Shown: positions 1 to 64,000 of the stretch, in pieces
How positions within the stretch are numbered: the stretch's first letter is position 1
Layout: the number at the start of each line of letters is the position of its first letter
Assembly (NCBI GenBank): GCA_015055615.1
Contig: SVHT01000001.1
Location: 186,001 to 250,000, forward strand
Origin: Clostridiales bacterium
Lineage (GTDB): Bacteria > Bacillota > Clostridia > Christensenellales > Borkfalkiaceae
Direction: 5' to 3'
Length of the DNA stretch: 64,000 nucleotides
The notes under the pieces: model-generated
Database searches by the model: none
Seen by the model: only the letters and a program-made list of their open reading frames with translations
What the model was told of the DNA's origin: nothing
Position numbers and translations under genes: made by a program

Positions 1-2
1 CT

Positions 3-758
3 TTAACGAAAAAGAACGTACAACTCGACGGGTATCATTGTCATATCGGTTCGCAAATTTTTGAAAAACAATCGTTCGTACTTGCGGTGGAAAAATGCCT
101 TGATTTTGCCGCGGAAATGCAGAAAAAGCTTGGATTTACCTTAAAGACCTTAAATATGGGCGGTGGATTCGGCGTATGGTACACGGACGAAGACAAGAAA
201 ATTCCGCCTGAGGGGTATGCGGAATATTTGATTGCGCTGATTGAGGCTGTAAAAGCTAAAACAGCGGAACATAAATTGCCCTTACCGTATCTTCTTTTGG
301 AACCTGGACGTTCGATTATCGGCGAGGCGGGAATTACGCTTTACACGGTGGGCGCGATCAAGGATATCCCCGGCGTTAGAAAATATCTTGCAGTGGACGG
401 CGGAATGTTTGATAATCCTCGTTATGCCTTGTACCAGTCTAAATACACACCGATTTTGGCAAACCGCGCGTCGGAAGAGCCGACGGAAATCGTTTCTATT
501 GCGGGAAAATGCTGTGAAAGCGGCGATTTGATTGCCGTCAACGTCAATCTGCCCAAGGCAGAAAGCGGGGATATTTTGGCGATTTTGTCGACGGGCGCTT
601 ACAACTACTCCATGGCAATGAATTACAATCGCAACAAAATACCGCCTTGCGTACTTGTCAAGGACGGAAAGGGAGAATATATCGTAAAACCGCAAACCTA
701 CGAAGATATTGCGCGTAACGACGTCATTCTCGAAAGATTGTCAAAAAAGACAAAATAA
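3..758 (+). CDS. lysA: Diaminopimelate decarboxylase, 5' truncated by window edge
   Basis: Catalyses the last step of lysine synthesis, PLP-dependent decarboxylation of meso-diaminopimelate, in the cytoplasm. The reading frame is open from base 3, so the N-terminal part (with the PLP lysine) lies outside the window. Visible family motifs are GYHCHIGSQIF at the start of the fragment, the glycine-rich MGGGFGVWY, EPGRSI, the CCESGD segment that supplies the conserved active-site Cys, and the C-terminal GAYNYSMAMNYN. The downstream gene has its own promoter, so lysA probably ends its transcription unit. Assignment is firm. Confidence 0.95.
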   Translation, partial: LTKKNVQLDGYHCHIGSQIFEKQSFVLAVEKCLDFAAEMQKKLGFTLKTLNMGGGFGVWYTDEDKKIPPEGYAEYLIALIEAVKAKTAEHKLPLPYLLLEPGRSIIGEAGITLYTVGAIKDIPGVRKYLAVDGGMFDNPRYALYQSKYTPILANRASEEPTEIVSIAGKCCESGDLIAVNVNLPKAESGDILAILSTGAYNYSMAMNYNRNKIPPCVLVKDGKGEYIVKPQTYEDIARNDVILERLSKKTK

Positions 759-803
759 ACGAAAAACTACGCTGATTTTCCGCAAAACGTTCACAAGACG
801 ACC

Positions 804-832
804 TTGTATTTATCGGAAAATTATGGTATAAT
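804..832 (+). promoter_or_regulatory. Sigma-A promoter for the site-2 protease/scpAB unit
   Basis: TTGTAT at 804-809, a 17-bp spacer and a perfect TATAAT at 827-832. The predicted start point is near 839, only a few bases before the ATG at 842, so almost no leader remains. Confidence 0.6.
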
Positions 833-899
833 TTTATCATTATGGAATATGCAGTTTCACTTTTAGCCAGTTTGTTGGCTGTAATACTTAATCATTACG

Positions 900-1553
900 T
901 TGCACGAATTTGCGCACGCGTTCGTCGCCTATAAATGCGGCGACCCGACGGCAAAATTCGCAGGACGTATGACCTTAAATCCCATTAGGCACTTCGACCC
1001 GATTGGGGTGGTTATGTTTGCCTTGGCAGGTTTTGGTTGGGCAAAGCCCGTTCCCGTGAACCCAAATAACTTTAAAAATTACAAATGGGGCTCGTTTTGG
1101 ACGTCAGCAGCAGGGGTTATCGTCAATTATATAACGGCGTTTTTGTTTTGTCCTTTGCTCGCATTGGTGCATATGTACGTACTGCCCGAAGTGAAAGGTA
1201 CGTACGCGTATTATTTCTTAGACACCTTCTTTTGGACAATGCTTTTAAGCTCGCTGAGTTTTTGCGTATTCAATCTTTTGCCCTTTTATCCGCTTGACGG
1301 CTTTCGCATGGTGGACGCGTTCAATAAACGCCGTGGCAATGTATTTTGGTTTTTATACAAATACGGACGTTTTATTTTACTCGGCTTGATTTTAGTGCAT
1401 TGGTTGGCGTCAATGGTACCAATGCTTGCCGTTGTTGACGTGCTTGGTTACGTGATGGAATACGTTGTAAATTTGTTTTCGATGCCGATTACAGCATTTT
1501 GGGAATGGATATTCGAGCTTTTCGGTAAACGTATACATTTTCAACTTTTTTAA
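900..1553 (+). CDS. Site-2 protease family (M50) membrane metalloprotease, apparent N-terminal frameshift
   Basis: Intramembrane zinc protease of the M50 family, typically found just upstream of scpA in Bacillota; the substrate is unknown. The HEFAH zinc motif is at residues 2-6 and NLLPFYPLDG, carrying the third zinc ligand, at 125-134. Several hydrophobic segments fit a polytopic protein. The open frame can only begin at a TTG (900) with no ribosome binding site, and it lacks the membrane segment that normally precedes HExxH. That missing piece is present in another frame from ATG 842 (MEYAVSLLASLLAV), so a single-base shift near 881-890 would restore a full protein. It is either a pseudogene, a sequence error, or shifted in translation. 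Confidence 0.85.
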   Translation: MHEFAHAFVAYKCGDPTAKFAGRMTLNPIRHFDPIGVVMFALAGFGWAKPVPVNPNNFKNYKWGSFWTSAAGVIVNYITAFLFCPLLALVHMYVLPEVKGTYAYYFLDTFFWTMLLSSLSFCVFNLLPFYPLDGFRMVDAFNKRRGNVFWFLYKYGRFILLGLILVHWLASMVPMLAVVDVLGYVMEYVVNLFSMPITAFWEWIFELFGKRIHFQLF

Positions 1554-1565
1554 CAGGAGTTTTCA

Positions 1566-2390
1566 ATGGAAAAGGAAAAACTGACAATAAATTCGGTCAA
1601 AAATTTCGAAGCGGAAGTAGATTATACGACCGTTCTCGACAATTTTGAAGGACCGCTCGACCTTCTTTTGTATTTGATAAAGCAGGAAGAAATTGAGATT
1701 AAGGATATTTTCGTTTCGCAAGTAACCGAGCAATTCTTAGAGTATATGAAAGGTTTGCCGAGCTTGGATTTAGAAAAGGCGAGCGAATATCTCGATATTG
1801 CGGCTACGATAATCGATATTAAGGCGAGACGATTGGTACCGCCACCCGATTACGAAGAGGACGGCGATTACGATTCGGACGATTTCGGCTATGGCGATTA
1901 CAACCCCGAACGCGAATTGATTCAAGCCCTTGAAGAGTATCAGACGGCAAAAAAACTGAGGGAACGTGAAACGGTCGGTTACATTTTCAAAGCGCCCGAT
2001 AAAGAGTTTGCAGCCACCCAAATTAAATATACGGATATGACGTTAGACGGGCTCGTGCAAGCGTTTACCAAGATGATGGTGCGGTTGGAAACAAAAAAGC
2101 GCGAAAACCCGCCCCCGCGCGAGATTCCCAAAGATATTTACACCGTTCGCGACAAGGTAAAGCATATTCGCGAACACATTGCAACCAAGGAAGCCATGCA
2201 ATTTGAGGATTTATTCCAAAACGATTCAACCACGCAGGAAATTGTAACGACCTTCCAAGCCCTTTTAGAGCTTTTGAAACATCAATTTATCATTGTAGAA
2301 CAGGAAGAGCTGTTTGCTTCCATCACGATTAAGAAAAATCCCGACAGAAGAGAGGACGAAGAAATTGGAGAAATTGACGAATATAATTGA
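1566..2390 (+). CDS. scpA: Segregation and condensation protein A (kleisin)
   Basis: Kleisin subunit of the SMC-ScpAB condensin that compacts and segregates the chromosome. 274 aa. The N-terminal FEGPLDLLLYLIKQEEIEIKDI block, which binds the SMC neck, is at about residues 28-49, followed by an acidic, tyrosine-rich linker around 95-112 and a C-terminal winged-helix region that contacts the SMC head. The ATG at 1566 has an AGGAG six bases upstream. It overlaps scpB by 26 bp, so the two are translationally coupled. Assignment is secure by motif and gene order. Confidence 0.96.
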   Translation: MEKEKLTINSVKNFEAEVDYTTVLDNFEGPLDLLLYLIKQEEIEIKDIFVSQVTEQFLEYMKGLPSLDLEKASEYLDIAATIIDIKARRLVPPPDYEEDGDYDSDDFGYGDYNPERELIQALEEYQTAKKLRERETVGYIFKAPDKEFAATQIKYTDMTLDGLVQAFTKMMVRLETKKRENPPPREIPKDIYTVRDKVKHIREHIATKEAMQFEDLFQNDSTTQEIVTTFQALLELLKHQFIIVEQEELFASITIKKNPDRREDEEIGEIDEYN

Positions 2391-3075
2391 GGCAATACTG
2401 TTTGCATCGGGCGACGCTGTTCCCGTGGATATATTGCGCGAAAAGTTGGAAATTACCAAACGCGAGGCGGACGACGCTATCCGTCAGTTGGAGAGAAAAT
2501 ATACGGGAGATCGCGGTATCCGTTTGCTGAATTTTAATCACAAATTGCAGTTTGCGACCAACCCCGATTATAAAGAAAGCATTTCTCTCGTGTTAACGCC
2601 GATTCGTGAAAAGGAATTTACGCGCACGATTTTGGAATGCGCGGCAATTATCGCCTATAAACAGCCGATTACGCGTAGCGAATTGGAAGCGGCGCGCGGT
2701 ACGAGTAGCGATTACGCAATCACTACGCTGCTTAGCTTAGAGATGATTGAGCCTTGTGGCAGAAAGGATTCGCCGGGTAAACCGATTTTGTATGCCACAA
2801 CGGACAATTTCTTAAAGCGTTTCAAGCTGAAATCGCTTGCCGATTTGCCCGATTATGAAGAATTGTTACGCAGAATCTCGGAAATTGCGTCCATTAACGA
2901 TATTTCCAGCAATTATCTCTACGAAAAAGACGTATACAACCCCGACGAGGACCCCGAATTGACGGAAACGACGGAAGAAAACGGAGATACGGCTGAGGAA
3001 CGCGTAAGCAAACCCGACGGCTTTGGTATGCCTGAGCATTTGAAAAACGAAGAGGATATCGTCGTAATCGACTAA
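2365..3075 (+). CDS. scpB: Segregation and condensation protein B
   Basis: Winged-helix partner that dimerises and binds the ScpA linker in the SMC complex. The start chosen is TTG at 2365 (MEKLTNIIEAILFASGD), because homologues begin there and an AGAGG lies about 10 bases upstream; a longer frame begins at 2314 but adds residues unlike the family. 236 aa. The two winged-helix domains occupy roughly residues 1-75 and 85-165 (AAIIAYKQPITRSELEAARG marks the second). The C-terminal tail of about 40 residues is acidic and low in complexity, as is common. The operon ends at a strong intrinsic terminator. Confidence 0.95.
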   Translation: MEKLTNIIEAILFASGDAVPVDILREKLEITKREADDAIRQLERKYTGDRGIRLLNFNHKLQFATNPDYKESISLVLTPIREKEFTRTILECAAIIAYKQPITRSELEAARGTSSDYAITTLLSLEMIEPCGRKDSPGKPILYATTDNFLKRFKLKSLADLPDYEELLRRISEIASINDISSNYLYEKDVYNPDEDPELTETTEENGDTAEERVSKPDGFGMPEHLKNEEDIVVID

Positions 3076-3114
3076 TCGAACAGCGAAAGAAAAAGTTTAA
3101 AATACATAGAAAGC

Positions 3115-3157
3115 AAACGGCTTGCGCATAGTAAAGATATGGGCAAGCCGTTTTTTT
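3115..3157 (+). terminator. Intrinsic terminator after scpB that contains the next gene's start codon
   Basis: AAACGGCTTGC (3115-3125) pairs perfectly with GCAAGCCGTTT (3143-3153) and runs into T's to 3157. The loop and right arm include the ATG (3139) and first codons of the downstream gene. Confidence 0.8.
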
Positions 3158-3693
3158 ACGTCCTTTTAAGCTTATTGGGCGTGATCATATTGTTGTTTTT
3201 TCCGATTTATCTGCAAACGGACGGACATTACGACATGAACCGCCGAAAATTTGCTTTTGGGATATATCTATATAAGCGGTTACGCCTGCTCGGCGGATAC
3301 GTGGGGGTATATCCTGGCGGAATTGCCTTGCACGTCAGCGCAAAAAAGGCATTTTTGGTGCCGTATACGAAGATGAACAGCGAACGAAAACGGTTTTCCT
3401 TTATGCGTACTTTCCGTCTAATTTCGTGCATTTTTACGACAGAGACGGGCGCGGAATATCTTTTACCATTATCTTATGCACACGTGATTTTGCGAACGTA
3501 TTTTTTTGCGATAGGCAGGGAAAAGGAAGATATTGAAAACAACGTATGGTTGACAGACGGGGACGTTTTGCGTATTTCTGCAAGCGTTACTCTGCGTTTT
3601 AACTTGTTTTTAATCTTGAAAAACGTAATCAAATTTTTAAAGGAGAAAATAAAAGCATTATGGCGGAAAAAGAGAGAAAAATCAACAGTTTGA
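3139..3693 (+). CDS. DUF2953-like membrane-anchored protein
   Basis: 184 aa of unknown function. One strong N-terminal membrane segment (about residues 5-24) is followed by a mainly beta, basic cytoplasmic or external domain and a Lys/Arg-rich C-terminal tail (residues 160-184). Position directly before ytfJ, and overlapping it by 34 bp, matches the DUF2953 family found beside ytfJ in sporulating Bacillota, so a sporulation role is plausible by context only. The start lies inside the upstream terminator hairpin and has no clear ribosome binding site. Family call is moderate. Confidence 0.7.
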   Translation: MGKPFFYVLLSLLGVIILLFFPIYLQTDGHYDMNRRKFAFGIYLYKRLRLLGGYVGVYPGGIALHVSAKKAFLVPYTKMNSERKRFSFMRTFRLISCIFTTETGAEYLLPLSYAHVILRTYFFAIGREKEDIENNVWLTDGDVLRISASVTLRFNLFLILKNVIKFLKEKIKALWRKKREKSTV

Positions 3694-4031
3694 TTCAATC
3701 GTCCATGCAAAAACTCGACGATTTGGCTAGCGTGGACACCGTAATCGGGAAACCGATTGTAACGGCAAGCGGTTTTCAGCTGATTCCCTTTTCTAAAATC
3801 ACTTTGGGCAACGTGAGCGGCGGTGGGGAATACGGCGACGTGAAAATTGTCAAGGAAACCAACGAGTTTCCGTTTGCAGGCGGGAGTGGCGCTGTGGTCA
3901 GCATGAAACCGTTAGGCTTTATCGTGGACGACGGAAAAACTTGCCGTATTATGCGCGTTTCAGAGGAACCGATGGACAATCTTATCGAACGCGCTACGGA
4001 TATTTTACGTGAAATAACGGCGAAAGATTGA
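3660..4031 (+). CDS. ytfJ: GerW/YtfJ family sporulation protein
   Basis: Small soluble protein (123 aa) of the GerW family, in Bacillus a forespore protein needed for normal spore germination. The family block TVIGKPIVTASGFQLIPFSK, followed by the glycine-rich GNVSGGGEYG and GGSGAVVSMKPLGFIV, is clear. The ATG at 3660 has AAGGAG about 15 bases upstream, a long spacing, and translation may be coupled to the preceding gene. Its TGA (4029-4031) shares one base with the next ATG. It supports the view that this organism sporulates. Confidence 0.9.
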   Translation: MAEKERKINSLIQSSMQKLDDLASVDTVIGKPIVTASGFQLIPFSKITLGNVSGGGEYGDVKIVKETNEFPFAGGSGAVVSMKPLGFIVDDGKTCRIMRVSEEPMDNLIERATDILREITAKD

Positions 4032-5056
4032 TGAAACGGAAGATTATTATAGGGGTTTGCCTATGTTTTTTATGCACTATTCTCACGCCTTTTTTCTTTA
4101 TGAATAAGAATGCCAAAATTGTTTTCGCCAACAATAAAAACCCCGCAAAAGCCGTATGTGTTATGGAGCAAAGCAGTCGACGTGTTTTGTACGAATACAA
4201 CGGCGATACTCGCTTACCTATGGCAAGCACAACGAAGATTGCAACGGCGGCAATGGTTTTAGATATGCAAAAGGAGTTAAATCAATCCGTTATTATTCCT
4301 CATGAGGCAGTTGGCATCGAGGGCTCGTCTGTATATTTGAAGGAAAATGAAAGCTATTCAGTCCAAGACCTATTATACGGCTTGATGCTGCGCTCGGGCA
4401 ACGATTGCGCGACAGCTTTGGCTTTGCATTGCTGTGGAAACGTTGATTCATTTTGCGCTAAAATGAACGAAACGGCGCAAAGGGCGGGAGCGTTTGCCAC
4501 CGTGTTTAAAAATCCGCATGGTTTGCCCTGTAAGGGACATTATACAACGGCGCGCGATTTGTCCTTAATATCTTGTTATGCCATGGAAAATCCCGTTTTT
4601 CGCGCGATTGTCGCGACAAAATATTACGAGCCTTGCCATTGGAAAAACAAGAACAAAATGCTGACGGAATACGACGGTGTGGGGATAAAAACGGGCTACA
4701 CGAAAGAGGCGGGGCGGTGTTTGGTGTCCGCGCAAACAAAGGAGAATATGACGGTGATTTGCACGGTTTTGTCTTGTCCCGATATGTATGCGTATTCGGC
4801 ACAGTTACTCAGCGACGCTTTTTCTGCGTACCGATACGTTAAAATTGTGGATAAAGCGCAAGAATTTACGGTCGGTGACGGAAAAAACGCCGTAAAAGGG
4901 CGGTTGAACGAAGATTTTTATTATCCAATGATGGACGGTGAAGAAAATCAGCTGGAAATCAACATAAAACCTTGTTTTTCAACGGAAATCGTTGGGCAAA
5001 TTGAAATATATCTGGCAAAACGGTTGCTTTTTTCGGGGAATTTATATAAACTATAA
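4031..5056 (+). CDS. dacF: D-alanyl-D-alanine carboxypeptidase (DacF-like, S11 family)
   Basis: Penicillin-binding protein that trims the terminal D-Ala from peptidoglycan peptides outside the membrane. 341 aa. The N-terminal hydrophobic segment (residues 4-23) is a signal peptide or anchor. Catalytic motifs are STTK (S66 nucleophile, K69), SGN (in RSGNDCATA) and KTG (in GIKTGYT). A C-terminal PBP5-like beta domain follows. The ATG at 4031 overlaps the ytfJ stop by one base, indicating coupling; a TTG three bases earlier is not needed. Association with ytfJ and rluB fits the sporulation-type DacF/DacB group; which one cannot be settled here. Confidence 0.9.
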   Translation: MKRKIIIGVCLCFLCTILTPFFFMNKNAKIVFANNKNPAKAVCVMEQSSRRVLYEYNGDTRLPMASTTKIATAAMVLDMQKELNQSVIIPHEAVGIEGSSVYLKENESYSVQDLLYGLMLRSGNDCATALALHCCGNVDSFCAKMNETAQRAGAFATVFKNPHGLPCKGHYTTARDLSLISCYAMENPVFRAIVATKYYEPCHWKNKNKMLTEYDGVGIKTGYTKEAGRCLVSAQTKENMTVICTVLSCPDMYAYSAQLLSDAFSAYRYVKIVDKAQEFTVGDGKNAVKGRLNEDFYYPMMDGEENQLEINIKPCFSTEIVGQIEIYLAKRLLFSGNLYKL

Positions 5057-5085
5057 GAGTAAAAAATAACGAAGAAGGCAAAATA

Positions 5086-5790
5086 ATGCGTATTAACAAA
5101 TTTTTAGCAGAAAAAGGGATAGCAAGTCGCCGTCATGCCGATGAAATTGTTTCGGCGGGCAGAGTGCAGATAAACGGCAAAATTGCCACGCTCGGCGAAA
5201 ACGTGGAAGAGGGCGACGTAGTCCTTTTGGATGGACAAGCAATTACAAACAGCGAGAAAAAAGAAGAATATTATATTATGAACAAGCCCAAAGGAGTTGT
5301 TTGTACGGCTTCGGACGATAGAGGCAGAAAGACGGTTATGGACCTTTTGCCCGACAACGTCGGCAGAGTTTTCCCCGTTGGACGGCTCGATTATGCGACG
5401 GAAGGGCTACTCATTTTGACAAACGACGGCGATTTGGCTTTCCGTTTGACACATCCTTCGACAGAAATTCCCAAAACGTATATGGCGAAAATCGAGGGGA
5501 CTTTGACGGAAAAGGATTTGAATCCGATTCGTTCTGGCATTGAATTGGACGGCGAGTTGACGAAAAAGTGTAAAGCGCATATTGTTGAAACCAATAAATC
5601 GTATACAAAGGTTGAAATCACGATTAAAGAGGGTAAAAATCGCCAAGTACGCCGTATGTTTGAGGCGATTGGTAAAAATGTGGAGCTGTTACGCCGCGTG
5701 AGCATCGGTCAACTCCGCTTAAAGGGGTTAGACAGAGGGGAATTCCGTCCGTTGACCGAGCAGGAAATTCTTTATTTAAAAGGCTTATAA
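5086..5790 (+). CDS. rluB: rRNA pseudouridine synthase, RluB/RsuA family
   Basis: Converts a specific uridine of rRNA to pseudouridine (23S U2605-type site in RluB). 234 aa. An N-terminal S4 RNA-binding domain (MRINKFLAEKGIASRRHADE, residues 1-60) precedes the catalytic domain with GRLDYATEGLLILTNDGDL, whose Asp is the catalytic residue, and the family motif EGKNRQVRRM near residue 188. An AGAAGG sits nine bases before the ATG. Last gene of the rightward unit, closed by a terminator. RluB versus RsuA substrate preference is inferred from the usual position beside dac genes. Confidence 0.92.
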   Translation: MRINKFLAEKGIASRRHADEIVSAGRVQINGKIATLGENVEEGDVVLLDGQAITNSEKKEEYYIMNKPKGVVCTASDDRGRKTVMDLLPDNVGRVFPVGRLDYATEGLLILTNDGDLAFRLTHPSTEIPKTYMAKIEGTLTEKDLNPIRSGIELDGELTKKCKAHIVETNKSYTKVEITIKEGKNRQVRRMFEAIGKNVELLRRVSIGQLRLKGLDRGEFRPLTEQEILYLKGL

Positions 5791-5800
5791 GCAAAAATAT

Positions 5801-5825
5801 CCCCGAGCTCTATTGGAACTCGGGG
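5801..5825. terminator. Bidirectional terminator between rluB and lexA
   Basis: CCCCGAG at 5801-5807 pairs with CTCGGGG at 5819-5825; T-rich sequence lies on the rluB exit side. It separates convergent genes. Confidence 0.75.
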
Positions 5826-5845
5826 ATTGATATTATTTGTTTTTG

Positions 5846-6442
5846 TTACGAACGGTAATTGCGGGTTAAACCGATAACTTTACCAAGAATACTCACTTCG
5901 CCGTTCTCGAAAATCATATCGGACAAAGCCTCGTTTTCGGGATGAAGGACAATTTTTCCCTCGCGACGGTAAAAGCGTTTTACCGTTGCGGAATCATCCA
6001 CCAAAGCCACGACAATTTCACCATTTTCAGCATTTTCTTGACGGCGCACGATAATTTTATCGCCGTCCATAATCCCTGCGTCAATCATAGACGTACCGCT
6101 TACACGGAGCATAAAGAGATCGTCGCCTTTAAACTCGCCCGCAGGGAAGGTATAATAATCTTCGTAATTTTCATACGCAAAGATAGGCTGACCTGCCGTA
6201 ACCGTACCGATCAGCGGAATATTCACGCCCGAACTTCTTGTCAAAGTAACCGAACGTTTTTTATTGTTTGCTTTACTAAGATAGCCTTTATCCTGCAATT
6301 TTTGCAGATAGCTATACACAGTGGCGGTGGATTTGATACCGCATTCCTTACCGATTTCGCGGACGGAGGGCGTGTAGCCGTTTTCTTCTGAAAATTTGCG
6401 GATATAATCCATAACCATAATCAATTTTTCTTGACTGACCAT
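5846..6442 (-). CDS. lexA: LexA repressor
   Basis: SOS repressor and self-cleaving S24 peptidase. 198 aa. The N-terminal winged helix (TPSVREIGKECGIKSTATVY) binds DNA. Cleavage site Ala83-Gly84 (TVTAGQPI), catalytic Ser118 (SGTSM) and Lys155 (ATVKRF) are all present, so it should be cleaved when RecA is activated. A GAGGTG ribosome binding site precedes the ATG. The divergent upstream region carries a LexA-type box overlapping its own -35, consistent with autorepression, and a Spo0A-type box. Confidence 0.97.
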   Translation of the reverse strand: MVSQEKLIMVMDYIRKFSEENGYTPSVREIGKECGIKSTATVYSYLQKLQDKGYLSKANNKKRSVTLTRSSGVNIPLIGTVTAGQPIFAYENYEDYYTFPAGEFKGDDLFMLRVSGTSMIDAGIMDGDKIIVRRQENAENGEIVVALVDDSATVKRFYRREGKIVLHPENEALSDMIFENGEVSILGKVIGLTRNYRS

Positions 6443-6474
6443 AAAAACACCTCGCTTTTACATCATCTAACCAC

Positions 6475-6503
6475 ATTATACCATATATTTCGACAAAATG
6501 CAA
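6475..6503 (-). promoter_or_regulatory. lexA promoter
   Basis: On the minus strand TATAAT (6475-6480) lies 17 bp from a weak -35 TTGCAT (6498-6503). The leader is about 26 nt with a GAGGTG ribosome binding site. Confidence 0.6.
6488..6498 (-). promoter_or_regulatory. Spo0A-box-like site in the lexA promoter
   Basis: Read on the minus strand this is TTTTGTCGAAA, an exact match to the Bacillus 0A-box core TTGTCGAA. It sits between the -10 and -35 elements, where binding would repress. Short site, function inferred. Confidence 0.4.
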
Positions 6504-6513
6504 ACAAATGTTT
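6502..6513. promoter_or_regulatory. LexA (SOS) box
   Basis: AAACAAATGTTT, a near-palindrome close to the Bacillota SOS box GAACnnnnGTTC (both outer positions degenerate). It overlaps the lexA -35 and is 12 bp from the -35 of the divergent small gene, so it could control both. Confidence 0.5.
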
Positions 6514-6524
6514 ATGATTTTTAC

Positions 6525-6552
6525 TTGATTTTTTAAAATTTTTTGCTATAAT
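6525..6552 (+). promoter_or_regulatory. Promoter of the 63-aa cysteine-rich gene
   Basis: TTGATT (6525-6530), 16-bp spacer, TATAAT (6547-6552); GGAGG precedes the ATG at 6582. Confidence 0.65.
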
Positions 6553-6581
6553 ATAGATAAGAAGTATTTGGAGGGCGAATT

Positions 6582-6773
6582 ATGGAAAGAAAAATTGGCG
6601 AACCTTGCGTTTTGTACGATCGAGAGTGTATCGGCTGTTTAGAGTGTGAAACTTGCGACCTTGATCCGAATAAAGTTTGCGATAACTGTGGAAAATGTAT
6701 CGAAATGGAGGACGTCGCGTCCATAAAAATCGACAAAATCTACACCGACCCCAGCGAATATCAAGAAAATTGA
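6582..6773 (+). CDS. Small cysteine-rich protein, possible metal or Fe-S binder
   Basis: 63 aa, function unknown. Eight cysteines at residues 9, 16, 19, 22, 25, 33, 36 and 39 form C-x2-C-x2-C-x2-C and C-x2-C-x2-C runs, enough for an iron-sulfur or zinc centre; the ferredoxin-like spacing is suggestive but there is no standard ferredoxin fold length. The rest is acidic with no membrane segment. It has its own promoter, a good GGAGG site and its own terminator, so it is a real monocistronic gene. Being divergent from lexA across a shared SOS-type box it may be damage-inducible; that is inference. Confidence 0.75.
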   Translation: MERKIGEPCVLYDRECIGCLECETCDLDPNKVCDNCGKCIEMEDVASIKIDKIYTDPSEYQEN

Positions 6774-6775
6774 GT

Positions 6776-6806
6776 AAAAACGGAAGTCATAATGGCTTCC
6801 GTTTTT
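6776..6806. terminator. Bidirectional terminator between the Cys-rich gene and hflX
   Basis: AAAACGGAAG and CTTCCGTTTT form a 10-bp stem with a 9-nt loop, with A and T runs on both sides. Confidence 0.85.
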
Positions 6807-8059
6807 CATATTTCCGTTCGACTGACAACGAATTCAGTAAATTTTTCCGCGTAGCGCGCGGGAATCACCGCATGGATTGTCTGCCCGTCGTCGTTAAAAG
6901 ACGAGCTTCTTTCCGTAATCAAGGGTTTTAACGCTGCAAATTCGCCGATTTTTGCATAGGGCACGAACAACGTGCAAAAGAGTAGTTCCTCACGGAATTT
7001 CCGCAAAATTTCGTGCTTTAACGTATCGATACCGAGGTGTTCTTTCGCGGAAATCGCCACGCTCCCGTACGGCAACGCCGTTTTATCTGCAACCGTTTCA
7101 CTTTTGTTCATGACAATGAGATAGGGGGACGAAAAGTGCATCTCTTCCAAGGTGGAAAGGGTAGTTTTTAATTGCATATCGTATTCGCCCGTAGCGTCGC
7201 AAACAATCAACGCCAAATCACAATGCAGAGCGCTTTCTAACGTCGATTTAAACGCCTCGATGAGGTTGTGGGGTAAATCTTGCAGAAAACCGACGGTATC
7301 GACGAGCAGAAATTCCACACCGTCCACGTAAAAACTGCGTGCGGTGGGGTCAAGCGTTGCAAAAAGCTCGTTTTTGACGTACACGTCTGCGCCCGTCAAT
7401 AGATTCATTAGCGTTGATTTTCCCGTATTGGTATATCCGACGAGGGCAATCGTTTTGACGTTGGTTTTTTGTCTGCGCGCCGTTTGTAAAGAGCGGCGTT
7501 TTTCCGTTTCTTTTAGGCGATTTTCCAGATATTTTAGCCGTCCGCGGATATATCTACGGTCGGTTTCGAGCTTTGTTTCCCCTGGACCGCGCGTACCTAC
7601 GCCACCGCCAAGCCGCGACAACGCCTCGCCTTTACCCTTTAACCTTGGGTAGAGGTATTTCAGTTGCGCCAACTCAACCTGCAATTTCCCTTCGCCTGAG
7701 CGGGCGTTTTTAGCAAAAATATCCAAAATCAAGGTGGTTCGGTCAATGACCTTGCGGTTTTCGAGCGCCGCTGAGATATTCAAAGTCTGAGAGGGGGAGA
7801 GCTCGCCGTTAAAAAGGATTGTAATGCCTTCCAAGCCATACAGCCGTTCGTTTAGCTCTTGTAATTTGCCTTCGCCAACGAAGGTCGCAGCATTGATTTC
7901 ACGGATATTTTGATAAATCGTCCCCGCGTAAGCGGCTCCCGCGCTTTCAATCAACGACACCGCCTCGGCTTGCAAAACCTTGTATTTTGCTGCGTTTTCG
8001 CGCGTAATCGGCTGAATTATATAGATTTTTTCAATTATATTGTCAATATTTTCGTGCAT
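6806..8059 (-). CDS. hflX: Ribosome-associated GTPase HflX
   Basis: GTPase that binds 50S subunits and rescues stalled or heat-damaged ribosomes. 417 aa. An N-terminal HflX domain with LSPSQTLNISAAL is followed by the glycine-rich linker (RLGGGVGTRGPGETKLE) and the G domain: G1 GYTNTGKS, G3 DTVGF with the family signature QDLPHNLIEAFKSTLE, and G4 as NKSE instead of NKxD. Starts 10 bp after the recombinase gene stop and is probably co-transcribed with it. Confidence 0.95.
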   Translation of the reverse strand: MHENIDNIIEKIYIIQPITRENAAKYKVLQAEAVSLIESAGAAYAGTIYQNIREINAATFVGEGKLQELNERLYGLEGITILFNGELSPSQTLNISAALENRKVIDRTTLILDIFAKNARSGEGKLQVELAQLKYLYPRLKGKGEALSRLGGGVGTRGPGETKLETDRRYIRGRLKYLENRLKETEKRRSLQTARRQKTNVKTIALVGYTNTGKSTLMNLLTGADVYVKNELFATLDPTARSFYVDGVEFLLVDTVGFLQDLPHNLIEAFKSTLESALHCDLALIVCDATGEYDMQLKTTLSTLEEMHFSSPYLIVMNKSETVADKTALPYGSVAISAKEHLGIDTLKHEILRKFREELLFCTLFVPYAKIGEFAALKPLITERSSSFNDDGQTIHAVIPARYAEKFTEFVVSRTEI

Positions 8060-8068
8060 AGTCGTACG

Positions 8069-9160
8069 TTATTCTTCGTCGGAAGGAAGAGGGGGAGGCG
8101 TTGTGGTCGGTAAAGGTTCGTCGTCGCGCAATTTGACCATATTTGCCACACGGCGACGGTTATCTTCCGTGATAGCGGCGTAATGTTTTTTCGTCGTATT
8201 TACGTCTCGATGCCCCAAAACGTCGGCGACAATATAAATATCGCCCGTTTCGTTATACAAGCGCGTACCATAGGTGCTACGCAGCTTATGCGGAGTGATT
8301 TTCTTTAACGGGGACACCAATTTACTGTATTTTTTTACCAAAATCTCTACCGTACGGACGTTGATGCGTTTATATTGCATAGAAAGGAAGAAGGCTTTCT
8401 CATCCGAGGGAACCTTCGGGTCGTTCGATTTTTCCGCGATATATTCCTGCAAAGCGTACTTTACTTCGTTGGAAAAGAACAAAATCGCTTGATTTCCGCC
8501 TTTTCTCGTAACCAAAAAGGAGTTTTCTTCAAAATTAAAACTGTCATTATCTAAGCCAACCAATTCGCTGATACGGATACCAGTCCCCAAAAACAACGTC
8601 AAAATCGCCGTATCGCGGACTTTTGTCTTTGTGTGATAGCCCACAGCGTGGGGGGAAAGCCCGTAACCCGTTTCCGCCGTGGAAATCAGCTTGGAAACTT
8701 CGTTCGCATCCAAGCGAATTATCTCTTTATCATGCAGTTTCGGGGTAGGAACTTTGGCTGAATTATCAACCTCAATCATACCCTTGTTAAAAAAGTACTT
8801 GAACATCGCACGAACTGCCGAAAGTTTACGCGCCTTTGCCCGTTCGTCGCATGAGAGGTACTTATCGCGAAAGCGATAGTGGGACAAATAACTTAAAAAG
8901 AGTTCAATATCGTGGTGATTTATACCTTCCAGATGCTGTAAACTCATTTCTTGGATAGAAACACCGCGATATTTCTTTTGCGCCAAAAAATCGAAGAAAA
9001 TACGCAAATCATAGGCATATTTTAACCGAGTTTGCGAACTTGTGCGACTTTCTATCCCCAAAAAGTAATCCGCGCAGAAAGAGGGGAGCTCGTTTAAAAG
9101 CTCTTCTATCTTTTCTAAATCGCTGATATTACGTTTGACATAGTAGTTGTTTGTTTTCAT
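8069..9160 (-). CDS. Tyrosine recombinase, XerC/XerD-like
   Basis: Site-specific DNA recombinase, 363 aa from the ATG at 9160 (an in-frame TTG 18 bases upstream overlaps the -10 box and is rejected). N-terminal SAM-like core-binding domain (about 30-130) and C-terminal catalytic domain with Arg in GIRISELVG, HxxR in HKLRST, the second His in LGHRDVNTTKKHY and the Tyr nucleophile in the same block. Longer than typical Xer proteins (about 300 aa). Operonic with hflX and no element boundaries around it, so chromosomal dimer resolution is likelier than mobility. It could supply integrase activity in trans to the tRNA-Thr island, which lacks one; that is speculation. Confidence 0.88.
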   Translation of the reverse strand: MKTNNYYVKRNISDLEKIEELLNELPSFCADYFLGIESRTSSQTRLKYAYDLRIFFDFLAQKKYRGVSIQEMSLQHLEGINHHDIELFLSYLSHYRFRDKYLSCDERAKARKLSAVRAMFKYFFNKGMIEVDNSAKVPTPKLHDKEIIRLDANEVSKLISTAETGYGLSPHAVGYHTKTKVRDTAILTLFLGTGIRISELVGLDNDSFNFEENSFLVTRKGGNQAILFFSNEVKYALQEYIAEKSNDPKVPSDEKAFFLSMQYKRINVRTVEILVKKYSKLVSPLKKITPHKLRSTYGTRLYNETGDIYIVADVLGHRDVNTTKKHYAAITEDNRRRVANMVKLRDDEPLPTTTPPPLPSDEE

Positions 9161-9166
9161 GCTTTT

Positions 9167-9195
9167 ATTATACAACAAAGATGGGGAATTGTCAA
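9167..9195 (-). promoter_or_regulatory. Consensus sigma-A promoter giving a leaderless recombinase mRNA
   Basis: Minus strand TTGACA (9190-9195), 17-bp spacer, TATAAT (9167-9172), both perfect. Only six bases separate the -10 from the ATG at 9160, so the predicted +1 coincides with the start codon. Confidence 0.75.
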
Positions 9196-9595
9196 TAGTA
9201 TAGTGAGATTTTCCGAAAAGTTAGACGTTTTTTTCTTATTTAATATTGCGCGCCCATATATTAATTAGATTATCAAAAGAAAAAAATGGAATATGTTGCA
9301 ACAATTTCGTTTTTTAAAGAAATTTTTCCCTAAATGAGCTCTAATCTTAAACAAAGGTAAGTATAAAAAATCGCGGAAAACCTTATAAACAAAGGGGTTC
9401 CGCGATTTTAATACACACATATACATCTGGTGGGGTACAGAGATAACTATTCGTAAAACACAGCTTTTACGAAAAGATAGGGGTGTTTTTGGGCTAAATA
9501 TTAATATTTTGCAATTTTTTACAAACAACTTCTTTATAAATTGTTCCCGCAACATATTCTTGTAAACTTTTCGTTTTTCAATTTCCTCAAAATTT
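9196..9595. other. 400-bp intergenic region
   Basis: Very AT-rich. It holds the glycogen-operon terminator (9366-9409) and nothing else I can support; the 96-codon frame on the minus strand here has no ribosome binding site or recognisable sequence. Confidence 0.5.
9366..9409 (-). terminator. Intrinsic terminator of the glycogen operon
   Basis: AAAATCGCGGAA and TTCCGCGATTTT form a long GC-centred stem, followed on the minus strand by a T run. It lies about 190 bp beyond the amylase stop. Confidence 0.75.
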
Positions 9596-11500
9596 TTAGG
9601 AATTCGATTTTACAAATATTTTATAAGAATACGGTTCAACGTTAATTTCTTTTTTGATAATTTGTTCGCTGAAACAATCTTTATAATCTTCGGGTAAATT
9701 CAACAAATAACTTTTTGACGAATTATTGGTATAAACGTAGATTTCTTTTTCGTTTTTCGTTCGCTTATAAAAGAAAAATCCTTCGTCAACACGCAATAGC
9801 TCAAACATTCCGTCCTTAAAGATTTCGCGATATTCTTCACGGATTTTACCTAATTTTTTATAAAAAGCAATTAAATCTTCGTTTAAATGCTCCCAATCAA
9901 AACATCTGCGACAAAACGGATCGATATGTCCCTCCATACCGTTTTCATCGCCGTAATAAATAGACGGCACGCCAGGTGCAGTAAATTGCAAAACAGCCGC
10001 CATTTTCAGCTTTTCTATAGCATTTTTGCGTGCATTTTCGTTTAAAAACGCCCAATCTTGCGCCATTTCTTGTTTATTCTGACAATGGATTCCGCCTAAA
10101 ACAGTCAAGATACGTACCGTATCGTGCGTTCCAAGAATATTCATCAGACAATCGAGCGTTTCTTTGGGATAGTGGCTTATTAAAACGCGAATACAATGCG
10201 CTAAATCGACAGCTCTGCCCGTCTGAATATACGCAATAATCGCGTCTTTCAAAGGATAATTCATAACGCTGTCCAACTCATAGCCTTGCAAGTATTCTCG
10301 GCGGGTAGAATACGCAATTTTATTGGACGCATCCTCCCACACTTCGCCGATTATAATGGCATTTTCGTCTTCTTCTTTGACCGATTTACGAAGTTTTTTC
10401 AAGAAAAAATCGGGTAATTCGTCGGCAACGTCCAAACGGTAGCCGCCGATTCCAAAGCCCAACCATTTTTTCAAAACACCGCCCTTTCCAAAGATAAAAT
10501 TTTGATATTCCGCAGAATTTTTATTGACCTCGGGCAAAATATCAATTCCCCACCAGCTTTCGTATTTGTTAGGGAATTCTTTAAAGACGTACCACGAATA
10601 ATAAGGCGAATCTTTCGATTGATACGCGCCGACGTTCGGATATTCGCCGTACTTGTTAAAATACACGCTGTTGTCGCCCGTATGATTGAAAACTCCGTCT
10701 AAAATCACGCAAATTCCCAGCTTTTTAGCGGCTTTTACCAAATCGTCAAAGTCTTGTTCATTGCCCAACATCGGGTCAATTTTCATATAATCGGACGTAT
10801 CGTAACGGTGATTCGACGCCGCCTCAAAAATGGGATTACAATAGATAACCGTCACGCCAAGGTCTTTTAAATACGGCAATTTGCTCTCAATTCCCTTAAA
10901 ATTACCGCCGAAAAAGTCGTTGTTTAATACTTTTCCTTGTTCGTTAGGCAAAAAGGACGGCGTTCCGCCCCAATCTTCGCGGTTGATTCTGCCTTTCAGA
11001 ACGGGAGCATTGCCGACTTTACAAAAACGGTCGGGAAAAATCTGATACATCACACCGCCCTTAAACCAATCGGGCGTGCGGTAATCAGCGGACGAAACGG
11101 TCAACAAAAAACCGTCTACATGGTCGGACGAAGTCAAATATCCCATTTCCAAATGCCCGCAAGCGATATTGCCTACGTTTTCAATCGTAAAACTGTAAAA
11201 ATACAGCCCAATTCCAGAAATAGACAGCGAAATCGTCCAGCCAAAATCGGTTGTTATCATCGGGTATAAAGTAGGCGCTTCGCCGTCGTGATTTAACCGT
11301 AAAAAAGCCTTGGCATTCGGTTTGACACAATCCTCACTTGCAGGCGTTTTCGGAGAAAACACCCCTTTTTCGCCGTAATTTTGGCTTGTATCCACCTCGT
11401 TTTTCAAGCAAAAAATATTCAGTTGCAAAATTTCCCCTTGTTTTATGCCGCCAACCACGTTTTTGCAAGCGGGATCCAAGGGATTAAAATAAAATTGCAT
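9596..11500 (-). CDS. GH13 alpha-amylase family protein (neopullulanase/maltodextrin-hydrolase-like)
   Basis: 634-aa glycoside hydrolase acting on alpha-1,4 (and perhaps 1,6) glucans. An N-terminal beta domain (about 1-140) precedes the TIM barrel, which opens with WFKGGVMYQIFPDRF. Conserved regions: DGVFNH (268-273), GYRLDVADE with nucleophile Asp357, GEVWED with acid/base Glu386, and GTHDT with transition-state Asp460. A C-terminal beta domain ends the protein. There is no signal peptide, so it works on intracellular glycogen or maltodextrins, in line with being the last gene of the glg operon. Exact linkage preference cannot be read from sequence. Confidence 0.9.
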   Translation of the reverse strand: MQFYFNPLDPACKNVVGGIKQGEILQLNIFCLKNEVDTSQNYGEKGVFSPKTPASEDCVKPNAKAFLRLNHDGEAPTLYPMITTDFGWTISLSISGIGLYFYSFTIENVGNIACGHLEMGYLTSSDHVDGFLLTVSSADYRTPDWFKGGVMYQIFPDRFCKVGNAPVLKGRINREDWGGTPSFLPNEQGKVLNNDFFGGNFKGIESKLPYLKDLGVTVIYCNPIFEAASNHRYDTSDYMKIDPMLGNEQDFDDLVKAAKKLGICVILDGVFNHTGDNSVYFNKYGEYPNVGAYQSKDSPYYSWYVFKEFPNKYESWWGIDILPEVNKNSAEYQNFIFGKGGVLKKWLGFGIGGYRLDVADELPDFFLKKLRKSVKEEDENAIIIGEVWEDASNKIAYSTRREYLQGYELDSVMNYPLKDAIIAYIQTGRAVDLAHCIRVLISHYPKETLDCLMNILGTHDTVRILTVLGGIHCQNKQEMAQDWAFLNENARKNAIEKLKMAAVLQFTAPGVPSIYYGDENGMEGHIDPFCRRCFDWEHLNEDLIAFYKKLGKIREEYREIFKDGMFELLRVDEGFFFYKRTKNEKEIYVYTNNSSKSYLLNLPEDYKDCFSEQIIKKEINVEPYSYKIFVKSNS

Positions 11501-11618
11501 AGAGATTAAAAAGCCTTTTTATCCAACGAAAAGCCGTAAAATTCATTACAGCTTTCCGTGAGTTTTATAATATTTTGTGTATACGATTCAAGAAATATTC
11601 TTCGGGATAAAACTGAAA

Positions 11619-14051
11619 TTAATCGTGCAAAGCCTTTAAATTCCAGATGTTTTCGGCATATTCCTTGATACTTCTATCCGCCGCAAAATAACCTGCTGCC
11701 GCGATATTACGCAAAGATTTTTGATTCCAAGTACGCTTGTCGGTAGCGTACAATCTAGACAATTCCGCTTGCGTTGCGAGGTACGATTCAAAGTCTGCCA
11801 TACACATATACGGATCGGCAATCGGGCTACCCGTCAAGAGATAATTTGCAATATCCGCAAACGATTCGCCGTTGAAACCGATGATGAGCGCCTCGATAAT
11901 CTTGCGCAAATTGGGGTCGTTGTTGTAATAAACACTCGCCGAATAACCGTTGCGCCAAATTTCGGATACTTCGTCCGCTTTCAAACCGAAGATATAGATA
12001 TTGTCGTTGCCGACTTTCTCACTCATTTCGACGTTTGCACCGTCCAACGTACCAATCGTCAACGCGCCGTTAATCATGAACTTCATGTTGCCCGTACCGC
12101 TTGCCTCTTTACCAGCCAAGGAAATTTGTTCGGAAATTTCCGATGCCGGCATCAGCTTTTCGGACATAGTAACGTTGTAATCTTCCATATAAACAACGTT
12201 AAGCTTTGCCGCAATTTTCGGGTTTTTACGGATATCTTCCGCAAGGAAACAAATCAACTTAATGATTTTCTTCGCCATATAATACCCTGCCGCCGCTTTT
12301 GCCGCAAAAATATACGTCTTGGGCTGTATAGGCGCGTCGGGATTTTCTTTCAAAATTAGATAATCGTGAATAATATGCAAAACGTTCAAAAGCTGACGTT
12401 TATATTCGTGCAAACGCTTTGCTTGTACGTCGAAAATCGTGTTCGGGTCAATGATTACGCCCTGCTTTTTGTAGGCAAAATCAGCAAATTGCTTTTTCTT
12501 AATTGCCTTAATTTCATTGAGACGTTTTAAAACGCTTTCATCGTTTTCAAATTTCTTAAACGCCGCCAATTTCGACGCGTCTTTTGCGTACCCTTCGCCA
12601 ATACAATCGTTGAGCAGAGCGCAAAGCTCGGGGTTGGACTGATTGAGCCAACGTCTGTGCGCGATACCGTTCGTTACGTTCGTGAATTTTTCGGGCGTAT
12701 AATCGTGGAAATCCTTGAAAATGCTTTCCTTGATAATATCGCTGTGCAAGCCCGAAACGCCGTTGACGTGATGAGAACCGTACACGGACAAATTCGCCAT
12801 TTTTACCGTATTGTAGGACATAATCGCCATACGCGAAATCTTATCCCAATCCCCGGGGAATTTCTGCCACAAATCTTCGCAGAATCTGCGGTTGATTTCT
12901 TTCAAAATCGTGTAAATTCTAGGCAATCTTCTTGCAATCAAATCTTCCGGCCACGTTTCGAGCGCTTCCGCCAAAACCGTGTGGTTGGTATAGGCGCAAA
13001 CGGACGTCGTGATATTCCACGCCTCATCCCAATTCATACCGTTTTCGTCAATCAAAAGGCGCATCAATTCGGGAATTGCCAACGCGGGATGCGTATCGTT
13101 CAAATGAATCGCCGCCATTTTCGGCAACAATTTAAGCGAGCCGTATCTTCTCTTGTGGTCAGCCAAAATATTCTGCAAAGACGCCGAAACAAGGAAATAT
13201 TGTTGCTTTAAGCGCAAAGATTTCCCTTCCACGTGATTATCTGCGGGATACAAAACCTTGGAAATCAAATCCGCTTCGTTATCGTCCTTCATGACGGACG
13301 CGTAATCCCCTTGCGAGAACAGTTTCATATCGAAATTTTGTACGCTTCTCGCTTTCCACAAACGAAGCACGGAAACCGCTTTGCTATCGTAGCCCGAAAC
13401 CATCATATCGTATGCAACCGCTTGGATTTCCTTGGCGTCGCGATAGATAGATTCCAAACCGTGTTCCGTCCACTTTTCTTCAATATAACCGTCGAATTTT
13501 ACGGTAAAGACCTTATCGCTTCTCTGCGTCAGCCAAACTTCACCGCCGGGCAACCAAACGTCGGGCAATTCCGTCTGCCAACCGTCCACAATCTTCTGTT
13601 TGAAAAGACCGTAATCGTAGCGAATCGAATACCCCATTGCAGGATAATCACCCGTCGCCAATGCGTCCAAAAAGCATGCCGCCAAACGTCCCAAACCGCC
13701 GTTTCCGAGCCCTGCGTCGGGTTCAAGCTCGTACAGATCTTCCAACGTCGTGTCGTATTCTTTCAAAGCTTCCGTAAAAACATCGCCTAACCCGAGGTTA
13801 AAAATGCTGTTTTTCAAGGAACGTCCCATCAAAAATTCCATGCACAAATAATACACGCGTTTTGCTTTTTTCGCCTTTGTCGTAAGGTGGAAATTATGAC
13901 GTTTTTCCAACATAATATCCCTTACGCTCATTACGACCGCTTTATACAGCTGGTCCTTTCTTGCCTCGGACGGCGCAACGCCAAAATAGCGCGAGAGCTT
14001 ACCTTTAATCAGCTCTTTTGCCTCCGTCTCCGTAATCGTTTCTTTTTTCAT
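11619..14051 (-). CDS. glgP: Glycogen/starch/maltodextrin phosphorylase
   Basis: PLP enzyme releasing glucose-1-phosphate from the non-reducing ends of glycogen (GT35). 810 aa, full family length. The N-terminal RVYYLCMEFLMGRSL and EPDAGLGNGGLGRLAACFLD, the central HLNDTHPALAIPELMR and VTNGIAHRRWL, and the PLP-binding block EASGTGNMKFMINGALTIGT (Lys after Met) are all intact. It follows glgA by 59 bp in the same operon, giving the cell both synthesis and mobilisation under one promoter. Confidence 0.97.
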   Translation of the reverse strand: MKKETITETEAKELIKGKLSRYFGVAPSEARKDQLYKAVVMSVRDIMLEKRHNFHLTTKAKKAKRVYYLCMEFLMGRSLKNSIFNLGLGDVFTEALKEYDTTLEDLYELEPDAGLGNGGLGRLAACFLDALATGDYPAMGYSIRYDYGLFKQKIVDGWQTELPDVWLPGGEVWLTQRSDKVFTVKFDGYIEEKWTEHGLESIYRDAKEIQAVAYDMMVSGYDSKAVSVLRLWKARSVQNFDMKLFSQGDYASVMKDDNEADLISKVLYPADNHVEGKSLRLKQQYFLVSASLQNILADHKRRYGSLKLLPKMAAIHLNDTHPALAIPELMRLLIDENGMNWDEAWNITTSVCAYTNHTVLAEALETWPEDLIARRLPRIYTILKEINRRFCEDLWQKFPGDWDKISRMAIMSYNTVKMANLSVYGSHHVNGVSGLHSDIIKESIFKDFHDYTPEKFTNVTNGIAHRRWLNQSNPELCALLNDCIGEGYAKDASKLAAFKKFENDESVLKRLNEIKAIKKKQFADFAYKKQGVIIDPNTIFDVQAKRLHEYKRQLLNVLHIIHDYLILKENPDAPIQPKTYIFAAKAAAGYYMAKKIIKLICFLAEDIRKNPKIAAKLNVVYMEDYNVTMSEKLMPASEISEQISLAGKEASGTGNMKFMINGALTIGTLDGANVEMSEKVGNDNIYIFGLKADEVSEIWRNGYSASVYYNNDPNLRKIIEALIIGFNGESFADIANYLLTGSPIADPYMCMADFESYLATQAELSRLYATDKRTWNQKSLRNIAAAGYFAADRSIKEYAENIWNLKALHD

Positions 14052-14110
14052 ATCTCAAATCTCCTAAAAATATTATTTTTCATTTGTATTTCGTCGTACA
14101 ACGTTAAAAA

Positions 14111-15634
14111 TCAATACCAAGTATGGAAAGTAACGTCGTACAATTTCTTATATTCTTCCGCCGAACGTTGCCACGAGAAATCGGTGGTCGCAGCCTTTTT
14201 CATTAAGGCTGTCCATTGTTCCGCATTTTTATACACGGACAGAGCCTCGTGTACTACGTACAACATATCGTAAGCGTTGCAAGAGGCAAAGGTAAAACCG
14301 TTACCACCCGCGCCATAAGGCTTGATACTATCGTACAAACCGCCCGTTTCCCTTACGATAGGTACGGTTGCATAACGAGAGGCTATCATTTGCGACAGTC
14401 CGCAAGGCTCGCTCACCGACGGCATCAAGAAAATATCCGAACCTGAATAGATTTTCTTGGACAAATCGCCGTTGAAAGCGATATTCGCCGACATTTTCCC
14501 CTCGTAACTTGCGCCGAGAGAACGGAAATATTCTTCATACGCGCTATCGCCCGTTCCAAGCAAAACAAACTGAATATCTTCGTGCAAAATATCCTCTGCT
14601 ACCGTTTTTACAAGATCCAAACCCTTATGCGAAACCAATCGGGTAATCATGGCGATAATAGGCACGTCCTTCACGGGCAAGCCGAGCATTTTTTGCAATT
14701 CTGCTTTGCAAATCTTTTTGTTTTCCAAATTTTCAGCCGAATAATTTGCAAACAACGCTTTATCCGTTTCGGGGTTATACGCGTCGACGTCAATACCGTT
14801 CAAAATACCCGTCAGTTTAAATGCATTTTGACAAATAAGCTCGTGCAAGCCGTGCGCATACTGGGAGGTTGTAATTTCCTTTGCGTACGTCGGGCTAACC
14901 GTTGAGAATTGTTCACAGCATTCGATTGCCGCTTTCATCAAATTGATACAGCCGTCGTATTCCATAAGCCCTGCATATTCGTCGGAAATACCGAACAAAT
15001 CGCCCAAAATATCCATCGAGAATTTGCCTTGGTATTCGATGTTATGGATGGTAAACAAGGCGCGAATAAACTGATATTCGGGAATTTTGCAATAAATCGT
15101 TTTCAGATAAATCGCAGAGAGCGCCGCTTGCCAATCGTGACAATGCAAAACGTCGGGATAGAAATCAATAAACGGCATAATTTCCAAAACGCTGCGCGAG
15201 AAGAACGCAAAACGCTCTCCATCGTCGTAATAACCGTAGCAACCAGGGCGTTTGAAATAATATTCGTTGTCCACAAAATAGAAAGTTACGCCGTTTTCCG
15301 TGCACGTAAATACGCCGCAGTATTGATTACGCCAAGAAAGCGGTACGTAAATATTCCCAAGGAAAGAAAGCTTTCTGCGTTGATCGGCTTTGATGTCCGA
15401 ATACAACGGCAAAATCACACGAATATCGTATTTCGGATCCTTCGCCAATGCCTGCGGCAACGAACCGATTACGTCGGCAAGACCGCCCGTTGCAATAAAA
15501 GGACGCGCCTCGGACGCTACGAACAAAATTTTCTGTTTCGGAGCAACGCTCGGCTCTTTTTTCTTCGTTTTCTTCGGTGCGCAAACCTCTGTGTTTTCAA
15601 TAATTTCTACCGTTTTCGTCTTTTTGGTTGCCAT
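14111..15634 (-). CDS. glgA: Glycogen synthase (GT5)
   Basis: Transfers glucose from ADP-glucose to the growing alpha-1,4 chain. 507 aa. A lysine-rich, probably disordered extension of about 33 residues precedes the Rossmann domain (KILFVASEARPFIATGGLADVIGSLPQAL). The usual KxGG lysine that contacts ADP is Ala here (ATGGLADV). HCHDWQAAL, FTIHNIEYQGKF, and the C-terminal SVSEPCGLSQMIASRYATVPIVRETGGL carrying the E-x7-E motif are intact. Third gene of the glg operon. Confidence 0.95.
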   Translation of the reverse strand: MATKKTKTVEIIENTEVCAPKKTKKKEPSVAPKQKILFVASEARPFIATGGLADVIGSLPQALAKDPKYDIRVILPLYSDIKADQRRKLSFLGNIYVPLSWRNQYCGVFTCTENGVTFYFVDNEYYFKRPGCYGYYDDGERFAFFSRSVLEIMPFIDFYPDVLHCHDWQAALSAIYLKTIYCKIPEYQFIRALFTIHNIEYQGKFSMDILGDLFGISDEYAGLMEYDGCINLMKAAIECCEQFSTVSPTYAKEITTSQYAHGLHELICQNAFKLTGILNGIDVDAYNPETDKALFANYSAENLENKKICKAELQKMLGLPVKDVPIIAMITRLVSHKGLDLVKTVAEDILHEDIQFVLLGTGDSAYEEYFRSLGASYEGKMSANIAFNGDLSKKIYSGSDIFLMPSVSEPCGLSQMIASRYATVPIVRETGGLYDSIKPYGAGGNGFTFASCNAYDMLYVVHEALSVYKNAEQWTALMKKAATTDFSWQRSAEEYKKLYDVTFHTWY

Positions 15635-15687
15635 ATTAACTCCTAAAATCTTAAAATTTCAACGCCAAAAATGCCGTTATAAATTGC

Positions 15688-15724
15688 TTGCGCGCGACCT
15701 GTCAAAAAGACAAATCGCGTGCAA
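15688..15724 (-). other. Intergenic hairpin between glgD and glgA
   Basis: TTGCGCGCGA (15688-15697) pairs with TCGCGTGCAA (15715-15724) with one mismatch, and TGTC/GACA extends the stem inside. No T run follows on the minus strand, so it may be an mRNA processing or stability element and not a terminator. Confidence 0.45.
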
Positions 15725-15746
15725 AGTTACGTATAAAATCAGTAAA

Positions 15747-16862
15747 TTAAAGCCTCGTTCCTTTTTGGATAAAGTACGGCAAATCACTACAACCCGCCAA
15801 GGTCTTTCTGTCGCTGATAACGACGTTTTTATCGGTGATAACGCAATCAAGCGACGTATTTGCGCCGATAATATTGTCCTGCATAATAATCGAGTTGCGA
15901 ACAACTGCGCCTTTTTGCACCTTTACGCCACGGAACAAAATGGAATTCTCCACCACACCTTCGATTACGCAACCGTCGGATATAAGTGAGTTCTTTACTA
16001 CTGCGTTTTCACCGTATTTCGAGGGCGCGCTGTCGCGAACCTTCGTATAGATATCTCTCTCGCCGAAAAGCTCGTCGCGGACGTCTTTTTCCAGCAATTC
16101 CATATTGTGTTTATAATACGCCGCCATGGAATCGATTCCCGCGTAATAGCCTTTAAAATCGTACTGATAAATCTGTAAGCTGTTGAGCTGTTTTACCAAA
16201 ATATCGCTTTCAAAGCTACTAAAACCATGCGTTACGGAATCTTCTACGATATTCAAAAGGAACTGACGGTTGATAATCATCATATTGATGAAGATATCCG
16301 CTTTCGAGCCTTCGCTCATATGAGGCGAAAGTTGAATTTCGTTTACTCTGCCGTTATCATCCGAATGAATCAACATGAAATCGGAACGATGCCCCACTTT
16401 GCCGTGATGCGTCACAAGGGTAATGTCCGCTTGTTTGCTTTCGTGATAATCGATAATATCGGAAATATCAATTCTCGCCACACCGTCGCAGTCGGTCAAA
16501 ACGACGTACTTTTCTTTACGGCGACTCAAAAAGCCGCTAACCGAACCAAGCGCTTCCAAACGGTTGGTATATAATTTATCGTGTTTTTCAGAGAAAGGCG
16601 GGAGCAGAATAACGCCACCGTCTTTTCTTGCCAAATCCCAATCCTTACCGCTACCGATATGGTCGATTAGAGAGCGATAATTGTTGTTGGTCATAAGCCC
16701 TACCGTCGTAATCCCCGAATTGACCATATTCGAGAGAATAAAGTCGATGATACGGTATCTTCCGCCGAAAGGAATAGACGCCATCGTTCTTCTGCGAACA
16801 AGCTCGGGAACGGTTTCTTCGTGCATATTAGAAAAAATAACGCCAATTGCAGATGCTGCCAT
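15747..16862 (-). CDS. glgD: GlgD, ADP-glucose pyrophosphorylase second subunit
   Basis: 371-aa GlgC paralogue that forms the heteromeric ADP-glucose pyrophosphorylase in Bacillota. The N-terminal nucleotidyltransferase half is recognisable (RRTMASIPFGGRYRIIDFIL) but the glycine-rich substrate loop is reduced (SNMHEETVPELVRR), as usual for this largely regulatory subunit. The C-terminal half has left-handed beta-helix hexapeptides (VVKNSLISDGCVIEGVVENS). It follows glgC by 15 bp. Confidence 0.94.
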   Translation of the reverse strand: MAASAIGVIFSNMHEETVPELVRRRTMASIPFGGRYRIIDFILSNMVNSGITTVGLMTNNNYRSLIDHIGSGKDWDLARKDGGVILLPPFSEKHDKLYTNRLEALGSVSGFLSRRKEKYVVLTDCDGVARIDISDIIDYHESKQADITLVTHHGKVGHRSDFMLIHSDDNGRVNEIQLSPHMSEGSKADIFINMMIINRQFLLNIVEDSVTHGFSSFESDILVKQLNSLQIYQYDFKGYYAGIDSMAAYYKHNMELLEKDVRDELFGERDIYTKVRDSAPSKYGENAVVKNSLISDGCVIEGVVENSILFRGVKVQKGAVVRNSIIMQDNIIGANTSLDCVITDKNVVISDRKTLAGCSDLPYFIQKGTRL

Positions 16863-16877
16863 AATCTTAATCCCCCT

Positions 16878-18071
16878 TTACGCCAAAATGTCGTTTTCGT
16901 GTTTCTGACCTTCCGCCACCGAAACACCGTCTGCGACCGTGATACCTCTACCAAGAACCACAATCTCTGCTTTTTCATCTTTATCCACGCCGATTTTTGC
17001 GTTTTTGCCAACCGTAACGTTTTCGTCGATTACCGAATAGGAAACGACCGCGTTTGCTTTAATTACGCTGTTTGCAAGAACAACCGCGTCTTTTACAATC
17101 GCCCCTTCTTCCACCACAACGTTACTGCCAAGGACGGAATTTTCTACTCTACCGTAGATTTCGCAGCCAAGCGCGACCATGGAGTTTTTCAACGAGCCGT
17201 TCGGGCCGATATGTTCAGGGGGCGCAAGCGGGTTTCTCGAATGGATTTTCCACGATTTATCCGCAACGTCAAAGTCGGGATTTTCGCCCAACAAATCCAT
17301 ATTTGCTTGCCAAAGCGATGCAACCGTACCAACGTCCTTCCAATAGCCGTCGAATTCGTACGCGAACATCTTTTCTCCTGCGTTTAACATGGCAGGCAAA
17401 ACGTCCTTACCAAAGTCTTTCGACGAATTGGGATTTGCTTCGTCCGCTTCCAAATAACTGAACAGCTTATCCGCGTTGAAAATATAGATACCCATAGACG
17501 CCAAGGTGCTCTTAGGTACTTTGGGTTTTTCCTCGAATTGATAAATAGAGCCGTCGGGGTTGGTATTGAGAATACCAAATCTCGATGCGTCGCTAAGAGG
17601 TACGTTGAGCGCTGCAATCGTACAGTCTGCGCCCGTTTTCTTGTGCGCTTTGAGCATTGCGGCGTAGTCCATTTTATAAATGTGATCACCGCCGAGCACC
17701 AAAACGTATTCGGGATTGTACATCTTCATAAAATGCAAGTTTTGATAGATTGCGTTTGCCGTACCCTCATACCACGAAGAACGGGTTTTTGCTTGATACG
17801 GCGACAGAATATGCACGCCACCGTACGTTCTGTCAAGATCCCACGGCTGACCGTTGCCGATATATTCGTTCAATATAAGCGGCTGGTATTGCGTCAAAAC
17901 ACCAACGGTATCGATACCGGAATTGATACAGTTGGAGAGCGGAAAGTCGATAATACGATACTTCGCGCCAAACGCAACGGCAGGTTTTGCAATGTTCGTG
18001 GTTAAGGCATAGAGTCTGCTACCCTGTCCGCCCGCCAAAAGCATTGCTACGCATTCTTTCTTTCTTTGCAT
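16878..18071 (-). CDS. glgC: Glucose-1-phosphate adenylyltransferase
   Basis: Makes ADP-glucose from ATP and glucose-1-phosphate, the committed step of glycogen synthesis. 397 aa. The N-terminal [15 protein letters not shown] loop, [41 protein letters not shown] and FEEKPKVP motifs are all present, followed by a hexapeptide beta-helix C-terminus. First gene of the glg operon, preceded by a leader of about 195 nt from a strong promoter. A Spo0A-like box just upstream of that promoter suggests coupling of storage to sporulation. Confidence 0.97.
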
Positions 18072-18273
18072 AATAAATCCCCCTTGGGCTTAATATTTTT
18101 TAATTTACGCACGATACTTAAAAAAGCAAGAGCTTGCATTTTTCTTCTGTAACCGCACGATTTTTACGGATTATCTTTCAAACTATACGTCTTTGGTTCT
18201 CCCTCAACTTTTTACGCAGAGTGTAAAGAGCAACATTTCAGACGACGCATGATAATATATTTGATTATATCCT

Positions 18274-18302
18274 ATTATACTATATATTTTAGGAATTTTC
18301 AA
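18274..18302 (-). promoter_or_regulatory. glgCDAP operon promoter
   Basis: Minus strand TTGAAA (18297-18302), 17-bp spacer, TATAAT (18274-18279). Predicted start near 18267. Confidence 0.75.
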
Positions 18303-18322
18303 GGGTATTCGCGAAAAAAAAA

Positions 18323-18329
18323 TGTCGAA
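18323..18329 (+). promoter_or_regulatory. Spo0A-box-like core upstream of the glgC promoter
   Basis: TGTCGAA, followed by A, centred about 26 bp upstream of the glgC -35. Seven-base cores occur by chance, so this is only a candidate. Confidence 0.3.
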
Positions 18330-18382
18330 ATTGGTAAAAAATTCAAAAAATATTAACGTTTTTAAAATCATACCTTTTCAAT

Positions 18383-18398
18383 TTGTTCTTATGAACAA
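18383..18398. repeat. 16-bp perfect palindrome
   Basis: TTGTTC-TTAT-GAACAA. A further GAACAA lies at 18415-18420. Looks like an operator of a dimeric regulator; the regulator is unknown. Confidence 0.45.
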
Positions 18399-18430
18399 GT
18401 TTCTGTCCATTTTTGAACAAAAGGTTGTAT

Positions 18431-18556
18431 GTCACGCATAGGTATTATGTTTGACAAAATAAAAACACTATGCCACGCATAGTATATGTAAAAAGCAAGA
18501 AAATAGGTAATTTTTATCTCAATCCCCCTATCTATCGCATAGACATACTACTATGC
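18431..18556. repeat. Cluster of CTATGC/GCATAG inverted elements
   Basis: CACGCATAG at 18433-18441; a perfect palindrome ACTATGC-CAC-GCATAGT at 18467-18483; CTATCGCATAG at 18532-18542; CTATGC at 18551-18556. A TTGACA (18451-18456) lies between the first two copies. The repeated half-site suggests a multi-site operator or a structured RNA. Confidence 0.5.
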
Positions 18557-18563
18557 AACAAAA

Positions 18564-18607
18564 AACAACGTTTTACCCCAGAAAATAGGCTCGGGTAAAT
18601 CGTTGTT
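18564..18607 (-). terminator. Terminator of the polA-coaE unit
   Basis: AACAACGTTTTACCC and GGGTAAATCGTTGTT form a 15-bp stem with one mismatch; on the minus strand a T run follows directly. Confidence 0.85.
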
Positions 18608-18625
18608 CATCTAATCATTTTATGT

Positions 18626-18647
18626 TGTTTCACGTTTATTGTTTCAC
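18626..18647. repeat. Pair of parS-like half-sites after coaE
   Basis: TGTTTCAC at 18626-18633 and again at 18640-18647, 14 bp apart start to start. TGTTTCAC is one arm of the ParB site TGTTTCACGTGAAACA. The same pair with identical spacing occurs on the other side of coaE. Confidence 0.5.
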
Positions 18648-18655
18648 ATTTGTGG

Positions 18656-19243
18656 TTATTTAAGGTTGGAAACAACCGCAATAATTTTTTCCTTTAAGTT
18701 CATTTCATCCCCGTCGTTTTTAATGACGTACGCTGTAAGATTTTTAATACGATTTTCAAGCGTAGAATAATCAAATTGCGCGGAAATACGTTTTAGCACC
18801 TCCTCTATGGAAAACCCATCCCTTTGTTGCACCGCTTGAATTCGTTTATCCAAAGCACGCGTGATAATGATAATCACGTCAAAATCGTCCTCGTACTTTT
18901 CTTCAAAGAGCAACGGCACCTCAGCAAAAATCAACGCGCTTTCGCAGTTATTCATTTTTGAATACAACCGTTCCATAATCATCGGATGCGCCGTTTCATT
19001 GAGTTTTTTTAACGCAGTCTCATCATTAAAAACGATAGATTTTAATACATTTTTATCCACCTTTCCATTACTGACGCAAGCGGGAAAAAGCGCCTTGATT
19101 TTTTCGATATATGCAGAATTTTGCCACAACTCTCTATTGATTTCATCGCAGGAAAAAACGGGATAACCCATGTCCGCAACGTATTTTGCAGCCAAGGATT
19201 TACCACTTCCAATTCCACCCGTAATCGCTATTTTCTTTCGCAT
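18656..19243 (-). CDS. coaE: Dephospho-CoA kinase
   Basis: Last step of CoA synthesis, phosphorylation of the ribose 3'-OH of dephospho-CoA. 195 aa from the ATG at 19243, which has a GGGGTGAG ribosome binding site; the frame extends 33 codons upstream but that part is unlike the family. The P-loop GGIGSGKS is at residues 8-15, and NETAHPMI, AEVPLLFE and QRDGFSIEEVLKRISAQF follow in the expected order. It lies downstream of polA, as commonly seen in Bacillota. Flanked on both sides by TGTTTCAC half-site pairs. Confidence 0.95.
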   Translation of the reverse strand: MRKKIAITGGIGSGKSLAAKYVADMGYPVFSCDEINRELWQNSAYIEKIKALFPACVSNGKVDKNVLKSIVFNDETALKKLNETAHPMIMERLYSKMNNCESALIFAEVPLLFEEKYEDDFDVIIIITRALDKRIQAVQQRDGFSIEEVLKRISAQFDYSTLENRIKNLTAYVIKNDGDEMNLKEKIIAVVSNLK

Positions 19244-19265
19244 AAACTCACCCCAGTTTGCAATC

Positions 19266-19287
19266 TGTTTCACAAACATTGTTTCAC
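19266..19287. repeat. Second pair of parS-like half-sites
   Basis: TGTTTCAC at 19266-19273 and 19280-19287, 14 bp apart start to start, as in the pair beyond coaE. Located in the polA-coaE gap. Confidence 0.5.
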
Positions 19288-19311
19288 GATAATAATCGGG
19301 AAACGCGTAAC

Positions 19312-19319
19312 GTGAAACA
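19312..19319. repeat. Inverted parS-like half-site
   Basis: GTGAAACA, preceded by C to give CGTGAAACA, the right arm of parS; the left arm is not conserved (CGCGTAAC). Confidence 0.4.
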
Positions 19320-19323
19320 TGTA

Positions 19324-21909
19324 TTATTTGGTTTCGTACCAACTTTCCCCAACGCCAATTTCAACCGTCAACGGCACGCGCAACGACACCGCATTTTCCA
19401 TTTCGGTTTTCAATATATCGGAAACAGCGTCCACTTCTTCTTTTGGACAATCGATTACAAGCTCGTCGTGCACCTGCAAAACAAGACGCGCCTTATAACC
19501 GCCTTCTTTTAGCTTGTTTGCCACGCTAATCATTGCTTTTTTAATAATATCCGCACTCGTGCCCTGCAAAGGCATATTCATTGCGGCACGTTCGCCAAAC
19601 GAACGAACGTTATAATTGGACGAACGTATTTCATTTATAACGCGTCTACGCCCGAAAAGGGTTTCAACAAATCCGTCCTCACTCGCCTTTTTGACGTTGC
19701 CGTCTATATAAGCTTTCACGTCGGAATAGCTTTCAAAATAGCGCGTGATATATTCCTGCGCTTTTCTAGACGAAATACCAAGATCCGCCCCCAAACCAAA
19801 CGCACTAATACCGTAAATAATACCAAAATTGACCGCTTTTGCATTTCGACGCATATCGGGCGTCACTTCGTTAAGGGGCACGTTAAATACCTGCGAGGCG
19901 GTAATCGCGTGTATATCTTTTCCCTCACAATACGCCGAAATCAGCTCTTTACAGCCCGAAAAATGCGCCAAAAGCCGCAATTCAATCTGCGAATAATCGG
20001 CATCGATTAAAACGTTGCCATCGCTTGCCGTAAACAACTTGCGCAACTCTCGGCCCTCGTCTGTGCGAATCGGGATATTTTGCAAGTTCGGGTTCGCCGA
20101 AGACAATCTGCCAGTTTGCGTATTGCTTTGGTTATACGTTGTATGCACCCGCCCATTTTTAATTAGAGGACGGAACCCCTCAACGTACGTCGAATGAAGT
20201 TTTTGTATTTTACGATAGCGCAACAACAAGCGCACGATTTCGTAATCATCCGCGTATTTTTCCAACTCTTCAGCGGTAGTTTTATAATTTTTACTATCTT
20301 TCGTTTTCTTGGTGCCTGCGCCGATACGCAATTTTTCAAACAGAATTTTGCCGAGCTGTTGCGTAGAGTTTACGTTAAACCTTTCCCCAGCCAACTCATA
20401 AATTCTTTCAGTCAAATCGCGAATTTCACTACTGTATTTGTCGGCAAAATTGCGTAACGCCACCTCGTCCACGCAAACACCTTGCCTTTCCATATCAAAC
20501 AAAACGCGAATAAGTGGCAGTTCTATTTCTTGATACAAAACCACTTCGGCTGGGCGCAACGCCGACTTATACTGCTCACACAAAACATACAAGCCGTACG
20601 CCTTATATTTATCATTTAAACCGTGATATTGCAAACAAAAATCTAACCCATCGGAATTACTAAGCCCGTCCGCAATACACTTCAAAACAGAAACGTCGTC
20701 AAAGGGCGCAAAATGCGCAATTTGTTGTTCCGCGAGGCGATGCATGATTTCCTTAACGTTGTAGGAAATAACCCGTTTTTTGCCCTCATAAACGCATTTT
20801 AACAAAGGTAATAATTGATAATCGTAAAAACCGACGTCTAAAAGCCCGACTTTTATCGGGAAAAAGTATTCGACTGCATCTTCCGTTTTTTCGTTCGGCA
20901 AATACAAGCGCAATCCATTGTTTTCCCAACAACAAGCAAGCATTTCCACCGTAGAATTATTAATGGTTTCAATCACGTCCGCAATGCAATCAGGGCAAAC
21001 CTCGGAAACAGTCTTTACAGCTTTTTCCTGCGACACGTCCTTTGCCACTTCGTCACTTTCCTCAAAAATATTTTTGGACAACAAGCTCTTAAACTCTAAT
21101 TCGGTAAACTTTGCTTTAAGGGCCGACGAAAAAGGCGTTTTTAATATGCAATCACCCAAAACAACGTCAATCGGCGTGTCCGTTTTAATCGTCGCCAACC
21201 ATTTTGAGAAATAGGCAGTCTCCCTATTTTCCGTAAGCTTACGGTTTAACGCGCCCGAAATTTCGTCCAAATGCGCGTAAATACCGTCCAAATCGCCATA
21301 TTTTTCCAAAAGCGAATACGCAGATTTTTCACCCACGCCCGCAACACCGGGGATATTATCCGATTTATCGCCCATAAGGGCTTTCAAATCGATAATCTGC
21401 GAGGGAGTCAACCCAATTTCGTCCTTAAAATTCGCCAAAGAAAGCTCTAAAAGGTCGCTAACGCCCTTACGCGTAAAACATACGTTGGTCGTATCGTCAA
21501 CAAGCTGATAAGCGTCGCGGTCCCCCGTATACACAAAGGTTTGCACGTTAGCGTGTTTGCTGAGCGTACCGATAATATCGTCCGCCTCATACCCCGCCAT
21601 TTCGCAAATTCGGATATTCATCAGGGACAGAACCTCTTTCAAAACGGGAAATTGCACGCACAAATCATCGGGCATTGGCTTTCGCCCCGCCTTATAATCG
21701 GCATATTCCTTATGACGGAAGGTCGGCGCGTGCACGTCGAACGCAACCGCCATATGCGTAGGATTTTTATCAGATATAATTTTGAGCAACAGTTTCACAA
21801 ACCCAAACACGCCGTTGGTAGGCAATCCGTCTTTTGTAGAAAATACGGGTGTCGCGTAAAACGCGCGGTTTAATAAGCTGTTGCCATCAATAAGCACGAG
21901 TTTTTCCAT
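19324..21909 (-). CDS. polA: DNA polymerase I
   Basis: Gap-filling and Okazaki-fragment processing polymerase. 861 aa from the ATG at 21909, which has AAAGGA upstream; an in-frame TTG three codons earlier is ignored. N-terminal 5' nuclease (LVLIDGNSLLNRAFYA; YTGDRDAYQLVD; LMGDKSDNIPGVAGVGEKSA). The central 3'-5' exonuclease fold has lost the DxE and other acidic metal ligands (about 300-480), so proofreading is probably absent, as in many Bacillota PolA. Polymerase motifs A (DADYSQIELRLLAHFS), B (RRNAKAVNFGIIYG) and C (LQVHDEL) are intact. Confidence 0.97.
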   Translation of the reverse strand: MEKLVLIDGNSLLNRAFYATPVFSTKDGLPTNGVFGFVKLLLKIISDKNPTHMAVAFDVHAPTFRHKEYADYKAGRKPMPDDLCVQFPVLKEVLSLMNIRICEMAGYEADDIIGTLSKHANVQTFVYTGDRDAYQLVDDTTNVCFTRKGVSDLLELSLANFKDEIGLTPSQIIDLKALMGDKSDNIPGVAGVGEKSAYSLLEKYGDLDGIYAHLDEISGALNRKLTENRETAYFSKWLATIKTDTPIDVVLGDCILKTPFSSALKAKFTELEFKSLLSKNIFEESDEVAKDVSQEKAVKTVSEVCPDCIADVIETINNSTVEMLACCWENNGLRLYLPNEKTEDAVEYFFPIKVGLLDVGFYDYQLLPLLKCVYEGKKRVISYNVKEIMHRLAEQQIAHFAPFDDVSVLKCIADGLSNSDGLDFCLQYHGLNDKYKAYGLYVLCEQYKSALRPAEVVLYQEIELPLIRVLFDMERQGVCVDEVALRNFADKYSSEIRDLTERIYELAGERFNVNSTQQLGKILFEKLRIGAGTKKTKDSKNYKTTAEELEKYADDYEIVRLLLRYRKIQKLHSTYVEGFRPLIKNGRVHTTYNQSNTQTGRLSSANPNLQNIPIRTDEGRELRKLFTASDGNVLIDADYSQIELRLLAHFSGCKELISAYCEGKDIHAITASQVFNVPLNEVTPDMRRNAKAVNFGIIYGISAFGLGADLGISSRKAQEYITRYFESYSDVKAYIDGNVKKASEDGFVETLFGRRRVINEIRSSNYNVRSFGERAAMNMPLQGTSADIIKKAMISVANKLKEGGYKARLVLQVHDELVIDCPKEEVDAVSDILKTEMENAVSLRVPLTVEIGVGESWYETK

Positions 21910-22030
21910 AGAAAACAACTTTCCTTTTTCTTCTTTGTTATTATTTTACCACGAAATAAAAAAAATCGCAAGAGAAAAATAAAATGTTTAAAAAAGATTA
22001 AAAAAAATTAGAAAAAAGCTTGCAAAACGC

Positions 22031-22059
22031 TTGCTTTTTTTGTGATTATCTTATATAAT
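22031..22059 (+). promoter_or_regulatory. tRNA-Leu promoter
   Basis: TTGCTT (22031-22036), 17-bp spacer, TATAAT (22054-22059). The 17-mer AAAACGCTTGCTTTTTT around the -35 is identical to that of the tRNA-Thr promoter. Confidence 0.75.
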
Positions 22060-22083
22060 GAAAAAGCTTTTGAACGAAACCAC

Positions 22084-22169
22084 GCCGAAGTGGTGGAATG
22101 GCAGACGCGACGGACTCAAAATCCGTTGGTAGTGATACCGTGTGGGTTCAAGTCCCACCTTCGGCACCA
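22084..22169 (+). tRNA. tRNA-Leu (anticodon CAA)
   Basis: 86 nt with encoded CCA. Acceptor stem GCCGAAG/CTTCGGC, anticodon stem ACGGA/TCCGT with loop CTCAAAA (anticodon CAA, codon UUG), a long variable arm typical of class II tRNAs, and T arm GTGGG/CCCAC with GTTCAAG in the loop. Own promoter and terminator. Confidence 0.97.
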
Positions 22170-22173
22170 AAAT

Positions 22174-22202
22174 TCAAGGATACCTCTAAAAGGTATCCTT
22201 GA
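22174..22202 (+). terminator. tRNA-Leu terminator
   Basis: TCAAGGATACC and GGTATCCTTGA form a perfect 11-bp stem around a 7-nt loop, followed by eight T's. Confidence 0.9.
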
Positions 22203-22223
22203 TTTTTTTTGTATATTGAAAGT

Positions 22224-22285
22224 AAGGTGGGACTTGAGGGCGGAAGCTGTTTTGCGAGAGCAAAATGCTTTCCACACTTCACCTT
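22224..22285. other. Structured element containing the reverse complement of the tRNA-Leu T arm
   Basis: AAGGTGGGACTTGA (22224-22237) is an exact reverse complement of the T arm of the adjacent tRNA-Leu (22148-22161). The element also folds on itself: AAGGTG/CACCTT ends, GGAAGC/GCTTTCC, and TTTTGC-GAGA-GCAAAA closed by a GNRA loop. On the minus strand it follows the metal exporter gene and may serve as its 3' end or be a small RNA or repeat. Confidence 0.4.
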
Positions 22286-22299
22286 GTTCGTCTTATCTT

Positions 22300-23193
22300 T
22301 TAATGATGATGGCAACAATGCCCGCGGCACGTTTTCGTAACGCGTATATCGCACTCTTTTTCACTGCAAACTTCCTTCGCCATTTCCATTTCGACTGTTG
22401 CGTGTAAAATATCGTGGTTTTTTAGTTCAGTTTTTACTTGATTTTTTATCCTATCGTCATAATCTTCAACGACAATATGCAACGTTGCATACCCTATCAT
22501 TCCGTCAAGCGTCCAAACGTGCAAATGATGAACGTCTAACACCCCATCAATTTTGTTAAGATGTTCTTTTAAGGCAACCATATTTACCGTTTTAGGGATT
22601 TTCAATAGAAAAATATCCAATATTTCTTTTAAACTCTTTAATGCGTTAAATAGGATAAATACCGCCACAAAAACGGATAATATCGGGTCTAAAAACCACC
22701 AATTTGTAAAACGCATTACAACCGCGCCAATTAAAACGACAAGCCACCCAAGCAGGTCTTCTAACATATGCAAATTGACGGCTTTTTGATTGATTGAACC
22801 GCCTCCGTGTGTAAAATATACAGCGAGAGCATTTACGATTAAACCAACGCACGCAAAAATAATCATCCCATTATAATCAGGTGTAACTGGACCAACAAAA
22901 CGGTCCATGGCATTATAAATTACTATACCTGACCCCATAAACAAAATCAACGTCGTAATTACCCCGCCTAAAACTGAAAACCGCGTATAGCCGTAGGTAT
23001 AAACGTCATTCGGCTTTTTCTTGCTTTTCTTTTCAAAAAAATAAGATAAGCCGATACTGGTTGCATCGCCTAAATCGTGGAGCGCATCCGATATAATGGC
23101 TATACTTCCAGTAAAAATCCCACCTACGATTTCCATAACAGAAAAAGCTAAATTCAAAATAAATGCGATAAAAATATTTTTTTGCGTCTTCAT
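22300..23193 (-). CDS. Cation diffusion facilitator metal exporter
   Basis: Proton-driven exporter of zinc or related divalent metals in the cytoplasmic membrane. 297 aa with about six membrane segments. Metal site residues are in SDALHDLGDA (membrane segment 2, HxxxD) and HMLEDLLGW (segment 5, HxxxD). The cytoplasmic C-terminal domain carries HHLHVWTLD. The extreme tail is Cys/His-rich (KTCRGHCCHHH), a likely metal sensor or ligand. AGAGG precedes the ATG. Divergent from a TetR gene, with a perfect inverted repeat in the shared promoter region. Confidence 0.93.
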   Translation of the reverse strand: MKTQKNIFIAFILNLAFSVMEIVGGIFTGSIAIISDALHDLGDATSIGLSYFFEKKSKKKPNDVYTYGYTRFSVLGGVITTLILFMGSGIVIYNAMDRFVGPVTPDYNGMIIFACVGLIVNALAVYFTHGGGSINQKAVNLHMLEDLLGWLVVLIGAVVMRFTNWWFLDPILSVFVAVFILFNALKSLKEILDIFLLKIPKTVNMVALKEHLNKIDGVLDVHHLHVWTLDGMIGYATLHIVVEDYDDRIKNQVKTELKNHDILHATVEMEMAKEVCSEKECDIRVTKTCRGHCCHHH

Positions 23194-23237
23194 AATTTCC
23201 TCTTGTTTTTTCTTAGTTTTTATGATATAATACGTAT

Positions 23238-23262
23238 GTTATTGAACAATCTATTCAATAAC
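23238..23262. promoter_or_regulatory. Operator-like inverted repeat between the exporter and tetR
   Basis: GTTATTGAA and TTCAATAAC, perfect 9-bp arms separated by 7 bp, overlapping likely -35 elements (TTGAAT, TTGTTC) of the exporter gene. A natural site for the divergent TetR protein. Confidence 0.6.
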
Positions 23263-23352
23263 AGTATATCATATATATGCAAAAACGTAGCGATACAATT
23301 ATACGTATATATACAATACGGAACAAAACAAGAAAATTGTACGGGTATTTAG

Positions 23353-23904
23353 ATGGATAGAAGGCAACGAAAAACAAGAGAAGGGATATTTAAGGCGTTT
23401 ATTTTTCTGTTATCGAAAAAGAATTTCAAAGATATAACCGTTGGAGAAATCATCGAAATTGCCGACGTAGGCAGAGCAACTTTTTACGCGCATTTTGAAA
23501 CGAAGGATTTTTTGTTAAAAGCTCTGTGCGCCGAACTTTTTGACCATATTTTTGAGGCTGAACTGAAAAGTGATCAAATGCAAACGCATATTTTTCATTG
23601 CGACGACAACGATTCCGTCTTTTTACATTTGTTTAAGCACATAAAGAAAAACGACAACAATATCGCCAGGCTGTTATCCAGTAAAAACAATGAATTGTTT
23701 TTAGAATATTTTAAAAGCGGTGTCAATGCCTTGGTTATCAAACACAAAGCCGATTTCCAGGACAAAAAACCCGAAATTTTACCCGAAAATTTTTGGTTAC
23801 ACCACATAACCACCACGTTTATCGGAACGTTACGCTGGTGGATTGCCAATAAAATGCAACAGCCCCCTGAACTTATTACCGAATTTTTTTTGCAATCGGT
23901 ATAA
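23353..23904 (+). CDS. TetR/AcrR family regulator
   Basis: 183-aa repressor. The N-terminal helix-turn-helix is typical (DITVGEIIEIADVGRATFYAHFETKDFLLKALC, about residues 26-58). The C-terminal effector domain (70-183) has a Cys and several His/Asp residues but no motif I can assign. It is likely to repress itself and the divergent metal exporter through the inverted repeat between them. TetR control of a CDF exporter is less usual than ArsR or MerR control, so the inducer need not be a metal. Confidence 0.88.
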   Translation: MDRRQRKTREGIFKAFIFLLSKKNFKDITVGEIIEIADVGRATFYAHFETKDFLLKALCAELFDHIFEAELKSDQMQTHIFHCDDNDSVFLHLFKHIKKNDNNIARLLSSKNNELFLEYFKSGVNALVIKHKADFQDKKPEILPENFWLHHITTTFIGTLRWWIANKMQQPPELITEFFLQSV

Positions 23905-23908
23905 AAAT

Positions 23909-23936
23909 ATCCCGTCCCCTACCTTGGGAACGGGAT
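23909..23936. terminator. Bidirectional terminator between tetR and the kinase gene
   Basis: ATCCCGT and ACGGGAT with an inner CCC/GGG extension. Confidence 0.75.
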
Positions 23937-23958
23937 ATAAATTTATTAAAAAAAACTG

Positions 23959-26081
<2,123 letters not shown>

Positions 26082-26084
26082 TTG

Positions 26085-26113
26085 AAAAACGACCTCAAAT
26101 CGAGGTCGTTTTT
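26085..26113. terminator. Bidirectional terminator between araC and the ABC exporter
   Basis: AAAAACGACCTC and GAGGTCGTTTTT, perfect stem with a short loop. Confidence 0.85.
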
Positions 26114-27803
26114 ACGTTGATTTTATTTTTCCGTTGTCCACGTAGAACACCTTGTCGGCGATCTGCAAAGCGGCGGGTCTATGCGTTACGATTAAACAAG
26201 TTTTACCTTGCAATCGTTTGATATTTTCCAACATATTTTTTTCCGTTTCGCTATCGAGCGCGGAAGTCGCTTCGTCCAAGAGCAAAATCGGACGTTTGGA
26301 AAGAATTGCCCTCGCCACCGCCAAGCGTTGCAACTGCCCTTCCGAAAGCCCTGCGCCCTTTTCCATGAGCGGCGTATTCAAGCCCTGCGGTAAATCGTAT
26401 ACAAATTCTGCGCAAGCCGTTTTTAATGCGTCCGCGATGTCTTTTTCTAACTGCTCGGGCGCCGTATCGGGCGTAAAGAATTTCAAATTATCGTAAATCG
26501 TACCAGAAAAGAGGAAATTCCCCTGCGGGACGTACGCAAATAAATTGCGGTGCATAGCAGATAATTCCGCTGTTGTCGCACTCACAAAATCACCGCAAAG
26601 CTCCACTTTACCGTCCGTTGGAGTATAAACGCTGAGCAATAATTTAAATATCGTACTTTTCCCCGCCCCCGACGGACCGGTAAGACAAACGATTTCTCCC
26701 GTATTAATGCGCGCGCTTGCGTCCTCAAATACAACTTCTCTGCCGTAAGAAAAGCTTACTCTCTCGAAGGAAATCGCGCGAAGATTTTTATACAAATCGT
26801 CTTGATTTTCCCCATCAACGACAGCATCCGTCGGTAAATCGTCAATTTCCGCTAAGCGTTCACCGCTTGCCAGACGGGTATAATACACGGGAATAATCGA
26901 CGAAAAACCCGTCAACGGTTGTTGCATTTGCATCAACAGCAGAATAATCGAAAGCATTGCCCCGTAATCCGCGCGAGGCGAACGATATATGGATATACTG
27001 CAAAGCACAACAGCAAGAATCAAGCCTGAATTGCTAAGCAAAGCAAACAACGCGTTCATCATTGCTCGCAAAACGTTGCGTTTCATACGTTTTTCGTAAT
27101 ATACGTCAGAGAGTCCGTTTACCGTATCTTCACTACGCTTTTCCGCGCCGTACGCTTTTACGGTAAGGATAGAACCAATGCCCTCTTGCATATACGAACG
27201 CACCTCGCCGTCCGATTGCATAACTTCTTTATGACGAAGTTTTAATTTATTTCTAAACAGAGCGGCTAGCCCGCCAAAAACCACACCGCACACAACGTAC
27301 AGCAAGGTAAATTTCCAATTCAAAGTAAGTAAAGCGACGATTGCGCCAAGACATTGTACCGCCATACCCACCAACGTTGGAAGAAAACCGACGGTATCTA
27401 TTGCAACCTCTTGCACGTCCGAGGTCAAGCGGTTTATCAATTCCCCGCTGTGATACCCCTCGTGAATTTTTCCGTAATCGGAGCGTAAAATTTTCGCATA
27501 CAGTCTTGTACGGATTCCGCAAAACATTTTCGCGCGGAGCTTTTCCGCAAAAAAGCCGTCCAAAGTCTTAAATAAAATACGGAGTAGCACCAACCCCAAA
27601 AGACAAGCGGAAAAAATCAGCAGACCGTTTTTGTCCTTTTCGTCCGCGCTGTTTACAAGAAAACGAACCATATACGCAAATGCAAGCGAAAAGAGCACCG
27701 ACAAAACACTGAGAACGGTTAAGCCAAAAATACCCTTTCCATACGGACGGGTTTCTTTTTTCAGCCAAAGCTTTCCGTTTTGCTGTACTCTATCTTTTTG
27801 CAT
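26112..27803 (-). CDS. ABC exporter, fused membrane and ATPase domains
   Basis: 563-aa half-transporter of the type I exporter class. The membrane domain spans about 20-300 with six helices (SGELINRLTSDVQ and VKAYGAEKRSEDTV mark the coupling regions). ATPase: Walker A GPSGAGKST, Q loop, signature LSEGQLQRLAVARAI (LSEGQ), Walker B ILLLDEATSALD, H loop VTHR. No N-terminal C39 peptidase, so it does not cleave leaders itself. It is the last gene of a four-gene cassette with an S26-type peptidase, a PqqD-like protein and an HPr-kinase-like protein, which suggests export of a modified peptide. Confidence 0.9.
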   Translation of the reverse strand: MQKDRVQQNGKLWLKKETRPYGKGIFGLTVLSVLSVLFSLAFAYMVRFLVNSADEKDKNGLLIFSACLLGLVLLRILFKTLDGFFAEKLRAKMFCGIRTRLYAKILRSDYGKIHEGYHSGELINRLTSDVQEVAIDTVGFLPTLVGMAVQCLGAIVALLTLNWKFTLLYVVCGVVFGGLAALFRNKLKLRHKEVMQSDGEVRSYMQEGIGSILTVKAYGAEKRSEDTVNGLSDVYYEKRMKRNVLRAMMNALFALLSNSGLILAVVLCSISIYRSPRADYGAMLSIILLLMQMQQPLTGFSSIIPVYYTRLASGERLAEIDDLPTDAVVDGENQDDLYKNLRAISFERVSFSYGREVVFEDASARINTGEIVCLTGPSGAGKSTIFKLLLSVYTPTDGKVELCGDFVSATTAELSAMHRNLFAYVPQGNFLFSGTIYDNLKFFTPDTAPEQLEKDIADALKTACAEFVYDLPQGLNTPLMEKGAGLSEGQLQRLAVARAILSKRPILLLDEATSALDSETEKNMLENIKRLQGKTCLIVTHRPAALQIADKVFYVDNGKIKST

Positions 27804-27808
27804 AATAC

Positions 27809-28294
27809 CTACCTATCTACTGTTTTCGCTTTCTTTTTACGGAAAGGTTTGATTATTTTTCTAATAATGCCGACGATTTTATTTTTTATACGCACAAAAA
27901 AGCGACGTGTTTTATAAGATTTTAAACGCTTGTTTACGTATTTGAGGTATTTTTCGTCCGTGCATAAAATATGCTTATCCTTGCGAAAAAACTCCGTCAA
28001 AACACCAATTACGGTGTCTTCGGGCACGTTTTCGTTGGCGTAACAGTTATCCCCACGGATAATATACCCACCGTCCGTCAAGGAAAGCACGCGATGTAAA
28101 ACGTAATCGTCCCCGCGCTTGTAAAGCGCTACGTCCAAAGGCTGTAAGCGAGCTGTTTTTGGGCGCACGACAATGGTATCACGTCTATTTTTGAGCATAG
28201 GCAACATGCTGATACCCACGGTCGGACCGACGTACACGCCTTTTTCACGCAAAACGTCCTCTATTTTTAGTTTTTGCGTTTCTTGCGGTTGCAT
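27809..28294 (-). CDS. S24/S26-type serine peptidase (signal-peptidase-like)
   Basis: 161 aa. GISMLPML carries the Ser nucleophile, and YVLHRVLSL the His typical of SipW/archaeal-type signal peptidases that use Ser-His in place of Ser-Lys; IIRGDNCY completes the fold. There is no N-terminal membrane anchor, but a very basic C-terminal tail (RIKNKIVGIIRKIIKPFRKKKAK) could bind the membrane. Start overlaps the region just after the PqqD gene stop, with no room for a separate promoter. A role in cutting the leader of a ribosomal peptide is inferred from neighbours. Confidence 0.8.
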   Translation of the reverse strand: MQPQETQKLKIEDVLREKGVYVGPTVGISMLPMLKNRRDTIVVRPKTARLQPLDVALYKRGDDYVLHRVLSLTDGGYIIRGDNCYANENVPEDTVIGVLTEFFRKDKHILCTDEKYLKYVNKRLKSYKTRRFFVRIKNKIVGIIRKIIKPFRKKKAKTVDR

Positions 28295-28295
28295 A

Positions 28296-28559
28296 TTATT
28301 CGATAAAGCCGTTGCGTTGTAAAACGTCCAAAAAACGCTTTACGTCCGTTTCTGCAACGTCCTTTTCCACGTTATATTCCCCGCAAAGCGCGTCAACGCC
28401 CTCTTCAAGCGTGTGCGATTGCGAGAAGAAATTCCACAAAAACGCACCCGTTTTATTCATATTAATCATACCATGGAACTCTTTGCTGCGCTCCCCAACG
28501 GGCACGACAACGTGTTCGCCGCCAACTTGTCTAATTACAAATCCGTCTTTAATTTTCAT
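28296..28559 (-). CDS. PqqD-like peptide chaperone
   Basis: 87 aa, the size of a stand-alone PqqD/RRE domain that binds leader peptides of ribosomally made peptides and presents them to modifying enzymes. The beta start GFVIRQVGGEHVVVPVG and the NMNKTGAFLWNFF helix are characteristic of the PqqD family in Bacillota. Sits between the HPr-kinase-like gene and the peptidase gene in one unit. Family assignment is good; the client peptide is not visible here. Confidence 0.8.
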   Translation of the reverse strand: MKIKDGFVIRQVGGEHVVVPVGERSKEFHGMINMNKTGAFLWNFFSQSHTLEEGVDALCGEYNVEKDVAETDVKRFLDVLQRNGFIE

Positions 28560-28579
28560 AATTTTTCCCTAATTCCTTA

Positions 28580-29302
28580 TTAGAGCTTATTTTCAAAATA
28601 ATTTTTGCCCGTCAAGACTGCAAATGAAGTTTCTACCGCTTGCTCGGAAATATCGCATTTTAAAAGATATGCGGGCGTTTTGGCAATCAAACCGTCCAGC
28701 ATTTCCAAGGTTTTTGCAGCATCTTGCGCCACCGTCGGCATCAAAACCTGCCGAAAAAGCCGTAAAGAAGTCTCTGCGGGTGTCAATTTAACGATAGAAT
28801 TTTCCTTCGCTTGTTCTATAAAGCAAAGTCCGCGCAAGGGCGCAGAGCAATTATCGCCCCAACGTTCTTTGCCCTGCCAGGGGGTTCCGTATGCAATAAA
28901 GCGGTCCGATTTTTCTTCTAAAATCGGCTTATCACCGTTGACCACCCTGCATTTTTTCAAGTTTTGCAACCAAAGCCGTATATGCGTCGATTTACCGGCA
29001 CCGCTACGCCCTAAAAAGGCGTACGCCGCGCCGTCAAACTCCAAAATTGCGGCGTGTAACAGCATACGATTGCGCGAGGGCAACTGCAAGCAAATATCAC
29101 GGTACAAGCAAATATTTTCGACGTAACCGTCCGAAAAACCAACAGAAACCGCCTTTTCTTTCGCAAATTCTTCCGCCGTTACGCACGCCGTTAAATCCAC
29201 GGGCGAAGTCTGATCCGCAGAAAGGTATTCCCGACAGAATTTCGTCGTGTATTCATATTGATTTTCTATTTTGACACGCAAATTCGCTATATCGTAAACC
29301 AT
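28580..29302 (-). CDS. HPr-kinase-like P-loop protein
   Basis: 240 aa. C-terminal half resembles the HPr Ser kinase / PEP carboxykinase-like fold: P-loop GRSGAGKST near residue 98, then NGDKP and YGTPWQGKE, in the arrangement seen in small HprK-like proteins next to PqqD and in lasso-peptide tailoring kinases. The N-terminal 85 residues form an unassigned domain. It lacks the N-terminal regulatory domain of true HPr kinase/phosphorylase. First gene of the cassette with pqqD, peptidase and ABC exporter. Likely phosphorylates a peptide or small molecule; the target is unknown. Confidence 0.75.
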   Translation of the reverse strand: MVYDIANLRVKIENQYEYTTKFCREYLSADQTSPVDLTACVTAEEFAKEKAVSVGFSDGYVENICLYRDICLQLPSRNRMLLHAAILEFDGAAYAFLGRSGAGKSTHIRLWLQNLKKCRVVNGDKPILEEKSDRFIAYGTPWQGKERWGDNCSAPLRGLCFIEQAKENSIVKLTPAETSLRLFRQVLMPTVAQDAAKTLEMLDGLIAKTPAYLLKCDISEQAVETSFAVLTGKNYFENKL

Positions 29303-29340
29303 GCCTTTCCGCTTCCTAAAACCACCTTATTTTCTTGTGT

Positions 29341-29862
29341 TTATGCTTTTATGGGCTGTGGATATTCCACACCGAAGGTTTCCGCCGTAACCAATTTCAT
29401 CTTTTGCTCTACCATCGGTTTGTCATACCAATCCGTTTTGACGTTTGCAATTTCGTCCACCGTATCCATGCCCTCGATGACCTTACCAAACGCCGCGTAT
29501 TGCCCGTCTAAATAATCGGCGTCATCGTGCATTACGAAGAACTGCGAACCCGCCGAATCGGGATGTTGTGCGCGCGCCATAGATAAAACGCCACGTACGT
29601 GCGCGATATCGTTCTGCTTAAAGCCGTTGGAGGAAAATTCCCCTTTGATATGATAACCAGGTCCGCCCGTACCTTTGCCGTCGGGATCGCCACCCTGAAT
29701 CATAAAGCCAGCAATAACGCGGTGAAAAATAACTCCGTTATAAAACCCTTTGTTGACAAGGGAAAGGAAGTTATGCACCGTATTAGGCGCTTTTTCGGGA
29801 TAAAGCTCCGCCTTGAACGTCTTTCCGTTCTCCATTTCGAACGTTACGATAGGATTACTCAT
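29341..29862 (-). CDS. ppiB: Peptidyl-prolyl cis-trans isomerase, cyclophilin type
   Basis: Cytoplasmic foldase, 173 aa from ATG 29862, which has AAGGAG upstream. Family blocks VIFHRVIAGFMIQGGDPDG, GVLSMARAQHPDSAGSQFFVMH and YAAFGKVIEGMDTVD are intact, with the catalytic Arg in FHRV and the QFF motif. Follows the dCMP deaminase gene by 13 bp and precedes the peptide cassette by about 40 bp, so all may share a transcript. Confidence 0.95.
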   Translation of the reverse strand: MSNPIVTFEMENGKTFKAELYPEKAPNTVHNFLSLVNKGFYNGVIFHRVIAGFMIQGGDPDGKGTGGPGYHIKGEFSSNGFKQNDIAHVRGVLSMARAQHPDSAGSQFFVMHDDADYLDGQYAAFGKVIEGMDTVDEIANVKTDWYDKPMVEQKMKLVTAETFGVEYPQPIKA

Positions 29863-29875
29863 AATTCTCTCCTTT

Positions 29876-30331
29876 TTAATCTTCAAACTTTTCCACTTTT
29901 ACGTTTGCCTCGTTAAAGAGCTGCAACGAAAAATCGTCGGGATAACCGTTTTTATATACCACACGCGTAATGCCTGCATTGATAATAATTTTTGCGCATA
30001 TTACACAGGGCTGATGCGTACAATACAAGGTCGCGCCCGTGATATTAATACCAAAACGCGCCGCCTGAATTACGGCGTTTTGTTCTGCGTGAACGGCAAA
30101 ACAAAGCTCGTGCTGCGTACCGCTGGGAATATTGAGTTTTCTACGCAAACATTCCCCTTTTTCCTCGCAGCTCTTTATGCCTGCGGGCGCGCCGTTATAC
30201 CCCGTCGTCATCACGCGTTTGTCCTTTACGATTACCGCGCCGACGTGACGGTTTTCCTGATAACAGCTCGACCAAGTCGCAACCGTTTCGGTAAGAGCCA
30301 TAAAACGTTTGTCCCATTTGTCCATCGCCAT
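29876..30331 (-). CDS. dCMP deaminase (ComEB family)
   Basis: Zinc enzyme making dUMP from dCMP for thymidylate synthesis. 151 aa. Catalytic VHAEQNAVIQAA supplies the zinc His and proton-shuttle Glu; CTHQPCVICAK supplies the two zinc Cys. An additional Cys-rich insertion (SCEEKGECLRRK) with the family's extra zinc site is present. AGGAG lies about 10 bases before the ATG. A TATAAT is found upstream on the minus strand. Confidence 0.93.
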   Translation of the reverse strand: MAMDKWDKRFMALTETVATWSSCYQENRHVGAVIVKDKRVMTTGYNGAPAGIKSCEEKGECLRRKLNIPSGTQHELCFAVHAEQNAVIQAARFGINITGATLYCTHQPCVICAKIIINAGITRVVYKNGYPDDFSLQLFNEANVKVEKFED

Positions 30332-30504
30332 AAAAACAATTCTCCTTATAACACCATTATTTCAATATACATTATACCACCTTTTTTAAGGAAATGCAAT
30401 GCATATAAAAGGATTTTTGACGATTGCGGAGCATTTTCTTGCCTTTTTCTTAAAAAAGATAAGATTTTTATCCTAAAAATTCCATTTTTCTTGGTTTTTT
30501 CTGT

Positions 30505-30532
30505 TTGATTTCTTCGTCAAATAGGTTATAAT
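30505..30532 (+). promoter_or_regulatory. groESL promoter
   Basis: TTGATT (30505-30510), 16-bp spacer, TATAAT (30527-30532). No CIRCE element (TTAGCACTC-N9-GAGTGCTAA) is visible around it. Confidence 0.6.
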
Positions 30533-30551
30533 ATATTCGTATAAAATAAAC

Positions 30552-30565
30552 GGCGGAATACCGCC
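30552..30565 (+). other. 5' leader hairpin of groESL
   Basis: GGCGG-AATA-CCGCC, a small GC-only stem 11 bases before the GGAGG ribosome binding site of groES. Possible mRNA stabiliser or thermosensitive element. Confidence 0.45.
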
Positions 30566-30586
30566 AAAGATTTCGGAGGAATTATT

Positions 30587-30874
30587 ATGAATATCAAACC
30601 TTTATTCGACAAAGTTGTCGTTGAAAGCGTTAGCGTGGAAGAAAAGACCAAGAGCGGTTTCTATCTCCCCTCGTCCGCGCAGGAAAAGCCTCAGACCTGC
30701 TTGGTTGTGGCTGTCGGCCCTGGCGGTATCATCGACGGTAAAGAAATCGTTATGCAAGTTAAAGTTGGCGACAAAGTGCTCTGCTCCAACTACGCAGGCT
30801 CGAATTTTAAGGTAGACGGCAAGGAATTTACCATTTTGAAACAGAGTGATATTCTCGCTGTCGTTGAAGACTAA
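30587..30874 (+). CDS. groES: Co-chaperonin GroES
   Basis: 95-aa lid of the GroEL chamber. N-terminal KPLFDKVVVESV, the mobile loop around residues 18-32 (EKTKSGFYLPSSAQEKPQ) and the C-terminal CSNYAGSNFKVDGKEFTILKQSDILAVVE are typical. GGAGGA lies upstream of the ATG. First gene of the groESL operon; groEL begins 33 bp later with its own AAGGAG. Confidence 0.98.
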   Translation: MNIKPLFDKVVVESVSVEEKTKSGFYLPSSAQEKPQTCLVVAVGPGGIIDGKEIVMQVKVGDKVLCSNYAGSNFKVDGKEFTILKQSDILAVVED

Positions 30875-30895
30875 AAATAGATTGAAAGGTTTTAA

Positions 30896-32536
<1,641 letters not shown>

Positions 32537-32552
32537 TAATTCCGATAATAAA

Positions 32553-32588
32553 AAAAAAGAGCGACTGCAAAACGCAGCCGTTCTTTTT
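32553..32588. terminator. Bidirectional terminator between groEL and spo0A
   Basis: A stem built from CTGC/GCAG with flanking GCG/CGT and AAAAAGA/TCTTTTT around an AAAAC loop. Confidence 0.8.
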
Positions 32589-33350
32589 TTACATCATATT
32601 CTCTAAAATGAGCTTGTCCGCAACGAGCGCGATAAACTCGCTATTCGTTGGTTTTTCCGTTCCAAGATAGATACGCGAACCAAAAATAGCGCTGATTGCG
32701 TCAATGCGACCTCTGTTCCACGCAACCTCGATTGCGTGACGAATCGCACGTTCCACTTTGCTCGGCGAAGTTGCAAACTTTTTGGCATTCGACGGATACA
32801 ATTCCTTGGTAACGCTGTTAATTATGTACGGTTTTTCAATGGTCATTTTAATACCTTCGCGCAAATATCCATACCCCTTAATATGCGGCGGAATCCCAAT
32901 CGATATAAAAATCTCGCTAATTTTTTCCTCAATGGAAATCGTGTGTTTCCTTGTTATCGACGTGGGGTGATCGTCGTTCGTCTTTTCCCTTAATACTTCC
33001 CGCAAGCGTTCTATCGCCGTATCCACCGAAAAAGGCTTAACAATATAATAAAGCGCCCCTTCCGCCATCGCCCTTTCTGCCAAATCATCGTTTGCTATCC
33101 CAATAACCACAATCTTTACGTCCGCCCAGCTCTTTCTAATGGCGCGCATTACACCAAAGCCATCCGTCCCACGCAAAAATATATCCGTTATGACTACGTT
33201 GGGGTTTAACTGTAAAATATGTTTTATCCCCTCGTCGCCGTCCTCGCCGGCATACAAAACTTGAAAATCCTTGCTCCCGTCCAACGCCTCTTTCAACTGC
33301 GATAAAATAGCGCTGTTCGATTCTAATAAAATTACCGAATTCGTTTTCAT
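32589..33350 (-). CDS. spo0A: Sporulation master regulator Spo0A, atypical receiver
   Basis: Response regulator that commits the cell to sporulation. 253 aa from ATG 33350 with AAGGAGG; an upstream in-frame start is dismissed. The C-terminal DNA-binding domain is strongly conserved (GIPPHIKGYGYLREGI; SKVERAIRHAIEVAWNRG; KPTNSEFIALVADKL). The receiver keeps the phospho-acceptor Asp56 and Lys105, but the acidic pair equivalent to Asp10-Asp11 is Glu10-Ser11 and the switch Thr84 is Gly84. Phosphorylation chemistry may therefore differ. A 0A-type box upstream suggests autoregulation. Confidence 0.95.
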   Translation of the reverse strand: MKTNSVILLESNSAILSQLKEALDGSKDFQVLYAGEDGDEGIKHILQLNPNVVITDIFLRGTDGFGVMRAIRKSWADVKIVVIGIANDDLAERAMAEGALYYIVKPFSVDTAIERLREVLREKTNDDHPTSITRKHTISIEEKISEIFISIGIPPHIKGYGYLREGIKMTIEKPYIINSVTKELYPSNAKKFATSPSKVERAIRHAIEVAWNRGRIDAISAIFGSRIYLGTEKPTNSEFIALVADKLILENMM

Positions 33351-33407
33351 TTTCGGTCCTCCTTGATTTATTATCTCACGCAACGTGCTACGTTTTTGAG
33401 TATCTCC

Positions 33408-33436
33408 ATTATACTACATAATTTCCGATTTGTAAA
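33408..33436 (-). promoter_or_regulatory. spo0A promoter
   Basis: Minus strand TTTACA (33431-33436), 17-bp spacer, TATAAT (33408-33413). Confidence 0.65.
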
Positions 33437-33496
33437 CAGATTATTGTAAAATAACGGAGATTATTGAAAAATATTTAATAAAAACTTTGTCTTTTT

Positions 33497-33505
33497 TTGT
33501 CGAAA
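33497..33505 (+). promoter_or_regulatory. Spo0A box upstream of spo0A
   Basis: TTGTCGAAA, exact 0A-box core, about 60 bp upstream of the spo0A -35; a second, weaker GGTCGAAA lies at 33518-33525. Confidence 0.45.
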
Positions 33506-33547
33506 CGTTCAATAGTCGGTCGAAAAAGGGCAAAAATACAATAAAAA

Positions 33548-33580
33548 TAACGGCAAAGTCCTATTTGGAAAATGCCGTTA
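33548..33580 (-). terminator. Terminator of the ABC-F gene
   Basis: TAACGGCA and TGCCGTTA stem with a T run on the minus-strand exit side. Confidence 0.75.
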
Positions 33581-33607
33581 CTGTATTTATGTTGTATGTT
33601 TTGTCGT

Positions 33608-35185
33608 TTACGCGTGCGTTTCGTCGATATATTCGTCGTACGTAACGTTTCTATCGTACGTCTTCTTATCGTTGATTTCAATAATGCGGTTTGCGACGGT
33701 GTTCATCAATTCTTGGTCGTGCGACGTAAGAAGCATACACCCTTTATAATGACTCAAACCGTTGTTAAGAGCAGTGATCGATTCCAAATCAAGGTGGTTA
33801 GTCGGTTCGTCAAAAATCAGGAAATTGCTCCCTTCGAGCATCATTTTTGCAAGCATACAGCGAACTTTTTCTCCACCAGAGAGTACCTTTGCTTGTTTGA
33901 GAGCCTCTTCGCCAGAGAAGAGCATTCTGCCAAGCCAACCGCGAAGATATTCTTCGTAATGATCGTTAGAATATTGCGAAAGCCACTCAACGAGGTTCAA
34001 ATCACAGCCCAAGAAATATTCGTTATTATTCTGCGGGAAATAGGAAACGGAAATCGTTTTCCCCCAACGAATCGTACCTGCATCGGGCTGTTCTTTGCCC
34101 ATCAAAATATCATAGAGCATCGTAACCGTCGTACTCTTATCCGAAACGATACCGATTTTTTCGTCGTGTTGTACGGTAAAAGACAAATCTTTAAAATATC
34201 CCTCTTTTGTCAACCCTTCCACCATCAAAATATCGTTACCGATATCCTTTTCAAATTTGAAATCGATATAGGGATATTTTCTAAGCGACGGCTTAAAATC
34301 GTTAATCGTAAGCTTTTCAAGCTCTTTCTTTCTGGAAGTAGCTTGACGGGATTTCGACGCATTTGCAGCGAAACGCGCGATAAATTCTTGCAATTCCTTA
34401 GCGCGTTGTTCCGCCTTTTTGTTCTGTTCCTTTTGCTGACGGGCGAGCAGTTGGCTCGTTTGATACCAAAAATCATAGTTACCTACGTACATATTGATTT
34501 TGCCAAAGTCCACGTCGCAGATATTGGTACATACCTTATTAAGAAAGTGACGGTTGTGGGATACGATAATAATGGTATTTTCAAAATCCATCAAATAGTT
34601 TTCAAGCCATCTAACCGTCTTAATGTCCAAGTTGTTGGTAGGCTCGTCCAAAAGCAGAACGTCGGGATCGCCAAAAAGCGCCTGCGCCAACAAAACGCGG
34701 ACCTTTTGTTTTGCGTCCAGCTCACTCATCATCGCATAATGTAATTCTTCGGGAATATCCAGAGCATTCAAAAGCTGCGCCGCTTGGAATTCCGCATCAT
34801 AGCCGTTCATTTCGGCAAATTCACTTTCAAGTTCCGCCGCTCTTACGCCGTCTTCTTCCGAAAAGTCGGGTTTCATATACAGCGCGTCCTTCTCGTCCAT
34901 AATTTCGACAAGGCGCTTATATCCAAGCATAACCGTACGCAAAACGGGCTCGTTGTCGTACATATTTTGGTTCTGCTGTAAAACGGACATACGCTCGTTT
35001 TTATCCATAGAAACCGAGCCTTTTTGCGGTTCAAGTTCCCCCGAAAGGACCTTTAAAAAGGTAGATTTACCCGCGCCGTTTGCGCCGATAATACCATAAC
35101 AATTCCCCTTTGTAAATTTCAAATTAACGTCTTCAAACAGTTTTTTGCTGCCAAATTGCAGGGAAACGCCCGTAACCTGTAACAT
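33608..35185 (-). CDS. ABC-F family ATPase (ribosome-associated type)
   Basis: 525 aa with two ABC domains and no membrane segments, so it acts on ribosomes. Domain 1: Walker A IGANGAGKST, Walker B DVLLLDEPTNNLD, but a degenerate signature (SELDAKQKVRVLLAQALFG). An ARE-type charged linker lies near 240-310. Domain 2: LSGGEKVRCMLAKMML and FLIFDEPTNHLD are intact while its Walker A is eroded (GIVSDKSTTVT). The pattern resembles the YkpA/YbiT-type housekeeping ABC-F group more than antibiotic-resistance members. GAGGTG precedes the ATG. Confidence 0.88.
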   Translation of the reverse strand: MLQVTGVSLQFGSKKLFEDVNLKFTKGNCYGIIGANGAGKSTFLKVLSGELEPQKGSVSMDKNERMSVLQQNQNMYDNEPVLRTVMLGYKRLVEIMDEKDALYMKPDFSEEDGVRAAELESEFAEMNGYDAEFQAAQLLNALDIPEELHYAMMSELDAKQKVRVLLAQALFGDPDVLLLDEPTNNLDIKTVRWLENYLMDFENTIIIVSHNRHFLNKVCTNICDVDFGKINMYVGNYDFWYQTSQLLARQQKEQNKKAEQRAKELQEFIARFAANASKSRQATSRKKELEKLTINDFKPSLRKYPYIDFKFEKDIGNDILMVEGLTKEGYFKDLSFTVQHDEKIGIVSDKSTTVTMLYDILMGKEQPDAGTIRWGKTISVSYFPQNNNEYFLGCDLNLVEWLSQYSNDHYEEYLRGWLGRMLFSGEEALKQAKVLSGGEKVRCMLAKMMLEGSNFLIFDEPTNHLDLESITALNNGLSHYKGCMLLTSHDQELMNTVANRIIEINDKKTYDRNVTYDEYIDETHA

Positions 35186-35271
35186 AAAACACCTCTAAAA
35201 TTTTATTCCGTTGCTTATTATACCATATTAAAACGTTTTAAGCAAACGTTTCCGAGCGAAAAAGCAAAACA

Positions 35272-35304
35272 AAACGCCTAAACCGCTTGAATTTAGACGT
35301 TTTG
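35272..35304 (-). terminator. Terminator after the 706-aa gene
   Basis: AAAACG-C-CTAAA paired with TTTAG-A-CGTTTT, just beyond the stop at 35315 on the minus strand. Confidence 0.6.
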
Positions 35305-35314
35305 GCATTTATTC

Positions 35315-37435
35315 TTATAAATTATCCAAATTGAGTATCTTTTCAATCAAATGTCTATCCGCATAATAATATTGATTGGATGCCTCAAAACCGATACGCG
35401 CGTCTTGGCGCACAAACGCAATCAAACGCTCTGTATCTTCGCGCGCTGTGGTAATAATTTCATGTAATTCTTCTGCGTTTTTATCCCAATCACGCTTTAA
35501 ATACGCATAACGGGTATGCAACCAATCGGAGCGCAAATGGATATACGCCACCTCCGCCATACGAATAAGCTCTTGCGTTTGCTGGGTAGACTGCGCCGTT
35601 TTTAAAAGGTCTATCCCCTCTTGCCAGCCTTTCAACAGTTTTTCAAACAACGAAATATACGTTTCGTAGGGGTAAGGCGCAATCCACGTTTCGTAATCGT
35701 CAAAGGCGTAACAAGTCATTGTCGAGGTATTGTATTCCCTTTCCTTACTCCAAAGATTGGCAGGGCCGAGCGTTTTGGGGGAATTATACAACGGGTCGAG
35801 CGCAAAGGGATAATTTTCAAAGCCTGCGCATATTTTTTGTACTGCGCGACGAACGACGTCCGCTTTTTCACCGTAATAATCCTTATACCAATCGTCCAAA
35901 GAAATGCCTTGACTGTGCGCAGTAACCAAAGACAAATTGGGCGCAGGATACCCACCAAGCGTCCACGAAAGCATATAATCGTGCACGTCCACCGCTGAAA
36001 GATTGTCCAAATGCCGTTTTACGAGGTCGAAAACGGGCAAATAAGGCACACAAGAGCATTCCCAACTGTTGCAGACCTGCATTTTTGCATAGATTTTATG
36101 ACCATATTCTTTCGCCAAGGCGAAACCGAGTTTTGTAAATTCGCTAGGGCCAGGATTTGATATAGAATAATCGGCAAGACGCACTTGCACGCCCCCCTTT
36201 TCAAATTCCAAATCAAACTCGCTGACAAAAAGCACGCCGATATCCTTGTCAAGGTTCGCAATACCCTTTTTTAAATCCTCTTCGCTAAACCCCATCATTT
36301 TCGACCAAGCCCAAAGATTGGCAATCAACACTGTTTTTGCTCCGCTATCCTTTATCGCTTGCATAAACACGTTGTTTACGTCGGACGCTAATTTATAAGC
36401 GGGAATCTCTTTACAAATAGGGCAAAGCGTTTGCCGTCCGCTATGAATACGCGATTTACAATGGGTAAGATTTTCACTCATCGTAATCGTCAAAATACCG
36501 TCCAATTCGGGCACGTTTTCAAGCAAATCCTTTACGGCGTTATACAAATACTCGCGCGTTTCCTTTTTAGAAAAGCAAAGCGCTGTATCCAATCCCTCGC
36601 TGTCCCCTTTTAAATGGGCGTATTTACCGAAATCCGCCGTTGGCAAACATCTCGGTTCATTGAAATATAAAAACAGCTTTATACCGTATTTATGGCATTT
36701 TGCAAGTATTTTCTTTAACTGCGCGCGCCGTTTTTCATAACCGATTGAAAGCGTAGGTTTAAACGGATAAGGCGAAAGCGAAGAAAGTAACGCATGCATC
36801 CAAAGAGCGTTGATACCTTGCGTGCGGTACGCTGAGAGCAATTCGTCCGATAAATACTCGTCACAATCGACGGAAAAAGCGTCGCCTCCCGGCGTAATAT
36901 AACCGTGCACAAGACGCAATTTATCGCTGTTATTTTCCTTTTGACCGCAAGGGAGAGCGGTATTTGCATAAAAATCAAAGGGCGAAACGTCGGGTGCGAT
37001 AATATACCGCGACACCGTTTTTGCTATGCGCTCCGTTTCCGCTATTTCCGTTTCCGTCAACGGCGAATAGGAAATCTCGGGACACTCTGGTTTGGTCCAA
37101 CCGAGTTTTACAAACAAAAAATCCTCTTCTTTTAATATAAAGTCGAGTTTTTCCTCGCTATATCCAAGCAACGTTGTCAGTTGACGATAATTAAGCAAAT
37201 ACCAATTATGACGAATTAAGGTAAGATACCCCTTTTCTTCCCAATTCTTATCGTATTTTACCTCTTTTAAGCCCAAACGAGCCGCCTCTAACACGACGGT
37301 TTCCTCGTCACAGCCGAGCGTTTTTGCGATTTTATCGTTGGAAACGTAGCCGTAATTTCTAAAAATAACCGTCTGCCAAGCCGTAGGAAACTGTTGTTTA
37401 GGCATTGTTTTCTTTTTAACAATTTTCGGTAGCAT
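35315..37435 (-). CDS. Unrecognised 706-aa protein, possible glycoside-hydrolase-like TIM barrel
   Basis: I cannot assign a function. The N-terminal 100 residues (RNYGYVSNDKIAKTLGCDEE) look like a helical recognition module. From about 200 the pattern of beta-strand and helix (INALWMHALLSS; GIKLFLYFNEPR; LDGILTITMSEN) suggests a TIM barrel of the kind found in glycoside hydrolases; candidate acidic residues are in FNEPR and MSENLTH. A C-x2-C (LCPIC, near 345) and a second Cys pair (CNSWECSC) may bind metal. The C-terminal 200 residues are helical and Trp/Tyr-rich. No signal peptide, so it would be cytoplasmic. Start at 37435 chosen for its AAGGGA; 37405 is possible. Confidence 0.6.
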   Translation of the reverse strand: MLPKIVKKKTMPKQQFPTAWQTVIFRNYGYVSNDKIAKTLGCDEETVVLEAARLGLKEVKYDKNWEEKGYLTLIRHNWYLLNYRQLTTLLGYSEEKLDFILKEEDFLFVKLGWTKPECPEISYSPLTETEIAETERIAKTVSRYIIAPDVSPFDFYANTALPCGQKENNSDKLRLVHGYITPGGDAFSVDCDEYLSDELLSAYRTQGINALWMHALLSSLSPYPFKPTLSIGYEKRRAQLKKILAKCHKYGIKLFLYFNEPRCLPTADFGKYAHLKGDSEGLDTALCFSKKETREYLYNAVKDLLENVPELDGILTITMSENLTHCKSRIHSGRQTLCPICKEIPAYKLASDVNNVFMQAIKDSGAKTVLIANLWAWSKMMGFSEEDLKKGIANLDKDIGVLFVSEFDLEFEKGGVQVRLADYSISNPGPSEFTKLGFALAKEYGHKIYAKMQVCNSWECSCVPYLPVFDLVKRHLDNLSAVDVHDYMLSWTLGGYPAPNLSLVTAHSQGISLDDWYKDYYGEKADVVRRAVQKICAGFENYPFALDPLYNSPKTLGPANLWSKEREYNTSTMTCYAFDDYETWIAPYPYETYISLFEKLLKGWQEGIDLLKTAQSTQQTQELIRMAEVAYIHLRSDWLHTRYAYLKRDWDKNAEELHEIITTAREDTERLIAFVRQDARIGFEASNQYYYADRHLIEKILNLDNL

Positions 37436-37472
37436 AGCACCCTATCCCTTCGTTAAATTTCTTTATTATACG

Positions 37473-37510
37473 AAAAAAGGCCTCCGTCAAAAAAAGCGGA
37501 AACCTTTTTT
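37473..37510 (-). terminator. Terminator of acpP
   Basis: AAAAAAGG and CCTTTTTT with inner CCG/CGG pairing, directly after the acpP stop on the minus strand. Confidence 0.7.
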
Positions 37511-37525
37511 GTTTATTCTCGTTAA

Positions 37526-37750
37526 TTAAACAAGCTTTTCAATAGCCGCAGCAACGTCCGCAACCGTAACCAACGATTCTACTTCTTCATCGGGGATAAT
37601 AATCCCAAGCTCGTCTTCAAGCTGGCTCAAAAGTTCAACGACGTCCAAAGAGTCTGCGCCGAGATCTTCTACAATTTTTGCATCAGGCGTTACTTTTTCC
37701 ACGGGCATATTGAGCGATTCCGCAAGCAAACCTTGAATTTTTTCTAACAT
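37526..37750 (-). CDS. acpP: Acyl carrier protein
   Basis: 74-aa acidic carrier of fatty-acid synthesis intermediates. The phosphopantetheine site is the Ser of LGADSLDVVELL at about residue 35. GGAGGA ribosome binding site. Monocistronic here, not beside fab genes, as in some other Clostridia. Confidence 0.97.
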   Translation of the reverse strand: MLEKIQGLLAESLNMPVEKVTPDAKIVEDLGADSLDVVELLSQLEDELGIIIPDEEVESLVTVADVAAAIEKLV

Positions 37751-37837
37751 GTTTTGTGTCCTCCATTGGTGAGTTTTTTAACTTTGCTCTATTATTTTAA
37801 TACAATCTTTACCAAATGTCAAGTATTTATATGACAT

Positions 37838-40006
37838 TTATTTTTTCTTTTTCATTGTCAAGCCAATGCGATTTTTCTTTACGTCCACGTCCTTTATCCA
37901 AACCTGCACCACTTGTCCAACCTTTAATACGTCCGAAGGGTGCTTTATATACCGTTCGGTAATCTCGGAAATGTGCACCAGTCCGTCTTGATGGACGCCA
38001 ATATCGATAAACGCGCCGAAATCGACTACGTTACGAACCGTACCCGTAAGCTCCATACCAACCTTCAAATCTTCAATACCCATAACGTCTTTGCGAAGAG
38101 TGGGCGCAGGCAACCCCTCGCGGATATCTCTGCCCGGTTTCATAAGCTCGGTAATGATATCGTTCATGGTCGCCTTATCCAGCTCCGTTTCCTTTGCTGC
38201 TTTTTCCTCGCCGTACGCTTTGATTTTTTGGCGTAAATCGGCGATCCTGCGCGCCTTTACGTCTTCCTTTGTATACGAGAACAAAGCGAGCAATTTCTCC
38301 GCTTTTTGGTAGGATTCGGGGTGCACCGCCGTATTATCCAATATATCCTTCCCTCCGTCGATACGCAAGAAACCTGCGCATTGCGTATATGCTTTTTCAC
38401 CAAGCTTAGGCACTTTCAAAAGCTGTTTGCGGGAAACAAATCTGCCGTTTTCTTCGCGGAAAGCAACAATGTTTTTCGCCACGGCCGAATTGAGCCCTGC
38501 AACGAATTTCAAAAGGGATACGCTCGCTGTGTTTAAATCCACGCCGACGCTGTTTACACAGTCTTCTAAAACTCCCGACAATGCGCTATCCAAACGTTTT
38601 TCGTTCATATCGTGCTGATATTGTCCTACGCCAATAGATTTCGGGTCGATTTTTATCAGCTCTGCAAGCGGGTCTTGTAAACGGCGGGCAATCGATACCG
38701 CGCTACGCGCCGTTACGTCGTAATCAGGGAATTCTTCCGCGCCCAATGCGCTTGCCGAATAGACGGACGCGCCCGCCTCGTTGACGATGACGTAGCCCAC
38801 TTCTCTACCCGTTTCCGCCTTGATTTCTTTAATGAGCTCGGCAATAAAAATCTCACTTTCCTTGCTCGCCGTACCATTACCGCAGGAAATGACCTCAACA
38901 GCGTGCTTTGCGATCATTTTCTTCAAAACAACCTTTACCTCTTCCGTCTTGTTTTGCGGAGGCGTAGGGAACACGACCGTTTTATCCAAAACCTTGCCCG
39001 TGCCGTCTACAACGCAAATTTTACAGCCCGTTCTGTATGCAGGGTCCCAGCCCATCGTAATTTTGTCCTTTACGGGCGGTTGCATAAGCAAAGGCTTTAA
39101 GTTAAGCTCGAACATCTTTATCGCTTGCTCGCTTGCATCGTCAAAAAGCTGTGCGCGTACTTCGCGCTCAATAGAGGGCGCAATCAATCTATCGTACCCG
39201 TCCTCAGCCGCCGCTTTGACGATTTTACTGCTCTCACCGCCGTCCTTTAAAAAGCTTGCCGCCGCAATACGCTTTGCAAACTCTCCGTCAACAACGATAG
39301 AAACCTTTAAAAATTCTTCCTTTTCCCCGCGGTTAAGCGCCAATATACGGTGACTCTTCGCCTCGCTGACGGGCTCGGCATAATCGGCGTACATACCGTA
39401 CGTCTTTTTTTCGTCCTCCGCCTCTTTTCCCTTGGCATAACACGATGAAATGCTGCCGTGATTGAAGAAGAAATTACGGAGCTTTTTACGCGTTGCCGCG
39501 TCATCGGAAACGATTTCCGCAATGATATCCTGCGCGCCGACAATCGCCTCTTCCACAGTTTTTACTTCTTCGTTAAGATATTTTTCCGCCTCAGCGCGCA
39601 CGTCAAGTGCCTTGTCCTGCGCCAAAATAACGTCGGCAAGCGGTTGCAAACCCTTCGCAATCGCTACGGACGCGCGAGTTTTACGCTTTTGCTTATACGG
39701 CCGATAGATATCCTCCACTTCCGTCAGCGTAACCGCTTTTGCAAGCGCCGCTGTGATTTCGTCCGTCATTTTACCTTGTTCGGTAATGGCGTTCGCCACC
39801 TCTTCCTTGCGTTTTTCGAGGTTGCGAAGATATGTAAGACGGTCGGAAAGCGCGCGCAAAACTTGGTCGTCGCACGCGCCCGTCATCTCTTTACGATAAC
39901 GCGCGATAAAGGGAATCGTGTTTCCCTCGTCAAGGAGCGACACGATATTTTTAACGTGCGTAGGTTGTAAATTAAATTCTTGCGTAATCGTTTGTAAGAT
40001 GTCCAT
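37838..40006 (-). CDS. tex: Tex-family RNA-binding protein
   Basis: 722-aa transcription accessory protein that binds single-stranded nucleic acid. N-terminal helical Tex domain (VRQ-like start TQEFNLQPTHVKNIVSLLDEGNTIPFIARYRKEMTG), a YqgF/RNase H-like domain in the middle (TMGWDPAYRTGCKICVVD), a helix-hairpin-helix stretch (SVGVDLNTASVSLLKFVAGLN; LLKVPKLGEKAYTQCAGFL) and a C-terminal S1 domain (MELTGTVRNVVDFGAFIDIGVHQDGLVHISEI). Full length. Confidence 0.96.
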   Translation of the reverse strand: MDILQTITQEFNLQPTHVKNIVSLLDEGNTIPFIARYRKEMTGACDDQVLRALSDRLTYLRNLEKRKEEVANAITEQGKMTDEITAALAKAVTLTEVEDIYRPYKQKRKTRASVAIAKGLQPLADVILAQDKALDVRAEAEKYLNEEVKTVEEAIVGAQDIIAEIVSDDAATRKKLRNFFFNHGSISSCYAKGKEAEDEKKTYGMYADYAEPVSEAKSHRILALNRGEKEEFLKVSIVVDGEFAKRIAAASFLKDGGESSKIVKAAAEDGYDRLIAPSIEREVRAQLFDDASEQAIKMFELNLKPLLMQPPVKDKITMGWDPAYRTGCKICVVDGTGKVLDKTVVFPTPPQNKTEEVKVVLKKMIAKHAVEVISCGNGTASKESEIFIAELIKEIKAETGREVGYVIVNEAGASVYSASALGAEEFPDYDVTARSAVSIARRLQDPLAELIKIDPKSIGVGQYQHDMNEKRLDSALSGVLEDCVNSVGVDLNTASVSLLKFVAGLNSAVAKNIVAFREENGRFVSRKQLLKVPKLGEKAYTQCAGFLRIDGGKDILDNTAVHPESYQKAEKLLALFSYTKEDVKARRIADLRQKIKAYGEEKAAKETELDKATMNDIITELMKPGRDIREGLPAPTLRKDVMGIEDLKVGMELTGTVRNVVDFGAFIDIGVHQDGLVHISEITERYIKHPSDVLKVGQVVQVWIKDVDVKKNRIGLTMKKKK

Positions 40007-40057
40007 AAAATACCCTTTTCTTTTTTTATTTTTTTTGGCTGTCGCCTTAACCTTGTT

Positions 40058-40528
40058 TTAATTGTTTTTATATACTTCTTGCAATTCCTTCCACCAAGTT
40101 TCTTTTCGGAAACGTGGGTTAGCAGGACTTGTAGACGGCATTTTTATATACGGAATTGTTATAGTGGCATACTGCTTTATAAACAATTCGTACGCAAGCG
40201 TACCGTTTAACAAGATTTTTTGGATTTTCGCGCTTTGTAAAATGGGTGTTAAATCCGCTATCGTTGCGTTTTTTACGGACGAATCAGCCGAGCCTTCAAT
40301 TTGGCAAGACGTCGCCATATCCCAAAGCGCTACGTTATTGCGAAGCAAAAACTCCTTTTTTCCGTCTATTGTTTCGGGAATATCTTCCCCGAAAAAACCG
40401 CAAATCGTTTTCCAAAACCGATTTTGTTTGTTTCCGTAATAAAAGGCAATTTCACGGCTTTTTACCGAGGGAAAACTACCCAAAATCAACACGCGACTAT
40501 TTGCATCGTACACGGGTTCAAAACCCAT
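40058..40528 (-). CDS. Mug/HDG-type uracil or hypoxanthine-DNA glycosylase
   Basis: Base-excision repair enzyme removing deaminated bases, 156 aa from ATG 40528 (GAGGTG upstream; a further in-frame ATG at 40543 lacks a ribosome binding site). UDG superfamily motif LILGSFPSVKSREIAFYYGNKQNRFW contains the active-site region typical of family 6 (hypoxanthine-DNA glycosylase), and the C-terminal PSTSPAN matches the second active-site loop. Family 6 removes hypoxanthine and not uracil in known members; that preference is carried over from the family. Confidence 0.85.
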   Translation of the reverse strand: MGFEPVYDANSRVLILGSFPSVKSREIAFYYGNKQNRFWKTICGFFGEDIPETIDGKKEFLLRNNVALWDMATSCQIEGSADSSVKNATIADLTPILQSAKIQKILLNGTLAYELFIKQYATITIPYIKMPSTSPANPRFRKETWWKELQEVYKNN

Positions 40529-40546
40529 TTTCACCTCTTCCATAGC

Positions 40547-41785
40547 TTAGAGCGCAAACGGTTTGTCGGTATTACCGACTACCGCAACGGCTTTCTCGTC
40601 GTCGTTGAACATAATCGAAAGTACGTCGCGGGTATCGTCGTACGTCATTGCGTTGATGCGGTTGAGCTTGTCCTCAAAATCAAAAATTTTATTGAAATAC
40701 AGCATATATTTACCGTACAAAAGCATTTGCGCGTTGCTACTTTCGTTGCTGAAAAACATACCCGCTTTCATCTGCTCTCTGCTACGTAAAAATTCGTCTT
40801 TGGTAATGCCGTCCTTTTTCATCTGCGCTACGACGTCGTGAATAGCTTGATACGCCTCGTCGGCTTTGGTGGGATTTACGCCCGCATAAACGTTTTGCGT
40901 TGCCGCCTCGGGAAAGGCAGATATATACGAATAGACGGAATACGCAAGCCCGCGTTTTTCACGTACTTCTTGGAAAAGACGGGCGCTCATTGAACCGCCA
41001 AACACGCCGTTAATTGCGCTGACCATATCCTCACGGCTATCCCCGCGACAAACGGACGGATATGCGATTGCAATATGCATCTGCTCAATCGGTTTTTGTT
41101 TTATCAAACTCAAATGCTGTTTGATAATTTTCGGTTTTCTATTTTCAAAAGCACCTTTTTCAAGCCGTCCAAAATACGTTTCCACAAGCGCCTCTGCCGT
41201 CGTCATATCCACACCGCCAGCAAAGGAAATAACGATATTCTCGGGACAATAGCGCGCGCGTTTATACTTTTGAACGTCGTCAAGGGTAAAACCTTTGACG
41301 TTTTTCGCGCTACCTAAAATATTTCTGCCGTAATTTTCTTTACCGTAAAAGGCGTTTGCAAGCAAATCCAAACACAAATCTTCGGGTGTGTCCTCGTTCA
41401 TGGAAATCTCTTCGCAAATAACCCCTTTTTCACGCTCCATTTCGTCCTCGGGATAGGTTGCGTTCAAGAACAAATCGGAAAGAAGCTCAAAACAATCCGA
41501 CGTGTGATCGGACGTACATTTGGAATAATAACACGTGAGGTCCTTACCCGTAAAGGCGTTGACTTGCGCGCCAATTCTATCAAACGCGTCGGAAATCTCA
41601 AAGGCGTTGCGTTTTTTCGTGCCTTTAAACTGCATGTGTTCGATAAAATGCGAAATACCGTCTTCCGAATCCGATTCCACGCCCGCGCCCGTACCGACGA
41701 GAATCCCCATCGTTACCGACATCAAGCCTTCCATATTTTTTACAACGAGCCGCAACCCGTTTTCATAACGTTTTTCGTATACCAT
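40547..41785 (-). CDS. M16 family zinc metallopeptidase
   Basis: 412-aa processing-peptidase-like protein. The inverted zinc motif HFIEH is near residue 46 and the downstream Glu ligand in the block CEEISMNEDTPEDLCLDLL. The C-terminal half has REKRGLAYSVYSYIS, the substrate-binding signature of active M16B proteins. No signal peptide. This is the MlpA/YmxG-like group often found next to polysaccharide deacetylase genes in Bacillota, as here; starts one base after the deacetylase stop. Confidence 0.92.
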   Translation of the reverse strand: MVYEKRYENGLRLVVKNMEGLMSVTMGILVGTGAGVESDSEDGISHFIEHMQFKGTKKRNAFEISDAFDRIGAQVNAFTGKDLTCYYSKCTSDHTSDCFELLSDLFLNATYPEDEMEREKGVICEEISMNEDTPEDLCLDLLANAFYGKENYGRNILGSAKNVKGFTLDDVQKYKRARYCPENIVISFAGGVDMTTAEALVETYFGRLEKGAFENRKPKIIKQHLSLIKQKPIEQMHIAIAYPSVCRGDSREDMVSAINGVFGGSMSARLFQEVREKRGLAYSVYSYISAFPEAATQNVYAGVNPTKADEAYQAIHDVVAQMKKDGITKDEFLRSREQMKAGMFFSNESSNAQMLLYGKYMLYFNKIFDFEDKLNRINAMTYDDTRDVLSIMFNDDEKAVAVVGNTDKPFAL

Positions 41786-42526
41786 TTATCCTTTCTCCTG
41801 TATATTTTCGGAAACAGTTACCGTTTCCAAACCGTTGTTTTTATAATAAAGCAGAATATCGTTTAACGCAGCCACCGTTTCTGCCATGGGGTGCATTAAA
41901 ATAAAATCCCCTTTTTGCACGTTGCTTGTTGCGCGCTGATAAATCAAAGCGCGGTCTTTGTCCCGCCAATCGATTGTGTCTTTCGACCATAAAATCGTCG
42001 TCATATTCAGCGCTTTACAAGCCAAAAGCATATCGTTTCCGTACGCACCTGAGGGCGGAGCAAACAAGGTAGGAGCAATACCGATTGCAAGCTCGATAAA
42101 GCGGTTGCAGTTGGCAATTTCCCGTTGGTTTTGTACCACGCTAAGCGTATCGTGCGATTTATGGAAATAGCCGTGATTGCCGATTTCGTGCCCTTTTACG
42201 TAGATATCACGAAGACAATCGACGTTATCGTCTGCCCAACAACCGCCTATAAAAAATGTTGCCTTTGCGCCGTGCGATTCTAAAACGTCCAAAATTTGAT
42301 AAACTTCGTCCGTCCCCCAATAGACGTTAAACATTAAGGAAACACCCTTAGCGTTTACGCCTGCGTTGCGGTAAATTTTCGTTTCTTCGCCACCTACCGC
42401 AAGGCTCTTTTCCATGGGCGCAAGGCAAAGCACGCCAATGGCTAAAACGAGTACGCTCAATATGATATTAGAGGCAATTTTTGCGCGTAATTGCGAGAAA
42501 ATCGGTTTTTTAGCAGTTTTTTTCAA
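41786..42526 (-). CDS. Polysaccharide deacetylase family protein, PdaB-like
   Basis: 246-aa membrane-anchored NodB-fold protein with one N-terminal membrane segment (about 20-38). The usual TFDDGP catalytic motif is replaced by MFNVYWG, as in the PdaB-like sporulation subgroup, while HEIGNHGYFHKSH (HxxxH metal ligands), the RPPxG-like FAPPSGAYG and the terminal ILMHP are kept. TTG start at 42526 with GAGG upstream. Either an altered deacetylase or a catalytically inactive, spore-cortex-related protein. Confidence 0.85.
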   Translation of the reverse strand: MKKTAKKPIFSQLRAKIASNIILSVLVLAIGVLCLAPMEKSLAVGGEETKIYRNAGVNAKGVSLMFNVYWGTDEVYQILDVLESHGAKATFFIGGCWADDNVDCLRDIYVKGHEIGNHGYFHKSHDTLSVVQNQREIANCNRFIELAIGIAPTLFAPPSGAYGNDMLLACKALNMTTILWSKDTIDWRDKDRALIYQRATSNVQKGDFILMHPMAETVAALNDILLYYKNNGLETVTVSENIQEKG

Positions 42527-42619
42527 CGTGTACCTCGAAAAAAGATTTTATTCTATCCTATTTTTCTTTTTTCGCGGTTATGCGTAAAATATGCGCGTAC
42601 TGCACAAAAACGCCCGTTT

Positions 42620-45022
42620 TTATTTCAGTTTGACAATCGTAACCCCCGTATCCCCTTCGCCGTATTTGCCAAGGCGGTATTCGGCTACGTTTTTATGCGT
42701 ACGCAAAAACTCGTGGATACCTGCGCGGAGTTTTCCCGTGCCCATACCGTGCACAATGCGCACCTCTTCCAAATTAGAAATCACGGCGGAATCCAAGAAA
42801 AGCTCCACCTCGGGCAACGCCTCGTGCACCGTCAAACCAATTACGTTAATCTCTAACGACGACGCAGGTTTCGGTTTCAACGTTTTTGTAACTTGTACGT
42901 TGTTTGCCGAGTTTTGCTTGCCATACTTTTGCCCTTTGGATTTAGTTTGCGCTTTCGGCGGGTGAATTACTACGCAAAGATCGGAAATTTTACAGCGCAA
43001 GCGAATACTTCCGCAAAGAATTTCCGCCTCGTCCTTTTGCGGACGAATATTTTGCACAACGCCCTCTTGATTGAGCGTCTTGACAAACACCATCCCGCCA
43101 ACCTTTAATTCGCTTGCTTTTACGGGCGCATATTGGGGGGTGAAATCTTCTTCGTGCTCACTCTCGAACGCTTTATCGGCAAGTTTGTTTTTCAACGTTC
43201 TTGCCTTGATTAAGTCTGCCTCGGACATATTTTCGCGCGCAAAAATTTCTTCAATCTCGTGCAAAATTTCTTCGGCATCCGCCGTGCGTTCGTTGATAAT
43301 ACGACGGCTTTCCGCTTTTGCGGACGTGAACAGTTTTTCCTTTTCCCTCTTTAATTTGTTGCGCTCCGTTTCCAAAGCCTGCAACTTTTCTTGCCACTCG
43401 GACTTTAATGCGTTTGCCTCTTTTAAGACTTCTTCCGCTTGAATACGGCTTTCTTCCGCCGTGCGGACGATATTTTCAAACTTTTGCGCGTCCTCGGACA
43501 AGTTGGAAAGGGCGTCCGCTAAGATACTTTCCTTTAACCCTAAACGCCGTGAAATCGCCAATGCGTTACTCGAACCAGGTAAACCTATATGCATAACGTA
43601 CAAGGGTTGCAAAGTGTTCGCATCGAATTCCATACACGCGTTTTCAATGCCCTGCGCCTCAAAGGCAAATTCCTTCAACGCCGTATAATGGGTTGTCACA
43701 ACGCCCGCACAGCCTGTCTTTAATAAATGGGAAACGATTGCTTTCGCCAAAGCCTGTCCCTCATCGGGATCCGTACCCCCGCCAAGCTCGTCAATGAGCA
43801 CCAGGCAATTTTTGTCCGCACGGTTGACGATATCAATGATATTGGTAACGTGCGAAGAAAAGGTGGAAAGGCTCTCTTCGATACTCTGCGCGTCGCCCAC
43901 GTCGCAATAAATCTCGTCAAACGTGGATAACACCGCGCGTTTTGCGGGGATAAACAGCCCGCACATCGCCATTAAAGAGAACAAACCGACCATTTTTAAG
44001 GTAACCGTTTTGCCACCCGTATTCGGACCGCTAATCAAAAGAAAACGGTAGTCTTTGCCCAAGGACAAGGACACGGGAACAACTTTTTTTCTATCGATAA
44101 GCGGATGTCTGCCACGATCGATTGCAATAATCCCCTCACCGTTTATTTCCGGCTTTACGCAAGAAAGCTTGTAGGAAAATTCTGCGCGCGCATATGCAAG
44201 GTCGATTTCCTCTAACACCTCGATATCCGTCGCCAATTCGTTCGACATAAAGCCCACGCGACGGGAAAGCTCGCCTAAAATACGCTCCACTTCCTCCTTT
44301 TCGTCAATGGCAAGCGAACGGAGCTCGTTGTTCATTTCCAAAACCTCTTCCGGCTCGATAAAGAAGGTCGCGCCACTTGCGGAACGGTCGTGGATAAAGC
44401 CTTTGATGTTGCGCTTATATTCGGCGCGGACGGGCAAAACGTAGCGGTTATCGCGCATTGTTATAATACCGTCTTGTAAATATTTCCCCTCCGTCCCCGT
44501 CAAATAATCCGCCAAGCGCGCGCGAATTCGCTCGTTTAAAAGACGGATTTCACGGCGAACGGAATAGAGTTTATCGCTGGCGTAATCGCTCACTTCCGTA
44601 TCGCTGAGTATCTTCGTGCGGATATCTTCTTCCAAATTCTCGTCAAAATACAATCTATCGGCGAGCGATTTCATATCCTTGATTTCCTCGTCGTTTACGT
44701 TCGTGATACTCTTGTGCGCAATTCGGGTGCTACGCAGTAAATTTTCCGCCTTTAACAATTCTCCGCAAGTAAGCGCAGATCCCTTTTTTGCGCGTTCAAT
44801 CTCGTCGGAAAAGGGTGGGAAATACTCCACCTTGGCAATGCCGTGGTGAAACAACAGTTTTACACTCTCTTCCGTACGGCAGAGCCTCCCTTTCGTTTCC
44901 TTTACGTCGGACGAAGGGTGCAATCTCGAAAGTTTACGTTTGCCCCCCTCCGTAACGGCATACTCCGCCGCGAGCGCCAGAATTTTATTAAGTTCGGTTT
45001 TTTCAATCGCTCTTTGGTTCAT
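42620..45022 (-). CDS. mutS2: MutS2 endonuclease/ribosome-splitting ATPase
   Basis: 800 aa. ATPase with Walker A GPNTGGKT and Walker B LVLIDELGGGTDPDEG, a long coiled coil (about 510-620, QAEEVLKEANALKSEWQEKLQ), a KOW-like segment (VFVKTLNQEGVVQNI) and a C-terminal Smr nuclease domain (GLTVHEALPEVELFLD; VRIVHGMGTGKLRAGIHEFL). No MutS mismatch-recognition domain, as expected. In Bacillus the protein also acts on collided ribosomes. Confidence 0.96.
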   Translation of the reverse strand: MNQRAIEKTELNKILALAAEYAVTEGGKRKLSRLHPSSDVKETKGRLCRTEESVKLLFHHGIAKVEYFPPFSDEIERAKKGSALTCGELLKAENLLRSTRIAHKSITNVNDEEIKDMKSLADRLYFDENLEEDIRTKILSDTEVSDYASDKLYSVRREIRLLNERIRARLADYLTGTEGKYLQDGIITMRDNRYVLPVRAEYKRNIKGFIHDRSASGATFFIEPEEVLEMNNELRSLAIDEKEEVERILGELSRRVGFMSNELATDIEVLEEIDLAYARAEFSYKLSCVKPEINGEGIIAIDRGRHPLIDRKKVVPVSLSLGKDYRFLLISGPNTGGKTVTLKMVGLFSLMAMCGLFIPAKRAVLSTFDEIYCDVGDAQSIEESLSTFSSHVTNIIDIVNRADKNCLVLIDELGGGTDPDEGQALAKAIVSHLLKTGCAGVVTTHYTALKEFAFEAQGIENACMEFDANTLQPLYVMHIGLPGSSNALAISRRLGLKESILADALSNLSEDAQKFENIVRTAEESRIQAEEVLKEANALKSEWQEKLQALETERNKLKREKEKLFTSAKAESRRIINERTADAEEILHEIEEIFARENMSEADLIKARTLKNKLADKAFESEHEEDFTPQYAPVKASELKVGGMVFVKTLNQEGVVQNIRPQKDEAEILCGSIRLRCKISDLCVVIHPPKAQTKSKGQKYGKQNSANNVQVTKTLKPKPASSLEINVIGLTVHEALPEVELFLDSAVISNLEEVRIVHGMGTGKLRAGIHEFLRTHKNVAEYRLGKYGEGDTGVTIVKLK

Positions 45023-45037
45023 CGTTTTCCTTACCGT

Positions 45038-47248
45038 TTACAATACGCCGCGTTTATAATGTCCCGACGTATAGTTTTTATACGTTTGTTTTTGTTGCTG
45101 TTCGTTCCCTTTCGCCGTTATTGCTTGTTTTTTATCCTCAACGAGAGTTAAGTCTATCAATTTTCCCGCATCTTTTACGCCTATCCCTACCAAATCGGCA
45201 CAGTTATACACCTCAAAACGGCAAGTACCGTCCGCGGAATTGTAACGGCGAACGGGGAACTCTCTACCCCCCTCGTCCGTCAAGGTATACACGCGCTTTT
45301 TATCGCATTGGTTGCAAGTTTTCCCAAACGGACAATAGCAAAGGTCCATAATTTTGATGCCGCCCGACGAAAGCGCAAACGCCTTTTCACCCGTTAACGC
45401 GCTCAATTCTTCCCCGTTTAATTCCTTGGAAAGGGCGTAATATTCCACCCTGTTTTCTTTTAAAAGCGTTGCCACGGAAAGAGCGTTGGTCAAGTTCAAG
45501 CCTGTGCCCGCAAACACTTTTACGCCGTGTTCTTTGGCGAAAACAAGCCCGCCGTAATTCTCTGTATATATTCCGTCGATTTTGCCTTCTTGCAATCTAT
45601 CTTGTAAAGCCAAAAGGTCTTTTGCGGTGGCAAAACTCGGATAAATAAGGTATTTTTCAAAATTCCCGTTTAAAAAGTCGTCGGGTAACGACGCGTTATA
45701 ATCGTCTGCCTTATAAATGGCAATATCCGTTTCAACGTCGCTAAAATCATTGGAAATTACCGCTATTTTTTCGTTTTTGCCAGCATTTTTATCCGTTGTA
45801 AACGGCGTGTATTCGTATTGCCTATTGTCCTTTTTAGCAATTTTTTCCGCAAGCAATGCGTAAAAATCACGGCGGAAAGCGTTTAACGCCGATTTAGGAA
45901 TAAATATATTGCCTTGCACGTCCACTTCGTCAAAGGTGACCTCAACGGGCAATCCGTCCGTCTTTAAAAAACAAGCTTTCAATTCTTCAACCGTCAAAGG
46001 ACGACTCTGCGCCGATTGCAACTTTGTTTCCGATTGCAAGTATAATTCTCCGCAAGCAACCGAGGCAAATTCGCCCTCAAAAAAACGCAAACGCAACGGA
46101 ACCTTACCCAATTTTTGGGCGTTTAACACACGATTTGCCACCGCTGTATCCGTTGTGACAAACACACCGTCGCCGTTTTTTAAACGCGTTTTAGAGGTGA
46201 TTATAAACGCTCGACCTTCCGTCTTTTGATAGGTTGCCCCGCCGATTTCTTTTCCGTCGCGCAAAATCTTGAAAGCGTCGCCGTTTTGCGGTTTAAATTT
46301 ACTCTCAACCATAAATTTACCGCCAACCACCTTGACAACGCCCACTTTTTCGCCGATATGCCCTTGGATTGCAGTAGATAAAAAGCGTTTATCTTGCCCA
46401 AAAGCAAGACCTTTCGTATAATTGCCACGATTATACGTACGACGCAAATCGGAAAGCGCCTCCTCTTTATCCCCAACGTTACCTAATACAGAACGATAAT
46501 AGCGCACGGCAGCTGCTACGTATTCGGGACGGCGCATACGCCCTTCGATTTTAAAGGAAACCACGCCCGCGCCAATCAGTTTTTCAATATCCTCGCCTAC
46601 GCAAAGGTCGGATAAGGACAAAGCGTAGTTCTTTTCCGCATTTCCGTTTCTATCATAAGCGTAAAGCTTTCGGCAAGGCTGTTTACACCTACCCCTATTT
46701 CCGCTGTTTCCACCCGCAAACGATGAAAAATAGCATTGCCCCGAAAAACAAGTGCACAGCGCGCCTTGCACAAAGGTTTCCGTTTCGATTATCTTTGCGA
46801 TTTTAGCCATTTCCTCTATCGGCGTTTCACGCGCCAAAATCACACGGGAAAAGCCGTATTCTTTGGCAATTTTTGCGCCGTCCAAACCGCATACGCCTGC
46901 TTGCGTGCTCAAATGTAAAACGATTTCGGGATAACGCTCGTGCACGATTTTCCCAAGAAAGATATCTTGCATGATAATCGCATCCGCGCCCTCGTTCCAC
47001 GCAAAGAGCAGAGAACGGAAAAAATCGTCTAATTCTCCGTCCTTTACCAACGTATTCATCGCCACGTAAATTTTAGCACCGCAAAAATGCGCCTTTTGCA
47101 CAATCGCGCGAAAAGACGCTTCGTCAAAGTTTCCTGCGCCTTGACGAGCGGAAAAGGCGGAAAGCCCTAAATATACGGCGTCAGCACCGTTGTCAATAGC
47201 CGCATTGGCGCACTCAATCGTGCCTGCGGGCGCTAAAATTTCTAGCAT
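45038..47248 (-). CDS. U32 family peptidase-like protein (RNA-hydroxylation type)
   Basis: 736 aa. N-terminal U32 domain (LEILAPAGTIECANAAIDNGADAVYLG) with the Cys-rich signature QGALCTCFSGQCYFSS and RGRCKQPCR, and a C-terminal collagenase-like DUF3656 region. Cysteines near CPFGKTCNQCDKK may complete a metal or Fe-S site. Proteins of this architecture (RlhA, TrhP) hydroxylate RNA from prephenate; older annotation calls them peptidases. RlhA-like by length. Confidence 0.9.
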   Translation of the reverse strand: MLEILAPAGTIECANAAIDNGADAVYLGLSAFSARQGAGNFDEASFRAIVQKAHFCGAKIYVAMNTLVKDGELDDFFRSLLFAWNEGADAIIMQDIFLGKIVHERYPEIVLHLSTQAGVCGLDGAKIAKEYGFSRVILARETPIEEMAKIAKIIETETFVQGALCTCFSGQCYFSSFAGGNSGNRGRCKQPCRKLYAYDRNGNAEKNYALSLSDLCVGEDIEKLIGAGVVSFKIEGRMRRPEYVAAAVRYYRSVLGNVGDKEEALSDLRRTYNRGNYTKGLAFGQDKRFLSTAIQGHIGEKVGVVKVVGGKFMVESKFKPQNGDAFKILRDGKEIGGATYQKTEGRAFIITSKTRLKNGDGVFVTTDTAVANRVLNAQKLGKVPLRLRFFEGEFASVACGELYLQSETKLQSAQSRPLTVEELKACFLKTDGLPVEVTFDEVDVQGNIFIPKSALNAFRRDFYALLAEKIAKKDNRQYEYTPFTTDKNAGKNEKIAVISNDFSDVETDIAIYKADDYNASLPDDFLNGNFEKYLIYPSFATAKDLLALQDRLQEGKIDGIYTENYGGLVFAKEHGVKVFAGTGLNLTNALSVATLLKENRVEYYALSKELNGEELSALTGEKAFALSSGGIKIMDLCYCPFGKTCNQCDKKRVYTLTDEGGREFPVRRYNSADGTCRFEVYNCADLVGIGVKDAGKLIDLTLVEDKKQAITAKGNEQQQKQTYKNYTSGHYKRGVL

Positions 47249-47256
47249 AAAATCCT

Positions 47257-48087
47257 TTATTCTTCCGTAAAACCGAATTTTTCAATAATATACGCAACGG
47301 CGTCCTCTTCGTGCGTCAAGTCGCATACGTAATCCGCCTCGGCTTTTAATCCGTCGTCTGCATTTTTTACCGCAACGCCTAATCCCGCTGTTTGAATCAT
47401 CGGCAAATCGTTGGTTTGATCCCCGATACCAATCGTTTTTTCAAGGGGGATTCCGTACGTCTTAGCAAGCGTTTCCACCGCCGTCCCCTTGGAATATTTC
47501 GTATTGACAATCTCAATTAAATACAGCGCGCTTTTGGTAATTTCACACCCCTCGAAAACGTGCTTTGAAAGCTCCGCTTTTATCCGCGCGTTGTCTTCGG
47601 GGGCTACCATTGCCAAAATTTTATACGAGCAGAGCCCCGTTTCCTTTACAAATTGTGAAATCGGTTTGTCCAACACGCGAATTGCCTTTACTTTTACCGC
47701 ATTTTCGTAATAATCGAGGTGGTCGTCCTCCATATTCACGTAATATTCCCACAAATCGTAGACGTGAATATGCAAACCGAGCTCTTCCATAATTTCGCAA
47801 GCCTTTAAGGTCGTTTCGTGGGAAACTCTGCCGTCGGATATGACTTTTCCGCTCTCGATATCCACGATAATCGCGCCTTGGCAACAACAAACCATACCCT
47901 TTAACCCAAGCTCTCTCGCACGGTTTAATATTCCCGCCGGCATACGTCCCGTAGATATAGCAAATCTACCGCCGGCAGCCACGTATTCGTCAATGGCTTT
48001 TTTGTTTTTTTCGCTAATCGTTCCGTCCTTTTTGACGAGCGTTCCGTCAAAATCGGAAACAATCAACGGATAATTTATCTTTCTCAT
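47257..48087 (-). CDS. Cof-type HAD phosphatase
   Basis: 276-aa sugar- or nucleotide-phosphate phosphatase of the HAD superfamily, IIB cap type. Motif I is SDFDGTLVKKDG (nucleophile and general acid Asp), motif II AISTGR, motif III Lys in KGTAVETLAK, motif IV GIGDQTNDLPMI. Substrate unknown. Lies nine bases from the U32 gene and directly beside uvrC, likely all one operon. Confidence 0.92.
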   Translation of the reverse strand: MRKINYPLIVSDFDGTLVKKDGTISEKNKKAIDEYVAAGGRFAISTGRMPAGILNRARELGLKGMVCCCQGAIIVDIESGKVISDGRVSHETTLKACEIMEELGLHIHVYDLWEYYVNMEDDHLDYYENAVKVKAIRVLDKPISQFVKETGLCSYKILAMVAPEDNARIKAELSKHVFEGCEITKSALYLIEIVNTKYSKGTAVETLAKTYGIPLEKTIGIGDQTNDLPMIQTAGLGVAVKNADDGLKAEADYVCDLTHEEDAVAYIIEKFGFTEE

Positions 48088-49896
48088 TTAGAGTTCTTCC
48101 TTAAAATACGTATAAATTTTTTTAGCAAGCTCTTCGCCAATCCCCTCTACCTGGCAAAGCGACACAACGTCTGCGGAAATAATTTTGTCAATCGTCCCAA
48201 ATTTTTCGAGCAACGCCATGCGCTTTTTCTTGCCCACGCCGTCAATCTCTTCTAAAACGGACGCCAAATTGCGCTTCGAGTGCAAAGAACGGAAATAAGT
48301 AATCGCAAAGCGGTGCGCTTCGTCACGGATACGTTGCAACATTTTTAAGGCGTAATCTCGGTGATTGATACGGATACTTTCTTCGGAAAATAGCGTAAAA
48401 ACCTCTTCTTCACGCTCCGCAAGTGACACGAGCTCTATATCCGTCACACCCATTTCGTCAAAGACCTCTTTCACCGCCGAAAGCTGTCCTTTGCCGCCGT
48501 CAATAATGATTAAATCGGGCTTTGGAAAGCGTTCCTCTTCGTCCGTGCCGAGTTTTGCAAGACGTCGGCGCATCATTTCTTGATGGGACGCGTAATCGTT
48601 TGCGCCTTCTACCGTTTTGATTTTGAAACGGCGATAACTATTCTTATCCGCCTCGCCGTCAATAAACACAACCATTGAGCCGACCTTGTCCACACCGCTG
48701 ATATTGGAAATGTCGTAACACTCCATACGCTTTGGATATTTCTTCAACCCAAGAATATCCTTCAACCGTTCGCAAGCGTTTTTGGTCATATCGTCCTTGT
48801 GTTTGATTTTATCCACGGCTTTGGACAGATAATCGGCGGCGTTTTTTTCCGCCATATCCAAAAGCTGTTTTTTTACCCCAAGTTTAGGGAAAACAATTTC
48901 CACCTTTTTGTTAAAATGCGTGTGAAAATATTCTTCCAACAGTTCCTTTTCGCAAAAATCTTGCGTGATGATTTGATCGGGCAATTCGTGGTTGGAATAA
49001 TACTGAATTAAAAACGCCGTCAAGGCATCCGTTTCTGCGAACGAACCGTCTTCCAATGCAAAATTGCTACCGCCTTGCATAATACCGCTACGGGTTACCA
49101 AGACGTTGACTGCCGAATACAAGAAATTCGTCCTTAATGCAACGACGTCGGCGTTTAACGCCCTATTTAACGAGGTGATACGCTTTAATTTGAGCTTGGA
49201 AAGCATCTGCAATTTTTCACGGTATTCCATGGCAAGCTCAAATTCTTCGTTTTCCGCAAAACGGAGCATTTTTTCTTGCGAAATCTCTTCCGCTTTTTCG
49301 TAATTTCCGTCCAAAAAAGACAACGCTTCCTTGATACGTTCGGCATATTCTTCACGCGTGCACAAATGCGCGCACGGGGCAAGACAACGGCCCAAATGAT
49401 AGGCAAGACAAGGCTTTTTGGGCTTTGCGCCGATAGCTACCGAGCAAGTGCGAACGTTATAAACGGTGCCGATAACGTCCAAAATATCCCCACATCGCAC
49501 CCCGCCCATAAACGGACCGAAATATTTGCCGTCTTTTTTAAGCTTTCGCGTTATCGAAACACGCGGAAATTCTTCCTTCGTATGCACGTGGATATACGGA
49601 TAAGTCTTATCGTCTTTTAAAAGAATATTATATTTCGGTTTATACTTTTTAATGAGGTTGTTTTCAAGGGCGAGCGCGTCAATTTCCGTCTGTGTGATGA
49701 TATAATAAAAATCGGCAATATGTTCCACCATCGCCGCCACCTTTTCACTCTTTTGAGAAGAATGAAAATATTGGCGAACACGGTTTTTCAAGACGCGCGC
49801 CTTGCCGACGTAAATCACAATTCCGTCCTTGTCGAGCATGATATACACACCCGGACTTTCGGGTAAAAGATTGAGTTTTTCCTTCAATTCGCCCAT
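48088..49896 (-). CDS. uvrC: Excinuclease ABC subunit C
   Basis: Dual-incision nuclease of nucleotide excision repair, 602 aa. N-terminal GIY-YIG domain (PGVYIMLDKDGIVIYVGKA), Cys-rich segment (KPCLAYHLGRCLAPC), UvrB-binding UVR motif (about 200-235), RNase H-like C-terminal nuclease (MECYDISNISG; IIDGGKGQLSAV) and HhH pair at the end (EIDGVGKKKRMALLEKFG; VEGIGEELAKKI). Its promoter leaves no leader before the ATG and there is no Shine-Dalgarno. Confidence 0.97.
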   Translation of the reverse strand: MGELKEKLNLLPESPGVYIMLDKDGIVIYVGKARVLKNRVRQYFHSSQKSEKVAAMVEHIADFYYIITQTEIDALALENNLIKKYKPKYNILLKDDKTYPYIHVHTKEEFPRVSITRKLKKDGKYFGPFMGGVRCGDILDVIGTVYNVRTCSVAIGAKPKKPCLAYHLGRCLAPCAHLCTREEYAERIKEALSFLDGNYEKAEEISQEKMLRFAENEEFELAMEYREKLQMLSKLKLKRITSLNRALNADVVALRTNFLYSAVNVLVTRSGIMQGGSNFALEDGSFAETDALTAFLIQYYSNHELPDQIITQDFCEKELLEEYFHTHFNKKVEIVFPKLGVKKQLLDMAEKNAADYLSKAVDKIKHKDDMTKNACERLKDILGLKKYPKRMECYDISNISGVDKVGSMVVFIDGEADKNSYRRFKIKTVEGANDYASHQEMMRRRLAKLGTDEEERFPKPDLIIIDGGKGQLSAVKEVFDEMGVTDIELVSLAEREEEVFTLFSEESIRINHRDYALKMLQRIRDEAHRFAITYFRSLHSKRNLASVLEEIDGVGKKKRMALLEKFGTIDKIISADVVSLCQVEGIGEELAKKIYTYFKEEL

Positions 49897-49903
49897 ATAG
49901 TTT

Positions 49904-49932
49904 ATTATATACCAAAATCAAAGATTTTGCAA
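49904..49932 (-). promoter_or_regulatory. uvrC promoter, leaderless arrangement
   Basis: Minus strand TTGCAA (49927-49932), 17-bp spacer, TATAAT (49904-49909), then seven bases to the ATG at 49896. Confidence 0.65.
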
Positions 49933-49955
49933 GGGAAAAATAGAAAAAACTGCGC

Positions 49956-50294
49956 TCAACAGCCCAAAAACTCTATTCCCTTCAAAATCACGTCGTTTAC
50001 CGCATCGTTGGTAAGGCTGTAAAAGACGATTTTGCCCTGACGAACACTCTTAACAATCCCCGCGCTCTTTAAAAAACGGAGCTGATGAGACACCGTCGTT
50101 TGGTTGATTTCTAATATACGCGAAAGATCGGTCACACAAAGTTCGCTAATGGCGAGCGCCGTTAATATTTTCACCCTTGTATAATCGGCAAAGACAGAAA
50201 AAAAGCACACAATGCCTTCGAGTATATCCCCTTGCGGAACGTAATCCTCAATTAGGCTTTGTGTGCGTTTGTCCAATAAAAGCATTTGTTGCAT
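49956..50294 (-). CDS. ArsR/SmtB family regulator
   Basis: 112-aa metal-sensing repressor with a winged helix (ELCVTDLSRILEINQTTVSHQLRFLKSAGIV). The ELCVTD box is the position of the alpha-3 metal site of this family (Cys and Asp here). It lies about 95 bp downstream of the copper ATPase gene on the same strand and may regulate it; a 36-bp palindrome upstream of copA is a candidate operator. A C-terminal Cys (residue 112) could be an extra ligand. Confidence 0.88.
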   Translation of the reverse strand: MQQMLLLDKRTQSLIEDYVPQGDILEGIVCFFSVFADYTRVKILTALAISELCVTDLSRILEINQTTVSHQLRFLKSAGIVKSVRQGKIVFYSLTNDAVNDVILKGIEFLGC

Positions 50295-50390
50295 AAAATA
50301 CCCCCTACGGTTTCGTTGAGAATATTTTAACGTATGCGCAAGTGTGCTTTCTGGTTTATTTTGTCCTTTTGCCGTTTATTTTGTCATAAA

Positions 50391-50600
50391 TTACGAAATC
50401 TTTTTCACTTCGTAGCCTGCGTCCACGATTGCCGCCGTCAACGTTTCGTTTTCGACCGCCTCGCCAAGCTCTACAACCGCCGTTTTCTTTTTCAAGTTTA
50501 CCTCTACCGACGTTACGCCGTTTACACCCTGTAACGCTTTCGTTACGTGGGCTACGCAATGCTGACACATCATACCTTCAATTTTCAAAGTTTTTTTCAT
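50391..50600 (-). CDS. copZ: Possible internally initiated CopZ copper chaperone
   Basis: The last 69 codons of copA begin with ATG (50600) preceded nine bases upstream by GGAG, ideal for independent initiation. The product (MKKTLKIEGMMCQHCVAHV to the end) has the exact length and CxxC fold of stand-alone CopZ, which delivers Cu(I) to CopA. Independent translation is inferred from the ribosome binding site, and not proven. Confidence 0.5.
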   Translation of the reverse strand: MKKTLKIEGMMCQHCVAHVTKALQGVNGVTSVEVNLKKKTAVVELGEAVENETLTAAIVDAGYEVKKIS

Positions 50601-52820
50601 AGTAGTATTCTCCGTTATCCATTCTTTTTTCTTACCAAAACGCATTAAACGCAAGGCGTTTGTCACCACGAAAAGCGAGCTCATACACATTGCCACCGCC
50701 CCCATCCAAGGCTGCAACGAAATATGCGCAAAGGCAAAGGCGCCCGCCGCAAGAGGTATCGCAATACAGTTGTAAAAAAACGCCCAAAATAAGTTCTGTT
50801 TGATATTGCGTACCGTTCGACGGCTGAGCTCAATCGCCGTATTTACAAGGCGTAAATCCCCGCGAGACAACACGATATCCGCCGCGTCCATAGCGATATC
50901 CGTTCCGTTGCCCATAGCAATCCCCACGTCCGCTTCTTTTAAGGCGGGACTGTCGTTGATACCGTCGCCAACCATTGCCACAAAACCGCCCACAGCGCGA
51001 ACACGTTGCACCGCTTTGGCTTTATCTTCGGGCAAAGCCTCGGCATAATAATCGTCAATACCGACCTCTTCCGCAATCGCCTTGGCAACGTTTTCGTTAT
51101 CGCCCGTCAGCATACCGATACGGATATTTTTATCCTTCAATTCCGCTATGGCTGACGCACTCTCTTCTTTTAAGGTATCCGCTACGGCAAAAACTGCAAG
51201 GATTTTCTTGCCGTCCGATAAAAACACGGCGGTTTTTCCCTGTTTTGAATAGTCCTTTTCTAAGGCATAGCTTTTCTTTTCCTCAACGCCGTTTAAAAGG
51301 CGACGGTTGCCAAGATAATAAGCCTTTCCTTTATATACGCCTTTTGCACCCTTGCCCGTTTCGTAGGCGTAATCGTCAATCTCTACGCTATGTCCTTGCG
51401 CGTTTGCCAGAGCGTACGCCTTCACACACTCCGCAATCGGGTGGTTAGAGTGGCTTTCAATCGCCGCCGAAAGGTTTAAAACAAAGTTCTTTTCTTCCGC
51501 AAAACAGTCAAAATCGGTCACAGTCGGCTGTCCTACAGTCAAGGTTGCCGTTTTATCAAGCAACACACAGTTGACGTCTTTCGCCTTTTGCAACGCCTCT
51601 GCGTCTTTGTATAAAATACCGAGTGCCATCCCTCGCCCTGTCGCCGCCATAACCGCAACCGGTGTCGCCAAGCCCAGCGAACAAGGACAGGAAATCACAA
51701 GCACGCAAATCGCGTAATTGGCCGCCAACGCTACGTTGTAATCGGCGATAAAAAACCAAATAAGGAAGGTTGCAACGGCAATCATCGTCACTATGGGCAC
51801 AAAAATCGACGCAATTTTATCGGCAATTTTCTGCAAAGGCGCTTTGCTTGCGCCCGCTTCCTTTACCATTTTCACGATTTGCGAAAGGGTTGTATCCGCG
51901 CCTACTTTTTCCGCCAAAACCTTGATATAACCACTCTTGACGATATCCGCGCCCGTCACTACGTCCCCTTCGGAAACCTCGATAGGCATACTCTCGCCCG
52001 TAATCGCCGCGCGGTCAACAAAGCCGTGTCCTTCAATAATTTTACCGTCCACAGGGATATATTCGCCCTGTTTTACAAGCAATACGTCCCCTTGCGCTAT
52101 CTCGGAAAAGGAAATTTTTTGTTCTACGCCGCCACGCTCCACCGAAACGATATTGGGCATCAGTTTAATCAGCTTTTCAATCTCGTCCCCCGTTCTCCGT
52201 TTGGACTTTTCCTCCAACCATTTGCCAAGGGTGACGAGCGCCAAAATCATCGCTGCTGATTCGTAGAAAAAATGCACGTGTCCATGGACTTTTCCAATAA
52301 ACAGGAGCACGGTATACGTTACGCTATACAAATAGGATATCCCTGAACCCATGGCCACAAGGGTGTCCATATTCGGCACGCGTTTTATCAACGCTTTTGT
52401 TCCACTCGTGTAAAACTTAAAGTCAATAACTATAACAGCAAGCGCCAAAACCGCTTGTATTATCGCGCTAATTTTTATGTCAGGCTGGGGTAAAAACGAA
52501 ACCATTCTACCCATCGAAAAATACATGAGCGGAATTAAAAAGATAATCGAGAGTAAAAATCTCCTCTTCAATTTATCGGGTTGCGGTTTTTTCTCCGAAA
52601 AGACGTTTTCATTGTAAGCCGTCGCGCCGTAACCAAGTTCTACCACGGCGGATATTATATTTTCACGGGAAAGCTTGCTTTCATCGTATTCTACGAGCAT
52701 ACTTTCGCCCATCAGCGAAACCTCTGCTCTTTCCACGCCGTCCAAACGCCGAACGGTGCGTTCTATCCCTGCGGAACACGCCGAACAAGTCATCCCCGTA
52801 ACGGAAAACTTTTCTTTCAT
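50391..52820 (-). CDS. copA: Copper-transporting P-type ATPase fused to a CopZ-like domain
   Basis: 809 aa from ATG 52820 (AAGGAG upstream). An N-terminal heavy-metal domain with GMTCSAC (Cys12/15), eight membrane helices, ion-path CPC (378-380), TGES phosphatase motif (274-277), SNHPIAE, and GDGINDSPAL. The phosphorylation motif reads DKTAT (422-426) where P-type ATPases have DKTGT. After the last helix the frame continues through a short linker (FGKKKEWITENTT) into a second heavy-metal domain (residues 741-809, GMMCQHC) equal in size to free CopZ. Exports Cu(I) from the cytoplasm. Loss of the stop between copA and copZ is the likely origin of the fusion. Confidence 0.93.
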   Translation of the reverse strand: MKEKFSVTGMTCSACSAGIERTVRRLDGVERAEVSLMGESMLVEYDESKLSRENIISAVVELGYGATAYNENVFSEKKPQPDKLKRRFLLSIIFLIPLMYFSMGRMVSFLPQPDIKISAIIQAVLALAVIVIDFKFYTSGTKALIKRVPNMDTLVAMGSGISYLYSVTYTVLLFIGKVHGHVHFFYESAAMILALVTLGKWLEEKSKRRTGDEIEKLIKLMPNIVSVERGGVEQKISFSEIAQGDVLLVKQGEYIPVDGKIIEGHGFVDRAAITGESMPIEVSEGDVVTGADIVKSGYIKVLAEKVGADTTLSQIVKMVKEAGASKAPLQKIADKIASIFVPIVTMIAVATFLIWFFIADYNVALAANYAICVLVISCPCSLGLATPVAVMAATGRGMALGILYKDAEALQKAKDVNCVLLDKTATLTVGQPTVTDFDCFAEEKNFVLNLSAAIESHSNHPIAECVKAYALANAQGHSVEIDDYAYETGKGAKGVYKGKAYYLGNRRLLNGVEEKKSYALEKDYSKQGKTAVFLSDGKKILAVFAVADTLKEESASAIAELKDKNIRIGMLTGDNENVAKAIAEEVGIDDYYAEALPEDKAKAVQRVRAVGGFVAMVGDGINDSPALKEADVGIAMGNGTDIAMDAADIVLSRGDLRLVNTAIELSRRTVRNIKQNLFWAFFYNCIAIPLAAGAFAFAHISLQPWMGAVAMCMSSLFVVTNALRLMRFGKKKEWITENTTMKKTLKIEGMMCQHCVAHVTKALQGVNGVTSVEVNLKKKTAVVELGEAVENETLTAAIVDAGYEVKKIS

Positions 52821-52842
52821 TTTTTCTTCACTCCTTGCGAAA

Positions 52843-52871
52843 AGTATACCACAAAATACGGCTAATGTCAA
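52843..52871 (-). promoter_or_regulatory. copA promoter
   Basis: Minus strand TTGACA (52866-52871), 17-bp spacer, TATACT (52843-52848). Confidence 0.75.
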
Positions 52872-52873
52872 GC

Positions 52874-52909
52874 AAATAGAATAATTAACCGCGGTTAATT
52901 ATTCTATTT
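52874..52909. promoter_or_regulatory. 36-bp perfect palindrome upstream of the copA -35
   Basis: Each arm is AAATAGAATAATTAACCG; there is no spacer. It ends two bases from the -35. Size and position fit an operator bound by two dimers (ArsR/SmtB or CopY type) and not a terminator, since a separate rpmF terminator lies further upstream. Confidence 0.65.
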
Positions 52910-52936
52910 CAACGCGTTTTCCTCGAAACGCAAAAA

Positions 52937-52960
52937 GACGGGTGCATAAAGCTACCCGCC
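52937..52960 (-). terminator. Terminator of the rpmF unit
   Basis: GGCGGGT and ACCCGTC (one G-U) with TTTTT on the minus strand, 26 bp beyond the rpmF stop. Confidence 0.8.
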
Positions 52961-52985
52961 TGATTTACGAATTAGACGAATTTAA

Positions 52986-53177
52986 TTAGTCGTTCTTTTC
53001 TTCTTTCTGCGCAACAACTTCCGTGCCGTTGTAGTAGCCACAGTTCTTGCAAACCTTGTGCGCTTCTTTGTATTCGTGGCAATGAGGGCATTCTACGAGC
53101 GTAGCTGCCGTTGCCTTGTAGTTTGCAAATCTCTTGTTCGTTCTGCTCTTCGATTGTTTATTCTTAGGTACTGCCAT
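52986..53177 (-). CDS. rpmF: Ribosomal protein L32
   Basis: 63-aa large-subunit protein of the zinc-binding form: CPHCHEY and CKNCGYYN give two CxxC pairs. Basic N-terminus MAVPKNKQSKSRTNKR. GAGAGGTG ribosome binding site. Follows yceD by 32 bp as in most bacteria. Confidence 0.98.
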   Translation of the reverse strand: MAVPKNKQSKSRTNKRFANYKATAATLVECPHCHEYKEAHKVCKNCGYYNGTEVVAQKEEKND

Positions 53178-53209
53178 GTTAAAACACCTCTCGTTTTTTT
53201 CTTAGTTTT

Positions 53210-53623
53210 TTAGTCGGATTCGCCGTTATAAGAAATCGTTTCGCAATCCTCGCCGCAAGATAACGCGAACGGCATACTTGCCATAATAGCATCCTCAACC
53301 GCCTGCGTGATATCTACGATACCGTTCGTATAGCCGTAATCTTCGTAATCTTTGCGATTTTCAAAGTAGGCGTTCAATTCCCCTTCCACCTGCGTCCTCG
53401 TTTCTTTTAAACATCTGGAACATTGCCCTTCCAAAACGTAAGAAATCGTGCCGCGGATATCCAAGGAGTTGTCTTCGTACAGCTCGTAATCAAAAACGAT
53501 TTTGACGGGAGCCGCAAATTTAACAAACGGAATCTCTATGAAAGTTTCGGGCGCGGAATATTCAAATTCCATAGTGCCTTCATACTTTTTTTGTGCGTTA
53601 AGTTTTCTTATATCAATAAGCAT
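53210..53623 (-). CDS. YceD/DUF177 family protein
   Basis: 137 aa, a conserved partner of rpmF implicated in 23S rRNA accumulation. The CSRCLKE block and later SCGEDCE supply four Cys, likely a zinc site. No Shine-Dalgarno: the promoter is so close that the leader is about 11 nt. Confidence 0.9.
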   Translation of the reverse strand: MLIDIRKLNAQKKYEGTMEFEYSAPETFIEIPFVKFAAPVKIVFDYELYEDNSLDIRGTISYVLEGQCSRCLKETRTQVEGELNAYFENRKDYEDYGYTNGIVDITQAVEDAIMASMPFALSCGEDCETISYNGESD

Positions 53624-53641
53624 CTTAAAACCGACTTAACA

Positions 53642-53670
53642 AGTATAGTATATTTCAAAGACTTTGTCAA
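53642..53670 (-). promoter_or_regulatory. yceD-rpmF promoter
   Basis: Minus strand TTGACA (53665-53670), 17-bp spacer, TATACT (53642-53647); 18 bases from -10 to the ATG at 53623. Confidence 0.7.
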
Positions 53671-53698
53671 CTTTTTTTCGTGATATTTTTACGAAAAT

Positions 53699-54892
53699 TT
53701 ATAATAATTCTACGGTTTCTCTTGCAATAACCAGCTCTTCGTTAGTCGGAATAATTAAAACCTTGACTTTCGAGCCCTTACCCGTAATATCGCGAATTGC
53801 GCCGTTGTTCTTTTCAAGGTTCTTCTCTTTATCAATCGACAAGCCGATATAGTCCATATTATCGCAAATAGCCTCACGCACGCAAGGCGTATTTTCGCCC
53901 ACGCCCGCCGTAAACACGATACAGTCTACGCCGTTCATCGCCGCCGCATACGCGCCCACGTATTTTTTGCAGGAATAGCCGAACATATCCAGCGCAAGTT
54001 TCGCGCGTTTATTGCCTTTATCTGCTGCCGCCGTCAAATCTCTAAAATCGCTGGAAACGCCAGATACGCCCGCCATACCGCTCTTTTTGTTAAGATAATT
54101 GAGCGCCTGCGCAATCGTCAAATTTTCTTTCTGCGCCAAATATTCTACAACAGCGGGGTCGATATCGCCGCTACGCGTACCCATAGGCACGCCCGCCAAA
54201 GGCGTAAAGCCCATGGACGTATCCACACTCTTACCACCGTTAACCGCCGTAATCGACGAGCCGTTGCCAAGGTGACAGGTAACGATTTTCAGTTCTTCGG
54301 GCTTTTTGCCAAGATATTTCGCCGCTTCTTGGGATACGAATTTATGGCTCGTACCGTGAAAACCGTAACGGCGAATCGAATATTTCTCATAATCGTTATA
54401 ATCGATTGCGTACATATACGCATAGTCGGGCATCGTGAAATGAAAACTCGTGTCAAAGACAAACGCCATAGGCGTTTTGGGCATAGCCGCGCGACAAGCC
54501 TTTACGCCGATAATCGCCGCGGGATTGTGCAAAGGCGCAAGGTCGCAAAGTTCTTCCATCTTCGCAATACTCTCGTCGGTAACGAGGGTAGGCGCTTTGA
54601 AAACCTCGCCCGAGGCAACCGCTCTGTGCCCTACCGCGTCGATATCGTCCATAGACGAGATAACGCCAATTTTCGCATCGGTAAGTGCGTCCAAAACGAG
54701 CGCAACCGCTACGTTATGGTCGGGCATATCCTTTTCAATCACCGTTTCCGCGCCCTTTGCCTTGTGCGTGAGCTTAGAACCGTCGATGCCGATACGTTCG
54801 CAAGTACCTTTTGCAATCACGCCTTCCGTTTCCATGTCGATAAGCTGATATTTAAGAGAAGAACTCCCCGAATTGATAACTAAAACTTTCAT
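53699..54892 (-). CDS. ackA: Acetate kinase
   Basis: Makes ATP and acetate from acetyl phosphate and ADP. 397 aa from ATG 54892 (AAGGTG upstream; the GTG three codons earlier overlaps that site). LVINSGSSSLKYQLI, the substrate loop RYGFHGTSHKFVSQ, HLGNGSSITAVNGGKSVDTSMGFTPL and FTAGVGEN are complete. Follows pta by 21 bp: the main acetate-forming, energy-conserving route. Confidence 0.98.
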   Translation of the reverse strand: MKVLVINSGSSSLKYQLIDMETEGVIAKGTCERIGIDGSKLTHKAKGAETVIEKDMPDHNVAVALVLDALTDAKIGVISSMDDIDAVGHRAVASGEVFKAPTLVTDESIAKMEELCDLAPLHNPAAIIGVKACRAAMPKTPMAFVFDTSFHFTMPDYAYMYAIDYNDYEKYSIRRYGFHGTSHKFVSQEAAKYLGKKPEELKIVTCHLGNGSSITAVNGGKSVDTSMGFTPLAGVPMGTRSGDIDPAVVEYLAQKENLTIAQALNYLNKKSGMAGVSGVSSDFRDLTAAADKGNKRAKLALDMFGYSCKKYVGAYAAAMNGVDCIVFTAGVGENTPCVREAICDNMDYIGLSIDKEKNLEKNNGAIRDITGKGSKVKVLIIPTNEELVIARETVELL

Positions 54893-54913
54893 ATTTTTCA
54901 CCTTTATTATGTA

Positions 54914-55912
54914 TTAGAGCTGAGTTTGCAACGCCGTAATCGCAACTGCCGCTACGATATCTTCCGATTTACAACCGCGGGAAAGGTCGTTCATAGGCTT
55001 TGCAAAGCCTTGGCAAATCGGACCTACCGCCATAAAGCCGCCCAATCTTTCCGCAATTTTATAGCCGATATTCGCCGATTGCAATTCGGGGAAGATAAAC
55101 ACGTTGGCATGGCCTGCAACCTCGGAATTAGGCGCCTTTAACGCCGCCACAGAGGGAACAATCGCCGCGTCGAACTGCAATTCGCCGTCAAGTTTCAGCT
55201 CAGGCGCTTTTTCCTTTGCAATTTTTACCGCCTCGGATACGAGGGTAACGTTGTCGTGTTTTGCGCTGCCCATCGTCGAGAAGGAAAGCATCGCCACCTT
55301 CGGGTCAAGACCTGCGATTGCCTTTGCGGAGTTTGCCGTTGCAATGGCGCATTCCGCCAAACCCTCGCTGGTATACGTAGGGTTCAAACCGCAGTCTGCG
55401 AAGAAAATCATACCGTCGGGACAATATTGATTGCCTTGTTCGGGACAAATCATAAGGTTAAAGCTGGATACGGACGAAACGCCTTTCGCCGTCTTGATAA
55501 TCTGCAACCCGGGACGAAGGGTGTTTGCCGTCGAGTGGCAAGCGCCGGAAACCAAACCGTCTACGTCGCCCATTTTCAGCATCATTGCACCAAAATACGT
55601 ACCGTCGGAAAGCAGTTTTGCCGCTTGGTCGGGCGTCATACCCTTGGACGCGCGAAGTTCGCAAAGTTTAGCGTTATATTCGGGCAATTTTTCGCTCGTG
55701 AGCGGGTCAACGATAACCACGCCCGTCAAATCTACGTCGGGATTTTTCGCCTTGATATCCGCTTCGTTGCCGAGCAAGACAATCTTTGCCACCCCTTCTT
55801 TCGTTGCGTCGGCCGCCGCTTTTACCACACGGCTGTCTTCGCCTTCGCAAAGCACGATGGTTTTTTGCAATGCTTTTGCTTTGATTTTGATTTCATCAAG
55901 AATATTTCTCAT
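54914..55912 (-). CDS. pta: Phosphate acetyltransferase
   Basis: Converts acetyl-CoA and phosphate to acetyl phosphate. 332 aa, the short catalytic-domain form typical of Clostridia. Family blocks GLVSGACHSTANTLRPGLQIIKT, MLSFSTMGSAKHD, ELQFDAAIVP and GPICQGFAKPMNDLSRGC are clear. AAGGAG ribosome binding site. Divergent from tmcAL. Confidence 0.98.
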   Translation of the reverse strand: MRNILDEIKIKAKALQKTIVLCEGEDSRVVKAAADATKEGVAKIVLLGNEADIKAKNPDVDLTGVVIVDPLTSEKLPEYNAKLCELRASKGMTPDQAAKLLSDGTYFGAMMLKMGDVDGLVSGACHSTANTLRPGLQIIKTAKGVSSVSSFNLMICPEQGNQYCPDGMIFFADCGLNPTYTSEGLAECAIATANSAKAIAGLDPKVAMLSFSTMGSAKHDNVTLVSEAVKIAKEKAPELKLDGELQFDAAIVPSVAALKAPNSEVAGHANVFIFPELQSANIGYKIAERLGGFMAVGPICQGFAKPMNDLSRGCKSEDIVAAVAITALQTQL

Positions 55913-56059
55913 AATTTATCTCCTTCAAACGCGAAACGCTTTATTTATTTTTATTTTTCGTGTATAATATAGAAAAGCGAGAATTACAAGCTACGCTTGT
56001 CCGTCTTTTTAATTATAACACACATTTTCTTTAAAGTAAAGGGAATAGCGAGAATTAAT

Positions 56060-57202
56060 ATGAAAATTTGCGCGATAATTTGTGAATATAACCCCTTTCA
56101 TAACGGGCATCTTTATCAACTCCGCGAGGCAAAACGCCTTTCGGGGGCAGACGCCGTTTTGTGCGTTATGAGCGGAAATTTCGTGCAACGTGGCGAGGCG
56201 GCGATTATGGATAAATACACCCGCGCAAAACACGCCGTTTTAGCGGGCGCAGACGCTGTCATTGAACTTCCTACCCCCTTTGCAACCGCCAATGCGGAAC
56301 TGTTTGCAAAAGGCGCTGTTTCTTTGCTGTCCTCTATTCCCGCCGTCGACACCCTTTGTTTCGGCGCGGAAAACGCAGATAAATTGGCGTTTATTTCAGC
56401 GGCGAGATATCTCAACAACGAACCGAAGGAAGTTTCGGATAAAATAAAAACCGCCGTTTCGAGCGGTGTTAGCTATGCAAAGGCACGCGCGCAAGCTTGG
56501 GCGGGATTTATCCCGATGGAAATTCTTGCAAATCCCAACAACATCTTGGGTTTAGAATATACGAGAGCTTTGCTTTCCGTGAACGCGAACGTTTCTATTT
56601 TGCCGATAGCACGCGTAGGCGCAGGTTATAATGATAACGAACTGCAAGAGAATTTTTCGTCCGCGAGCGCAATCAGAAAGGGCATTGCAAAGGGTGAAAA
56701 TATTGGCGATAATCTGCCCAATTTTGTTGCCAACGATTTACCGAAAGGATTGGAAAATAAGCTTGACCTTTTAGAAAAACACGCTATTTTGTCCAAATCC
56801 ACAGAAGAAATCAAACGTGTATGCGATTGCACGGAAGGATTGGAAAATGCCTTAAAAAAGGCGGCGGAATTACCCGAAACGCTCGTAGAAACGTTGACTT
56901 CGGCGCGCTACACCTCCTCGCGCATACGCCGTATCACTTTACAAAATCTATTGAATATCGAAGAAACGTTGTTGCGCGAGTGTCTTGCAAATCCTTTATA
57001 TTTGCGTATTTTGGCAGCAAAGAAAGAGCGTAGCGACGTATTATCCGCGCTCGGGGAATCCACTTTGCCAATAATTGCGCGCGCACACGACGAAAACGTT
57101 TTAAACGACATCGCCAAGTTGTGTTTTGAAAAGGACCAATACGCAGAAAAAATACATGCTTTGCTTTACAATGCGCCAAAAGACAAAACGATTTTCGTAT
57201 GA
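56060..57202 (+). CDS. tmcAL: tRNA(Met) cytidine acetate ligase
   Basis: 380 aa from ATG 56060. Activates acetate with ATP and acetylates the wobble cytidine of elongator tRNA-Met. HIGH-like nucleotidyltransferase start ICEYNPFHNGHLYQL (residues 7-21), MSGNFVQRGEAAIMDKYTRA, and a C-terminal RRITLQNLLNIEE block. In Bacillus (ylbM) it lies beside yceD-rpmF; here pta-ackA, whose product acetate is its substrate, sits between. Stop at 57202 with no clear terminator. Confidence 0.94.
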   Translation: MKICAIICEYNPFHNGHLYQLREAKRLSGADAVLCVMSGNFVQRGEAAIMDKYTRAKHAVLAGADAVIELPTPFATANAELFAKGAVSLLSSIPAVDTLCFGAENADKLAFISAARYLNNEPKEVSDKIKTAVSSGVSYAKARAQAWAGFIPMEILANPNNILGLEYTRALLSVNANVSILPIARVGAGYNDNELQENFSSASAIRKGIAKGENIGDNLPNFVANDLPKGLENKLDLLEKHAILSKSTEEIKRVCDCTEGLENALKKAAELPETLVETLTSARYTSSRIRRITLQNLLNIEETLLRECLANPLYLRILAAKKERSDVLSALGESTLPIIARAHDENVLNDIAKLCFEKDQYAEKIHALLYNAPKDKTIFV

Positions 57203-57258
57203 AAAAACAAAAAAGTCGTCTTAACGAAAAATTTTTTATAAAAAGAGTAAAAAAACGC

Positions 57259-57287
57259 TTGCTTTTTTCTTTTTGATTAGGTATAAT
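57259..57287 (+). promoter_or_regulatory. tRNA-Thr promoter
   Basis: TTGCTT (57259-57264), 17-bp spacer, TATAAT (57282-57287). Shares AAAACGCTTGCTTTTTT (57252-57268) with the tRNA-Leu promoter. Confidence 0.75.
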
Positions 57288-57323
57288 GAGTAAGCTGTCG
57301 TTGAGAGAGCAAAACGAATATAT

Positions 57324-57399
57324 GCTACTGTGGCTCAGTCGGTAGAGCAGCTGATTCGTAATCAGCAGGTCGCCGGTTCAAGTCCGGCCAGTAGCTCCA
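57324..57399 (+). tRNA. tRNA-Thr (anticodon CGU)
   Basis: 76 nt with encoded CCA. Acceptor stem GCTACTG/CAGTAGC, anticodon stem GCTGA/TCAGC with loop TTCGTAA (anticodon CGT, codon ACG), T arm GCCGG/CCGGC. Its 3' half is the left end of an integrated island. Confidence 0.97.
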
Positions 57400-57403
57400 A
57401 AAA
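57354..57403 (+). repeat. Left attachment site (in tRNA-Thr)
   Basis: 50 bp from the anticodon loop through the CCA and five A's, identical to 59491-59540. Left flank keeps the complete tRNA. Confidence 0.85.
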
Positions 57404-57428
57404 GGAAAGTTGTGCATAGCAATTTTCC
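57404..57428 (+). terminator. Island-supplied terminator for tRNA-Thr
   Basis: GGAAAGTTG (57404-57412) pairs with CAATTTTCC (57420-57428) with one G-U, followed by T-rich DNA. Confidence 0.7.
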
Positions 57429-57455
57429 TTTTCTTTTTATAGTCTCATATATACG

Positions 57456-57484
57456 TTGACAAAGAATAAATGAACTGTTATAAT
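57456..57484 (+). promoter_or_regulatory. Promoter of the island ATPase gene
   Basis: Perfect TTGACA (57456-57461), 17-bp spacer, perfect TATAAT (57479-57484); GGAGG at 57491-57495 before the ATG at 57503. Confidence 0.8.
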
Positions 57485-57502
57485 ATATTTGGAGGTATAC
57501 TT

Positions 57503-59311
57503 ATGATAAAAATTAAAGATATTTACGCAGGTAAACCTGATGCAAAAGATGAAATCGAAGTAGAAGGCTATGAAAAATTTTTAGATAGTTACATAACACC
57601 ATCTTGTTTTGATGCAGATAATTTGATTAATGGCACATTTTGCTTTATTTCTGGATATAAAGGAACTGGTAAAACAGCTTTATTATATTATTTACAAGAT
57701 TATGTTTCAAATATTGACCAATCCACAGTTACATCTTTTATTTTATTTAAAGGGGATTATTCCGATATTGAGAGGCAGGAAATGCTTCACTTATCAAAAC
57801 GGCTTGTTTCAACGATATCTATCTCTAATGACATAATATTAGAGGGAGAAGATTTTGAAATAATTTGGAGATGGCTTTTTTATATTAGAATTTGGGAGGA
57901 TAATAAAAATTCTAACGAAAACTTATTTTTAAAGGACGATAAATGGAAACAATTTGAATCGATAATAAAGAAAATTAATAATATTGCAAATAAGAGAAAA
58001 TTGGTCATTCCTCGTATATTTAAGATAGGTCTTACGATGACCCAAGCAGACACATCAATTAGGCCCGAAGCAGAAATAGATTTTTCGGACCCTCAAGCAA
58101 CAAATACAGCCGCATACCGTAAATTAGTAAAATATATAGAAGAATTAGATGCTATTTTCCCTACATTACAAAGAACTGATATTCCATATTACATATTTGT
58201 CGATGAATTAGAAGCCTATTATGGAGAAGATAAAGTATTTAAAAGAGATTTAAAATTAATAAGAGACTTGATTTTTACAATAAAAAAATTAAACTTAGTT
58301 GCTCGTAATATGGTTGGAGGAAAAATTAAAATCATCTGTTCTATTAGAAAAGAAATAATAAATTCTATAAACCGATTTGTTGTTACAAAAGAGTTAAACA
58401 AGACGACTTCTGGATTCGATGTTCCTCTTAATTGGAATTATAGCAATACAAATTCATTTGAGCATCCAATTTTAAAGATATTGTTAAAAAGAATCCTCAT
58501 GGCAGAAAAGCTACCTGATACAATAGAGAATGAGAAACAAATCATTAAAAAATGGTTCCCTGCTTCTATCGAGGATTTTGATGCGGCAAGCTATATATTA
58601 AACAATAGCTGGTTTAAACCTCGTGATATAGTAAGGTTAATTTTAACAGCAAAAACAGGATTAAGTGGAGAAAACACTTCATTTAATGCTAACACCTTTC
58701 ATCTTATAAGAAAAGAATATTCAAGAGAAAGTTTAAATGAAATCCGCGAAGAAATGCGAGCATTATATTCCGAAAATGAAATCGATACGATTTTTTCTTG
58801 CTTAACGGGATTTCGCAAAGTATTTTCATTAAAGAATATAGAAGAGCGAATTGAAAAATATTTTTCACAGACCTTTTTAAAAGAAAAACTTCAAGATATT
58901 TTGCAAGATTTATATAGATTAGGCGTTTTAGGCAATTATTCCAGAATTGGTGATTTATATCGTTGGCAACATAAAGGCGATGATAAACTTATTTTATCTG
59001 ATGATTGGGGAATAACTATTCATTTTGCATTGCAAAGTATCTTATCGGTAAATAGTAAGTTAGATAGCGGTTTAAACAACTATGAGCAACGAATAAAAGT
59101 TGGTAATTGTTATGAAAGCATAATAATAAATTTCAATAACAACTATATATTTGTAGAATTTGAAAATAATCAAAAACAATATACTGGCTATATAAATAGA
59201 AGATTCTCATATATGCCCGATTCAAAAATCAAAGAAGGCGCATCATTAAATGCGCAAATCATAGGTTATGACAACACAACAAAAAACTGGTCAATGATAA
59301 TAAAAAATTGA
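57503..59311 (+). CDS. Island-borne P-loop ATPase with possible C-terminal OB/S1-like domain
   Basis: 602 aa. Walker A GYKGTGKT at residues 51-58, Walker B YYIFVDELEAYYG with Asp234-Glu235, and a sensor-like CSIRKEI (279-285): an AAA+/STAND-type ATPase like those annotated as Sll1717-family P-loop ATPases. A winged-helix-like region lies at about 445-530 (FSLKNIEERIEKYF; ILQDLYRLGVLGNYSR). The last 70 residues (NCYESIIINFNNNYIFVEF; YTGYINRRF; GASLNAQIIGYD) resemble an S1/OB fold. It is the only full gene of a tRNA-Thr island, has a consensus promoter and strong ribosome binding site, and is AT-rich. An anti-phage or DNA-transaction role is plausible but unproven. Confidence 0.8.
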   Translation: MIKIKDIYAGKPDAKDEIEVEGYEKFLDSYITPSCFDADNLINGTFCFISGYKGTGKTALLYYLQDYVSNIDQSTVTSFILFKGDYSDIERQEMLHLSKRLVSTISISNDIILEGEDFEIIWRWLFYIRIWEDNKNSNENLFLKDDKWKQFESIIKKINNIANKRKLVIPRIFKIGLTMTQADTSIRPEAEIDFSDPQATNTAAYRKLVKYIEELDAIFPTLQRTDIPYYIFVDELEAYYGEDKVFKRDLKLIRDLIFTIKKLNLVARNMVGGKIKIICSIRKEIINSINRFVVTKELNKTTSGFDVPLNWNYSNTNSFEHPILKILLKRILMAEKLPDTIENEKQIIKKWFPASIEDFDAASYILNNSWFKPRDIVRLILTAKTGLSGENTSFNANTFHLIRKEYSRESLNEIREEMRALYSENEIDTIFSCLTGFRKVFSLKNIEERIEKYFSQTFLKEKLQDILQDLYRLGVLGNYSRIGDLYRWQHKGDDKLILSDDWGITIHFALQSILSVNSKLDSGLNNYEQRIKVGNCYESIIINFNNNYIFVEFENNQKQYTGYINRRFSYMPDSKIKEGASLNAQIIGYDNTTKNWSMIIKN

Positions 59312-59349
59312 CACGAACCTTCTTTGAAATACAAATTCTTATTTTACAA

Positions 59350-59378
59350 AAAAGACGTATCAAAACGATACGTCTTTT
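59350..59378. terminator. Bidirectional terminator inside the island
   Basis: AAAAGACGTATC and GATACGTCTTTT, perfect 12-bp stem; separates the ATPase gene from the convergent truncated frame. Confidence 0.9.
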
Positions 59379-59382
59379 AATT

Positions 59383-59481
59383 TTATATCAATTTCAACAA
59401 TGCTTCTTTTTTATCGGGCGAAACAGATTGCAACTTTTCAATTATTTGTTTGTCTTGTTGGTACAAAGTTGAAAAAGAGTA
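59383..59481 (-). pseudogene. 3' tail of a truncated XRE-like regulator gene
   Basis: On the minus strand 32 codons are open and end in TAA at 59383: the peptide includes YQQDKQIIEKLQSVSPDKKEALLKLI... which matches the usual C-terminal pattern of phage/ICE XRE repressors (a 'LSPEDKEALL'-like end). A stop codon lies just upstream, next to the right attachment site at 59491, so only the tail survives. It faces the terminator as a real gene would. Short, so the family call is tentative. Confidence 0.45.
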
Positions 59482-59490
59482 TTAAATTAT

Positions 59491-59540
59491 ATTCGTAATC
59501 AGCAGGTCGCCGGTTCAAGTCCGGCCAGTAGCTCCAAAAA
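59491..59540 (+). repeat. Right attachment site (tRNA-Thr 3' fragment)
   Basis: Exact copy of the tRNA-Thr 3' half and following A's. It lacks the 5' half of the tRNA and its promoter, so it is not a second tRNA gene. Confidence 0.85.
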
Positions 59541-59573
59541 ATACCCAACCACTTTGTAGGTTGGGTATTTTTT
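59536..59573. terminator. Terminator beyond the right attachment site
   Basis: AAAAAATACCCAACC and GGTTGGGTATTTTTT, perfect 15-bp stem. Probably the original terminator of tRNA-Thr before insertion; now also closes the convergent membrane-protein gene. Confidence 0.9.
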
Positions 59574-59576
59574 GAT

Positions 59577-60260
59577 TTATATCGAAAAAGCTCTCGCTAA
59601 CGTAAGATACCCCTCCGTCATTGCGCATAACTCATACCGCAAATCCCCTACGAACAAGATTTTTTCGCAATATCTCTCTATTCGTTCGCTAACTCCTCGG
59701 CAAAAAAAAGCAAACGCGGGATACATTTGAGTATATTTTGTGGATAAAAATGCAAATTGTCTCCCGATCGGCGATAAAATCCGTTTTACGCTTTCTTGCG
59801 TTGCGCCGTCTTCCAACCGCGCAATCACGTCGTTAAAAACGCCTATATAACCGTACAAAACATCTAACGCGCCGACGCATACGTCAGCGTTTTTCTTTTC
59901 TTTCCGCGTTTTAAAATACAGCGTTTTTACCCCCACGTACATAATCGGAGTTTTTTCTCCGCTCTGCATATTGGCTTGCACACTCAAAGCGTCGTTTTCG
60001 CTCAAATATACCGATAAGACAACGAAATCTATTCCGTTTTGCCGTATGAGATACCCTGCGCCACCTTCTAATTTTACAAACTCCACGCCCACTTCTACGT
60101 TCGTTTCTGCGCGGACAAGATAAAAAAAGCCCCTATTTACCTCCACAGTCTTTGCTCGCGATAAAAACAGCGCGTACCCAAAGCAAAACGCCGTAAACAA
60201 CGTCGCGATACACCCCGCTACGATTTTATATATTTTTCCACGAAAAAAATCCGCCGTCAT
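59577..60260 (-). CDS. Hypothetical membrane-anchored protein
   Basis: 227 aa, not recognised. One N-terminal membrane segment (about 12-34), then a beta-rich stretch (GFFYLVRAETNVEVGVEFVKLEGGAGYLIR) that faintly recalls a SPOR repeat, then helices. It follows nrdG by 40 bp on the same strand and ends at a terminator, so it may be co-transcribed with nrdD-nrdG, though a functional link is not evident. Confidence 0.6.
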   Translation of the reverse strand: MTADFFRGKIYKIVAGCIATLFTAFCFGYALFLSRAKTVEVNRGFFYLVRAETNVEVGVEFVKLEGGAGYLIRQNGIDFVVLSVYLSENDALSVQANMQSGEKTPIMYVGVKTLYFKTRKEKKNADVCVGALDVLYGYIGVFNDVIARLEDGATQESVKRILSPIGRQFAFLSTKYTQMYPAFAFFCRGVSERIERYCEKILFVGDLRYELCAMTEGYLTLARAFSI

Positions 60261-60300
60261 ACCCTATTGTATGCGACGGATTTTCCGTTATACCTTGATT

Positions 60301-60828
60301 TTATTCTAAATACAACACGCACTCGCCCGATTGTAAGGTCTTTTGCACGTCGATTACCCGTTGGTTGGACGAACCGCGGAATTTCAATCGAATATCCTTT
60401 AATTCTTCTATATAAGGACCGTCCACAAGTACGTCGAAGAGCGAAATTAAGTCTTTCGTACGCTCGGTATTTTTGTGTTGTTCGCGCAAAACGCCGTTCT
60501 TTTCGTCCAAAACAAAGCCTGTATAACACCAAATCGTCTTGTTTGGATAGGTTTCGCGGACACGTTTTACAAAGGGATACAGCGCGGCTTGGTTTTGCGG
60601 TTCAAGCGGTTCGCCTCCAAGCAACGACAGACCCGCAATATAACCCGAACCAAGCTCTTTGATAATTTGTTCTTGAATTTCTTCCCCAAAGGGCTCACCG
60701 TAGGAAAAATCCCACGCAATTTCATTGAAACAGTTTTTACAGCGGTGGGTACAGCCCGACACGAAAAGAGAAATGCGCACTCCCTCTCCGTTGGCGATAT
60801 CCGTCCATTTAATCGTTGCGTAATGCAT
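60301..60828 (-). CDS. nrdG: Anaerobic ribonucleotide reductase activating enzyme
   Basis: Radical-SAM enzyme that generates the glycyl radical on NrdD. 175 aa from ATG 60828. The Fe-S cluster motif CTHRCKNC (CxxxCxxC), LSLLGGEPL and the DVLVDGPY block are conserved. No ribosome binding site of its own; it starts seven bases after the nrdD stop and is probably translationally coupled. Confidence 0.95.
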   Translation of the reverse strand: MHYATIKWTDIANGEGVRISLFVSGCTHRCKNCFNEIAWDFSYGEPFGEEIQEQIIKELGSGYIAGLSLLGGEPLEPQNQAALYPFVKRVRETYPNKTIWCYTGFVLDEKNGVLREQHKNTERTKDLISLFDVLVDGPYIEELKDIRLKFRGSSNQRVIDVQKTLQSGECVLYLE

Positions 60829-60834
60829 CGTCAA

Positions 60835-63009
60835 TTAAAGGTGCAGAACTCTGTCTTTGATTTCCTGCGTTCTGCCTTGGTTCCAATACTGCGTGCCGAT
60901 GTAGCCGCAGGTGCGTCTTGCGACGTTCATCTTCGCCTGGTCACGGTTGTGGCAATGAGGACATTCCCAAATCAATTTGCCCGATTCGTCCGACTGAATC
61001 TGAATTTCACCGTCGTAACCGCATACTTGGCAATAATCGCTCTTGGTATTGAGCTCTGCATACATAATATTTTCATAGATAAATTTCATAACGGAAAGCA
61101 CAGCGGGAATATTATCCTGCATGTTGGGTACTTCCACGTACGAAATAGCGCCACCGGGCGAAAGCTGCTGGAATTCGCTCTCGAATTTAAGCTTGGTAAA
61201 CGCGTCGATTTCTTCGGTTACGTGCACGTGATAGCTGTTGGTGATATAGCTCTTGTCCGTAACGCCGGGGATAATACCAAAACGTTTTTGCAAGCATTTC
61301 GAGAATTTGTAGGTCGTACTTTCAAGGGGCGTGCCGTACAGCGAGAAATCGATATTTTCCTTTTCCTTCCAACCTTGACACTTGTCGTTCATATATTTCA
61401 TAACTTTCAGCGCGAACGGCTTGGATTCCTCGTCCGTGTGCGATTTGCCCGTCATATGTTTAACGCACTCGTACAAGCCTGCATAGCCGAGCGAAATCGT
61501 CGAATACCCGCCAAAGAGCAATTTGTCAATCGTTTCGCCCTTTTTCAGACGCGCGAGCGCCCCGTACTGCCACAAAATCGGCGCTGCGTCCGAAAGCGTG
61601 CCGAGCAAACGGTTGTGTCTTTGCATCAACGCGCGATAACAAAGTTCCAATCTTTCGTCGAAGATTTCCCAGAATTTTTTCATATCTCTGCCCGAAGACA
61701 ACGCAACGTCCACGAGGTTGATGGTAACGACGCCTTGGTTAAATCTGCCGTAATATTTGGGCTTTCCGTTTTCGTCTACGTACGGCGTCAAGAAACTTCT
61801 GCACCCCATACAGGTAAAGCAATGTCCCTCGCCGTTTTTATCGACTTTGTATTCGAGCATTTTCTTTTCGGATATATAGTCGGGAACCATACGCTTTGCC
61901 GTACATCTTGCCGCAAGCTCGGTAAGATACCAATAGGGCTGTTCCTCGGAAATATTATCCGGCTCTAATACGTAGATAAGCTTGGGGAACGCGGGCGTAA
62001 TCCAAACGCCTGCCTCGTTTTTAACGCCCTTAATACGCTGTTTCAGCGTCTCTTCAATAATCAGCGCAAGGTCGGCTTTTTCCTGCTCGTTGCGCGCTTC
62101 GTTGAGGTACATAAATACCGTTACGAACGGAGCTTGACCGTTGGTTGTGAGCAAAGTTACGACCTGATACTGAATGGTTTGAATACCCCTCTTGATTTCG
62201 TCCAAAAGGCGTTTTTCTGCCGTTTTATTGATGCGTTCTTCGTCATAAACGCCCATTTCCGCAAATTCTTCCGCAACTTCTTTACGAATCTTCTTTCTGC
62301 TGATATCTACGAAAGGCGCAAGGTGGGTAAGAGAGATACTCTGCCCGCCGTATTGGTTGGACGCAACTTGCGCGATAATCTGCGTTGCAATATTGCAAGC
62401 CGTCGAAAAACTGTGCGGTTTTTCAATGAGCGTGCCCGAAATAACCGTGCCGTTTTGGAGCATATCTTCCAAATTGACAAGATCACAGTTGTGCATATGT
62501 TGCGCAAAATAGTCCGCGTCGTGGAAATGAATTAAACCCTGATCGTGCGCTGCAACGATATCGTCGGGCAACAAAATACGACGGGTAAGGTCTTTGGATA
62601 CTTCCCCTGCCATATAGTCGCGTTGAACGCTGTTTACCGTGGGATTTTTGTTGGAATTTTCCTGCTTAACCTCTTCGTTATTACACTCGATAAGCGTCAA
62701 AATCTGCGCGTCCGTCGTGTTTACCCTACGCACGAGCGCACGATTATAACGATACGTAATGTATTTACGCGCCAAAGCAAAACAAAGGCTCGCCATCAAG
62801 CGGTTTTCCACCATATCTTGAATTTCTTCGACGTGCGGAGATCTGCCAAGGTTTGCGCACTCTTCCGTTACAACGTCGACAATAGCGTTTAACGCGCCCT
62901 CGGAAATACGGTCGCGTTCGTCCACTTCGCGGTTTGCTTTGTGCAAAGCTTCTGCGATTTTTTCCTTATCAAATACTACTTCCTGACCACTTCTTTTGAT
63001 AATCTTCAT
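60835..63009 (-). CDS. nrdD: Anaerobic (class III) ribonucleoside-triphosphate reductase
   Basis: Reduces NTPs to dNTPs without oxygen, using a glycyl radical. 724 aa from ATG 63009 (AGGA upstream; earlier in-frame ATGs are too close to it or out of family). An N-terminal ATP-cone (about 1-95, IIKRSGQEVVFDKEKIAEAL) gives dATP/ATP control. C-terminal zinc site CQVCGYDGEI and CPHCHNRD, then the radical loop RRTCGYIG. Controlled by NrdR boxes in the promoter. Confidence 0.97.
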   Translation of the reverse strand: MKIIKRSGQEVVFDKEKIAEALHKANREVDERDRISEGALNAIVDVVTEECANLGRSPHVEEIQDMVENRLMASLCFALARKYITYRYNRALVRRVNTTDAQILTLIECNNEEVKQENSNKNPTVNSVQRDYMAGEVSKDLTRRILLPDDIVAAHDQGLIHFHDADYFAQHMHNCDLVNLEDMLQNGTVISGTLIEKPHSFSTACNIATQIIAQVASNQYGGQSISLTHLAPFVDISRKKIRKEVAEEFAEMGVYDEERINKTAEKRLLDEIKRGIQTIQYQVVTLLTTNGQAPFVTVFMYLNEARNEQEKADLALIIEETLKQRIKGVKNEAGVWITPAFPKLIYVLEPDNISEEQPYWYLTELAARCTAKRMVPDYISEKKMLEYKVDKNGEGHCFTCMGCRSFLTPYVDENGKPKYYGRFNQGVVTINLVDVALSSGRDMKKFWEIFDERLELCYRALMQRHNRLLGTLSDAAPILWQYGALARLKKGETIDKLLFGGYSTISLGYAGLYECVKHMTGKSHTDEESKPFALKVMKYMNDKCQGWKEKENIDFSLYGTPLESTTYKFSKCLQKRFGIIPGVTDKSYITNSYHVHVTEEIDAFTKLKFESEFQQLSPGGAISYVEVPNMQDNIPAVLSVMKFIYENIMYAELNTKSDYCQVCGYDGEIQIQSDESGKLIWECPHCHNRDQAKMNVARRTCGYIGTQYWNQGRTQEIKDRVLHL

Positions 63010-63107
63010 TTCTTTCATCTTCCTATACACCCCATACGTAAAATTATATTTCAAACAAAATTTCAAGCAAATTCAATAAAATTTAATATCAATTCAACTT
63101 TTAGCAC

Positions 63108-63156
63108 CTACAATATCTTGTGTCAAAAAACGTTTTTTTAACACAATATATTGTGT
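63108..63156. promoter_or_regulatory. NrdR box pair A, in the nrdD leader
   Basis: Box at 63108-63123 (13 of 16 matches to ACACAATATATTGTGT) and a perfect palindromic box ACACAATATATTGTGT at 63141-63156; 33 bp start to start, close to the three helical turns used by NrdR. Confidence 0.75.
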
Positions 63157-63178
63157 GTCCACCAATTCGTGCTTTACT

Positions 63179-63206
63179 ATTATACCATATCTTGTGGTAA
63201 AGTCAA
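63179..63206 (-). promoter_or_regulatory. nrdD promoter
   Basis: Minus strand TTGACT (63201-63206), 16-bp spacer, TATAAT (63179-63184). NrdR box 3 covers the -10 and spacer. Confidence 0.75.
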
Positions 63207-63230
63207 GCGTGTGAACACAAAATATGGTAT
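63182..63230. promoter_or_regulatory. NrdR box pair B, on the nrdD promoter
   Basis: Boxes at 63182-63197 (12 of 16) and 63215-63230 (13 of 16), again 33 bp start to start. Occupancy would block RNA polymerase. Confidence 0.65.
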
Positions 63231-63385
63231 AGAAAAAACTTATAGATACTTTTGTTGAAAAATTACAAATCTCGCCATTTTTCGCGAGAATTTGCTTTTT
63301 GTTTTTAATAGAAATATAGAAAAATAAAATACCTTAATTATTTTTTATATTTTTTACCTCAAATCTGCGTTTTTTTGTATAGAAA
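63231..63385. other. AT-rich gap between rho and nrdD
   Basis: Very AT-rich; apart from the NrdR sites to its left and the rho terminator to its right I see nothing in it. Confidence 0.5.
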
Positions 63386-63406
63386 AACGGGCTTTTTCAG
63401 CCCGTT
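63386..63406 (-). terminator. Terminator of rho
   Basis: AACGGGCT and AGCCCGTT stem with a T run on the minus strand, after the rho stop. Confidence 0.8.
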
Positions 63407-63432
63407 CCGTCTTGTATAAAAATTTTGTTTTA

Positions 63433-64000
63433 TCAGCTATTTTTGATTCGTTTTTCAAATGCTTGTTCGTCCGTTGCGTCCAACACCAAGCGAAGGAGTT
63501 TTTCTGCATCAGCGTTCGCCAAATATTGATTCACGTGTTTATTGCGTTGTTCTTCCTCTGCCGACCACGTTCTTCTATCCACGTAGATCTTCGATTTGTC
63601 CAAGGCAGGGTACAAGCGCTTATACGCCATTTCCTCGTTTAAACGAATCTCGTAATTGACGGTAGGCGCAATTTCCGACGCGATTATATCGTCGAAGGGA
63701 TTCCCCGTTTCCGTCGTAGCCGTTCCTATCATCGTAAGCGTGCCTTTTTCTCCTATGCAACGCGCCACCGAAAGATATTTCTTGATATATTGCAAGGTTT
63801 TACTTTCCAAACCGCAGGGCAAGGTTTTTCCACCAACGGAATCTTCGGTATCGTTATACGCCTTGGCAAGTCCGTTGAAAGAATCAACAATCAGCACAAC
63901 GTCCTTTCCGCTTTCCGCAAGACGTTTTGCTCTATTCAAGGCAAATCCTGCCACAAAAACTTGACGGTCCGCCTCTTCTTCGTAGGTGGTATAAAGTAAA
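63433..64000 (-). CDS. rho: Transcription termination factor Rho, N-terminal part beyond the window
   Basis: C-terminal 188 residues of the Rho RecA-like ATPase; the frame is open to the window edge. Visible: NRAKRLAESGKDVVLIVDSFNGLAKAYN (Walker B Asp and the conserved D-S pair), the Q-loop region CGLESKTLQYIKKYLSVARCIGEKGTLTMIGTA, TGNPFDDIIASEI, and the R-loop equivalent around KRLYPALD. Diverged from typical Rho (VDSFNGLA for LDSITRLA), but the order of motifs is unmistakable. Upstream ATPase and RNA-binding domains cannot be judged. Confidence 0.88.
   Translation of the reverse strand, partial: LLYTTYEEEADRQVFVAGFALNRAKRLAESGKDVVLIVDSFNGLAKAYNDTEDSVGGKTLPCGLESKTLQYIKKYLSVARCIGEKGTLTMIGTATTETGNPFDDIIASEIAPTVNYEIRLNEEMAYKRLYPALDKSKIYVDRRTWSAEEEQRNKHVNQYLANADAEKLLRLVLDATDEQAFEKRIKNS

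Follow-up and report, generated by a model that had tools for sequence, protein, structure and literature searches.

A tRNA-Thr(CGU) island without an integrase gene, probably decayed, and its one ATPase gene of the Fun(Z) family

In the window, by which is meant the whole 64,000-nucleotide stretch of DNA that was analysed, ARAGORN finds a tRNA-Thr gene with the anticodon CGT, and the 50 bp that begin in its anticodon stem-loop and end just past its 3′ end recur 2137 bp downstream with 50 of 50 positions identical (Table 1). When the flanks were shuffled, 20 times for each size, the longest chance match was 14 bp with 3-kb flanks and 15 bp with 10-kb flanks. An earlier reading made from the sequence alone had proposed an exact duplication of the 3′ part of the tRNA gene about 2.1 kb downstream, DNA between the copies that is AT-rich against its neighbours, a single complete gene there, encoding an ATPase, with a consensus promoter and a strong ribosome binding site, and the lack of an integrase, and all of these claims hold. 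The island proper (57404-59490) has a GC content of 28.6%, which is the minimum among 620 overlapping segments of its size (seven of the 620 are at or below 0.313), and the GC3 of the ATPase ORF, 0.22, is the lowest among the 47 ORFs in the window with 150 aa or more, for which the mean is 0.49. Promoter-like sites as such number 10 against 12.9 in shuffles, the one ahead of the ATPase gene being the only perfect one; its second hexamer is preceded by TG, and a GGAGG stands 7 nt before the ATG. The gene, the only intact one of the island, is presumably transcribed. Its product has no integrase domain, a whole-genome search gave no PF00589 match in the island, and no recognisable integrase fragment was found there either. 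As no tyrosine integrase is encoded, the element is filed as remnant or dependent rather than autonomous. Two of the tabulated features, the 26-codon remnant of an HTH regulator gene and the island-borne hairpin directly behind the tRNA, go beyond the sequence-only reading.

Table 1. Features of the island and its borders (positions in the window)
Feature	Position	Strand	Basis
tRNA-Thr(CGU), integration target, restored by left repeat	57324-57399	+	ARAGORN; present once at the G033 empty site
attL, 50-bp core, anticodon stem-loop to just past tRNA 3′ end	57354-57403	+	exact direct repeat
Terminator-like hairpin, island-borne, directly behind tRNA	57400-57432	+	
Sigma-70-type promoter of ATPase gene, TTGACA-17-TATAAT	57456-57484	+	12/12 consensus matches
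P-loop ATPase of the Sll1717/Fun(Z) family (602 aa), S1/OB fold at its C-terminus (~529-602)	57503-59311	+	NF047389, phrog_13260, structure model
Palindromic terminator-like hairpin between ATPase gene and HTH remnant	59350-59378	.	
Remnant of XRE-type HTH regulator gene, last 26 codons and stop	59383-59463	-	similarity to HTH gene of G035
Right end of element, 29 bp adjoining attR	59462-59490	+	93% identical to G035:C42:749-777
attR, displaced original 3′ end of tRNA, followed by hairpin	59491-59540	+	exact repeat, comparison with G033
Terminator-like hairpin after attR	59535-59574		same kind as the hairpin after the tRNA at the G033 empty site

Could the second copy be what is left of a tandem tRNA gene, or an artefact of assembly? 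Nothing was found in support of either. A 4.9-kb query that spans the locus was compared with 57 genomes of the genus, its own included, 51 of which gave some match, and in one congener, G033, the left flank (query 1-1404, 79% identity) and the right flank (3492-4901, 74%) are matched on one contig by stretches that overlap by exactly the 50-bp core; the island is therefore absent there. Directly after the single tRNA of this empty site comes a hairpin resembling the one behind the right repeat of the window. Also against a tandem gene is that the 5′ half of the tRNA is missing from the second copy, in front of which no more than 6 of 30 bases agree with that half, and against both ideas that a near-identical core is used by islands of other genera. 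An ordinary decayed tandem tRNA gene, to which the sequence-only reading had pointed as the thing that would undo it, was rejected on the empty site and the 6 of 30 bases, and, taken together with an assembly artefact, it has a negligible chance of being right. The alignment of relatives with and without the island, which had been suggested as a check, has thus supplied the state before insertion, and what lies at the locus is a site-specific insertion at a tRNA gene.

With up to 3 mismatches allowed, the core is present in 34 of the 57 genomes of the genus, once in 32 of them and twice in 2, G000 (the genome of the window) and G035; in the other 23, many of which are incomplete assemblies, none was found. 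Behind the tRNA-Thr(CGU) gene of G032 there are ~5.7 kb of other variable genes (L023:2314-8012) with no second copy of the core, and as G032 carries other genes there the site varies between species. A check for a second island at tRNA-Leu(CAA) (22084-22169) found no other copy of at least 15 bases in the window.

The tRNA is a target elsewhere in the bacterial family. In another genus of it G611 has an 8.2-kb island at the same tRNA, bounded by a 49-bp exact repeat with near-identical core, and this island encodes a tyrosine integrase (Phage_integrase, E 4.2e-16) and, near its right repeat, an HTH regulator. A clade of integrases gave 10 matches, spread over 8 of 301 genomes, and 4 of them, in G055 (of the same genus as the window), G096, G057 and G615, are 155-187 bp away from the core of tRNA-Thr. 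These four, the integrase-bearing island of G611 and the empty site of G033 bear out the supposed tyrosine-integrase footprint, and acquisition of the DNA by a tyrosine recombinase is close to certain. The island shares with the elements that tyrosine integrases put into tRNA genes the duplicated 3′ end of the tRNA, the empty site in a congener and integrases for the same tRNA in relatives; it differs from them in having no integrase, replication or transfer gene and one intact gene only. It is, in short, a well-known type of element in reduced form.

How it came to be reduced is best approached from the other genome with two copies of the core. The element of G035 is split over two contigs, with an intact HTH gene (HTH_3, E 7.9e-7) beside the tRNA on one, and the right end and second core copy (2 mismatches in 46) on the other. 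In the window, positions 59349-59463 match the 3′ end region of this gene at 86% identity (E 6.9e-32), and on the minus strand YQQDKQIIEKLQSVSPDKKEALLKLI before the stop gives the last 26 residues as they are in the G035 gene. The 3′ end of the HTH gene is fused here to the right end of the element, with the junction at ~59463, whereas in G035 the two are on different contigs. Such contact between parts from separate contigs of G035 is explained most simply if the element of the window has lost its middle, and comparison of the two sequences points to a larger element from which an internal stretch was deleted. The middle of the G035 element falls between its two contigs, and that element may itself be without an integrase. 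Where the ATPase gene sits in the window, after the left repeat and before the HTH remnant, the tRNA of G035 is separated from the matching stretch by only 46 bp. A query with the tail of the island also gave short matches, of 30-54 bp, in G034, G046, G047 and elsewhere in its own genome, and these, which cover the hairpin region, were set aside. The pattern of the right end had 0 exact matches in viral contigs. On the inner side of the right repeat of the G035 element, close to it (L026:660-780), we read a promoter-like sequence with a ribosome site and an ATG that runs straight into a stop, as if a gene had been deleted there too.

The sequence-only reading had left two choices, reliance on a helper or a lost integrase. 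With what is left of the HTH gene joined to the right end, loss through a deletion is the likelier of the two, and we lean to it somewhat over a helper acting in trans, which keeps a lesser but real chance. The lost part would have held the integrase, whose past presence can only be inferred since no fragment of it is recognisable in the island. By the alternative the island is a helper-dependent minimal cassette, moved, like CALINs or MITEs, by an integrase that some other element at this tRNA encodes. Dependent elements of this sort have been described as arising by integrase loss, according to PMC11389934. The 29 bp of the right end and the core are common to the G035 element, integrases for tRNA-Thr(CGU) do occur in the family, and G626 (L117:65-5557) has on one contig another att-flanked island at tRNA-Thr(CGU), of 5.46 kb with a 37-bp repeat and BspA-type leucine-rich repeat proteins, in which no integrase was recognised among the three ORFs scanned by Pfam. 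Against this, the HTH remnant resembles decay and not design, and the ATPase island is in one genome only: a search of 201 genomes found the gene in 1, its own, and in 0 of the other 200 relatives. A resident helper was also looked for. The genome of the window gave no match to the tRNA-Thr integrase clade at E 1e-60, and none of its three PF00589 proteins is close to the tRNA-Thr integrases, with which they share only 22-31% identity. The assembly is 94% complete, and a helper may be encoded in a different genome. One of the three is Xer-like and encoded in the window itself (8069-9178, minus strand), next to what we take, by reading, to be an HflX-like GTPase gene, and it looks like a chromosomal recombinase rather than an island integrase. 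The likeness of the island to such hitchers (CALIN, MITE, phage satellites) is in having recombination sites without a recombinase gene; it differs from them in that it shows no sign of mobilisation, is neither an array nor a transposon, and has no packaging genes. On balance a helper-dependent cassette seems doubtful, and we return to the decayed island and to the gene that it has kept.

The protein belongs to the P-loop ATPases of the Sll1717 family (NCBIfam NF047389, E 2.5e-74, 251 bits against a curated cut-off of 75 bits, spanning profile positions 2-453 of 454) and matches phrog_13260 at E 1.7e-45. Among 12 aligned members the motifs G.KGTGKT and DELEA[YF][YF] are found in all 12 and KPRD in 11, the exception being cut short. 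The window protein has GYKGTGKT, which we take to be its Walker A motif, and DELEAYY, presumably an acidic Walker B-like motif. From the structure model, with a middling mean pLDDT of 74.7, and from structural comparison, its C-terminus (~529-602) is predicted to form an OB barrel of the S1 type. The best matches in a plain Foldseek search were weak, with 4 at E 0.001 or below; among the matches listed in the fold search, which are STAND/AAA+ ATPases of known structure (RdrA, BrxC, CED-4, TnsC, ORC), several AAA+ families give the window protein similar Z, from which no specific membership follows. PADLOC gave a weak match only (mad8, E 0.0035), and the PDB held no significant relative by sequence. 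In the open-licence PMC literature no mention of 'Sll1717' was found, nor, within those limits, a description of such an ATPase with what appears to be an added S1 domain.

Is anything of this kind known to act against phages? A tblastn search of phages (E of 1e-5 or below) gave one record, a P2-like Klebsiella phage matching residues 298-516, where there is a 503-aa ORF (L115:4179-5690) that matches NF047389 at E 6e-81. At the permissive limit there is a weak tblastn match, E 0.6, to fun(Z) of P2 (L152:2501-4087). Fun(Z) itself matches NF047389 with 209 bits (E 1.1e-61) and phrog_13260 at E 4.6e-212, and since it belongs to NF047389 the Sll1717 family thereby gains one experimentally tested member. 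The record of P2 says of it that the 'cloned gene blocks growth of T5', and that it also confers sensitivity to FUdR. According to PMC8594841, the BASEL paper, Fun/Z inhibits all of its Tevenvirinae, Vequintavirinae and Markadamsvirinae, and inhibition of T5 is 'via an unknown mechanism'. Within open-licence PMC no paper stood out that links Fun/Z to the Sll1717 family, and the word 'fun' is absent from PMC9122126. Compared directly, as a single pair, the window protein and Fun(Z) are 22% identical over 468 columns by BLASTP (E 6e-9), and hhalign gives a probability of 97% with residues 2-518 aligned to 2-524 of Fun(Z). Shared by the two are NF047389 and PHROG 13260 over nearly all of Fun(Z), the KGTGKT motif and being encoded by a single gene on a mobile element. 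They differ in that Fun(Z), which at 528 aa is aligned nearly to its end, is without the S1 domain of the window protein, in the low identity, and in location, the one gene being between tail genes of P2 and the other in a tRNA island. As the identity is 22% and the match ends before the S1 domain, the function of the window protein may differ from that of Fun(Z).

Relatives were also sought in genomes of the class, 87 of 391 of which matched at E 0.001, with only 7 over the cut-off and the weak ones dropped; of the 6 members above it besides the window's own, one (L053) was left out of further scanning. In genome contigs a search with the single protein confirmed none, and one with a two-sequence alignment found 11 relatives. 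In viral contigs none were confirmed, and a tblastn search of plasmids gave 1 record, from Paracoccus, at 27%. Restriction-modification or defence-type genes were found by Pfam near 6 of the 11 close relatives: AAA_21 with RloB at L141, AAA_21 with DUF4276 and an M78 peptidase at L136, N6/N4 methylases at L140, a D12 methylase at L144, HsdM and HsdS-type proteins at L145/L050, and DpnII with HNH at L146. L145, which is truncated, and L050 are apparently one contig, with identical length and ORFs, and were counted once. Among the proteins scanned no defence-type neighbour was seen at L137, L138, L139 or L142, and L143, which ends inside the gene, contributed no scanned neighbour. As many of the scanned neighbours were preselected as restriction-modification or defence-like (20 proteins were scanned out of a larger number of ORFs, and many, among them the two of L141, were picked for that look), 6 of 11 is a biased rate. 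More distant members include, in other genomes of the same class, a TIR fusion (L051:1288-3594) and a fusion with an N-terminal cold-shock domain, CSD (L048:1462-3159), and there are also members beside a DUF2971 gene (L049) and an FRG gene (L052).

The suggestion that the gene is a mobile defence gene draws support for its defence part from the family shared with P2 Fun(Z) and from these partly selected neighbours, and, so far as sequence comparison can guide, a role in phage defence is quite probable. As an alternative, the ATPase could be a regulatory or stress protein that rides on the island, and an S1 domain does point to translation or RNA turnover. The membership of a family in common with Fun(Z), the homologue in a P2-like Klebsiella phage and the restriction-modification type of neighbours all count against this, and we consider it unlikely. 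The sequence-only reading had also proposed a search for the same ATPase at other tRNA genes. Two of the 11 relatives follow a tRNA gene at a distance of 0.4-0.5 kb, for which the probability by chance is 0.007 on a guessed tRNA density and which is a hint only. At L139:9493-13257 a close relative and one further ORF are behind tRNA-Ser(CGA), between copies of the terminator region of the tRNA that are 3.7 kb apart and share 31 bp exactly and ~97 columns in all; since nearly the whole tRNA is left out, these repeats were not counted as an att pair. L141 has a 24-bp flanking match with copies 5.3 kb apart, and at other relatives flanking repeats are at most 17 bp, shuffles reaching 18 at most.

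The island is thus probably a decayed, integrase-less one at tRNA-Thr(CGU) that has kept a single defence gene of the Fun/Z type, with both the defence activity and any present mobility being surmised. In outline, an integrative element would have entered the tRNA gene when a tyrosine recombinase recombined its attP with the core that stretches from the anticodon loop to the 3′ end, the left repeat restoring the tRNA and the right one being, as the empty site shows, its displaced 3′ end. The element would later have lost its middle, that is the body of the HTH regulator gene and presumably the integrase gene, as the junction suggests, and one intact gene with its own promoter would have stayed behind. 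That gene would specify an AAA+/STAND-like ATPase of the Sll1717/Fun(Z) family with a C-terminal domain of the S1 RNA-binding type, and its function is most likely phage defence by a single gene. The trigger might be a cue that phage induces, perhaps one linked to RNA or the ribosome that the S1 domain may read, and ATP binding may switch the oligomer to a state in which phage production is halted, as it is by P2 Fun(Z). A bolder proposal, and one to be regarded as distinctly improbable, is of a class of minimal tRNA-Thr(CGU) islands, with conserved ends and one or a few cargo genes, that borrows the integrase of other elements, and in which the S1-fused Fun/Z ATPase senses RNA or translation altered by phage.

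Two minor observations concern other sites. G637 has a stray copy of the tRNA-Thr core, at 7542, around which ARAGORN finds no tRNA, and near it a TIR-domain gene (L122:5941-7107; TIR_2, E 1.7e-19). In the genome of the window, the first 1.1 kb of contig C7 (L044), at the contig end, contain tRNA-Leu(TAA) and next to it a phage-type integrase gene; this is probably another integrative element of that genome, cut by the assembly.
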